A stretch of 39,247 nt of DNA from a virus, in the IMG/VR virus record IMGVR_UViG_3300042895_001352, positions 1 through 39,247 of that record, one strand, 5' to 3'. The translations under genes were made by a program, and so were the position numbers. The notes under the pieces were generated by a model. The model had not been told where the DNA came from. It was given only the letters and a program-made list of their open reading frames with translations, and did not search any database. Position 1 is the first letter of the stretch. Each line of letters opens with the position of its first letter. Shown here piece by piece: positions 1 to 39,247 of this stretch.

Positions 1-2
1 AT

Positions 3-446
3 AAAGAAGGAATAACAGTTACACCTAAAGGGGACGTTAAAACCTATAGAAACCATAAAATAAATGAAATTGCTGCTAAAAATTTACATTACGATGAGAT
101 TGATCCAGCATATGAATTTGATTCTGTGGGGCCTGGTGATGAGAATTTAGGGTATAACGTTTATAACGCAACAAAACCACCATTTGATTTTGATTCCCAA
201 GGGCCGGCCGATCCGTATTATGGGGGTGGTTATCAACCTGGTGATGAGGATACTGATATTAATGATTCTAACGATACTACCGAATTTGACACGATAGATT
301 TTGATGACTACATTGATGATATGAGTTTTGATGATTTAGTTAATGATGAATCTTTGTTGGATAAGAAAGAAGATGAAATCGAAGAAATTTATGAAAACAT
401 AAATAAAACGAAAGACATGTTCAAAAGATTTAAAAAATTTAATTAA
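3..446 (+). CDS. Acidic protein, 5' end outside the window
   Basis: The frame is open from base 3 to the TAA at 444-446, so this is the last 147 residues of a longer protein. A GTG at base 126 could be read as a start, but the coding frame continues upstream of it without a stop. The visible part begins with a segment containing GITVTPKG, then a Gly/Pro/Tyr-rich stretch (DPYYGGGYQPGDED), then a very acidic tract of Asp-Asp-Tyr/Phe repeats, and a short basic C-terminus (FKRFKKFN). A similar VTPRG string ends the acidic protein at 30723-31979, which may indicate a shared C-terminal element. The TAA overlaps the next ATG, suggesting translational coupling. I do not recognise the family. Confidence 0.75.
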   Translation, partial: KEGITVTPKGDVKTYRNHKINEIAAKNLHYDEIDPAYEFDSVGPGDENLGYNVYNATKPPFDFDSQGPADPYYGGGYQPGDEDTDINDSNDTTEFDTIDFDDYIDDMSFDDLVNDESLLDKKEDEIEEIYENINKTKDMFKRFKKFN

Positions 447-751
447 TGGAGGTAATTGAAATTATATCAAATTACATTGATAAGACCCAAAATCTTATCA
501 TAGTTGAATTTAAAACAACTGAAGATGATGATGATATGGTTAGGGAAGACATTATTGAATACTCATTTTATGAGGAGTTTGGTTATGATAATAAAGATGT
601 TTTTGGTTTGTTTACTGAAGACGAGGACGATAACGATGAGTGGGATAATGATGAATATGATTTTATAACGGATGAAAGTAATTTAATGTCGTTCTTAAAT
701 GAATATTATGTTGTCTACTCGAATAAACTACCTAAAGCACAATTTAGATAA
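446..751 (+). CDS. Small acidic protein of unknown function
   Basis: A 101-aa protein starting at the ATG that overlaps the preceding stop (TAATG). It is rich in Asp and Glu, with runs such as EDDDD and EDEDDNDEWDNDEYD, and has no Cys and no membrane segment. It sits in a tight group with the acidic protein before it and the lysin three bases after it, so the three are probably made together. Highly acidic small proteins in phage operons can be DNA mimics, scaffolding parts or chaperones, but nothing here decides between these. Function unknown. Confidence 0.7.
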   Translation: MEVIEIISNYIDKTQNLIIVEFKTTEDDDDMVREDIIEYSFYEEFGYDNKDVFGLFTEDEDDNDEWDNDEYDFITDESNLMSFLNEYYVVYSNKLPKAQFR

Positions 752-754
752 GTT

Positions 755-2254
755 ATGTTTAAAAATATATTAAGTGAAATTCATAGACAAAAAAAACTTA
801 TGAATTTGACGGAAGACGAAAAAAATATTAAAACTGTCATTTTTGGTGATGACGTTATTGATAATATTGAAAAAAAGGATTTGGAAGAAATACCGGAATT
901 GATTAGTGGTGATATGAAATTAAAAGATATGATTTCTAATTTAAAATCCACCGACGAAAGACCCGAAGTTGATCATGTGTTCTTTTCAATAGGGAAAAAT
1001 GACCAATTTGAAAACTCAGATTTAATTGATATTCTTGCCCACAGACTAAAAGAAAAATTCCCCAATGCTAAATTATACGCAATTAGATCTATTTTAAATA
1101 ATAGTGAGTATAATAAATTTAGTGGAGACGTTAAAGAAAATGAAAAAGATATTGAAGATTTCTTTAAAGAATTTAAAAACAATAAAATTGATGTTGTTGG
1201 TCAGTATCGAATATTAGATGGCGAATCTTCAGGAAAGGAGAAAAAAGTTAAATCTTTACAAGATGAGATTTTAAATAAAATAGTTTTTGATGTTTTTAAA
1301 ACACCTTCAGAAAATGTGGATTTGGCAATTAAAAATGTGGATATTAGCGGAGAGGACGACTCCGATTTTGATACAATTTATGAATTTATTGGAAGATTTG
1401 AAAAAATCATCAAATCAAATAATGAATATAAAAAAAATATGTCTAGTAGTTTTAAACCCGATATTGAACAAATACAAATAGTTTTAAAATTTATAGACCA
1501 AGATAATGACGACCTAATAGTGACAGGTATTTATGATACCCCAACTGAAAACGCAATAGAAGATTTCCAAAGATCAAACAATTTAGAGGTAACTGGGGAA
1601 GCGGATAATGAGACTTTGGATGAGTTATTTTACGAATTGAAAGCGAAGGGGTTTGATGAGTTGGATTTGGCTAAGTATATGGTAAGTATCGATATTGACA
1701 GTAACATTAAAACTGGTAGTGATATTGAATCTTCATACGGAGAGACTTCAAACTCCGGTAAAGGGATAGCTGCGGGAGTTGCTGCAGGGGTAGGTATTGG
1801 TGTAGGCGTTTCTCTTGTTGATAGTGGTAGAACATCTAAAGTTGCTGGAACAAAATCAGAAGATGATAGAATTTACAGATCAATACTTTCAGGTATTGGT
1901 GCTGACGACACGGATGAGAATATGTTATTTTTTCACGCTTGGAGAAGTGCTGAGTCAGCAAAGGCAACCTATAATCCGTTTAATACAACGCAACGAATGG
2001 CTGGATCAACAAACTATAATAGTGTAGGTGTTAAGAATTACCCATCAGAAAAAGACGGGATTGACGCTACAGTTAAAACATTAAAAAATGGTTATTATCC
2101 TTGTATATTAGATGGATTAAGAAGAGATATTGGAGCAAAAAACATATCAAAAAATTGTTTAGCAAATTTAAAAACATGGGGTACTGGTGATTTAATTTTT
2201 AAAGTGTTAAATACGGGATCTTCTTTTACACCAACACCTATATATCGAAAATAA
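755..2254 (+). CDS. Virion-associated peptidoglycan hydrolase: SGNH-like, PG-binding and lysozyme-like parts
   Basis: A 499-aa multidomain protein likely to open the cell wall during infection. Residues 1-20 form a leader (KNILSEIHRQKKLM, then LTE) shared with other large proteins in this window. Residues about 25-150 resemble an SGNH hydrolase: a beta strand ending in FGDD where the GDS nucleophile motif is expected, and FFSIGKND matching the GxND block. The nucleophile Ser is thus Asp, and this part may be inactive. Residues about 235-295 resemble PG_binding_1 (TGIYDTPTENAIEDFQ). A glycine-zipper-like hydrophobic segment (GIAAGVAAGVGIGVGVSLV) follows at about 336-354. Residues about 390-475 match the lysozyme/transglycosylase-like domain common in phage lysins: FHAWRSAES with probable catalytic Glu400, then YNPFNTTQ, YNSVGVKNYP and TLKNGYYP. 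It lacks a signal peptide and has no adjacent holin, which fits a particle-borne lysin better than a free endolysin. Confidence 0.7.
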   Translation: MFKNILSEIHRQKKLMNLTEDEKNIKTVIFGDDVIDNIEKKDLEEIPELISGDMKLKDMISNLKSTDERPEVDHVFFSIGKNDQFENSDLIDILAHRLKEKFPNAKLYAIRSILNNSEYNKFSGDVKENEKDIEDFFKEFKNNKIDVVGQYRILDGESSGKEKKVKSLQDEILNKIVFDVFKTPSENVDLAIKNVDISGEDDSDFDTIYEFIGRFEKIIKSNNEYKKNMSSSFKPDIEQIQIVLKFIDQDNDDLIVTGIYDTPTENAIEDFQRSNNLEVTGEADNETLDELFYELKAKGFDELDLAKYMVSIDIDSNIKTGSDIESSYGETSNSGKGIAAGVAAGVGIGVGVSLVDSGRTSKVAGTKSEDDRIYRSILSGIGADDTDENMLFFHAWRSAESAKATYNPFNTTQRMAGSTNYNSVGVKNYPSEKDGIDATVKTLKNGYYPCILDGLRRDIGAKNISKNCLANLKTWGTGDLIFKVLNTGSSFTPTPIYRK

Positions 2255-2257
2255 AAG

Positions 2258-2265
2258 TATTTATA
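2258..2265 (+). promoter_or_regulatory. TATTTATA motif before 2270 gene
   Basis: Exact TATTTATA, ending 4 bases before the ATG at 2270. If it acts as a -10-like box, transcription would start at or next to the start codon. Confidence 0.55.
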
Positions 2266-2269
2266 GTAA

Positions 2270-2647
2270 ATGAAAAAATTAAACGAAAACATAGAAAGAA
2301 TAAAAAGTCTGATGAGCATCTTCGAAAATGAAGATGGTGTTGAAGATTATTTTAGGCAAAAATATACCGGACAATCGGGTCCTCATGATGCAGATGATAT
2401 GGCTCCTGATGGTATGGATGATGATTCTGATGTGAATGAAGAAGATTCGGACGAATTTGAAATAAAAGAGGAGGGTGAGGAAGCAACATCAACTACCAGT
2501 ACAGGGACTCAAACATCAGGTGCGGGTTCTCCGGGTTCTTGGTCACAAGGACACACAAAAGGACCTGGAAATCAAACAGGAAATACAAAATGGGCTGATA
2601 TTGTTGGTTCACAATTAAAAAGAGGACATGGAAATCCACTGAAATAA
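2270..2647 (+). CDS. Small acidic protein with shared leader
   Basis: A 125-aa protein opening with the leader MKKLNENIERIKSLM and IFE at residues 17-19, the same type of N-terminus as the large proteins around it. The rest is low complexity: an acidic Asp/Glu/Met stretch (DADDMAPDGMDDDSDV), a Thr/Ser/Gly-rich linker, and a short basic tail ending RGHGNPLK. No enzyme motif or membrane segment is visible. The leader and disorder suggest a head-internal or scaffold-like role, but this is inference. The 1031-aa gene begins one base after its stop codon, so they share a transcript. Confidence 0.7.
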   Translation: MKKLNENIERIKSLMSIFENEDGVEDYFRQKYTGQSGPHDADDMAPDGMDDDSDVNEEDSDEFEIKEEGEEATSTTSTGTQTSGAGSPGSWSQGHTKGPGNQTGNTKWADIVGSQLKRGHGNPLK

Positions 2648-2648
2648 T

Positions 2649-5600
2649 ATGAGTAAAATATTGACAGAAGATTTATTGGAAAGTTTGAGACTTATAAAAT
2701 ATAATAGGAATAGAACCCTATTGGAAAATAATTTGTTAATTGAACAAAGTGTATGGGATAGTAGTAATGGTGATAATAGATATTGGATATCACTTTACAA
2801 TAGGTTGAGGGATAGTGGTTTTGGTGTGAAATATGGAACACCTGACAGTAAACAAACGAATGACCCTAACCAATCGTCTTTTTTATATTGGGGTCCGTGG
2901 ATCATATGGAAAGACGTAACCAAAAACGGCGGATATCCAATCCAATTGTATTCCACTTCAGGTTCTTATACTTTTAAATGGAAATCAGGTAAATATAGAG
3001 GTGAAGAATTAAGTAAATCTATGGTTTTATGTAAACAAAAACCAAATGTTGATTTTATTTTAACTGATGTAATTCGGGTGAACGATATTAATAAAGCAAA
3101 AACACTAATATCTAATGGTGGGTGTCAAGGGTTAGTTAATAGTACCTTAGTGGGTGGGGTTGATATGGTTAGAACACAACAATTAACCAAAGATTTCCCT
3201 TATTGTTTTAAAACACCATCAAAAACCATTTCAAAAACCGATCCATTATATAAAGAAAAAATGGGTAAAGATTTTGAAATTGAAAGTGGTACTGGTGACG
3301 TTGTGTTAAAAAAACAAACTTCCAAATATACAGACATGTATGGGTTAGATATTTTACCATTAATTAATCGATCAACCGCAACAAGAGAAGACTTAATTAA
3401 CGTAATAAAGGGGGGTAAAACGACCAACCTTTATGACCTTGTTTGGAGTGACGGTATGAAATCTAAAGATATTGATAATTTAAAATATGCAGTCACCGAT
3501 ACAACACTTGCGGGTATTAGAGATGTTGATATTGAAAAAACATTTGAGTCTGGGTATAAACTTTTTCAACAAGCCCTTAAAGTCCGACAGTTAATGGGTT
3601 CGTACTGTAAGTGGAATTTAGATCCCACTTATACCAAAGATTTTGTTGTTGCAACAGAGCAAAATGCTCCTACTTTAAATAGAATACCACAACCATTACC
3701 AATTGATCCGACAATGATTGAACTGTCTTGGGTGGAAGCCGTAGGAGAGACTCTAAAACCAAAAAAAGATTTACAAATTTTCTTAAATGACGTTAGATCA
3801 ACTTTTGATCAACAAGAAAAAAACAAACAAACAAATCCTAATTTTGCTGAAATAAGTAAAGGGATAAAAAAACAAAATTGGGATCAAAATAAATCATTAA
3901 TATCACAATACAAACAAAAACAAAAAGATAATCCAAGTGGTAACTGGAATATCGTGATTCAAGACTACGAAAAAAGATTAAAAGAGGTTATTTCCGCAGC
4001 GACAAAAAGATGGTCAAGTAATGAAGGAAATGATGCTTTAAAGGTTGGATCAGAAAAAAGAGATGAACTTAGGGGTGTAATTGAATATATTAAACAACAT
4101 AACGATTTAATAACGTTACAGAAAAAAGAATGGGTTGATTCCTCGTGTAATAAACCAATTTACGTACCAACAAAATTAGTTGCAACTAAAGCCCAAATGG
4201 ATAAGGTGGGGGTTTCGACATCGTTTTGTAATACGTCATTAATTGGTAAATTAACCCTGTTTCAAGTTTGCGGTGATCCAAAAATGGGTGGGGTTTTTAT
4301 ACGACCATCAGAACTAAAAGATAGAAGTGATTTTGATTTTAAAACGTTTACCTTTAAAAAAATACAAAAACCTGATAATGCTTTATGTATGTGTTCTAAA
4401 AGAGAAGTATACGAAGGCGAAAAAGTAACGATTAATAATGCTAAATTAGCGATAATGTGTCATCCACCTGTTAAAGGAGGTTCGCCTTATTATGTGGATA
4501 TAACTACAGGTACTGTTGTGGTTAAGCCAAAAGAACACCTATTCTCATCAACAGATATGAGACAAATCCAACAAAAAATTGGTGATTGGGGTAAAGGTTG
4601 TTTTACCGGAGTTAACGATGAAGGTAAGACAGATTGGCATTGTTTGTTGGATGTTGCAAGTATTGCTGCGGTATTTATACCTGTTATTGGCCCAATAGTG
4701 TCAATGGGTATTGATGTTGTTAACGGTTTTTATTATTTCGCCGATGCCCAATTAGCTGAAACCGATTTAGATACAAACGCAGCGTATTTTTCTGCAGGAC
4801 TAACAATTTTAGGTGGTTTAGGTACGGGTCTTGGTCCGGCAAGAAGTATGTTAAAATCAGCACCAAACGCATCAAAAGTTATCGGGTATGCCGATAAATT
4901 GACATATAGGTTTGCAAAATTAGGTAAAAACGCAACTGAAGCGGAATTGGCGGCAGTAGCAAAAAATTTACAAGCACAGTATAAATTAACAAAATCCGAA
5001 TTAGCGATGGTTGATAAGTATATTGTTAGTTTAAATAAATTACAAGATCCGGCAATTAAAAAAATTGCCGATAATTATGTTAAATCGGTTAAAAAAATAA
5101 AAGGTAGATTAAATAGTAGTAGTTGGGAGGCGTTAATCGATAACAAATCTTTTAAGGATATTCTTTTAAAGAATGATGGAAATATATTAAAATCGATAGA
5201 ACAATTTAATAAAACAAAATTAGGTAAGGAGGTTTTAACTCAGGTCGGATTCTTTGCTGGAGGTGAAGCGATACTTCCAGGATTAATTACACCATTGTTT
5301 ATGGGGCAAATAAAATCAGGAAAATGGGGAACGTTTAGTCAACAACTACAGGTGAATAATAATGATTTACAACAGGTTTATGATAATTTTGGTGTTGATG
5401 TAGAAAACGAGACACAAAGAGATATCGATTTAACGTATTTAGAAAAGGCGTGGAAAGACCCTAATGCAATTACAATTAATGGTAAAAAAAGTGGATGGAG
5501 ACCAGGCGAATTAGTTCCACCAAAATACCGAACACCAATTTATAAAAAAAGAGTTGCGAATGACCAAACTGATCAATATTTAAGGGATTATGACTATTTT

Positions 5601-5744
5601 AAGTATGTTGATTATGAGGGTAAAGAGAAAGAGGAAGAGGAAGTCTTTCCCGATTTAAAAGGTGTAATTAAAACAAATAAAACAGACGAAGATAAACCAG
5701 ACAAAACATATTATTACGACAAGTCTGATGATGATTTTATTTAA
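2649..5744 (+). CDS. Large virion/ejection-type protein with membrane-active core
   Basis: 1031 aa. Residues 1-32 are a leader (SKILTEDLLESLRLI, then LLIE at 29-32). Residues about 38-120 form a module also found in the protein at 19697-21613: conserved YW..LY..L, G..VKYG, TDP/NDP..SSF.YW, WII, GGYP and a FK..GKY.G strand. The middle is Lys/Gln-rich, with Cys scattered at about 490-620. Residues about 665-735 hold two hydrophobic stretches (VASIAAVFIPVIGPIVSMGI and FSAGLTILGGLGTGLG), resembling the membrane or pre-toxin segment of polymorphic toxins. A third hydrophobic patch is near 865-890. The C-terminus has a GWRPGELVPPKYRTPIYKKR motif at about 948 that recurs in the next protein. A role in genome ejection or delivery across the envelope is plausible but unproven; no enzyme motif was seen. 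Confidence 0.6.
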   Translation: MSKILTEDLLESLRLIKYNRNRTLLENNLLIEQSVWDSSNGDNRYWISLYNRLRDSGFGVKYGTPDSKQTNDPNQSSFLYWGPWIIWKDVTKNGGYPIQLYSTSGSYTFKWKSGKYRGEELSKSMVLCKQKPNVDFILTDVIRVNDINKAKTLISNGGCQGLVNSTLVGGVDMVRTQQLTKDFPYCFKTPSKTISKTDPLYKEKMGKDFEIESGTGDVVLKKQTSKYTDMYGLDILPLINRSTATREDLINVIKGGKTTNLYDLVWSDGMKSKDIDNLKYAVTDTTLAGIRDVDIEKTFESGYKLFQQALKVRQLMGSYCKWNLDPTYTKDFVVATEQNAPTLNRIPQPLPIDPTMIELSWVEAVGETLKPKKDLQIFLNDVRSTFDQQEKNKQTNPNFAEISKGIKKQNWDQNKSLISQYKQKQKDNPSGNWNIVIQDYEKRLKEVISAATKRWSSNEGNDALKVGSEKRDELRGVIEYIKQHNDLITLQKKEWVDSSCNKPIYVPTKLVATKAQMDKVGVSTSFCNTSLIGKLTLFQVCGDPKMGGVFIRPSELKDRSDFDFKTFTFKKIQKPDNALCMCSKREVYEGEKVTINNAKLAIMCHPPVKGGSPYYVDITTGTVVVKPKEHLFSSTDMRQIQQKIGDWGKGCFTGVNDEGKTDWHCLLDVASIAAVFIPVIGPIVSMGIDVVNGFYYFADAQLAETDLDTNAAYFSAGLTILGGLGTGLGPARSMLKSAPNASKVIGYADKLTYRFAKLGKNATEAELAAVAKNLQAQYKLTKSELAMVDKYIVSLNKLQDPAIKKIADNYVKSVKKIKGRLNSSSWEALIDNKSFKDILLKNDGNILKSIEQFNKTKLGKEVLTQVGFFAGGEAILPGLITPLFMGQIKSGKWGTFSQQLQVNNNDLQQVYDNFGVDVENETQRDIDLTYLEKAWKDPNAITINGKKSGWRPGELVPPKYRTPIYKKRVANDQTDQYLRDYDYFKYVDYEGKEKEEEEVFPDLKGVIKTNKTDEDKPDKTYYYDKSDDDFI

Positions 5745-5760
5745 AATAAAAAAATCGAAC

Positions 5761-5768
5761 TATTTATA
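5761..5768 (+). promoter_or_regulatory. TATTTATA motif before 5786 gene
   Basis: Exact TATTTATA, 17 bases before the ATG at 5786; it lies in the 41-base gap after the previous stop codon. Confidence 0.55.
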
Positions 5769-5785
5769 TTAAAACACTTATAATA

Positions 5786-8700
5786 ATGGAAAAAAATATA
5801 TTAAATGAAATAACCAGACTCCAAGATTTGATGGGAATTTACACTAAACCATTAATTAACGAGAAAAAAAATACAGAAAAAAGATTAATATCTGAAATAA
5901 AATTAAAAACTAAACTTAATTTTCCTGACGTTAAATTATTTGATAAGTTTAGAAACTCGTCGAATTTTAAAAACATAGGTGGTTTATTGGATTTTAATTT
6001 TAAAAATCTTGGAGGATTTACCACTACACCACAAAATATAGATGGACTTATAAAACATTTAACGGACTTTAAACCAATTTGGATTGCGTCTTTAGTTGAC
6101 AACGGAGATAGTATTCAAAAGGCAACTGGCGCCATCAATAGTTCGTTATCGACTTTAAATAAAATAAAAAATAAATCACTAAAGCTAAATTTAGGAGACC
6201 TTGTTCCGGGCAAAAACTATCGTGTTTATGAAACAATTCCTAAAGAGGGTGGATTAAGAACCGCAGTATTAGACCAATACAAAAAAAAATACGGGATTAA
6301 GACATGGGATGAGTTTAAAGTTAAATTGGGTAAAAGTGCAGACGAGTTAAAACAACTAGACGCAGACGTTAACGCGGTTAGTGACGCAATAAAGAATGCT
6401 ACTGTACCTAAAGTTAAAGGAGGATCAACACCAAATCCTAAAGGAACAACAACACCAACCCTTTCACCTAGCGGTAGATATAAGGTAGGGACACCCGGAC
6501 ATACAGTAGAATCAACACCAAAACCTGATGGGAGTGGGTATTATGTGTGGAAGGATGTGAAAGATGAATGGCTAGGTGCTGGTGGTAAAAATAAAAATAC
6601 TTTATTAGATGAGGCTTTTAAAGAAGGTTGGAGACCGGGAGATGAGATACCCGATAAATTTAAATCCGGATACGCATCAACAACAAAAACTGATGTAGAT
6701 CAAATATTTGATGGATCCACAAACCTAAAAGAAAAAATAACCAATGTTAATAAAACTATAGACCCTAGAAATCCAACATACACTATTGATGAACTTAAAC
6801 GAAAATTTGGTATTGAGGGGGATGGTACACCCGAACAAATGTCTAAATTGGAAAGGGCTTGGGATGCTGGATATAGAGGGGATTCAAAATTTATAATAGA
6901 CGATGATTTAATAGTTAAAGATACTAAATTATCTGTGGAAAATTTAATTGGAAAAACTAAAGATACGGATGGTAATAATAAAAAATGGACTTTTGACGAA
7001 TCAAAAAAACGTTTTGGTTTAGATGATGATGCACCATCTGGTGATTATGAAAAATTTTACAACGCATGGAACGAAGGGTGGAGACCTAAAAATAAAAATG
7101 GTGAAACCATACCTGTAGAACCTAAATATCAAACAGAATTATATAAAAGACAACAAGAACTTAAAGCCGGTGATTTTTTTAATAATTTACCGAAAGAAAC
7201 AACAAAAGCACCTGGACCATTAACAAAAACTTGGTTGTGGATTCGACAAAATTTAATGTATAGACAAGCATCGACATGGGAAGATATACTTAGAAAATCG
7301 GCAGATGGAGATATTATTAAAACCAAACTCATGAATAGGTTGAGAGATGGTATTAATAAATTAAATTCCAAAAACTTAAATAGTATTAATCTTAACATAA
7401 TAAGGGAAGAGATATTAAAGGCAGGATTTGAAGGTGACGTTAAAACTGCTTGGGCTAAAAGTACAACAGATATCTATAAATCACAATTAATTAAGGAGTT
7501 AGAAACATCTGGTTTGGACGAAGCGAGGTTGGCCAAGGCGATAGAAGTTACTAATGACTTTTTTGATAAGTTGAATGGGGCTAAGTCTATTCAGGATCTT
7601 GATAATTTAAAGGGTGTATGGTCTTTAAAAACCGGAGAATATAATGGTTTAACTATTATAGATGAGTTAAAAAAAATTGCAGAGTCGGATGGTGGTACTA
7701 TGAAAATTCTACGTGGGGCTTATGGTTCTGATGTGGGTAAAGGTTTCTTAAATACAGTTTTAAATAGAAGTATAAATTTAATTAAATCGGGTAGTGTTTT
7801 TACACGTGCGGAGATATTAGCGTTTAGGGCTGCTAAAAATTTTACAAAGAATTCTGCTAAATATGATTTGTTTTGGAGGATCGTCTTTAAAAAAATACTT
7901 ATACCTACAACCTATGCTTTCATGGCATATTGGGCAAACACTGGAGCAATAATATTTGAGGAGAAGACTAATTGGAATTGGTTTAAATTAGATCAAGAAC
8001 CAATGTGGAAGCAAATCTTAAAAGGGATTGCTAATGGGTTTTTAGTTACTCAATTTTTTGATGGTCAAGAAAGAAGCGCTTTTGGTTACTTTTTACAATC
8101 TCTTACAAATATGTCAGGTACTGAACTTGATGATATTGCTTTAAGGATTTTTACCGCTAAAGGTAAAGAAAAGGATACCGTAACAGACCCTTATAAAATA
8201 AAATATGTTGAAGCCGGTACTAATATTGCGAATATTTATACATTTGAAGATAAATGGGTATACTTCCCAAGAGGTAAGTTTGGGTCTTACGATGAGGTAC
8301 AAGCTGAAATATATAAACTAAAAACTGATGGAGTTAAGGTTGTATGTGATGAAACGGACTATAGTGATAGTAGTCCTAACTCAGAAAGATTAAGTATTCC
8401 GAATGAGCTTGCCAAGTTTTGTAAATCTTGGAAATGTAACAAAGAAACGGGTAATTGTGCTGAAGTTACAGACGGAACTGGTGTGTACAAAACAAGAGAG
8501 GAGTGTGTAGGGAAAAGTAATTGTAAAAACGCAAGTCAAGATTATGAAAAGGAAAAAAAGAAAACGGAAGATGCTGAGAAGTTAAAAAAGGCCAAAGAAG
8601 AATATGAAAAATCCCAAAACAAAACAACAACAGTTACTCCAGGACAAACAGTTGAATATTTGAAGGTTGTTGCAAATAGAGATCTAAATATATCGAATAC

Positions 8701-9883
8701 TGCTGAATATACGCCAATGACAGAATATGGTATAAATTATAATAATAATCCAGTTTGGAGTCGTACTATTGGTGACATGATTTTTTTATTGTCTATTGAC
8801 GGTAATAATAAACTTTATAAAAAGGAATATCCTTCATCTAAATATTACGACGGTAGTATTAAAACAGAACAAAAAGTGTCCGATATGAGTAATACAAGTG
8901 GATGGATTTTAGTACCAGAAAAAACAAACGAAAGTATTGACAAAATAATAAAAAATATATTATCATCTAATATGGAAATAAGAAAAAGAAGAATCTTCGA
9001 ACAAGAAGATGAAAAGAGATTTGGTGAAAACAAATATGATCACCTTTACGACGCATTTACTTTTGAAAAGTACGATGATAAAACTGGTGAATTTAAAGAA
9101 ATTGAGACCGACTCTTTAAAACATGGAAAAATTAAAGAAAGATTTAACGACTTTATTAAAAGATATGACACCGACGATGCGTTCGTTAGGGCAGTTGTTG
9201 ATACACACGAAGACATTGCTAGAATTAAATACCTTAAAGACCAAGCAAATATTAGTGAGGCGTACTTAGCAACAGGTTTAGCGTTAGTACTTAACTCCAT
9301 TAGAGAATCAAAAGGTGAATATGAAATATTTTCAGTTAGTCGATCAAACGGAAACTGGCATTTAGTAAAAGGAGATTTTAACCAAAAAGAAATGTCAAAA
9401 ATGAAACTTACAAAACAAATTCCACCTGAGAAACAACCTAAGAAAAAAGAAAACGGCGTAGAGTCGTTAAAAAAAAAAGAACTGACAGGAATAACTCTTC
9501 TGAATCAAGATGAAAAAAAAGGTTTGGGTGAACTACCTATGCAGATTAAAAGGAAAGTATTAGAAAAACTTAGAAGTGGATGGGTTACTGAAAAACCATA
9601 TGAATTTTTAAAAGAATTTTATAGTGTTAGCGATATAAACTCAGTATTCAACGACAAGATTAAAATATATAAGTTAAACCCAACAAAAGAATTTTTTGAG
9701 TCTTTGGCTCAAAATTCGCCAAGAGTATTTATTAGGAAAGGTTTTTGTAAGTCTTTAAATGTAATAAAGAATACAAAAATTAGTAGTGAAAGTGGAGAGA
9801 AGATTTTTAAACATATTTTAGATAAATGTCAAACAAAATTTAAAGGCGAATATGGAGTTACCCAGATTAATAAATATTTATGA
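5786..9883 (+). CDS. Giant virion-type protein with GWRPG repeats
   Basis: 1365 aa, the second largest gene here. Residues 1-26 are the shared leader (EKNILNEITRLQDLMGIY, then LINE). A Thr/Pro linker lies near residues 210-235. Between about 250 and 460 a degenerate repeat of roughly 55-75 residues occurs three times, each with an AW/AF..G(W/Y)R core: FKEGWRPGDEIPDKF, AWDAGYRGD and AWNEGWRPKNKNG; the first and third run on into (I/V)P/EP.K(F/Y). A hydrophobic segment (ILIPTTYAFMAYWANTGAII) is near 705-725. A Cys cluster near 875-915 (FCKSWKCNKETGNC, EECVGKSNC) precedes a Lys/Glu coiled-coil stretch. The C-terminal 300 residues are charged and helical, with an internal RRIFEQEDEK that resembles a leader cut site. 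It is probably a virion protein; its enzymatic role, if any, is unknown. Confidence 0.6.
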   Translation: MEKNILNEITRLQDLMGIYTKPLINEKKNTEKRLISEIKLKTKLNFPDVKLFDKFRNSSNFKNIGGLLDFNFKNLGGFTTTPQNIDGLIKHLTDFKPIWIASLVDNGDSIQKATGAINSSLSTLNKIKNKSLKLNLGDLVPGKNYRVYETIPKEGGLRTAVLDQYKKKYGIKTWDEFKVKLGKSADELKQLDADVNAVSDAIKNATVPKVKGGSTPNPKGTTTPTLSPSGRYKVGTPGHTVESTPKPDGSGYYVWKDVKDEWLGAGGKNKNTLLDEAFKEGWRPGDEIPDKFKSGYASTTKTDVDQIFDGSTNLKEKITNVNKTIDPRNPTYTIDELKRKFGIEGDGTPEQMSKLERAWDAGYRGDSKFIIDDDLIVKDTKLSVENLIGKTKDTDGNNKKWTFDESKKRFGLDDDAPSGDYEKFYNAWNEGWRPKNKNGETIPVEPKYQTELYKRQQELKAGDFFNNLPKETTKAPGPLTKTWLWIRQNLMYRQASTWEDILRKSADGDIIKTKLMNRLRDGINKLNSKNLNSINLNIIREEILKAGFEGDVKTAWAKSTTDIYKSQLIKELETSGLDEARLAKAIEVTNDFFDKLNGAKSIQDLDNLKGVWSLKTGEYNGLTIIDELKKIAESDGGTMKILRGAYGSDVGKGFLNTVLNRSINLIKSGSVFTRAEILAFRAAKNFTKNSAKYDLFWRIVFKKILIPTTYAFMAYWANTGAIIFEEKTNWNWFKLDQEPMWKQILKGIANGFLVTQFFDGQERSAFGYFLQSLTNMSGTELDDIALRIFTAKGKEKDTVTDPYKIKYVEAGTNIANIYTFEDKWVYFPRGKFGSYDEVQAEIYKLKTDGVKVVCDETDYSDSSPNSERLSIPNELAKFCKSWKCNKETGNCAEVTDGTGVYKTREECVGKSNCKNASQDYEKEKKKTEDAEKLKKAKEEYEKSQNKTTTVTPGQTVEYLKVVANRDLNISNTAEYTPMTEYGINYNNNPVWSRTIGDMIFLLSIDGNNKLYKKEYPSSKYYDGSIKTEQKVSDMSNTSGWILVPEKTNESIDKIIKNILSSNMEIRKRRIFEQEDEKRFGENKYDHLYDAFTFEKYDDKTGEFKEIETDSLKHGKIKERFNDFIKRYDTDDAFVRAVVDTHEDIARIKYLKDQANISEAYLATGLALVLNSIRESKGEYEIFSVSRSNGNWHLVKGDFNQKEMSKMKLTKQIPPEKQPKKKENGVESLKKKELTGITLLNQDEKKGLGELPMQIKRKVLEKLRSGWVTEKPYEFLKEFYSVSDINSVFNDKIKIYKLNPTKEFFESLAQNSPRVFIRKGFCKSLNVIKNTKISSESGEKIFKHILDKCQTKFKGEYGVTQINKYL
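9875..9882 (+). promoter_or_regulatory. Promoter-like TATTTATG at start of small RNA
   Basis: A 7/8 match to TATTTATA, embedded in the last codons of the 1365-aa gene. Initiation from it would begin a transcript at roughly 9887 that covers only the noncoding stretch up to the terminator at 9984-10016. Confidence 0.35.
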
Positions 9884-9886
9884 TAA

Positions 9887-10016
9887 AAGAGTTACTTGTT
9901 CTCTTTACACAAAAACAAAGAAACTTCGAGTAGATTCTTAGTTTCATAAACTTTAAAGAAAGGGAGGTGTTCCAAAATCTAAGAAAGGTATTCCGAGAGG
10001 AATACCTTTTCTTTTA
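9887..10016 (+). ncRNA. Putative small RNA complementary to 16S rRNA 3' end
   Basis: About 130 bases between two genes with no reading frame. At 9963-9974 it contains GGAGGTGTTCCA, a 12-base complement of TGGAACACCTCC, the Bacteroidota form of the 16S rRNA 3' end that includes the anti-Shine-Dalgarno. With G9962 bulged, AGAAA at 9957-9961 continues the pairing to the last 16S nucleotides (TTTCT). The site lies in the loop of a possible 7-bp stem, TTCTTAG at 9935-9941 with CTAAGAA at 9979-9985. A strong intrinsic terminator follows at once. No start codon lies downstream at usable distance, so it is not an ordinary ribosome binding site. The 5' end is a guess from the TATTTATG motif. It could bind or sequester 16S tails, compete with Shine-Dalgarno mRNAs, or act as a 30S decoy; this is inference. 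Confidence 0.5.
9984..10016 (+). terminator. Strong intrinsic terminator
   Basis: Perfect 11-bp stem AAAGGTATTCC / GGAATACCTTT around a GAGA tetraloop, followed by TCTTTTATT. It ends the putative small RNA and isolates the upstream virion gene from the tail-fibre region. Confidence 0.9.
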
Positions 10017-10022
10017 TTACGG

Positions 10023-10030
10023 TATTTATA
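10023..10030 (+). promoter_or_regulatory. TATTTATA motif before 10035 gene
   Basis: Exact TATTTATA, directly after the terminator and ending 4 bases before the ATG at 10035. Confidence 0.6.
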
Positions 10031-10034
10031 TTAT

Positions 10035-10820
10035 ATGGAATTCAATATTAGAAAAGGAGCAACACTACCATTTATTGAGGTTAATTTAATTAAGGACGGA
10101 AGAACTGACTATAATTATGTCGGAACGAACCTTAGTGGTAATACCATTTATTTCTACATGAAAAATGTGGAAACAGGATTTTATAAAATTTCAAATTCAA
10201 TTGCAACTTTTTCAACAATCGATAATACAATATATTACCAATTTACAAAAAAAAATACTAATACTGTTGGTAGGTATGAAGGTGGATTTAAAATATATTC
10301 AGATCAGGGGTTAATTGATATACCGTTAAGAAATAAAATATTTATAAACGTTTTAGAGTCGATCAGTAATGTGGATTTTTGTTGTGGAAAAAATAAAAAT
10401 GAGACGCCAATTATAACGCCCACTCCGACACCAACACCAACACCTACTCCGACACCAACACCAACACCTACTCCGACACCAACACCGATAAATGATACTG
10501 CATATTTTTGGGCTAGTTATAATCTTATTCCTCCTTATGATAATAATACCGTTGTTAGTATTAATACGGTAGCAAACGCCACGGATGCGGAAAATTTAAT
10601 ATGTAGTTTTCTTCCTAGTGGTCCTTATTGGTACGGGTATTATATAAATGTGAGTACACCAATAAGTCTCGGATTTCTATTTCCTTATGGTGGTAGTGCG
10701 AATTTCATCTTGACATATAATGGAACCTCACCAATTGATTTTAATTATAATACATATTGGGTTGTTACTGATATTAATGGTTATGTTATTGAATACACCT
10801 TGCTAAACTACCCATGTTAA
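10035..10820 (+). CDS. Baseplate/tail protein with BppU-like N-terminus and PT linker
   Basis: 261 aa. Residues 1-120 resemble the N-terminal Ig-like domain of BppU-type upper baseplate proteins: an opening I-x-K-G-x-x-L-P strand, GNTIYFYMKN, and a strand ending in YEGGFKIYSDQG. A Cys pair (DFCCGK) ends the domain. A rigid (TP)n linker of about 12 repeats follows, then a C-terminal beta domain of roughly 110 residues rich in Tyr, Trp and Asn (YWYGYYINVSTP) ending in Cys. This layout of anchor, linker and tip fits a receptor-facing tail protein, and the long fibre gene follows. The family assignment of the N-terminus is tentative. Confidence 0.6.
   Translation: MEFNIRKGATLPFIEVNLIKDGRTDYNYVGTNLSGNTIYFYMKNVETGFYKISNSIATFSTIDNTIYYQFTKKNTNTVGRYEGGFKIYSDQGLIDIPLRNKIFINVLESISNVDFCCGKNKNETPIITPTPTPTPTPTPTPTPTPTPTPTPINDTAYFWASYNLIPPYDNNTVVSINTVANATDAENLICSFLPSGPYWYGYYINVSTPISLGFLFPYGGSANFILTYNGTSPIDFNYNTYWVVTDINGYVIEYTLLNYPC
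10425..10486 (+). repeat. 24-base tandem repeat coding TP linker
   Basis: Two full copies and a partial third of CCGACACCAACACCAACACC plus TACT, in frame, coding Thr-Pro dipeptides. Copy number could vary by slippage and change linker length. Confidence 0.9.
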
Positions 10821-10857
10821 TAGTTATCGTATTTTTGTTTTAAATAGGGTAATGTAA

Positions 10858-10865
10858 TATTTATA
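10858..10865 (+). promoter_or_regulatory. TATTTATA motif before fibre operon
   Basis: Exact TATTTATA, 12 bases before the ATG of the 1600-aa fibre gene. No terminator separates it from 10035-10820, so read-through is possible. Confidence 0.55.
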
Positions 10866-10877
10866 AAATAAAGTTCA

Positions 10878-13800
10878 ATGGCTAATAAAAAAATATCCGA
10901 ATTACCATATATTGACGGTGGGAAAATATCAGGAAACACTTTAGTTCCTTTGGTTACTTATTATAGTGCCACGACAGGCGATACTGTACACACATATATA
11001 ACAGATTTACAAGATTATTTAATTTCAGGATTAACAGGAAGTACTCTTGTTGGTGACTTTTTACCATTAAGTGGTGGTACAGTAACGGGAGGAACAATAT
11101 TTCAAAGCGGATTAACAGCAAATACAGTATCGGCAACAACATATTTGAATTTACCGCAATTTAGTGGAGGATCAGGAAACTGTATTACCGACTTATATAC
11201 TTCAAATATACATTCATGCTCACCATTAAACATAAACCCTTTAGATGAGGGTGATGTTTATTTTGGATCAACAAGCGGTATTACTGTTGATGTTATTAAT
11301 GGTAGAATTGGTATTGGATCATCATCGCCAGGCGCAAAACTTGATGTGAGGGCAACTGGCTCGTCATCTTCACATGTTGTATTTAGAATTAGAAATAGTG
11401 GTGACACCGCCGATTTAATATCATTTAGAGGGGATGGTTCAGAATGGGTACAATCGGTTCCGTTTAGACACGCGGCACTTTTAACAGGTACAAACAACAC
11501 AACACAAGGTTTGTTTTTAGGATACAATGTTGCTAGTTTATCAACAACAAGTACAAATGCTGTAATTATTGGTAGAGGATCTGGTGCTATATTACAAGGA
11601 AATGGTAACACAATTATTGGTGATGGTTTTTCACACGGAACTTTTAGTAATTCTATTGGATTAGGTAGAGGTGTTTTTGTGAACGGATCGAATCAATTTG
11701 TGTCGGGTAGTGAATTATACCCAACAAACACATGGCTTGTTTCGACTGGAGGTGAAGTAATTAGTGCATCTAATTTAAGAGGTCTTGATTTTAAAGTTTC
11801 AGGAATGGCTGCCGGAGCATCAAATATAAGTGCCCAACCTTATCCCGTAAGATTTTACTCACCAAATGGGAATGGTTCAGGTTTAGGTAGTGACATTCAA
11901 TTTCATGTCGCACCAAGTAACACAGGTGGGTCGGCATTTACTAAGAATGTGTTTAGTGAAATGTTTACCATAAGAGGTGAATCTGATGGGTTAAATCATT
12001 ACCAGTTATCAACACCAAGAATACCTTCTTCGGGTTTAACGGATGGGTATATTCAATATTCTAACGATATCACTGCAGGAAACGCTGCACCACATTTCAG
12101 AACTGAAGCTGGAAATATTGTAAAATTATACACACATTCGGCAGTTACAACAACACAAGGAATCGCAAACGCATTAACAACTTTAGGGTTATTATCAGCA
12201 TCAACAATCGCAACATCATCAGTAAGTGGGGATTTTTTACCATTAAGTGGTGGAACTGTATCAGGATCAACCAATTTTACAAACGGATTAACGGCAAATA
12301 CTATATCAGCAACAACATATTTAGGTAATATTATCACATCAATTTCAACAGTTAGCGGTTTATCGGCTAACACCACAACCGGTAATATTCTAATAACAAA
12401 CACCTCCCCTGATCAAACTGTAACTATAAGTGGTGGTACAGGGATTACAACTGGTGGGACTTATCCGAATTTTACGTTAGTTAATTCTGCTCCTGATCAA
12501 ACTGTAACGTTAAGTGGAGGAACGGGAATAACAACTGGCGGAACATATCCTAACTTTACAATTACTAACTCAGCACCCGATCAAACAGTCACATTAAGTG
12601 AAGGGACAAATATTAGTGTAACGGGAACTTACCCTAACTTTACATTAGATGTTACAGGTTTAACTGATAATGACGTATTTATTACAGGTTTCACTTATGA
12701 TGATAATAATAAATTTACAATAAGTAAAAATTCAGGTTCTTCATTAAACGCAACATTTAACTTAGTTTCAGGTCTAACAGTTAATGGTAATTTATCGGTA
12801 ACAGGTAGTACTAATTTATATGATTTATCGGCAACTACAATTTCAGCAACAACATATCAAAATTTACCATTATCCGCGTTAACATACGTAAGTGGAGGAA
12901 CATATTCTGCTGGAACTATTACATTTACAAATACAAGTGGAAGTACTTTTCAAGTAACAGGTTTAACAACCGGTTCTACATCAACCGTAGGTGGTGAGTA
13001 TCTACCATTAAGTGGTGGGACGGTGACTGGAAACACTATATTTACAAGTGGTTTAACCGCAAGTACCTTAACCGTAACAGGGTTAACACAAACAAGTGGT
13101 ATTACATCAACGGGAGGTATAATATTTCCACATAAAACTATCACCGCTAATTATACCGCAACAACAAGTGATTATTTTATAAACATCACTGGAGGTACAT
13201 TTGATGTAACATTACAATCTGCGGTTGGTGTTGAGGGTAAATTATTAGTAGTTAAAAATGAAGGTGTTGGTATTATAAATGTTTTGTCGGTTTCAGGTCA
13301 AACGATCGACGATAGAACTGACGTGTTACTGACCAAAGGAAACTCTTTACAAATAGTCAGTGATGGTAAAAATTGGGTTATTTTAGGGTATAATATAAGT
13401 TCAACTCAGGCAAATACGGGAGTTATCCAATTTAGTGGGTTATCAATCGCATCACCCACCACGTTTACGGTTAGTCCAGCTAAAGGGTTTATAGTTGATG
13501 ATACAACAAATCCTGTTATTCCATTCTTAACCTATGTTGATTACACCGGTGGTACTCATACCGCAACATATGTCACTACCACAACTGAAACTTGGGTATA
13601 TCTTACAAGTGTCGGCACCATTAGTCAATCAAATATTGAGTTAACTGAACAACAGAGAAGAGAAAATATATTTTTAGGTAAATTAGGACATGCAAATAAA
13701 ACAAATATTATTAATGCGTTTAGTCAACCTGATTTTGTGTTATCACCTTTATCACAATTACGTGATATGTTTAATCCTATTGGTTTTATAAATGGAGGGA

Positions 13801-15680
13801 TATACGCATCCCCCAATGGTGTTAATTTAAGTTTTAATACAAGTGCCGGATATCTTTATGGTTTAGGTATTAATTTTGTTAATGATACGTTAAATCCTAA
13901 CTCATTATATGTGTCAGGAACCACCCCTTGTACTTTTCAATATAGAACACAAACAGGCGGTACCGCATCAAATACAACATCTATTGACCCTACTAAATGG
14001 GATGTTGGTGGAGTTGTTACGCTAATTTCAGGTACAAAAGCAACCAACCAAAGAATTTATTTGGTTCAAAACGGTACATTTAGAGTTCAATATGGTCAAA
14101 CAGAATATAATCAGTTAAGTGCGGCAATTGAAGGTATTGCAACAGAACAATTTAACACATTTAGTAATTTTACAAATAATGGAATTTTAATTGGTGTATT
14201 ATCTGTTTTGAGTACCGCAACTGATTTAAGTGACACTTCTAAAGCACGATTCTTTTTCACGTCAAAATTTGGTGAGACTGTTGGGGCTGCTGGAGGAATT
14301 TCAACAACAACACTACAACAAGCGTATAATAACTCAACAACACCCGAAATAACCACTAATTCCACATTAGGACCGTTAAGTGTTAAAAATGGTGCTGGAA
14401 CCTTAGATAACGTCACAAACGTTTTTGAGGGCGTAAATTCAGGAGGAACGACAACATCATATGTCCGTGCTGATGGTTTTATTAGTGGTAATTCGTTAAA
14501 TGCGCCTAATTTAATTATTTCAGGTGGAACACAATCAATATTCTCGGGTAATAGTTCTTCAGATTTAGTAAGAATAACACAAACAGGGGTAGGAAACTCC
14601 TTTGTGGTTGATGATTCTACAAACCCAGACTCAACACCATTTGTTATAAATTCTGGTGGTAGTGTTTCAATAGGAACCACAAGTGTATTTTCAGTTGGTG
14701 GTGGATCAGAAACTAAATTAAACATATCAACAGGATCATCTGGAGTCGCAACAACAGGTCTATCCGTATCAACACCTGTAATAATTGAGTCAACGGTTGG
14801 TACAAGTATTGGTTTATTTAATCCAGATGTTGCAAATTCACAAATGTATTTTGGTACACCATCAGATGCGTTTGGCGCATTTTTAAGGTGGGATTACACA
14901 AATAGAAATTTAATTTTATCAACCGCAAATGGTACTGGTAAGTTAATTTTCCAAACGGCCAACTCTGTTGAAGCGGCAAGAATAGATCAAAGTGGTAATA
15001 TGGGTATTGGTCTTACAGGAGCAACACAAAAATTTGAGGTTAGTGGTAATTCTGTATTAAATGGGTCTGTAACTGCAGGAACTACTAATATAAATGGTAA
15101 TTTAACGGTTACAGGTAATACGAATGTAAGGGCATTTACCGGAACGACGGGTTACATTTCAGGGTCAGGACAAAACATATTAACAGTTATCGGATCAGGA
15201 AATTCAACTACTTCACCATTATTTACAGTTCAAGGATCAAGTGGTGAGTTATTTAGTGTAAACGACAGTTTGGTTGGTTCATTATTTAGTGTGAATGATA
15301 TATCAGGATTACCGATTTTAGAGGTATTTTCTGATAACACAACATTGATGGGTTCGTATCAGGCACCATCATTAAATACAACAACAAGGGTAACTTTAAC
15401 TGCTGGAACAAATACCGTTTATTCAATTCCAACAAGTGCGTACACAGGGGCATTTATTGATTACACGTTAGTTAGTACGGGAACGACGGGAGCAAGAGCT
15501 GGAAATATTATGACAATATGGAGTGGATCAACGGCACAATACACAGAAACATCAACAAACGATATTGGTAATACTACTGGTGTAACATTCTCAGTTGCGG
15601 TATCAGGGAATAATGCAGTTCTTAGTAGTTCAGCAACGACCACCGGATGGACATTAAAGACAATTGTGAGGAGCATATAA
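10878..15680 (+). CDS. Long tail fibre protein
   Basis: 1600 aa, rich in Gly, Ser, Thr and Asn, with almost no Cys. The N-terminus (KKISELPYIDG...TLVPL) is the common anchor of fibres of this type. LPLSGGTVTG-type motifs, each leading into a (N/S)GLTAxT strand, occur three times (residues about 61, 455 and 713), and a 28-residue repeat beginning PDQTVT occurs three times in tandem near residues 511-594. Such repeats usually form trimeric beta structures. Other segments look like head-domain-type beta repeats (GRIGIGSSSPGAKLDV, MGIGLTGATQKFEVSG), which recur in fibres with or without a C-terminal S74 chaperone; no S74 catalytic motif is evident here. The stop codon touches the next start, linking it to the LamG genes that may form the tip. 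Confidence 0.85.
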   Translation: MANKKISELPYIDGGKISGNTLVPLVTYYSATTGDTVHTYITDLQDYLISGLTGSTLVGDFLPLSGGTVTGGTIFQSGLTANTVSATTYLNLPQFSGGSGNCITDLYTSNIHSCSPLNINPLDEGDVYFGSTSGITVDVINGRIGIGSSSPGAKLDVRATGSSSSHVVFRIRNSGDTADLISFRGDGSEWVQSVPFRHAALLTGTNNTTQGLFLGYNVASLSTTSTNAVIIGRGSGAILQGNGNTIIGDGFSHGTFSNSIGLGRGVFVNGSNQFVSGSELYPTNTWLVSTGGEVISASNLRGLDFKVSGMAAGASNISAQPYPVRFYSPNGNGSGLGSDIQFHVAPSNTGGSAFTKNVFSEMFTIRGESDGLNHYQLSTPRIPSSGLTDGYIQYSNDITAGNAAPHFRTEAGNIVKLYTHSAVTTTQGIANALTTLGLLSASTIATSSVSGDFLPLSGGTVSGSTNFTNGLTANTISATTYLGNIITSISTVSGLSANTTTGNILITNTSPDQTVTISGGTGITTGGTYPNFTLVNSAPDQTVTLSGGTGITTGGTYPNFTITNSAPDQTVTLSEGTNISVTGTYPNFTLDVTGLTDNDVFITGFTYDDNNKFTISKNSGSSLNATFNLVSGLTVNGNLSVTGSTNLYDLSATTISATTYQNLPLSALTYVSGGTYSAGTITFTNTSGSTFQVTGLTTGSTSTVGGEYLPLSGGTVTGNTIFTSGLTASTLTVTGLTQTSGITSTGGIIFPHKTITANYTATTSDYFINITGGTFDVTLQSAVGVEGKLLVVKNEGVGIINVLSVSGQTIDDRTDVLLTKGNSLQIVSDGKNWVILGYNISSTQANTGVIQFSGLSIASPTTFTVSPAKGFIVDDTTNPVIPFLTYVDYTGGTHTATYVTTTTETWVYLTSVGTISQSNIELTEQQRRENIFLGKLGHANKTNIINAFSQPDFVLSPLSQLRDMFNPIGFINGGIYASPNGVNLSFNTSAGYLYGLGINFVNDTLNPNSLYVSGTTPCTFQYRTQTGGTASNTTSIDPTKWDVGGVVTLISGTKATNQRIYLVQNGTFRVQYGQTEYNQLSAAIEGIATEQFNTFSNFTNNGILIGVLSVLSTATDLSDTSKARFFFTSKFGETVGAAGGISTTTLQQAYNNSTTPEITTNSTLGPLSVKNGAGTLDNVTNVFEGVNSGGTTTSYVRADGFISGNSLNAPNLIISGGTQSIFSGNSSSDLVRITQTGVGNSFVVDDSTNPDSTPFVINSGGSVSIGTTSVFSVGGGSETKLNISTGSSGVATTGLSVSTPVIIESTVGTSIGLFNPDVANSQMYFGTPSDAFGAFLRWDYTNRNLILSTANGTGKLIFQTANSVEAARIDQSGNMGIGLTGATQKFEVSGNSVLNGSVTAGTTNINGNLTVTGNTNVRAFTGTTGYISGSGQNILTVIGSGNSTTSPLFTVQGSSGELFSVNDSLVGSLFSVNDISGLPILEVFSDNTTLMGSYQAPSLNTTTRVTLTAGTNTVYSIPTSAYTGAFIDYTLVSTGTTGARAGNIMTIWSGSTAQYTETSTNDIGNTTGVTFSVAVSGNNAVLSSSATTTGWTLKTIVRSI
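12408..12659 (+). repeat. 84-base tandem repeats in fibre gene
   Basis: Three in-frame copies of an 84-base unit (28 residues, PDQTVT...GTYPNFT). Copies 1 and 2 are close; copy 3 has diverged (LSEGTNISVTGTYPNFT). They suggest recent duplication in the fibre shaft. Confidence 0.85.
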
Positions 15681-16436
15681 ATGAGTTTCAATTATTCACC
15701 AAATTTAGTAACAGATGGATTAATTTTATGTTATGATCCGGCCAATACAAAATCATTTGTAAGTGGATCGACATCTCTTTTTGATTTAACTTCAAGTAAA
15801 TATGACGCAACATTAATAAATGGTCCGGTTTATAGTGGTACAGCAATGGGGTCAATCTCTTTAGATTTAACGGACGATAGAATTAACATACCTAGTTTGG
15901 GTAATCAAACTGACGGCACAGTAAGTGTATGGCTTAGAAATAATAATGAAATTCAAACAGGAACAACAGAAGCACCAATTTTTGAATTAACTTCTGGAAC
16001 AACAATACTAAATAATTCATTTACATTAGTGTTTGGTAATATCGCATTAGCAACAAATAGGGTTGAGTTATTTTCAATCTACTTACGTTCTGACATAACG
16101 TACCCAAATGGAGGTCTTGGTAATTATATCGCATCGGACTTACCAATAACGGGTTCAACAATACCTGTTGGTTGGCACAATATTGTTGTTTCAAGAGACT
16201 CATCAGGAACAAGAGTTTATTTTGATAACGTACTTTTAGGGTCACCGAGTCAAGGAAATAACATAACGACAATCACAACAACTCAAGTCCCTTTTAGTGT
16301 ATCAGGTTGGAATAATAATAAATTTGGGAGGACCTTAAACGGGTTAGTTTCCCATTTTAGTGTATATAATAGAGGTCTAACAACACAAGAAGTTAATATA
16401 AACTACAATACACTTAAAAAAAGATTCGGATTATAA
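15681..16436 (+). CDS. LamG/concanavalin A-like lectin tail protein 1
   Basis: 251 aa, starting directly after the fibre stop codon. It shows the LamG_3 pattern: LVTDGLILCYDPANTKSF, a DLTSSKYDATLINGP strand, SISLDLTDDRINIP, a central beta sandwich with GWHNIVVSRDSSGTRVYFDN, and a closing FSVYNRGLTTQEVNINYN. These folds bind sugars, so binding of a surface glycan on the host is the likely role. The two following LamG genes are paralogues, suggesting a set of tip or accessory adhesins. It shares the fibre transcript. Confidence 0.8.
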   Translation: MSFNYSPNLVTDGLILCYDPANTKSFVSGSTSLFDLTSSKYDATLINGPVYSGTAMGSISLDLTDDRINIPSLGNQTDGTVSVWLRNNNEIQTGTTEAPIFELTSGTTILNNSFTLVFGNIALATNRVELFSIYLRSDITYPNGGLGNYIASDLPITGSTIPVGWHNIVVSRDSSGTRVYFDNVLLGSPSQGNNITTITTTQVPFSVSGWNNNKFGRTLNGLVSHFSVYNRGLTTQEVNINYNTLKKRFGL

Positions 16437-17107
16437 TGGCAGGAAGAATATCATATTACGGAAACATAGTAAAAAATGGTTTAGTACTAGATTTAGATGC
16501 GGCAAAACGAGATTCATATCCCGGAACAGGAGCGGCATGGAACGATATAAGTGGAAGTGTGAATAACAAAACATTAATAAATGGCCCGACATTTTCAAGC
16601 ACAAACGGAGGGTCAATATTATTTGACGGGACCAATGATTATTTATCTAACAATTCATACAATCCATTTGTAGTTGGGTCGATGACTTATGAAATTGTAT
16701 TTAAAGCAAATTCTAATCCAATTAATGGTCCGTTAGGTTCTTCAGATATTGTAAATACAACACCTTATTTTTATTTAGATTATGGAGGTGGGAATATCAG
16801 AACATATCATTTTGCCAGTTCTCCTCAATATTTTACAGTGCAATCCTTATCTGTCGGCACAATTAATCATTTTGTGTGCACAAGAAACGGATTAACTGAA
16901 AGTAATTACGTTAACGGTACCGGTACATTAGGTAGGACTTTATTTAGCTCTGCGGGAAATTCAAATGGTTTTGGGGGTGTGGGTGGATTTTCAGCATTAT
17001 CTTTATATTTTAACTGTAATATATATTTAATTAGAATCTACAACCGAGCATTATCCGCATCAGAGGTCCTACAAAACTATAATGCAACAAAAGGAAGATA
17101 TTTATAA
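16436..17107 (+). CDS. LamG-like lectin tail protein 2
   Basis: 223 aa, with its start overlapping the preceding stop (TAATG). It has the same order of motifs as its neighbours: NGLVLDLDAAKRDSYPGTG, WNDISGSVNNKTLINGPTF, GGSILFDGTNDYL, HFVCTRNGL...YVNGT and a terminal IRIYNRALSASEVLQNYNA. That C-terminal string is almost identical in the 17373 gene. It is probably a receptor-binding or decorating tail protein. The TATTTATA motif for the next gene overlaps its last codons. Confidence 0.8.
   Translation: MAGRISYYGNIVKNGLVLDLDAAKRDSYPGTGAAWNDISGSVNNKTLINGPTFSSTNGGSILFDGTNDYLSNNSYNPFVVGSMTYEIVFKANSNPINGPLGSSDIVNTTPYFYLDYGGGNIRTYHFASSPQYFTVQSLSVGTINHFVCTRNGLTESNYVNGTGTLGRTLFSSAGNSNGFGGVGGFSALSLYFNCNIYLIRIYNRALSASEVLQNYNATKGRYL
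17099..17106 (+). promoter_or_regulatory. TATTTATA motif before 17110 gene
   Basis: Exact TATTTATA inside the final codons of the upstream lectin gene, 3 bases before the ATG at 17110. Confidence 0.5.
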
Positions 17108-17109
17108 TT

Positions 17110-17376
17110 ATGGAAACACAAGAATACCCAAACAGAGAATTTATGATATTCAACGTATCAGAATTAAACACAATAGACTTTACACAAGTCTTAGAGACCT
17201 CAATTGATACTGTTAGAAGATCTGTTGACGGAACAAAGACATTTGTAAAATGGGATGGAAATACAATACCGTCAAGTGTTGATAATTTAACAACAAAGGA
17301 AGGTCCTTATACGTATGATGAAATATTAACAATATTGGGTGGTCCTGAATGGACTTCAAATGATGAATTAGTATGA
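17110..17376 (+). CDS. Small tail-module protein of unknown function
   Basis: 88 aa, between two LamG genes. It contains MIFNVSELNTIDF, a segment on the theme TSIDTVRRSVDGTKTFVKW, and a YTYDEILTILGGPEWT ending. Its stop overlaps the next start (ATGA), so it is made together with the third lectin. Small proteins of this kind in fibre clusters may aid assembly or join fibre parts, but I do not recognise a named family. No membrane segment. Confidence 0.7.
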   Translation: METQEYPNREFMIFNVSELNTIDFTQVLETSIDTVRRSVDGTKTFVKWDGNTIPSSVDNLTTKEGPYTYDEILTILGGPEWTSNDELV

Positions 17377-18077
17377 GTACTGTAGGTGGTGGTGTTAATA
17401 TTGTAACTAATGGTCTTGTATTATATTTGGACGCATCAAACACTAAATCCTATGTTAGTGGATCAACCACTTGGAATGATGTTAGTAGAAGTGGGAATAA
17501 TGGAACGTTAACAAACGGACCGACGTTTAATTCTGAGAATGGTGGGAGTATTGTGTTTGATGGATCAAATGATTTAGTTGAAATAACAAACTCAACCTCA
17601 TTAACTTCTTTTACTATATCAATGTGGTTTAAAATGACGGGCCCCGGTAGTACCGGAGGTGCTTCAAATACTACTTATAATTCTTTATTTGGGATTAATA
17701 GTGGACTTAGACGAATACTTGTTGCAACATCTGCAAATACTGGAGTTGAAGAAGGAAGAATCTTAGTACAAATGGGTGGATCAAATTATTTTAGTTCATC
17801 ATCCACGGCTACAGTAACAAATCGTTGGAATAATGTTGTTTATACTTGGCAAGCAAATACTGCAACCATTTATATAAATGGAATTGCTGAAACGACTCAA
17901 ACAAATAGTAGTGTTACATTTCCTGCCGCTAATTTATTTTTAGGTGCGTATAGTAATCCGGTGGTAGCGTATGCAATGAAAGGTAATATTTCTCAAACTT
18001 CTATATACAATAGAGTCCTTACATCGTCAGAGGTACTACAAAACTATAACGCAACTAAATCACGTTTTGGTCTTTAA
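17373..18077 (+). CDS. LamG-like lectin tail protein 3
   Basis: 234 aa, overlapping the previous gene by 4 bases. Motifs: NGLVLYLDASNTKSYVSGST, WNDVSRSGNNGTLTNGPTF, GGSIVFDGSNDLVEI, FTISMWFKM, RWNNVVYTWQANTATIYING, and SIYNRVLTSSEVLQNYNA at the end. It is closest to the 16436 protein, with nearly the same C-terminal 25 residues at both protein and DNA level. It probably has the same role, with the divergent middle setting ligand choice. Confidence 0.8.
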   Translation: MSTVGGGVNIVTNGLVLYLDASNTKSYVSGSTTWNDVSRSGNNGTLTNGPTFNSENGGSIVFDGSNDLVEITNSTSLTSFTISMWFKMTGPGSTGGASNTTYNSLFGINSGLRRILVATSANTGVEEGRILVQMGGSNYFSSSSTATVTNRWNNVVYTWQANTATIYINGIAETTQTNSSVTFPAANLFLGAYSNPVVAYAMKGNISQTSIYNRVLTSSEVLQNYNATKSRFGL

Positions 18078-18079
18078 TA

Positions 18080-18087
18080 TATTTATA
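18080..18087 (+). promoter_or_regulatory. TATTTATA motif before 18092 gene
   Basis: Exact TATTTATA, 4 bases before the ATG at 18092. Confidence 0.6.
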
Positions 18088-18091
18088 TGAT

Positions 18092-18883
18092 ATGGCAAAT
18101 GAGTTAAACATAAAAAACGGATTTATATCCAAAGGAAATTCCACAGTGGATGGGATAATTAGTGGGACAACATTTAAGAACGACACCATAGACACGTCAG
18201 CAAGAAATTTATTTGCATCAGATTTAACACCAACCATTGATTGGGAATCTTGTTTATTGGCTGGTTTAGGTGGTTCTTCATCATTTGATTGGAACCAAAG
18301 ATTAATGTACGATACTGGGCCTAATTTAGTGATTGATTGGCAAAATCTAATATTGTACGACGGAGCAACCAACGTTGTTTTGGATTGGCAAAATAAAATA
18401 ATGACTGGTATGACAAACATACAGTCATCTACAATTTCCGCAACATCTTTAAATTTAAGCGGATCACAAATAGACTCCGCTTGGACATCTTATGTTCCGG
18501 TTTGGACTGCCGCGTCTGTTAATCCTGTAATTAATAATGGGACAATAGAAGGGTACTATAAACTAATCGGTAAAACTTGTTTTGTAAGAGGTAATATTGC
18601 GATGGGTAGTACGACAACATTTGGTACTGGTGAGTGGTACGTGTCAATGCCGTTTACTGCTGCTAATGCGGATGCAATATTAATGACTGCGACTTTATTG
18701 GATAATGGATCTGCTTGGTATAATGCAACTATGGTAGGGGGTAGAGCTGGATTCAATAATAAAGCTCCCTTACAATATGTAAATTTTACAAATGGAACTG
18801 CAAGTGATGTAAACGCAACTCAACCATTTACTTGGGCAAGTACTGATAGATTTATTTGGAACGGATCATACGAAATTGCTTAA
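18092..18883 (+). CDS. Tail fibre / receptor-binding tip protein
   Basis: 263 aa. The N-terminus (ANELNIKNGFISKGNSTVDG) is a typical fibre anchor strand. Residues 45-110 hold a repeated short motif, (I/F/V/L)DW(E/N/Q)..L(L/M/I)..., seen as TIDWESCLLAG, SFDWNQRLMYD, VIDWQNLILYD and VLDWQNKIMTG, a beta-helical repeat. After NIQSSTISATSLNLSGS there is a compact C-terminal domain (residues about 130-263) with IEGYYKLIGKTCFVRGNIAMG, which resembles the tip domains of phage fibres that measure YxxxG..V strands. It is the last tail gene before the convergent DNA glycosylase, whose 3' end overlaps it by 18 bases. Confidence 0.7.
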   Translation: MANELNIKNGFISKGNSTVDGIISGTTFKNDTIDTSARNLFASDLTPTIDWESCLLAGLGGSSSFDWNQRLMYDTGPNLVIDWQNLILYDGATNVVLDWQNKIMTGMTNIQSSTISATSLNLSGSQIDSAWTSYVPVWTAASVNPVINNGTIEGYYKLIGKTCFVRGNIAMGSTTTFGTGEWYVSMPFTAANADAILMTATLLDNGSAWYNATMVGGRAGFNNKAPLQYVNFTNGTASDVNATQPFTWASTDRFIWNGSYEIA

Positions 18884-19357
18884 TTCAAAATATATTCGTT
18901 CTTTAGTACCAACCATCTGTTTATACCACAACCCCTTATCATCCATCCAAACATAAGGATCGTCAGGATTATCGGTCCACCCGTGTTTAGAATAATAGTC
19001 AAAATCTTTTCTTAATAAATTTGATCTATGAGATGAATGAAAATCTTCGTCACCCAACCAATGAGGTAAAACGAACTCACCCTCAATTACATCATACTCC
19101 ATTGTGTTTTTAAAACCACGAGACTTCCACACGTCAATAGAGTCGTTGTAATACTGTTTAAGTGCATTTACATAATCACGCCACATAACAGAACACGGAT
19201 GTGATGTCCAACCTTTATAGGGTTGTCCGTTTTTCTTTGGTCTACCTGTGATTGCCGATATGATCTGATAAGCCTCAACACGTTGTTTACCTAAACGTTT
19301 ATTGTCTAAAGATTCTAATGATTTTCTAAAATCTGAATATGGAAGGAATGTTTGCAT
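18866..19357 (-). CDS. Pyrimidine dimer DNA glycosylase-like protein (PF03013 type)
   Basis: 163 aa if started at the ATG at 19357; an upstream in-frame ATG at 19375 would lie inside the promoter box. The N-terminus MQTFLPYSDFRKSLESLDNK followed by RLGKQRVEAYQII and the HPCSVMWRDYVNALKQY motif match the MSMEG_6728-type family related to T4 endonuclease V, which acts on UV-damaged DNA. Typical members run MQTFLPY.DF...A..LD..RLGKQR...... HP.v.MW.gY. The C-terminal half (LPHWLGDEDFHSSHRSNLLRK) also fits. It would be a cytoplasmic repair or DNA-processing enzyme. It lies antisense to the tail module and ends in TGA. Activity is inferred only. Confidence 0.7.
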   Translation of the reverse strand: MQTFLPYSDFRKSLESLDNKRLGKQRVEAYQIISAITGRPKKNGQPYKGWTSHPCSVMWRDYVNALKQYYNDSIDVWKSRGFKNTMEYDVIEGEFVLPHWLGDEDFHSSHRSNLLRKDFDYYSKHGWTDNPDDPYVWMDDKGLWYKQMVGTKERIYFELSNFV

Positions 19358-19361
19358 ACCA

Positions 19362-19369
19362 CAAAGATA
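19362..19369 (-). promoter_or_regulatory. Bacteroidota-type -7 box for glycosylase gene
   Basis: On the minus strand this reads TATCTTTG (consensus TAnnTTTG), 4 bases before the ATG at 19357. No clear -33 TTG is present at the usual distance, so the promoter may be weak. Confidence 0.45.
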
Positions 19370-19450
19370 CAACAATTTTTGATATAACCGATTGACTTAA
19401 ATGATTTTTTATGATATATATTATATAAATAAACGTTTAATTTTTATAAA

Positions 19451-19612
19451 ATGAAAAAGTTAGTATTAGTGTGTCTTACGGTTTTGACCACAATTTCTCT
19501 ATTGACTTCTTGTGGTGAAAAAACGGCAACTGAAAATGCTACACCTAACGCAACAACTGTAGAATCTACAACAAACGCTACGGAAGAAGTTGCTGACACA
19601 ACAAAAAATTAA
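19451..19612 (+). CDS. Small lipoprotein
   Basis: 53 aa, a gene too short for many gene callers. The N-terminus MKKLVLVCLTVLTTISLLTSC is a classic lipoprotein signal with lipobox LTSC, Cys21 being the likely lipidated residue. The mature part (about 33 residues) is a disordered Thr/Glu/Asn/Ala-rich tail with no other Cys. It has its own terminator 24 bases downstream. Surface lipoproteins of this size in phages sometimes block superinfection or modify the envelope; this one could do either, but nothing proves it. The upstream 70 bases are very AT-rich and contain TATAAATA at 19424-19431. Confidence 0.75.
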   Translation: MKKLVLVCLTVLTTISLLTSCGEKTATENATPNATTVESTTNATEEVADTTKN

Positions 19613-19636
19613 TTTTCTGTTTCTCTAGAAAGTTAG

Positions 19637-19667
19637 CCTCACTCTTAATAAGATGTGAGGTTTTTTT
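19637..19667 (+). terminator. Intrinsic terminator after lipoprotein gene
   Basis: CCTCAC plus TCTT pairs with AAGA and GTGAGG (one bulged T) around an AAT loop, followed by seven T. It ends the lipoprotein transcript before the next TATTTATA motif. Confidence 0.85.
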
Positions 19668-19677
19668 ATTTTCCGTA

Positions 19678-19685
19678 TATTTATA
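19678..19685 (+). promoter_or_regulatory. TATTTATA motif before 19697 gene
   Basis: Exact TATTTATA, 11 bases before the ATG chosen at 19697. Its presence argues against the earlier in-frame ATG at 19655, which lies inside the preceding terminator. Confidence 0.6.
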
Positions 19686-19696
19686 TTAAAATATTA

Positions 19697-21613
19697 ATGA
19701 AATCAGAATTACTGTTAGAGGAACTTAAAAGAATAAATACTGTTATGAATTATAAGGTCGGTGAACCATCGACTAAAAACAATAACAACCTCTTTGAGTC
19801 TCGATTTAAAGAAATGTTAATTTCAAAATTGGAGTCTATACATATTATCGAAGAACAGAAAAAAAACGACTCCGTATTATCAGAACAATGGGCAAGGGGT
19901 AAAGACTCGATAGGTTATTGGAAAATTTTATATGACCAACTAAAAAAAACGGGTATTGATGTTAAATATGGTGCAAACGGAAAACAGGTTACCGACCCGA
20001 CTAAATCCAGTTTTATGTACTGGAGTGGTTGGATAATAAATTACTCACTAAGTGCGAATGGGGGTTATCCGGTATCGTTTACTGATTCGGCAGCAAATGT
20101 AAGTATGACGTTTAAATTCCAAGGAGGTAAATATGCGGGACAACCAGCTGCTAATATTATTTTAGAACCAAAAACCATAACATCAACATTCAATTTAGGT
20201 CAATTTGGAAAGTTATCAAATAAACGAGTATCAGATGTGATTGCTAAATATAAAAAAACAAACCCAAAGGCTGTAGTATCCAATCAACCAACACAACAAG
20301 ATCTTAATACTGCACAAACCGTATTTGACGAACTTAAAAAAGCATTTGATGGTGGTGGAACTTATGAGGACGATGCGATCACTGCGTTTAATAAAATTAA
20401 AAACAAACCAACATTAGATAGACTTAATCAACTGGTTAAAGCTAGAAAAATGTCAGGGATTAATAGTGTATATGATTGGTTAACCGATGAAATGAGTGAT
20501 TATGATTATAAACAATACAGAACAATATGGGATAAACTTAAAAGTATTGATAAGACACTTGTGGCTCCGAAAGTAAATAACGCATTAAGAGTGGCTTCTG
20601 TTGTTGGTGATGTTACGGGTATAAATGCTGCGGTTTCTGTGGGTGAGGGTATTGGTAAGGCAATACAGACACTAAAAAATATGACTGTTGGGGACATAAT
20701 GGAAGGATTCAGGTCTTTTTTAGGTGGTGTTGCCGGTGGTGTTGTTCAGATTTTATTAACGGTTTTTGGTGGTCCTTTAGGTGCGGGTATTAATTTATTT
20801 GCTTGGGCGGTATTACTAATATGGGATATATATCAATGGACTCAAGGTAAGCCAAATTGGTGGAACTTAATTTTAGATACGTTTTCGGTTGTTACCGCAG
20901 GATTGGCAGCCAAAGCGTTAGCACCAGCAAAGGCGGTCGCATCAGAAGCAAAAACTTTACCACTATTAATGTCAGCATTAAAGAAAGGATTTCCAACCGT
21001 ATATAAATACGTTGCAGGGTTTGGTGGCACATTAGTTAAATTAGGGGGGAAGGCAGTAACGGGAGTTAAAAATGCGTTAGGTTGGTTATCAAGTAAATTA
21101 CCATTTTTTTCTACTATGTGGAATAAATTAAATGGTATGATCTCAAAAATAGGTGATTTAGTTAAAAGTCTTGATGATGCTATCGGTACTGCAGTTAGTG
21201 GTAAGGTGATAAGTAGTATCAATAATAAAGTTGGTGGTTTTATGCAAAAATCATTTCCTAAACTTGGTGAGTTTTTTAAATCACCTAAAGGTATTGAGTT
21301 GGCTAAAAAACTAACGGAAAAAGAGGCGGATGCGATTGGTGAATACATTTCTGGTCCTATTAGAGGTAAAACTATAGAAGCGTCAACGGAATGGGTATGT
21401 AAAAACGGCACAAAAGCCCAATGTGACGCATTTAAAGGTGGTAATGAATATTATAAAATAGCAGTTAACGTTTCAAAGGTTGGTAAGTCAGGAACTGAAA
21501 TTAATAGTACGGTAAAGAAAAAAGAAGGGGCTTCCGAGTTAGTAAGTAAAACTGCAGCCCATTTAGGCGCCACTAAAGAAATTGTTCCAGGTGAAGAGGA
21601 GAAAAAACCATAA
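19697..21613 (+). CDS. Virion/ejection-type protein related to the 1031-aa protein
   Basis: 638 aa from the ATG at 19697, chosen because the leader (KSELLLEELKRINTVM) then aligns with the other leaders and the TATTTATA motif lies just upstream. An LSE at 61-63 directly precedes a module of about 85 residues matching the 1031-aa protein (YWKILYDQLKKTGIDVKYG, TDPTKSSFMYWSGWII, GGYPVSF, FKFQGGKYAGQ). The middle is a helical linker. Residues about 335-385 are hydrophobic (GGVAGGVVQILLTVFGGPLG, FAWAVLLIWDIYQW), and further hydrophobic helices follow to about residue 500 (a Gly/Ala-rich stretch with KALAPAKAV and LVKLGGKAVTGVKNALGWL). Two Cys near residue 570 (WVCKNGTKAQC) lie before the charged C-terminus. 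A membrane-penetrating virion protein is the best guess. Confidence 0.6.
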   Translation: MKSELLLEELKRINTVMNYKVGEPSTKNNNNLFESRFKEMLISKLESIHIIEEQKKNDSVLSEQWARGKDSIGYWKILYDQLKKTGIDVKYGANGKQVTDPTKSSFMYWSGWIINYSLSANGGYPVSFTDSAANVSMTFKFQGGKYAGQPAANIILEPKTITSTFNLGQFGKLSNKRVSDVIAKYKKTNPKAVVSNQPTQQDLNTAQTVFDELKKAFDGGGTYEDDAITAFNKIKNKPTLDRLNQLVKARKMSGINSVYDWLTDEMSDYDYKQYRTIWDKLKSIDKTLVAPKVNNALRVASVVGDVTGINAAVSVGEGIGKAIQTLKNMTVGDIMEGFRSFLGGVAGGVVQILLTVFGGPLGAGINLFAWAVLLIWDIYQWTQGKPNWWNLILDTFSVVTAGLAAKALAPAKAVASEAKTLPLLMSALKKGFPTVYKYVAGFGGTLVKLGGKAVTGVKNALGWLSSKLPFFSTMWNKLNGMISKIGDLVKSLDDAIGTAVSGKVISSINNKVGGFMQKSFPKLGEFFKSPKGIELAKKLTEKEADAIGEYISGPIRGKTIEASTEWVCKNGTKAQCDAFKGGNEYYKIAVNVSKVGKSGTEINSTVKKKEGASELVSKTAAHLGATKEIVPGEEEKKP

Positions 21614-21641
21614 AAAAACCCACCATAATTAAATAGTGGGT
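21612..21641 (-). terminator. tmRNA terminator
   Basis: On the minus strand, ACCCAC and GTGGGT form a 6-bp stem around a 12-base loop, followed by a run of T. It begins 16 bases after the tmRNA 3' end and its T-run abuts the stop of the gene on the other strand. Confidence 0.75.
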
Positions 21642-21657
21642 AGTACAAAAAGTCTAG

Positions 21658-22067
21658 GGTGGAGGTGCGGAGGCTCGAACTCCGGTCCATAATATCCTGT
21701 CAGATAAGGACTACACGTTTAGGTTGACATTTTCTAACGTCCCAAAATATTTGATTTTTTACTTGACCAAAAACAAGGTTAATCCGTTCTTCATCATCGT
21801 AGATCAACAACCAATGAACGACTCGATTTCGGGTTCAGTCGTATTCCACCTTAAAGGACTTCTGTTGCTAGGTTATATGTCCATCGACCCCCGTTTCCGT
21901 GCTTAACTTAAGCTACAGTAACTTGCTCAGTTGCAATTAAACCAACCACTGAAAGGTTATCAAGTACGTTGCCGTATATAAATGTGAATCAGTTTTTAAA
22001 GAGATTAATTCAGTCTCTACGTGCCCTTATTCCTCAGCCGATACCTGTCAAATCCAAAAACACCCCC
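21658..22067 (-). ncRNA. ssrA: tmRNA (trans-translation RNA) with unusual tag
   Basis: About 410 nt on the minus strand. The 5' GGGGGTG (22067-22061) pairs with CACCTCC (21667-21661) as the 7-bp acceptor stem with one G-U pair. The 3' half has a perfect T arm (CGGAG TTCGAGC CTCCG), and TTTGGATTTGACAGG near the 5' end is the conserved D-loop region (GGATTCGACGGG in E. coli). The discriminator A is followed by encoded CC. The mRNA-like part has a resume codon GGC at 21973, preceded by TATAC with U and A at -5 and -4 as in E. coli. The predicted tag begins GNVLDNLSVV, ends ATEQVTVA, and stops at TAA in a small hairpin (GCTT/AAGC). The tag is 21 residues and lacks the usual ALAA end. It would rescue stalled ribosomes; a host tmRNA presumably also exists. 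Confidence 0.9.
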
Positions 22068-22087
22068 ATATTTTCAAAGAACTTATA

Positions 22088-22118
22088 CAAAGATAATACA
22101 AATGTTTTGATTATCCAA
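22088..22118 (-). promoter_or_regulatory. Host-type promoter for tmRNA
   Basis: Minus strand: TTG (22118-22116), 20 bases, TATCTTTG (22095-22088), matching the Bacteroidota -33/-7 consensus. Initiation near 22080 leaves a short leader to be removed by RNase P before the mature 5' G at 22067. Confidence 0.65.
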
Positions 22119-22120
22119 TA

Positions 22121-22128
22121 TATTTATA
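22121..22128 (+). promoter_or_regulatory. TATTTATA motif before 22134 gene
   Basis: Exact TATTTATA, 5 bases before the ATG at 22134. It lies only 2 bases from the divergent tmRNA promoter, so the two could compete for polymerase. Confidence 0.6.
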
Positions 22129-22133
22129 TAAAT

Positions 22134-23303
22134 ATGTTAAAGAAAAAATTTATTTTTGAGGACGAGGAAGAACAAGAGTTAACGGATTATCAACAAATAT
22201 CAAGAATGATAAAACGCAAGATAAGTGCAAATGCTGTTGAGTTTTATAATTCAGAAGGGGAAGACTTTTCAGATCATATTGAAATTAAAGACGATGGTAT
22301 AATGTTTACCTTTAATGGGTTACAAGATTTTTTGACATTCTTTTTTCCTGACGATTACTCAAAAGAAGATAATTCGGAGGGGTATTATGATGCATCCTAT
22401 TATGAATTGATGTATGAAAAACGATGGGATTGGTACGACGACTTTTCAAATAGGAATTCCGACGATTGGTCAGAGGGATATATCGTCCAATCGTTTAGAC
22501 CTGTACATTTGGAATTACTTATAAGTTTGGCAAAATATTCATCACCAGATATGTATTCTAAACTCTCTAAAATCACAACAAACGACTTAAATGATAACAT
22601 GTCAAAAATAATTTCTTCTTTTTTAGAGACGATAGGTCTTGAAAGTGATATTGTTGAGTTATACACCGATTCAAATGTTGATGCCGTTAGAGACTCAGTC
22701 CCAAAAGGAATTGAGGATAAATTGTGTAATTGTTTAAAACCGGTTGGTATTGATCGGTATAGCGATAGATATTGTTTTTGGAAATACCATATGGGGTGGG
22801 GAGATGCTTTATTATTATTTGCCAATTATGGTACAGATGATGATAGTTTTTTAGATCTGTTATTTTCTACAATTAAAAAAACGGTTAGGGCATATTTACC
22901 GGAATATTATGAAATGGAGTCAAATTATTGGGATAGTGAAAAGTTTGAGGAGTCTTGGTTACCGGGTTTAACAAAAATACTTGAAAAGAAATTGGAAGAT
23001 ATTGAAGAAAATCCGGATAATTACGATAAAAATTATTTTAACGTTGTTGATAAAGTTATGGAAATTGGTGGTGTTGACGTTTGGATTAAAACAAAAGATG
23101 GAAAATACGAAATAAGAATTAACGGGATTGAACCGGATACGTCATTAATTTATTACACAATGAAAAGAAAAAATGGGTGGGACGCCAAGGGTGGTAAAAC
23201 AGATATTGACAGTTTTTTAAATTTAATCTATAACGAAAAAATGTTTGACCTTTTAGAACAAGCCAAGAAATTTTCAATTCTTAGAAATAAGACGTTCCTT
23301 TAA
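22134..23303 (+). CDS. Acidic protein of unknown function
   Basis: 389 aa. The frame is open upstream to 21969, but that part runs over the tmRNA, so the ATG at 22134 after the TATTTATA motif is preferred. The protein is acidic and rich in Asp, Tyr and Trp (SYYELMYEKRWDWYDDF, SDDWSEGYI). It has Cys-rich LCNCLKPVG near residue 200 and FWKYHMGWGDALLLFANYG soon after. The C-terminus (VWIKTKDGKYEIRINGI) looks like a small beta domain. The N-terminus MLKKKFIFEDEEEQELTDY only weakly resembles the shared leader. I do not recognise the family. Its 3' end overlaps the convergent peptidase gene by 30 bases. Confidence 0.65.
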   Translation: MLKKKFIFEDEEEQELTDYQQISRMIKRKISANAVEFYNSEGEDFSDHIEIKDDGIMFTFNGLQDFLTFFFPDDYSKEDNSEGYYDASYYELMYEKRWDWYDDFSNRNSDDWSEGYIVQSFRPVHLELLISLAKYSSPDMYSKLSKITTNDLNDNMSKIISSFLETIGLESDIVELYTDSNVDAVRDSVPKGIEDKLCNCLKPVGIDRYSDRYCFWKYHMGWGDALLLFANYGTDDDSFLDLLFSTIKKTVRAYLPEYYEMESNYWDSEKFEESWLPGLTKILEKKLEDIEENPDNYDKNYFNVVDKVMEIGGVDVWIKTKDGKYEIRINGIEPDTSLIYYTMKRKNGWDAKGGKTDIDSFLNLIYNEKMFDLLEQAKKFSILRNKTFL

Positions 23304-24320
23304 AATCTCATATAAATAAGGGACATCGTCGTCACTTATAAAAACGGAAGCACCATCATATATATCCGAAATCGTGATCCCGTCTTTCTCTTCAATTACA
23401 TCAACCGTTTCCAATTGATGGATATCCTCTTCTTTTAAATCATCGTCCATATCAAAACCAACCAAAGAGTTCATTACGGTTTGTGATGTATATGTGATCG
23501 GTTTATAAATGTATTCATATTTCTTATGACCAAGTTCCTTAACCATATTTTTTCCAACCTCAATTGAGCATCTTACGTCTTCAATTGATACGAACTCTTG
23601 GTTTGAATGCATATTATAATACCCACAAGACATATTAATACAAGACACGTCAGACTTTTTCTTTAGTTGAGATATATCGGTATAAGGGTGAGATTGAATT
23701 AACATTTCATTTCCAAATGAATCTTCAATGACTTTGATTGTTTTGGTGAAAAATTCACTTTCACGTTCAAATAAACGAACTCCCGAGCAAATCTCGGAGA
23801 TTAAATGATTTCCTGGGGCATCGTATTGCGTAATGTATCCAACATCTTGTAAGAAGTTTTCATCACATTTGCTTGATCCGTGACACCCTGTTTCTTCTGA
23901 AACAAATAATCCGATCTTAACTTTGTCTAATTGTTGTAAAAGTTCCAAACAAATAAAAATACCACATTTGTCGTCACCACCAATACCGGTTGGGTTTCCG
24001 TCTTCGGTGTATGCCTTTAAACAATCAACCTCCGTTTTATCAAAGGTTTTTCCAAATGTGTTTGGTCGTATAAGTTTTTCTTCTTTTACTATGATTTTAT
24101 CTACCTTATGATGAACGGTGTCCGTGTGGGCGATAAACATCGGGTAATATTCACCTTCGTTTAGTTCTCCTTTTGTTGCATATATATTCATCATATCATC
24201 TCGGTAGTAGGAGACGCCTGGAATTGTGTCAAGTTCGTTACAAAGAAATTCTACCATATCTTCTTCTTGATATGTTTTGGAAGGAACTGATAGTAGGTCT
24301 TTGAATTTTTCTAAGTTCAT
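23274..24320 (-). CDS. M20-type zinc peptidase (peptidase T-like)
   Basis: 348 aa. Zinc-site and catalytic motifs are in the usual order: IAHTDTV (His65, Asp67), GIGGDDKCGI (Asp116), SEETGCHGS (Glu142 catalytic, Glu143 metal), QYDAPG (Asp167) and NMHSNQEFV with the last His in the C-terminal part. This is the pattern of M20 dipeptidases and tripeptidases such as PepT, which finish the breakdown of small peptides in the cytoplasm. The lid region around residues 180-250 appears short compared with some family members. A role in recycling peptides made by Clp-type degradation is attractive given the neighbouring ClpC-like gene, but unproven. It ends in TGA. Confidence 0.8.
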   Translation of the reverse strand: MNLEKFKDLLSVPSKTYQEEDMVEFLCNELDTIPGVSYYRDDMMNIYATKGELNEGEYYPMFIAHTDTVHHKVDKIIVKEEKLIRPNTFGKTFDKTEVDCLKAYTEDGNPTGIGGDDKCGIFICLELLQQLDKVKIGLFVSEETGCHGSSKCDENFLQDVGYITQYDAPGNHLISEICSGVRLFERESEFFTKTIKVIEDSFGNEMLIQSHPYTDISQLKKKSDVSCINMSCGYYNMHSNQEFVSIEDVRCSIEVGKNMVKELGHKKYEYIYKPITYTSQTVMNSLVGFDMDDDLKEEDIHQLETVDVIEEKDGITISDIYDGASVFISDDDVPYLYEILKERLISKN

Positions 24321-24333
24321 TTAATATTTTTTA

Positions 24334-24364
24334 TAAAGATACGATATTTATATTATAAAACAAA
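24334..24364 (-). promoter_or_regulatory. Host-type promoter for peptidase gene
   Basis: Minus strand: TTTG (24364-24361), 19 bases, TATCTTTA (24341-24334), one mismatch to TAnnTTTG. It overlaps the TATTTATA motif used by the divergent gene at 24368. Confidence 0.5.
24345..24352 (+). promoter_or_regulatory. TATTTATA motif before 24368 gene
   Basis: Exact TATTTATA, 15 bases before the ATG at 24368, inside the spacer of the divergent host-type promoter. Confidence 0.6.
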
Positions 24365-24367
24365 GTT

Positions 24368-26119
24368 ATGCGTAAAAAAATCATATCTGAAGATGAAATA
24401 AAAAGATATAAAGACTTAATGGGTTATAACTCAAAAAAATCTAACGGACTTTTAAGTGAAAATCATAATACTTTTTTGGTTGAGGTGTTCGATAAAGAAT
24501 ATTTATCTGAAGACGATAGAATTAGATCTCTACATTTAACAGCAATAGATGAGCAAAATAAGAAAAGGGTTAATAAGAATATTAATTTAGGTATTGGTAA
24601 GTTACGATATACTAAATCACCATCATCGAGTAAGGGATACGCAAAAAGTGGTAGTTTAGATCCAAAGGAAGGGCTTGGTTCTTTTGCTATTGGATATGCG
24701 TACCAAAGTTTATACGGTAAAAATAGGCAATCTCAGATTAAAGAATATAATACAGAAGAAGATGCTAAATTAATTTATGATTATATGATTAATGGTAAAA
24801 AAGTAAGTAAAAACGATTTCAATGATTTTAGAGCTTACAATTTTATTGATCGCGCGGAAAACCAAATTAGTGGAGATAATTTAAGGGGATTCGGAGGAAA
24901 ATTTAGAACAATATACCAAGTTTTAAAAGATGAGAAAGCGGTTATAAACAAATTAGTCCAAACAAGTAAATTTCAAACTCAACTTACGATATGGGAAGAT
25001 ATTAAAATAAACGATCCAGCATATGCTGCGGATATTATCATGTATGTATTGTTAAACAAATGGGTTGAGAGGGTTGTTTTGAAAAAGATGGGGGTATCAA
25101 CCAGAATACCTGATGAAGAAATTGTTTATGAAAAAGAGGGAACTGAAGGTAGTACCCCTGGTGATGAAAGTAGTGAACCGGGAGAAGAAGAATCATTCGT
25201 TGAGTTGCAAGGTGCTGATTTTGGATTAGATAGTCAAGGTGTTGATAATCTTTATCTTGACAATATGTCAAAGGCGGACACTAGAGTTAAAACAAAAATA
25301 AATGAGGAAATAATTAACCCGATACTTGAGGTATTACAAAACATACCTGAAACCGTAGAGGCGAAAAAAATAATATCAAAAGTACAAGGTAAGAAAAAAA
25401 TAACATGGAGAGCCTGTGTTAATAGTATAAGTGGTAATGCAAGCGCTAGCAGATTTAGAAACACAAGTCCAGCGGATAAATTAACATTCAAACAACTAGC
25501 AGAATTAAGACTAAATAATGCCAAAGATTATTTAATATCGGAACTTATGGTAAAATACCAAATGCCTTGGTGTAAAAAAGAACCAATTATAAAATTAAAC
25601 CCGAACGGATCTAACGGTGATGGTACTAGTGGTCCTAACCCACCAAAAGATCTTGGTTATTACATACCTAAAGGTGAATACCCTATGACCAAGGCATGTT
25701 CATACGATGTAGATGAATGTAAAATAAATGGTATTTTAGTTAAACGTGACGAATGTGGACTACCTCACAGTAATAAAAAAAGTTATGATAAATACAAATA
25801 TACCAATTTAAATGTTGAGGTAGCATTTAACTTCGATTTAATGGACTTGGAGGAACCATTTAAAGATCCACCAATTGACGACAAAAAAGAGGGAGGAAAG
25901 GAATCAACTCCCCCTATTGAGGATAGATTACCTAAAGAAGAAGTACAATCAAGTGATAAAACATATAGTGCTGATTTTTATGGTGGTGAAAAATTTACCG
26001 AAATAAAAAGAAGGTTAACTTGGAAATGGGCTAAATTGAAACGAAAAGGTGGTGGGGTAAAACTTGGTGGGGAAAGTTATATAGGTAGAAAAGTAAAAAC
26101 AATAAAATGTTATTTTTAA
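24368..26119 (+). CDS. Virion-type protein with shared leader, function unknown
   Basis: 583 aa. The leader is RKKIISEDEIKRYKDLMGY followed by LLSE at residues 28-31. Residues about 70-190 contain YTKSPSSSKGYAKSG and AIGYAYQSLYG, followed by a helical part. Residues about 255-285 form an acidic Gly/Ser/Glu linker (GTEGSTPGDESSEPGEEESF). The segment near 315-410 (ADTRVKTKINEEIINPILEV, ITWRACVNSISGNASASRFR, KLTFKQLAELRLNNAKDYLI) resembles OmpA-like or outer-membrane-type repeats in tone, but no clear match is made. The C-terminus has four Cys between about 435 and 465 and ends in a basic strand (KTIKCYF). A particle protein is likely because of the leader; I cannot name a function. Confidence 0.6.
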   Translation: MRKKIISEDEIKRYKDLMGYNSKKSNGLLSENHNTFLVEVFDKEYLSEDDRIRSLHLTAIDEQNKKRVNKNINLGIGKLRYTKSPSSSKGYAKSGSLDPKEGLGSFAIGYAYQSLYGKNRQSQIKEYNTEEDAKLIYDYMINGKKVSKNDFNDFRAYNFIDRAENQISGDNLRGFGGKFRTIYQVLKDEKAVINKLVQTSKFQTQLTIWEDIKINDPAYAADIIMYVLLNKWVERVVLKKMGVSTRIPDEEIVYEKEGTEGSTPGDESSEPGEEESFVELQGADFGLDSQGVDNLYLDNMSKADTRVKTKINEEIINPILEVLQNIPETVEAKKIISKVQGKKKITWRACVNSISGNASASRFRNTSPADKLTFKQLAELRLNNAKDYLISELMVKYQMPWCKKEPIIKLNPNGSNGDGTSGPNPPKDLGYYIPKGEYPMTKACSYDVDECKINGILVKRDECGLPHSNKKSYDKYKYTNLNVEVAFNFDLMDLEEPFKDPPIDDKKEGGKESTPPIEDRLPKEEVQSSDKTYSADFYGGEKFTEIKRRLTWKWAKLKRKGGGVKLGGESYIGRKVKTIKCYF

Positions 26120-26121
26120 TC

Positions 26122-26625
26122 TCATTTCTCACCCATAACACCAACACATATAATTTCATTATCAACTGAGTAATCGAACAAGAATATAAATCTATTTCTA
26201 TATGCACTCATGGCTTTTTTATGTGAAGGGGATCTCATGAATGCGTCGAAAATATATTTAGCAATTTCTTTATTATTCATCTTATCGTAATTACCGATAC
26301 GACATAACACTTCTGAATTGTACAAATAACTGTCCTCAAACTTTTTATTTTTGTTTACAGTCTCTCTAAACCTTAAAAATATAGATTCGTATTTTCTTTC
26401 TGGATGGTCGTGAGATAAAAACATATTTTTTTTACCTTTTAAGTAATCCATTTGTATTTTAGCAACCGCAGATAGTTTTTTATCCACTTTTGGTTTAAAG
26501 TTACCAGGATAAACTTCAGATACGTAGATAGAATCGAAGTACTTAGAAACGGAGTCTAAGTCTTTTTGTGAAAGAGTCACTAAAGATAATGCTAAAAATA
26601 AAGAAGTTAAAAGAAAAGTTTTCAT
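26122..26625 (-). CDS. Secreted CAP/SCP-domain protein
   Basis: 167 aa with a clear N-terminal signal peptide (MKTFLLTSLFLALSLVTLSQ), so it is exported by Sec. The mature part fits the CAP (SCP/PR-1/YkwD) fold: a first helix AVAKIQMDYL, FLSHDHPER with a His, YNSEVLCRIG with the SE pair, and the diagnostic FMRSPSHKKAMSA, followed by beta strands ending VGVMGEK. CAP proteins in bacteria act in the envelope or outside the cell; functions are poorly known. A phage copy may alter the envelope or act between cells. It has a good host-type promoter and ends in TGA, just 2 bases from the convergent stop. Confidence 0.7.
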   Translation of the reverse strand: MKTFLLTSLFLALSLVTLSQKDLDSVSKYFDSIYVSEVYPGNFKPKVDKKLSAVAKIQMDYLKGKKNMFLSHDHPERKYESIFLRFRETVNKNKKFEDSYLYNSEVLCRIGNYDKMNNKEIAKYIFDAFMRSPSHKKAMSAYRNRFIFLFDYSVDNEIICVGVMGEK

Positions 26626-26643
26626 AGTGGTTTATTTATACTA

Positions 26644-26673
26644 CAAACTTACGAAAACTTTTCTGTTCTACAA
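26644..26673 (-). promoter_or_regulatory. Host-type promoter for CAP gene
   Basis: Minus strand: TTG (26673-26671), 19 bases, TAAGTTTG (26651-26644), a full match to the Bacteroidota consensus, 18 bases before the ATG. A TATAAATA also lies at 26640-26633 on this strand. Confidence 0.65.
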
Positions 26674-26675
26674 AA

Positions 26676-28712
26676 TCATTTTTTTCTTTTTGCTGGTTTT
26701 TTTACTTTAACCTCAGTTTTTTTATCCGTTTCATTATATGACAAGATAAATTTAGACCCCTTCTCTGGATTATCCGATAATATTTTTTCAGTTACCGAAT
26801 CATCCACCCATTTTTGAATTGTCCTTTTTAATATTCTCGCTCCGAACCTTGTATCGGTACCAACAGAAATGATGTGTTTTTTCAAACTCTCGTCCACCTC
26901 CAAATCAAACTCAATACTTTCAATTCTTTTATATACCTTTTCAAGTTCCAAGTCAACTATTTTTAATAAATCAGTTTCACTAAGGTCTTTAAAATAAATA
27001 ATCTCATCGAAACGATTTATAAATTCAGGTGCAAACTTTTTAAATAATTCTTTCTCTAAAACCGATTTTATCTCCTCCTCTCTTTTTTCAATTTTGGATC
27101 CCGTTGAAAACCCAACCCCTGTACCAAAATCCTGAACAATTTTTGTTCCGATATTAGATGTCATCAAAATAATACAGTTTTTAAAGTTGATCTTTCTTCC
27201 GTGACCATCAGTTAAAAACCCTTCATCTAACATTTGTAAAAATATGTTAAAAATTTCAGGGTGAGCTTTCTCAATCTCATCTAATAAAATAACCGAATAT
27301 GGTTTGTTTTTAATCTTATTTAAAAACGGAGAACCATCTTCATACCCAACATAACCTGGTGACGTTCCCGTTAATTTTGATGTTGCAATTTTATCTGAGA
27401 ACTCACTCATATCCAATCTGATTAACGAATCTTCAGAATTAAACATATGTTTTGCAAGTTGTTTTGCCAACTCCGTTTTACCGACACCCGAATTACCAAT
27501 TAATAATCCACTGAATATTGGTTTTTTTGGATCGTTTAATCCCACTTTATTTCTTTGGATTGCTCTTGATATTTTTGCAACCGCATCTTCTTGTCCGATA
27601 ACCTTTGTTGATAGTGTTTCTTTTAGGGTTCTTAATTGTTCTGTCTCATCGGTCGACACTTTGCTAACCGGAATCTTTGTCATTAAGGTTACGACATCAT
27701 ACACAACGTCTTCAGTCACTTCTCTTTTAAATAGGTTTCTATTTTTTTCAAACTCAGATTTTTCTCTTTCTAAGTCTGATATGATCTTTCTTTCTTTATC
27801 TCGTAAATTTGCCGCTTCCTCATATTTCTGGCTGTTGATAACCCTAACCTTTTCTTCTTTTATTTCATTGGCTTGTCGTTTTAAGTCCTCAATAATTTCA
27901 GGTAATTTAATTTCAACCTGAGATCTCGCCCCAACCTCATCAATAATATCAAACGCCTTATCAGGAAACTCTCTATCTGTAATATATCTATCAGCCAGTT
28001 CAACACATAATCTTAATATGTCGTCGCTATATGTGACTTTATGATGATCTTCATATCTGTTTTTTGAATTTTGGAGTATCATTAACGTCTCTTCTTTCGT
28101 TGATGGGTCAACCATTACCTTTTGGAACCTTCTTTCCAATGCTCCGTCCTTTTCAATGTTTTTTCTGTATTCCTCTAATGTGGTTGCTCCGATACATTGT
28201 AACTCACCTCTTGAAAGTGCCGGTTTAAATATGTTGGAAGCATCCATTGATCCTGATGAATTACCAGCACCAATCATTGTGTGGATTTCATCAATAAAAA
28301 TAATGATATCAGGATTTGCATATAATTCTTCAATGATAACCTTCATTCTTTCTTCAAATTGACCACGATATTTTGTTCCTGCAACAATTGATGTCATATC
28401 CAAAGAAACAATTCTTTTTCCTGATAAGTTTTGAGGACAATCCCCCTCAAATATTTTTTTGGCCAAACCTTCAACAATTGCAGTTTTACCACAACCAGGT
28501 TCACCTAATATAATAGGGTTATTTTTCTTTCTTCTTGAAAGTATTTGTGCAATCCTATTAATTTCGTTTTCTCTACCAACAACAGGATCCAATTTACCTT
28601 CCTCAGCCAATTTAATAAGGTCTCTTGAAAAGTTATCTAATACCGGAGTTTTTGTTTTGGTTTCCGCGTTTTTATTTTTAGATTTGTCTGATTCGTCGTA
28701 AGATTCAATCAT
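26676..28712 (-). CDS. ClpC/ClpA-like two-domain AAA+ unfoldase lacking the N-domain
   Basis: 678 aa. After a charged disordered tail of about 25 residues it enters the first AAA+ domain: LDPVVGRE, Walker A GEPGCGKT (70-77), Walker B IIIFIDEIH near 140, and Arg finger ALERRF. A short middle region has a UVR-like motif (YEEAANLRDKERKI), as in ClpC, not the long ClpB coiled coil. The second AAA+ domain has Walker A GNSGVGKT near 410, Walker B VILLDEIEKAHPEI, APEFINR and sensor-2 RFGARILKR. A GVGFS loop near 532 sits where ClpC carries its VGF ClpP-docking tripeptide. The roughly 140-residue Clp N-domain used for adaptors is absent. It likely unfolds substrates for the host ClpP with altered selectivity. 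It ends in a Lys-rich tail and TGA. Confidence 0.88.
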   Translation of the reverse strand: MIESYDESDKSKNKNAETKTKTPVLDNFSRDLIKLAEEGKLDPVVGRENEINRIAQILSRRKKNNPIILGEPGCGKTAIVEGLAKKIFEGDCPQNLSGKRIVSLDMTSIVAGTKYRGQFEERMKVIIEELYANPDIIIFIDEIHTMIGAGNSSGSMDASNIFKPALSRGELQCIGATTLEEYRKNIEKDGALERRFQKVMVDPSTKEETLMILQNSKNRYEDHHKVTYSDDILRLCVELADRYITDREFPDKAFDIIDEVGARSQVEIKLPEIIEDLKRQANEIKEEKVRVINSQKYEEAANLRDKERKIISDLEREKSEFEKNRNLFKREVTEDVVYDVVTLMTKIPVSKVSTDETEQLRTLKETLSTKVIGQEDAVAKISRAIQRNKVGLNDPKKPIFSGLLIGNSGVGKTELAKQLAKHMFNSEDSLIRLDMSEFSDKIATSKLTGTSPGYVGYEDGSPFLNKIKNKPYSVILLDEIEKAHPEIFNIFLQMLDEGFLTDGHGRKINFKNCIILMTSNIGTKIVQDFGTGVGFSTGSKIEKREEEIKSVLEKELFKKFAPEFINRFDEIIYFKDLSETDLLKIVDLELEKVYKRIESIEFDLEVDESLKKHIISVGTDTRFGARILKRTIQKWVDDSVTEKILSDNPEKGSKFILSYNETDKKTEVKVKKPAKRKK

Positions 28713-28785
28713 AATACGTTTTTTAATATTTTTATTTGGTTAAAAGTTAAATGAATTCATTATAATAATCAATGTTTTTTTATAA

Positions 28786-28823
28786 TTGTCATAGTGTCAG
28801 TTTAATACTGACATTTTGTCATA
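28786..28823. promoter_or_regulatory. Possible operator in divergent promoter region
   Basis: A perfect 7-bp inverted repeat, TGTCAGT-TTAAT-ACTGACA (28795-28813), flanked by direct repeats TTGTCATA at 28786-28793 and 28816-28823. It lies in the 175-base gap between the ClpC-like gene and the divergent UVR-motif gene, so a repressor bound here could control both. No run of T makes it a convincing terminator. Confidence 0.4.
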
Positions 28824-28827
28824 CTTT

Positions 28828-28835
28828 TATATTTG
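28828..28835 (+). promoter_or_regulatory. TATATTTG box before UVR-motif gene
   Basis: Matches TAnnTTTG, 52 bases before the ATG at 28888 and 4 bases after the TTGTCATA repeat. No -33 TTG at 19-21 bases was found. Confidence 0.35.
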
Positions 28836-28887
28836 GCATTTTATTGGTGAATAAATAATCAAAATAAACTTATAAACAATAAAAATT

Positions 28888-29253
28888 ATGTTATTTAGAA
28901 ACTTTTACAACTTAAACCGTCTATTTAAAGACTTAGAACTATCTCAGTCAGAAACTGATGATGGGGAGTGGGAAAGAAAAACGTATGTATCAGACACCGG
29001 TCTATTTTCGTATTCATACGTAATAAGAAAACCAAAACAAATGGATGAGGTATCATCATTAAAAAAAGAATTAGATAAACGTATTGAGGAACAAGATTTT
29101 GAAGGGGCGGTTGAGATAAGGGACAAAATAAAAAGTTTGGAAAAAAACAAAGAGAAAATAAGTAACCTTAAAAAACAATTGGACGAATCAATTAAACTCC
29201 AAGACTTTGAGAGGTCAATAGAATTAAGAAACAAGATCGACTCCCTAAAATAA
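28888..29253 (+). CDS. Small protein with two UVR motifs
   Basis: 121 aa. Residues 1-55 contain a Tyr/Lys-rich N-terminal part (YVSDTGLFSYSYVIRKPKQ). Then two helical UVR hairpins follow: LDKRIEEQDFEGAVEIRDKI and LDESIKLQDFERSIELRNKI, matching the E.QdfE.A.elRDkI pattern of UvrB, UvrC, ClpC and McsA. In Gram-positive bacteria McsA, with a UVR motif, works with ClpC. The divergent ClpC-like gene has its own UVR-type middle segment, so an adaptor or regulator of that unfoldase is a reasonable idea. A role in DNA repair is the alternative, although no Uvr enzyme is nearby. A terminator follows 5 bases after the stop. Confidence 0.75.
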   Translation: MLFRNFYNLNRLFKDLELSQSETDDGEWERKTYVSDTGLFSYSYVIRKPKQMDEVSSLKKELDKRIEEQDFEGAVEIRDKIKSLEKNKEKISNLKKQLDESIKLQDFERSIELRNKIDSLK

Positions 29254-29257
29254 GAAG

Positions 29258-29285
29258 AACCACCTGAAAGGGTGGTTTTTTTTTG
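29258..29285 (+). terminator. Intrinsic terminator after UVR gene
   Basis: AACCACC / GGTGGTT 7-bp stem with a TGAAAG loop, followed by eight T. Confidence 0.9.
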
Positions 29286-29310
29286 TTCTGTGTTTTTTTA
29301 AAAACCGACA

Positions 29311-29318
29311 TATTTACT
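29311..29318 (+). promoter_or_regulatory. TATTTACT variant before 29322 gene
   Basis: Two mismatches to TATTTATA, 3 bases before the ATG at 29322. Position and spacing fit the close-spaced group. Confidence 0.4.
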
Positions 29319-29321
29319 ATT

Positions 29322-29615
29322 ATGGAACCATTTAAATATTTTATGGAGGAATTAAACCTAATCGAAGATATTGAAGGAATATATTATAGAATAAGGTTAA
29401 TTTTTCAACGAGAGGGTTGGTCAGATGAGGACTTACAAAAACCGCCGTACTATCCACAAGACCTTATGAAGCTTTTCCATAAATTCTCAGATGAGAGAGA
29501 TTCTATTTTTAAAACTGTGCGTGACTATGGGTTTGATGTTGACAAGGTATCTTTAACCGACTATATTCATAATAAGTTAAAAACAATAGACGACATAACA
29601 CCATTAAAGAATTGA
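29322..29615 (+). CDS. Small protein of unknown function
   Basis: 97 aa from the ATG at 29322; an upstream in-frame start at 29283 lies in the terminator T-run and is rejected. The protein (MEPFKYFMEELNLIEDIEG, IYYRIRLIFQREGWSDEDL) appears all-helical and mildly acidic, with no Cys. It ends two bases before the ATG of the KTSC gene, so they form a two-gene unit. No family recognised. Confidence 0.65.
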   Translation: MEPFKYFMEELNLIEDIEGIYYRIRLIFQREGWSDEDLQKPPYYPQDLMKLFHKFSDERDSIFKTVRDYGFDVDKVSLTDYIHNKLKTIDDITPLKN

Positions 29616-29617
29616 TT

Positions 29618-29866
29618 ATGGCAATTAAAAAAACAACAATCGAAGGGACTATTATTACATGTGAAATAGAATCAAGTAATTTAGTAAAAACAATATATGA
29701 TTCAGAAACTAAAAAATTAGTTACGGAATTTAAAAACGGGGTTAAATATGAGTATGACGAGGTTCCTCATAACATATATGCACAATTCAGATTATCTGAA
29801 TCACAGGGTAAATTTTTTAATTCCAACATATCTAAAACATACAAATATAAAAAATTAGACAAATAA
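29618..29866 (+). CDS. KTSC-domain protein
   Basis: 82 aa from the ATG at 29618, preferred over the TTG at 29612 that overlaps the previous gene. The pattern YDSETKKLVTEFKNGVKYEY, VPHNIYAQFRLSESQGKFFN and a final TYKYKKL fits the KTSC domain (YD...L.V.F..G..Y.Y..V....Y..F..a.S.G.ffN..I...Y). KTSC domains are small beta folds found alone or fused to lysyl-tRNA synthetase or nucleases, and their biochemistry is not well established. In the last motif the usual KTSC signature is changed to SNISKTYKY. Confidence 0.75.
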   Translation: MAIKKTTIEGTIITCEIESSNLVKTIYDSETKKLVTEFKNGVKYEYDEVPHNIYAQFRLSESQGKFFNSNISKTYKYKKLDK

Positions 29867-29877
29867 TTCTTACGCCA

Positions 29878-29885
29878 TATTTATA
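29878..29885 (+). promoter_or_regulatory. TATTTATA motif before nucleotidyltransferase gene
   Basis: Exact TATTTATA, 3 bases before the ATG at 29889. Confidence 0.6.
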
Positions 29886-29888
29886 TAC

Positions 29889-30638
29889 ATGGCAAATACT
29901 GAAAAAATTATTAATAGTTTTTATCTACAAGAGGAATTTAATCCAGATGTTTGGGATAACTCAAACGATCCAAATACCGTAAAACTTAAACCCATAATAA
30001 AAGAACGACTATTGAAGGTCGCAAATCTTTTTATTGAATTTTTGGACACTGAACTATTCGTTCAAGATGTTATTTTTGTTGGTTCTTTAGTGGGATACAA
30101 TTGGAGTGAGTTTTCGGATTTTGATATTCACATTGTGATAGATATAAATGAATCCGAAAATCGTGAAATGTCCGAAGAATTATTTAGACTAAAAAAAACC
30201 GTTTTTAATGCTGCCCATAATATTATGATTAAAGGTTACGAGACCGAATTGTATGTGCAGGACTCTAACGAAAAAAACGAAAGTCAAGGAGTATATTCTT
30301 TAATTTACGATAAATGGTTAAAGAAACCAAAAAAAGAAGATTTCAAAATAGATGAAAAAAAATTAAAATCCAAAGCAGAACAATGGATGGATATTATTGA
30401 TGGTGTTTTAGAAAATGCTGAAGATGAGGACATTGAGGACGCGGTTAAATTGGTTAAAAAATATAGAGAAAAACTTCGTAAATATAGAACCTGTGGATTA
30501 AGAAAAGAAGGGGAATATTCCTATGAAAATTTGGTGTTTAAATTTTTAAGGAGAAACGGATATATCACTAAACTTGAAAACTTTAAAAATGCGTTTGTAG
30601 ATAAAAAATTATCTTTAGAACAAGAAAATAACGAATAA
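29889..30638 (+). CDS. Predicted nucleotidyltransferase (pol beta superfamily)
   Basis: 249 aa. The key motif is FVGSLVGYNWSEFSDFDIHI: Gly65-Ser66, then Asp77 and Asp79, the metal-binding pair of the DNA polymerase beta superfamily. A following strand (YETELYVQD) may supply the third acidic residue. The C-terminal 100 residues are helical and charged, ending in a Lys/Glu-rich tail. Members include minimal nucleotidyltransferases of toxin-antitoxin systems, antibiotic-modifying enzymes and tRNA or protein nucleotidylases; the sequence does not tell which. Similar single genes occur in many large phages. No partner antitoxin (HEPN) gene is adjacent. Confidence 0.7.
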   Translation: MANTEKIINSFYLQEEFNPDVWDNSNDPNTVKLKPIIKERLLKVANLFIEFLDTELFVQDVIFVGSLVGYNWSEFSDFDIHIVIDINESENREMSEELFRLKKTVFNAAHNIMIKGYETELYVQDSNEKNESQGVYSLIYDKWLKKPKKEDFKIDEKKLKSKAEQWMDIIDGVLENAEDEDIEDAVKLVKKYREKLRKYRTCGLRKEGEYSYENLVFKFLRRNGYITKLENFKNAFVDKKLSLEQENNE

Positions 30639-30662
30639 AAAATAAATTCTTAAATAACGATA

Positions 30663-30670
30663 TATTTATA
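30663..30670 (+). promoter_or_regulatory. TATTTATA motif upstream of head operon
   Basis: Exact TATTTATA, 52 bases before the ATG at 30723, so this transcript would have an unusually long leader (about 45 bases) for this window. It may drive 30723 through the portal gene. Confidence 0.55.
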
Positions 30671-30722
30671 TGTAGGCATTAGCCTTAATTTTTATATCAA
30701 TAAAAAAAATAATAAGTAAAAC

Positions 30723-31979
30723 ATGGCAGATTTAAGACCTTTAGGTAGTGAGAAATTGGAGGGTATCGATAAAATAAAGCGTATTATGGAAATCGCACGA
30801 TACAACGAACCAACTACTTTTATTAGTGAGGAACAAAACACTTTAACATATAATATTAAATTATCCGATGGATATACATATGGAATTGTTAAAGAAAAAA
30901 ACGGATACATTATAAAAAAATCAATTAATGAATCACCGATGGAATACATCGACAATATGAAAGGTAGAAAATATTATCGTTCACAATCAGAAGCATTAAA
31001 AAGATTAAACCTTACGGCAAAAGAAATTAATAGAGTTAGTGATTACTCAGAAAATATTCCTTTAATAGGGGAACAAAAAAAATTCGTATTAAAAACGAAA
31101 AGTCCTGAAGGACCAACCCCTGATGTGGATGCGGCACCACCCGCACCAGCACCAGAAGCACCACCAACACCTGAACCCGCAATGGCAGCAGAACCCGCAA
31201 TGGCAGCAGAACCCGCGGTAGGAGCGGAACCTGAAATGGGAATGGAACCTGCGGTAGGAGCGGAACCTGAAATGGGAATGGAAGAACCAGCAATGGGTGC
31301 AGAACCAGAGATGGAAGACCCTGAAATGGGTATGGAAGATGACGAAGATATGTCAGGACCTGTCGGATTAAAAACAATACAAAAACTAACAGGTAGGTTA
31401 AGTCAAAAAATCAGATCGTTTGATAAAGATAACGGTTTAGATTCTCAAGATATTAAATACGTCGTAAATTCAATTTTATCGGCAATTGATTTAACCAAAT
31501 TAGACGATGAGGATAGAGACGATATTTTAGATAAATTAGAAGATTACGAAGCGTACGGTGAAGAAGGTGAGGGTGAATTAGATTTATCAGGAGAAGATAT
31601 GGATGCAGAGCCTGAAATGGGTATGGAAGAACCAGTAATGGGTGGTGAACCAGGAATGGGAGAACCTGAAGGGGTTGAAATCCCACCTATGGCAGAATCA
31701 AAAGTAGAGAGAATACTTAGAGGGTATTTTAAAATATCTGAAAATGAAAAACCATTATTAGAAGAAAAAAGAAAAAAAGACTTTTTAAAAAGTAAAATGA
31801 CTCAAATTAAAGTTAAGAATGAAATCAAACAATTAAGTGAGTCAAAAATACAAATGGAAGTTAGTTTAGAATTAATGAATGAAAACGCTAAATTTTTAGG
31901 TAAAACAAATAAAGAAAATTTAGTATTTGTTAAAAACGGTAAACAATTTAAAGTAACACCAAGAGGAAGAGTTATATGA
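30723..31979 (+). CDS. Acidic, repeat-rich head-associated protein (possible scaffold/core)
   Basis: 418 aa. The N-terminus has a leader-like helix (KLEGIDKIKRIMEIARY) and FISE at 33-36. Residues about 37-125 form a small folded region (TYNIKLSDGYTYGIVKEK, YYRSQSEALKRL). Residues about 135-215 are low complexity: Pro/Ala, then repeats of EPAMAAEP, AVGAEPEMGM and similar. A helical acidic region (KLTGRLSQKIRSFDKDNG, DDEDRDDILDKLEDYEAYG) is followed by a second Met/Glu/Gly tract. The C-terminal 100 residues are basic and helical, ending VTPRGRVI. Acidity, leader and position before terminase and portal suggest a prohead core or scaffold component, though T4 places its scaffold gene after the portal. 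Not certain. Confidence 0.6.
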   Translation: MADLRPLGSEKLEGIDKIKRIMEIARYNEPTTFISEEQNTLTYNIKLSDGYTYGIVKEKNGYIIKKSINESPMEYIDNMKGRKYYRSQSEALKRLNLTAKEINRVSDYSENIPLIGEQKKFVLKTKSPEGPTPDVDAAPPAPAPEAPPTPEPAMAAEPAMAAEPAVGAEPEMGMEPAVGAEPEMGMEEPAMGAEPEMEDPEMGMEDDEDMSGPVGLKTIQKLTGRLSQKIRSFDKDNGLDSQDIKYVVNSILSAIDLTKLDDEDRDDILDKLEDYEAYGEEGEGELDLSGEDMDAEPEMGMEEPVMGGEPGMGEPEGVEIPPMAESKVERILRGYFKISENEKPLLEEKRKKDFLKSKMTQIKVKNEIKQLSESKIQMEVSLELMNENAKFLGKTNKENLVFVKNGKQFKVTPRGRVI

Positions 31980-32395
31980 ATTTAGTATATGTAAATGAAT
32001 TAGGACCAAACTATAAAGGTGATAACATATATGAGTTTATCTTTTCAGATTTGGATGATGTTTGGGGTGATGAGTGGGATGCTGAACCAGCATCAGGAAA
32101 ACCATCTCCACCCGATGTTAATTACATAAAAAAAGTTGGGGTATTAAAAAACTCAGAAATCAATTTAAATTTAATACAAAATTCAGATTTCTTTGGTATG
32201 TACGACTCAATCGATGGTGTTATAGCTTTGGCTTGGGAAAGTTCAGATAGTGATGATATATTAATACACAAAAGAAAACGATTAGTTTTTCAATATGGTG
32301 AAAGTGAGGAAAGTGTTGAAAACAAAATATATGAAAGAGATATCGTATTAAAATGGGAAAAAAATTTAGTGCAAGATGAGAAATATGAATCCTAA
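31976..32395 (+). CDS. Conserved-looking head-module protein of unknown function
   Basis: 139 aa, overlapping the previous gene by 4 bases (ATGA). The sequence (MNLVYVNELGPNYKGDNIYE, FIFSDLDDVWGDEWDAEPAS) continues with a beta-rich part and ends IYERDIVLKWEKN. It is acidic, has no Cys and no membrane segment. Its place between a scaffold-like gene and the terminase suggests a packaging or head-completion role, but I recognise no characterised family. Confidence 0.7.
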   Translation: MNLVYVNELGPNYKGDNIYEFIFSDLDDVWGDEWDAEPASGKPSPPDVNYIKKVGVLKNSEINLNLIQNSDFFGMYDSIDGVIALAWESSDSDDILIHKRKRLVFQYGESEESVENKIYERDIVLKWEKNLVQDEKYES

Positions 32396-32954
32396 AATAG
32401 TTAAACTACTTAATAAAGGGTTATCTATACATACCCTTGAGAGACTGTCTGAAGAACAGTTAAATGTTTTATATGCAAGGGTTTTGAATGAGCAAGCACC
32501 TCCAAACGAGGTAAAAAAAGTAACATCAACACAAACTACCGTTCCGCCGAATGGTTCTGCAAATGTACCTACAGGTGCGAAGGTAGAAAATAAAGGAGGG
32601 AAAACAATTATTACAACTACAGAAACCGAACTAGGTGAAGAAGAAAAAGAAATTGAAGAAAAATCAGTATCTAAACAACAACAAAAACTTATGGGTTTAG
32701 CACTTTCTGTTAAAAGGGGAGATACAGCAAAAACTAAAGTTTCTAAAAAAGTAAAAGACATGTCTAAAAGTATGTCAAAAAAAGATTTAGAAGATTTTGC
32801 GTCAACAAAACACAAAGGTTTACCTAAAAAAAAGGAAACAAAAGAAAATGAAGACGTTAAGAATCTTGAGGAAAGTATAATGAGGTTAGTTGAAAAACAT
32901 CTTTATCCTGAAGTAACAAAAAAAGATTTACTAAATATAGTAAATAAAAGATAA
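32376..32954 (+). CDS. Lys/Glu-rich small protein of unknown function
   Basis: 192 aa if started at 32376; the ATG at 32385 is equally possible. It overlaps the end of the preceding gene. The N-terminal helix (NPKIVKLLNKGLSIHTLERL) ends in SEEQLNVLYARVLNEQAPPN, followed by a Thr/Pro/Asn-rich linker and a Lys/Glu-rich helical C-terminus with KMSKSMSKKDLEDFASTKHK-like sequence. Nine bases separate it from the terminase gene. Small terminase subunits often sit here and are helical, but no clear helix-turn-helix was identified, so this is only a possibility. Confidence 0.65.
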   Translation: MRNMNPKIVKLLNKGLSIHTLERLSEEQLNVLYARVLNEQAPPNEVKKVTSTQTTVPPNGSANVPTGAKVENKGGKTIITTTETELGEEEKEIEEKSVSKQQQKLMGLALSVKRGDTAKTKVSKKVKDMSKSMSKKDLEDFASTKHKGLPKKKETKENEDVKNLEESIMRLVEKHLYPEVTKKDLLNIVNKR

Positions 32955-32963
32955 AACTAATGA

Positions 32964-34739
32964 ATGTCGTTAACAAAGGAACAAGCCTTATTGGAATATG
33001 CGAAGTGTATAAATGATACTCCATACGCACTAAAAACCTATTTACAAACTTACGACAACACACAATCGCAATACGTACCCTTAGAGTTATTTAATGATCA
33101 AGTTACCTTGGTTAAGGATTACGATACTTGTGAGGAAAATATCGCATTAAAATATCGACAAGCCGGAGTATCTACAGTAACATCCGCTTGGGCATCAAAA
33201 AGATTGGTTTTTGCCAACAAAAAGAAACCTGAAAAAATTCTAATTATTGCAAATAAAATGGATACTGCCGTTGAGATGGCAAATAAAGTCCGAGCGTTTG
33301 TTGACCAATGGCCAAAATGGTTAGGGGTTGGTTTCTCCAATGAGAAGAACGCACAAAGACATTTTAAATTAACCAACGGATGTGAGGTTAAAGCGGTTGC
33401 AACGTCAAAGGATGCCTTGCGTGGTTATACACCAACAATATTAATTTTTGATGAGGCTGCATACATCAACGCAGATGAGGATTTTTGGTCTGCTTGTATG
33501 GCTTCCCTATCTACAGGTGGTAAAGTGATTGTAATATCAACACCAAATGGTTTTGATCCAATATACTATTCAATCTACAGTCAAGCGGTTAAAGGTATAA
33601 ATGATTTTAAAATTACTGAAATGTATTGGTTTAGGGATCCAAGATATTCAAAAGATTTAAAACTCATCAAATGTAATGATATCGTACACTATATGTTGAA
33701 TCGGGCAGATTATAAAGACGAGGAAATAACATTAGATTATTCAAACATAAAAGTCTCCGATAGAGACTTTGAGGAAATAAAACAAAAAGTAGAATCGGGA
33801 TATAAAGCGTATAGCTCTTGGTTTGAGTCTATGTCCAAAAAATTAAAATTTGATAAAAGAAGGATATCACAAGAGTTAGAATGTAACTTTTTAGGATCGG
33901 GGGATAATGTGATTCCGTCTGAAACAATGAAATCTATTAAAGAAAAACACATTAGAGAACCTGAAAATAAATTTATGGGTGGTGCTCTATGGCAATGGAA
34001 AGAACCTGTACAAGGTCATCGTTATATTATGGGTGTTGACGTTTCTAGAGGTGATAGTGAGGATTTTAGTACAATATCGGTTATTGATTTTGATGAGAGA
34101 GAACAAGTTTTAGAATATATAGGGAAAGTTCCTCCAGACATATTGGCGGAAATCGCATTCAAGTGGGGGAACTCCTACAACGCATTTATAGTTACCGATA
34201 TCACTGGTGGTATGGGTGTATCAACCTCTAGAAAACTACAAGAACTCGGTTATAAGAGTTTATATGTTGATGGTGTTAATCCAGCAGACAAATGGAAATG
34301 GGATCCAAAAACTCAAGATAAAATACCGGGAATAAACTTTAACTCAAAACGGGTATTAATTGTTCAAGCGTTTGAGGAAGCATTAAGGTTTGATTTTTCA
34401 TTAAAATCACAAAGACTATTTAACGAATTAAACACTTTTGTTTATGTAAATGGAAGACCCGATCATCAAAAAGGTCAACATGATGACTTAATTATGGCGA
34501 TGGCTATTGCGATATATGTTGGTGAATCGTCGTTTGCACAGTTAGAAAAAGTGACAGAACAGACTAAAGCAATGTTGGATTCTTGGACTACAGATAAGAA
34601 TACATTTGCGGATTCATCTATGAATTTTAATCCGGGAATACCAGCATCAACATATGGAAATAACGGTTATCAAAGAAATACGGTGACTAAAAGTGATTAT
34701 GAAAAGTATTTATGGTTATTCGGGAATGGTAGAGTTTAA
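32964..34739 (+). CDS. Terminase large subunit
   Basis: 591 aa, T4 gp17 type. It packs DNA into the prohead using ATP and cuts the concatemer. The N-terminal ATPase has a variant Walker A (KYRQAGVSTVT, residues about 62-72), Walker B with catalytic Glu (ILIFDEAAYI, about 161-170), and motif III (VISTPNGFDP). The C-terminal RNase H-like nuclease has GVDVSRGDSEDFSTI near 357, FIVTDITGGMG and QHDDLIMAMAIA near 505, giving the usual acidic cluster. The start is the ATG at 32964; an ATG at 32960 is in another frame and soon stops. It is followed 36 bases later by the portal gene, the classic order. Confidence 0.95.
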   Translation: MSLTKEQALLEYAKCINDTPYALKTYLQTYDNTQSQYVPLELFNDQVTLVKDYDTCEENIALKYRQAGVSTVTSAWASKRLVFANKKKPEKILIIANKMDTAVEMANKVRAFVDQWPKWLGVGFSNEKNAQRHFKLTNGCEVKAVATSKDALRGYTPTILIFDEAAYINADEDFWSACMASLSTGGKVIVISTPNGFDPIYYSIYSQAVKGINDFKITEMYWFRDPRYSKDLKLIKCNDIVHYMLNRADYKDEEITLDYSNIKVSDRDFEEIKQKVESGYKAYSSWFESMSKKLKFDKRRISQELECNFLGSGDNVIPSETMKSIKEKHIREPENKFMGGALWQWKEPVQGHRYIMGVDVSRGDSEDFSTISVIDFDEREQVLEYIGKVPPDILAEIAFKWGNSYNAFIVTDITGGMGVSTSRKLQELGYKSLYVDGVNPADKWKWDPKTQDKIPGINFNSKRVLIVQAFEEALRFDFSLKSQRLFNELNTFVYVNGRPDHQKGQHDDLIMAMAIAIYVGESSFAQLEKVTEQTKAMLDSWTTDKNTFADSSMNFNPGIPASTYGNNGYQRNTVTKSDYEKYLWLFGNGRV

Positions 34740-34775
34740 TTTACTATTTAAGGAACTACATTTAAAATAAAAAAT

Positions 34776-36596
34776 ATGGCACAAAATAATTTAACGGTTT
34801 GGCAGAGATTAGGTAAAGTTTTCGGACCAAATTCTGCAATGGACCAAGAATCTCCAATTTTTAAGTTTGACAAAACCGAATTGTTAAAAACAACAAACAA
34901 ACAAGAATATGAAAATGAAAAGTTACAGGCACAACAAACTATGTACATTGGAAAACAATGGCAGAAAGTTGAGAGTAACTTATACCAACAAGCGGTTTAT
35001 TACGAACCAACAAGGTTAGCATCGTATTATGATTACGAATCTATGGAATATACTCCTGAAATTTCGGCAGCATTAGATGTTTATTCTGAAGAATCAACAA
35101 CACCGGATAAGGATGGACACATTTTAAAAGTATATTCAGAATCAAAAAGAATTAAACAAGTTTTGGTTGATTTGTTTAACAACAAGTTAGATATTAATAC
35201 TAACTTGGCTATGTGGACAAGAAACACATGTAAATTTGGTGATAATTTTGTTTATATAAAACTTGATCCAGAAAAGGGGATTGTTGGTTGTCAACAATTA
35301 CCAAATATCCAAATAGAGCGTTTGGAAAAGGGAATGAGGTTTCAACCTGACAAATATTCACAAGAAATGGAGAACGATGCTTTGAAGTTTGTTTGGAAAG
35401 AAAAAAACATGGAATTTAATACGTGGGAAGTTGCTCACTTTAGAATTTTAGGGGATGATAGAAAATTACCTTATGGAACGTCTATGTTAGAAAAGGCTAG
35501 ACGAATATGGAAACAATTATTACTCTCTGAAGATGCGATGATGATATATAGAGTTTCACGAGCACCTGAAAGAAGAGTATTTAAAGTATTTGTTGGTAAT
35601 ATGGATGATAAAGATGTTGATCCATATGTACAAAGAGTTGCAAGTAAATTTAAACGGGATCAAATCGCTGACCCACATACGGGTAATGTTGATATGAGAT
35701 ACAATCAGTTGGCGGTTGACCAAGATTACTTTATTCCTGTTAGGGATGCTGCGGCAACAAATCCAATAGAAACACTTCCTGGTGGTACAAATTTATCCGA
35801 GATTGCTGATATTGAGTATATACAGAAAAAACTTGTTACCGCACTTAGAATACCTAAAGCATATTTAGGGTTTGAAGAGGCGATAGGTGACGGTAAAAAT
35901 TTATCGTTATTGGATATTAGATTTGCAAGAACAATCAATAGAATACAAAAATCGATGATTGCCGAATTAAATAAAATCGCAATAATCCATTTGTTTTTGT
36001 TAGGGTTTGAAGATGAGTTAACAAATTTCACTCTTTCATTACATAACCCATCTAAACAAGCCGATTTATTGGGTGTTGAGGTGTGGAAAGAAAAGATTTT
36101 ACTATATAAAGATGCCGTTGCTGAAATACCAAACTCAGTTGCTGCCGTTTCTGCGTCATGGGCTAAAAAACATATTTTAGGGTTCTCAGATGAAGAGATT
36201 AGACTCGATTTACAACAACAAAGAATTGAGAGAGCGGTTTCTGCCGAATTAGGTAAAACTGCCGAGGTTATTACAAATACAGGGTTATTTGATAATATAG
36301 ATAATCTATATGGTAAAAAACCGGGTGATGAACCCGCAACCGGAGGTGAAGCTGGCGGTGAAGCTGGCGGTGATGCAGGAGGTGCTGGTGATATGGGAGG
36401 AATGGATATGGGTGGAGGAGCTCCACCACCGGGAGACACCGGAGAACCACCGACAACAGAAAGATTGGTTAGAAATGATTTGAATTTGATCTTAGAAAGA
36501 AACCTTTTTAATGAAAATAATATGTTAGATTTGTCAAAAGGTAGAAACACTTTATTTGAAATTAATAACAAATTGAAAGATTTAATCGATAAGTGA
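34776..36596 (+). CDS. Portal protein (T4 gp20 type)
   Basis: 606 aa. It forms the dodecameric channel at the head vertex. Sequence features of gp20-like portals include YDYESMEYTPEISAALDVYS near residue 88, MWTRNTCKFGDNFVYIKLDP, the AHFRILGDDRKLPYGTSMLE region near 220, and RRVFKVFVGNM...QRVASKFKRD. The long helical stem region (NRIQKSMIAELNKIAIIHLF) follows. The C-terminal 80 residues are unusual: a Gly/Ala/Glu repeat (GGEAGGEAGGDAGGAGDMGG) and PPPGDTGEPP linker followed by a short helical tail (TERLVRNDLNLILERNLF). This tail is not part of typical gp20 and may contact the core or terminase. Confidence 0.92.
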   Translation: MAQNNLTVWQRLGKVFGPNSAMDQESPIFKFDKTELLKTTNKQEYENEKLQAQQTMYIGKQWQKVESNLYQQAVYYEPTRLASYYDYESMEYTPEISAALDVYSEESTTPDKDGHILKVYSESKRIKQVLVDLFNNKLDINTNLAMWTRNTCKFGDNFVYIKLDPEKGIVGCQQLPNIQIERLEKGMRFQPDKYSQEMENDALKFVWKEKNMEFNTWEVAHFRILGDDRKLPYGTSMLEKARRIWKQLLLSEDAMMIYRVSRAPERRVFKVFVGNMDDKDVDPYVQRVASKFKRDQIADPHTGNVDMRYNQLAVDQDYFIPVRDAAATNPIETLPGGTNLSEIADIEYIQKKLVTALRIPKAYLGFEEAIGDGKNLSLLDIRFARTINRIQKSMIAELNKIAIIHLFLLGFEDELTNFTLSLHNPSKQADLLGVEVWKEKILLYKDAVAEIPNSVAAVSASWAKKHILGFSDEEIRLDLQQQRIERAVSAELGKTAEVITNTGLFDNIDNLYGKKPGDEPATGGEAGGEAGGDAGGAGDMGGMDMGGGAPPPGDTGEPPTTERLVRNDLNLILERNLFNENNMLDLSKGRNTLFEINNKLKDLIDK

Positions 36597-36604
36597 TATT
36601 TATA
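36597..36604 (+). promoter_or_regulatory. TATTTATA motif before 36616 gene
   Basis: Exact TATTTATA, beginning directly after the portal stop codon and ending 11 bases before the ATG at 36616. Confidence 0.55.
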
Positions 36605-36615
36605 AATAAAACATT

Positions 36616-37347
36616 ATGAACACTTTTGGTAAAATAAAAACAAATATTGAAAACACGGCCATAGAAATGGCAAAAAAACCAGAATTTAAAAGATTTATTT
36701 TTGAATTTAATGGTATGGTGTTAAATAACAAAGACATTTCTGAATTGTATTTTATCTATGATGATTTATCTACGAATAAAGGTCTTGATGGGGATTTGGC
36801 TAACGATTACATAAACGAATCAATTGAGTATTCACAAATTTTAATCGAAAGTCAATCTAAAAGTATCGGGTATTTAAATACTTGGATTAATTCTTGGAAC
36901 AAATCAAACGGTAATAATTACTCAGATATTGATAACGCCATTTACAACACAGGAATAAGAAATTTAGAATCAATTTTAGAATCTAAAAAAAATATTAAAA
37001 ACGTAATTATAAAAGAAGAGGTAAAAAATGTTGTAACAGAAACATATAATATTCCAATATCTTCTATGGTTAAAATAGCGAATGAAAATCTTAAAAAAGA
37101 GGTTAGTAATTTAAATGAAAATGACCGTAAAGAGTTAGACGAGATTCTTATATTAACTTCAGATGAGGTTAAAAAAGAAATGTCAGAACTAAAAGAAAAT
37201 GTGGTTAAAGGGTTAAAAACAACTTTAACCGAATCTAAAGATAGTGATTTAAATAACACTATACAAAACACCATAAATAAAATAATGGATTCTAAAGAAG
37301 ATCATTATAATTTATATAAACTAAGAAAGTTGAATACAGAACTATGA
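36616..37347 (+). CDS. Helical head-module protein, possible core component
   Basis: 243 aa, mostly helical, rich in Asn, Glu, Lys, Ile and Ser. There is no Cys, no membrane segment and no enzyme motif. Segments include FIFEFNGMVLNNKDISELYF, YINESIEYSQILIESQSKS and a coiled-coil-like C-terminus (NLNENDRKELDEILILTSDE). In T4 the small prohead-core genes 67 and 68 lie between portal and protease, so a comparable core role is possible by position only. Its stop overlaps the start of the membrane protein that follows (ATGA). Confidence 0.65.
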   Translation: MNTFGKIKTNIENTAIEMAKKPEFKRFIFEFNGMVLNNKDISELYFIYDDLSTNKGLDGDLANDYINESIEYSQILIESQSKSIGYLNTWINSWNKSNGNNYSDIDNAIYNTGIRNLESILESKKNIKNVIIKEEVKNVVTETYNIPISSMVKIANENLKKEVSNLNENDRKELDEILILTSDEVKKEMSELKENVVKGLKTTLTESKDSDLNNTIQNTINKIMDSKEDHYNLYKLRKLNTEL

Positions 37348-37607
37348 AAAAGTTTTTTAAATCGTTGTTAGGTGGCGGTTCAACAACATTATCATCTAAA
37401 AGATTTACAGGTATTATTTGTGTAATATCTTTAGTGATCTCATTATTTGTATCTTTATTTTCAGCAGGAAAATTAACACCAAACGAATCATTAATTGATG
37501 TTATCGCTCTTTTATCTTTTGGGTCTTTGGGTCTTACGTCTACTGAGGTGATTTTCTCAAAAAAGAAAACCGATAAAAAAGAAGAAGAGAATCAATCAGC
37601 AGAATAA
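37344..37607 (+). CDS. Small two-span membrane protein, possible holin
   Basis: 87 aa with two likely membrane helices: about residues 21-41 (FTGIICVISLVISLFVSLFS) and 50-70 (LIDVIALLSFGSLGLTSTEV), a basic N-terminus and a Lys/Glu-rich C-terminus. Size, two spans and charged tail fit a class II-like holin. However, it lies in the head module away from the lysin, and T4-type phages have other small membrane proteins (e.g. for prohead attachment to the membrane), so holin is only one option. A terminator lies 34 bases downstream, within the antisense bS21 gene. Confidence 0.65.
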   Translation: MKKFFKSLLGGGSTTLSSKRFTGIICVISLVISLFVSLFSAGKLTPNESLIDVIALLSFGSLGLTSTEVIFSKKKTDKKEEENQSAE

Positions 37608-37777
37608 TTCTTTTGATTATATATTGCCTTTTGAATTTGAGCCCTTCGTTCTACGGAGGGTTTTTTGTATTCTTTTCTTTCCTGTAATTTTTGGATTTGT
37701 TTTGTTTTGTATATTTTAAACTTATATGCCTTTAACGCTTGTTCTATATTTTTATTGTTTACCGGTATAATTAGCAT
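37592..37777 (-). CDS. rpsU: Ribosomal protein bS21, phage-encoded
   Basis: 61 aa from the ATG at 37777, chosen because MLIIPV is the usual bS21 start in Bacteroidota; a longer frame to 37828 adds 17 residues with no counterpart and would remove the TATTTATA site from upstream. The order MLIIPVNNKNIEQALKAYKF, KTKQIQKLQERKEYKKPSVE and RRAQIQKAIYNQK follows the family closely. bS21 binds the 30S platform near the 16S 3' end; in Flavobacterium it helps hide the anti-Shine-Dalgarno. No Shine-Dalgarno sequence precedes this gene. Phage bS21 has been reported in other large phages. It likely replaces host bS21 late in infection. Its 3' end overlaps the convergent membrane gene by 16 bases. Confidence 0.9.
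   Translation of the reverse strand: MLIIPVNNKNIEQALKAYKFKIYKTKQIQKLQERKEYKKPSVERRAQIQKAIYNQKNYSAD
37642..37666 (+). terminator. Intrinsic terminator inside antisense bS21 gene
   Basis: CCCTTCG / CGGAGGG stem (one G-U pair) with a TTCTA loop, followed by six T. It would end the 36616-37607 transcript. On the other strand the same bases code the conserved KKPSVERR segment of bS21. Confidence 0.75.
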
Positions 37778-37794
37778 AGTTTTTTTTGTTTTAC

Positions 37795-37802
37795 TATAAA
37801 TA
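37795..37802 (-). promoter_or_regulatory. TATTTATA motif before bS21 gene
   Basis: TATTTATA on the minus strand, 17 bases before the bS21 ATG. It is the only minus-strand gene here with this motif in gene orientation, which shows the motif is directional. Confidence 0.6.
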
Positions 37803-37821
37803 GTAGGAATTTTTTTAATTT

Positions 37822-37850
37822 TTGACAACCATAAAAAGTTTTATTATATT
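37822..37850 (+). promoter_or_regulatory. Possible sigma70-like promoter before 37883 gene
   Basis: TTGACA, 17 bases, TATATT, 33 bases before the ATG at 37883. The spacing is ideal for an E. coli-type promoter, but hosts of this kind favour TAnnTTTG, so it may be chance in AT-rich DNA. Confidence 0.3.
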
Positions 37851-37882
37851 TTATTAAACAATAAACGGATAAGGTATGAATA

Positions 37883-38332
37883 ATGAAAAAAGGAAAAACG
37901 TCAAAATTAAACATTTTTGATGATGCAAAATGTCACTACGGGACGGTAGACTCAAAAAATTTAAAATCAATTTACATAGTATTACAAACATGGGTCGAAC
38001 CAAAAGATGATTACGATAATTGGACAAAAATTACAGGTGAAATAAAAAGACAAATATTACACACACTATTAGAAGTTGTTGACCACACAACATTTGAGAA
38101 AAAACAAATTGTGGATCTTGATTTAAGAACTAGTGGAATACAGAAAAACAAAAAAAGTTTCTTAAATTTAGAATTAACTTTATTTATACATAAAGAAAAT
38201 GTAGATTTTAAATCCCTTATTTTAAGAAGTAAGATTAAAAATGTTTTACAGTCAATATATAAAGACGACTTAAAAAATTCAAAGTATTTTACATTAAGTA
38301 GGACAAAAATTAAAGAAACCGTAAGTATCTAA
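37883..38332 (+). CDS. Head-module protein of unknown function
   Basis: 149 aa. A mixed alpha/beta protein: N-terminal KLNIFDDAKCHYGTVDSKNL, a strand (SIYIVLQTWVEPKDDYDNW), a helix (GEIKRQILHTLLEVVDHTTF), two further strands (KQIVDLDLRTSGIQKNKKSF, NLELTLFIHKE) and a basic C-terminus. One Cys, no membrane span, no recognised active site. It lies between bS21 and the prohead protease and has GGATAAGG some 8 bases before its start, one of the few Shine-Dalgarno-like sequences in the window. I do not recognise the family. Confidence 0.65.
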   Translation: MKKGKTSKLNIFDDAKCHYGTVDSKNLKSIYIVLQTWVEPKDDYDNWTKITGEIKRQILHTLLEVVDHTTFEKKQIVDLDLRTSGIQKNKKSFLNLELTLFIHKENVDFKSLILRSKIKNVLQSIYKDDLKNSKYFTLSRTKIKETVSI

Positions 38333-38340
38333 TATTTATC
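38333..38340 (+). promoter_or_regulatory. TATTTATC motif before protease gene
   Basis: 7/8 match to TATTTATA, 12 bases before the ATG at 38353. Confidence 0.5.
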
Positions 38341-38352
38341 ATAAAAAAGATT

Positions 38353-39063
38353 ATGAAGATATTAGGACCAGGTGATACGGGTAAAGGTATTCTTGTTGAG
38401 TACGATTCTGGAATTATAAACCCAAATGAATATAGAAACAGCCAAGTATTAAAGGAATCGTATGGTCAATTAGACTATTCAAAACCCTTTATATTTTATG
38501 CCACCCTTCAAAAATATGGAGTTCCAAATAGAAATGGTAGAGTTTATCCTGAAAAAATATTAAAAAGAGAAGCGGAAAGATATAAAGACATGATTAATAA
38601 AGGAATGTCTATATCTGAACTTAATCATCCAGAATCCTCACTTATCGATTTAGATCGAGTGGCACATCTAATTACAGATGTGTGGTGGGAAGATAATGTG
38701 ATGATGGGTAAAATAAAATTATTAACCACACCTGGTTTTCACGAAAGAGGTATTGTGTCATCTAAAGGTGATATTGCCGCTAATATGATGAGACAAGGGG
38801 TTACTATGGGGGTTTCTTCTCGTGGTGTTGGTTCGTTGGTAAAGAAAGGTGAACAAAATGAAGTACAAGAAGATTTCGAATTAATTTGTTTTGACTTAGT
38901 TTCTTCCCCATCAACTCCGGGAGCATATCTTTATTTAAATAAAGAAGATAGACCTAAGTACGAAGAAAAACTAACTGAACACGAAAATATACAATCAACT
39001 TCAAATCCACTATCAAAATCTGTTGACTTAATGAAAAGATTATCCGATTATTTGGATAAATAA
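38353..39063 (+). CDS. Prohead core protease (T4 gp21-like, peptidase family S77/U9)
   Basis: 236 aa. It matures the head by cutting core and capsid proteins, in T4 after (L/I)-x-E. Motifs: NRNGRVYPEKIL near residue 60, SELNHPE with catalytic His92, and GVSSRGVGS with catalytic Ser at 155 or 156, followed by DLVSSPSTPGAYLYL. These are the signature blocks of the family. The C-terminal 40 residues are charged and probably cut off on self-maturation. The next gene begins 12 bases after its stop. Its presence supports the proposal that leader-bearing proteins in this window are cut at (L/I)-x-E sites. Confidence 0.93.
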   Translation: MKILGPGDTGKGILVEYDSGIINPNEYRNSQVLKESYGQLDYSKPFIFYATLQKYGVPNRNGRVYPEKILKREAERYKDMINKGMSISELNHPESSLIDLDRVAHLITDVWWEDNVMMGKIKLLTTPGFHERGIVSSKGDIAANMMRQGVTMGVSSRGVGSLVKKGEQNEVQEDFELICFDLVSSPSTPGAYLYLNKEDRPKYEEKLTEHENIQSTSNPLSKSVDLMKRLSDYLDK

Positions 39064-39074
39064 AATTATAAGAA

Positions 39075-39247
39075 ATGGATGAAAAGTATTTTGTAGCTAG
39101 AGTAACCACTGATATAGTGGATGAAAACACAGGGAAAGTAAAAAAAATTAAAGAAGAAAAATTAGTTAAGGCTTATTCACCAACAGATGTTGAAGCGAAA
39201 GTAACTAAAGTGTATGAGACTTACACAATGGATTGGAGAATAACTGC
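39075..39247 (+). CDS. DUF4494-like protein, 3' end outside the window
   Basis: The first 57 codons are visible. The start MDEKYFVARVTTDIVDENTG, then KVKKIKEEKLVKAYSPTDVE and a strand YTMDWRIT, resemble DUF4494-type proteins of Bacteroidota and their phages (W/YF..kV......g..kkv.E..lV.A.s.teAEa). The function of that family is unknown. It follows the protease closely and probably shares its transcript. The match is by pattern only. Confidence 0.55.
   Translation, partial: MDEKYFVARVTTDIVDENTGKVKKIKEEKLVKAYSPTDVEAKVTKVYETYTMDWRIT

Follow-up and report, generated by a model that had tools for sequence, protein, structure and literature searches.

Positions 9886-10015 of the window, by which we mean the whole 39,247-nucleotide stretch of viral DNA analysed here (IMG/VR record IMGVR_UViG_3300042895_001352), are, as comparison with related phages indicates, one copy of a phage RNA that is conserved and structured, stands at a 3' end and measures about 130 nt in family 1. 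To judge from its predicted pairing, the purine tract of this RNA is a start-codon-less copy of the extended Shine-Dalgarno (SD) sequence that Flavobacteriales use for rpsU only. We propose, with a probability of roughly 0.4, that the RNA would capture the free anti-SD of 30S subunits that are poor in bS21.

Architecture and recurrence of the RNA

The element comprises, in this order, an H-type pseudoknot and then a hairpin that abuts CATAAAC (both in family 1, to which the window belongs), the CATAAAC motif itself, the purine tract, an AATCTA motif and an intrinsic terminator (Table 1). The strongest evidence for an RNA at this locus is the pseudoknot. The best pseudoknot of the window is equalled by 2 of 100 shuffled sequences and those of ten other family 1 members by 0-1 of 100, and in an alignment-free test the best pseudoknot beats nearly all shuffles in 11 of 15 members. 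The initial annotation had proposed a search for covariation in related phages, and the pseudoknot, the hairpin and the terminator all prove to covary. Both pseudoknot stems have double-sided changes at all 12 aligned pairs; with P3 and the terminator included, 22 of 27 pairs in the alignment have such changes, against 13.0 after shuffling, and 87.1% of the alignment cells pair, against 74.7%. The covariation score is 0.483, compared with 0.250 for shuffles, which ignore relatedness, and 0.09-0.18 for slid structures, a control that preserves it. The R1 model is shallow. In families 1 and 2 alike, base changes in the terminator compensate each other, and the 11-bp terminator stem that had been described is real. 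On this comparative evidence the window locus is a conserved structured RNA.

Table 1. Features at the RNA locus and the phage bS21 gene, in window coordinates
Feature	Position	Strand	Evidence or remark
Upstream gene	5786..9883	+	unrelated to upstream genes of other copies except L130/G004
TATTTAT promoter-like box	9875..9881	+	4 nt before the pseudoknot; none seen in the relatives read
H-type pseudoknot: stem 1 AAAGAG 9886-9891 / CTCTTT 9901-9906, stem 2 TTGTT 9896-9900 / AACAA 9914-9918	9886..9918	+	shuffles, covariation
Hairpin P3: GAAACT 9920-9925 / AGTTTC 9940-9945	9920..9945	+	covariation, family 1 alignment
CATAAAC motif	9945..9951	+	in families 2 and 3 the upstream gene has its stop codon here
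Purine tract AGAAAGGGAGGTGTTCCA, complementary to the 16S tail; extended SD-like, start codon absent 3'	9957..9974	+	duplex energies, start-codon scan
AATCTA motif	9976..9981	+	ATCTA kept also in copies located without using it
Intrinsic terminator: 11-bp stem 9984-9994 / 9999-10009, then T-rich run	9984..10015	+	compensatory changes
TATTTAT box before gene B	10023..10029	+	3' of the terminator
Gene B, conserved N-terminal domain, TPTP repeats	10035..10820	+	downstream neighbour in family 1 only
Phage bS21 gene	37592..37777	-	above the Pfam PF01165 cut-off; no SD, TATTTAT box upstream

Recurrence was followed by several routes. A gene B query gave eight relatives, all eight with the element upstream of gene B; an alignment query gave 80 loci, the closest 21 of which all have it; and pattern scans on the flanking motifs recovered the same family together with a second, family 2. 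With a covariance model built from 24 copies, 23 records of 23-297 kb, the majority of them sources of the model sequences, each gave a single strong match; the model also matched three more divergent copies (L261-L263), which form family 3. A less biased test of tract retention is a scan with the coding end and CATAAA only, which is blind to both the SD-like tract and the terminator: it returned 18 contigs, and the tract comes next in all 18. In G028, a relative that is more divergent again, AAAAGAAAGGGGAG is retained behind a homologous gene. The 16S-complementary bases, whose loss from related loci the initial annotation had set as a refutation of its own idea, are kept in relatives with diverged surroundings. 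CATAAAC is present in the family 1 copies located via gene B alone; its last base is T in L260, and the motif is absent from G028. The IMG/VR records are mostly fragments with inferred hosts.

A gene A query found no relative, and no credible one was found among cultured phage records (best blastn E 0.01); 296 Bacteroidota genomes, searched at E 1e-5 with strict filters and no positive control, gave no match. A plain 15-base pattern had at least 119 matches in IMG/VR, about the number that arithmetic predicts by chance, of which only L036 and L080 are homologous, and the additional model matches next to bS21 in G013 and G014 proved to be ordinary terminators.

The initial annotation had further suggested that a 7-bp stem could present the tract in a loop. 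No stem does so convincingly in the window, where the best candidate is no better than shuffles, nor are tract-presenting hairpins in most of family 1. A covarying stem around the tract is found in family 2 only (ATAAAC/GTTTAT, ATAAACC/GGTTTAT, AAATCACT/GGTGATTT and AACTACT/GGTAGTT) and beats most shuffles there; in many copies the tract is predicted to be partly paired. In L224 and L229 a strong predicted pseudoknot lies some 35-85 nt before CATAAAC, within the coding end of the upstream gene, where its relative position equals that of the pseudoknot of family 1.

The purine tract in its genomic setting

The 12-base complement to the Bacteroidota 16S 3' end on which the initial annotation was built is confirmed: GGAGGTGTTCCA occupies 9963-9974 exactly, is the sole exact copy in the window, and is the complement of TGGAACACCTCC, a real 16S tail of many sampled Bacteroidota genomes (GTGCGGCTGGAACACCTCCTTT), the exact-form tail GGAACACCTCCTTT likewise being met in many of the genomes sampled. 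Pairing does resume past a bulged G with AGAAA, and taken with AGAAAGG the tract has 17 of 18 matches to the 16S-tail complement, with one extra G. The predicted duplex of -22.0 kcal/mol is the top value among 7844 thirty-base windows on both strands, in a calculation that, like all energies given here, disregards protein and rRNA structure. As had been claimed, no start codon follows: the window has none of ATG, GTG or TTG at start-codon spacing 3' of the tract, and a start codon at SD spacing is absent from 26 of 27 element copies.

In F. johnsoniae the 16S tail is held by bS21, bS18 and bS6, and an extended SD, which forms 9-13 bp with the tail at -14 to -21 kcal/mol, occurs in rpsU only and works on ribosomes without bS21 (PMC9976891). 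Our own energies agree with that report. Host rpsU leaders, taken from whole genomes as a positive control, have extended SDs matched to the tail type of their own genome, with -19 to -22 kcal/mol in 8 of 10 genomes with an AACACC tail, -20 to -25 in 4 of 5 AAUACC hosts and -15 for the Chryseobacterium type. The window tract, at -22 kcal/mol, is predicted to pair as an rpsU-type extended SD does and about as strongly as the host leaders (about -22), and its sequence is similar to leaders such as GAAAGGAGGTGTCT, with equal 16S-tail energy; for both, binding would be expected only on ribosomes whose anti-SD is free. The rpsU leader, however, has a start codon and a gene, whereas the element has a terminator, plus the pseudoknot and hairpin in family 1, and is encoded by a phage whose own bS21, unlike host rpsU, has no SD. 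The bS21 gene that had already been recognised in this phage and 20 further phage bS21 genes reach just -0.1 to -6.2 kcal/mol with the AACACC tail, and window genes in general are without an SD (best -8.3).

bS21 is encoded by 18 of the 23 element carriers and by all three divergent carriers, and most fragments without the element are also without bS21. Co-occurrence is not strict: G025 (139 kb) has bS21 without the element, and G004 (281 kb) has the element without a PF01165 match; any of these records may be incomplete. The phage matches the bS21-encoding myoviruses of freshwater Bacteroidota (PMC9723584), since in both bS21 is a reverse-strand gene with terminase, portal and protease as its neighbours, and their bS21 and the element concern one region of the host ribosome; that paper describes the bS21 protein, and a term search of its text gave no mention of a non-coding or small RNA.

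In families 2 and 3 a conserved gene lies upstream, with its UAA inside CATAAAC, and the element forms its 3' UTR; it stands at operon ends, with the terminator next and often a convergent gene or a tRNA downstream; it is therefore not the leader of the next gene. The window and G004 have a different upstream gene, common to both, and have retained pseudoknot, hairpin and tract, so that the RNA is tied neither to one upstream gene nor to gene B. The initial annotation had seen a phage small RNA here. That it is a conserved structured RNA holds, but a separate small RNA fits less well: given the 3'-UTR copies with the stop inside CATAAAC, a 3'-terminal mRNA element or a 3'-UTR-derived RNA fits better than a small RNA with a promoter of its own. 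The TATTTATG box noted at the upstream edge does exist, as the TATTTAT 5' of the pseudoknot, and resembles the box before many phage genes, but it is not seen at this place in the relatives read and hints only weakly at a dedicated promoter.

TATTTAT is probably the late promoter box of this phage group. It lies 5-20 nt before at least a dozen window genes (for example at 2258-2264, 5761-5767, 10023-10029, 10858-10864, 17099-17105, 18080-18086, 29878-29884 and 38333-38339), and in the relatives read a box like it is found ahead of the phage bS21 genes. Elsewhere the window encodes a second translation-related RNA, a tmRNA (21658-22067, minus strand, tag ATEQVTVA), as well as a pyrimidine dimer glycosylase (18866-19375, minus strand), a ClpA/ClpB-like ATPase (26676-28712, minus strand) and a UVR-motif protein (28888-29253, plus strand). 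Otherwise different proteins from the plus-strand ORFs starting at 755, 2270, 2649, 5786 and 24368 open with a similar NE..R...LMG-like stretch, which may be a propeptide for targeting to the phage head.

The main rival to anti-SD capture is a cis-acting mRNA stabiliser of the STAB-SD kind, in which a 30S subunit held at the non-initiating SD next to the terminator would, along with the pseudoknot and the hairpin, shield the late mRNA from exonucleases with no action in trans. There is precedent in the STAB-SD of Bacillus cry3A, where RNase J1 is blocked by an SD that pairs with the 3' end of 16S but does not initiate (PMC4113751); the element has the same feature of an SD-like sequence without a start codon in the 26 copies counted above, its 16S pairing being predicted, and its 3'-UTR position behind a conserved gene, as seen in families 2 and 3, would suit a protector. 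STAB-SD, however, acts near the mRNA 5' end and protects the coding RNA downstream, whereas the element adjoins a 3' terminator with nothing else downstream, carries a conserved pseudoknot and occurs in a phylum that hides its anti-SD, which in the Bacteroidota 30S is normally inaccessible (PMC9976891). The RNA has, moreover, persisted in the window and G004, where the upstream gene was replaced. On balance we regard such a stabiliser as unlikely, though it deserves to be kept in view.

No Rfam 15 family reaches its gathering score at this locus, and the best match, BTnc231 (E 0.007), scores 22.9 bits against a cut-off of 80.4 and is not a member. Since the element lacks the 5' position of STAB-SD, the start codon of the rpsU leader and a sufficient Rfam score, we file it under none of these; it is a new conserved RNA family without an Rfam relative, and its novelty covers both the RNA family and the proposed target.

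Specificity of the predicted 16S pairing

Tract and 16S tail pair at a mean of -19.0 kcal/mol over 17 representatives, whereas permuted tails average -8.9; none of 1000 such composition-matched tails equals the real one, a result that family 1 and families 2 and 3 give separately. Single copies range from -12.5 to -23 kcal/mol, with weaker pairing in family 3 and G028 (-12.5 to -17.6), and the tract is the strongest 16S-tail site in 20 of 23 loci. Opposite 16S C there is G in 71 of 72 cases, opposite U a mixture of A and G, and opposite the first A of the tail T in 17 of 18; as the alignment was anchored on the motif the pattern is partly by construction, and we take this position-specific variation as suggestive only. 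Covariation with the host tail was also sought and found no support: family 2 prefers AUCACC tails, but its bS21 most resembles that of AACACC hosts, an assignment that rests on short proteins. In L211 (1488-1532) the tract reads GGAGATGTTC, which has one of the two changes in the complement of the Chryseobacterium-type tail (TGAGATG); its best pairing is still with the Flavobacteriales tail. From these comparisons the 16S complementarity of the tract appears to have been selected.

The tract might instead be recognised by another partner, a phage or host protein or RNA, its 16S complementarity being a by-product of a purine-rich motif. The varying run length of the purine-rich core, the conservation of CATAAAC and AATCTA, which is as good as that of the tract, and the partial complementarity of the tract to its own terminator arm (-8 to -17 kcal/mol) would all suit such a partner. 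Against it stand the permuted tails; the 16S tail, moreover, outpairs the terminator arm in all 14 cases compared, and family 1 keeps TGTTY, which lies opposite the 16S tail past the purine run, while the terminator arms change. We therefore think another partner improbable.

Pairing between tract and terminator arm, and the position of the element before gene B in family 1, would also allow a leader or attenuator acting on gene B and the tail genes, in which the SD-like tract would be the antiterminator. We dropped this on context, the element standing at operon ends in families 2 and 3 rather than upstream of gene B; in addition, the tract does not change along with the terminator arms (L218, L036), which do track each other, and a separate TATTTAT box serves gene B 3' of the terminator, so that we give an attenuator very little credence. 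A ribosome trap, in which 30S subunits would initiate at AUC UAA with normal SD spacing and stall, draws on the ATCTAA that many copies have 7-9 nt 3' of GGRGG; as a start codon AUC is very poor, and the idea was abandoned as hardly credible because the UAA is not kept in family 3 (ATCTAT, ATCTAC or ATCTAA). Finally, the initial annotation had thought a chance match unlikely, and by arithmetic the 12-mer alone would be expected in only about 1 in 200 windows as long as this one, but the element recurs independently, with covarying structure, in more than 20 phage records, which leaves practically no room for an assembly artefact; the window match to the 16S tail is not due to chance.

Proposed action at the anti-SD

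A start-codon-less SD of the rpsU type on a terminator-ended phage RNA fits a decoy or an unmasking role, and it is a plausible hypothesis that, as first suggested from the window alone, a phage RNA binds, unmasks or titrates the anti-SD. In the capture of free anti-SD that we tentatively prefer, the RNA would be made late in infection, either as an mRNA end or by processing of a 3' UTR. Its purine tract would anneal to the 16S tail in 30S subunits from which bS21 has been lost or which still await it. Such subunits would be kept off host rpsU mRNA, the one host transcript needing SD pairing, and the SD-less phage bS21 could then take the vacant site while resupply of host bS21 is blunted. Alternatively, the tract may help to draw the 16S tail from the pocket formed by bS21, bS18 and bS6; that a long SD may help to dislodge the tail has been suggested by the authors of PMC9976891. 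A phage RNA that pairs with the masked anti-SD tail and either extracts it from the bS21 pocket or prevents its return, so that SD-driven resupply of host bS21 is blocked and replacement by the SD-less phage bS21 is helped, is conceivable, if doubtful. Anti-SD capture accounts for neither CATAAAC nor AATCTA.

The literature searched (open-access PMC papers) gave no phage RNA aimed at the anti-SD. Such an RNA is what the element would be if it binds the 16S tail, and if it does so in trans it would be, to our knowledge, the first natural RNA aimed at the anti-SD in this way. Were the proposed mechanism true, the RNA would be the partner of phage bS21. McNutt et al. speculate that bS21 phages carry a product that aids bS21 exchange on the ribosome, and remark that rpsU autoregulation would counter this exchange (PMC9976891); a start-codon-less rpsU SD would be a concrete candidate for that product, or for a counter-defence block, and a published open question on bS21 exchange would become directly testable if the RNA binds the 16S tail. 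A family of giant Bacteroidota phages has one copy of this RNA per genome, and its predicted pairing with the usually hidden 16S tail, as strong as that of the host bS21 gene, suggests that a virus may tamper with the ribosome of its host by means of an RNA.
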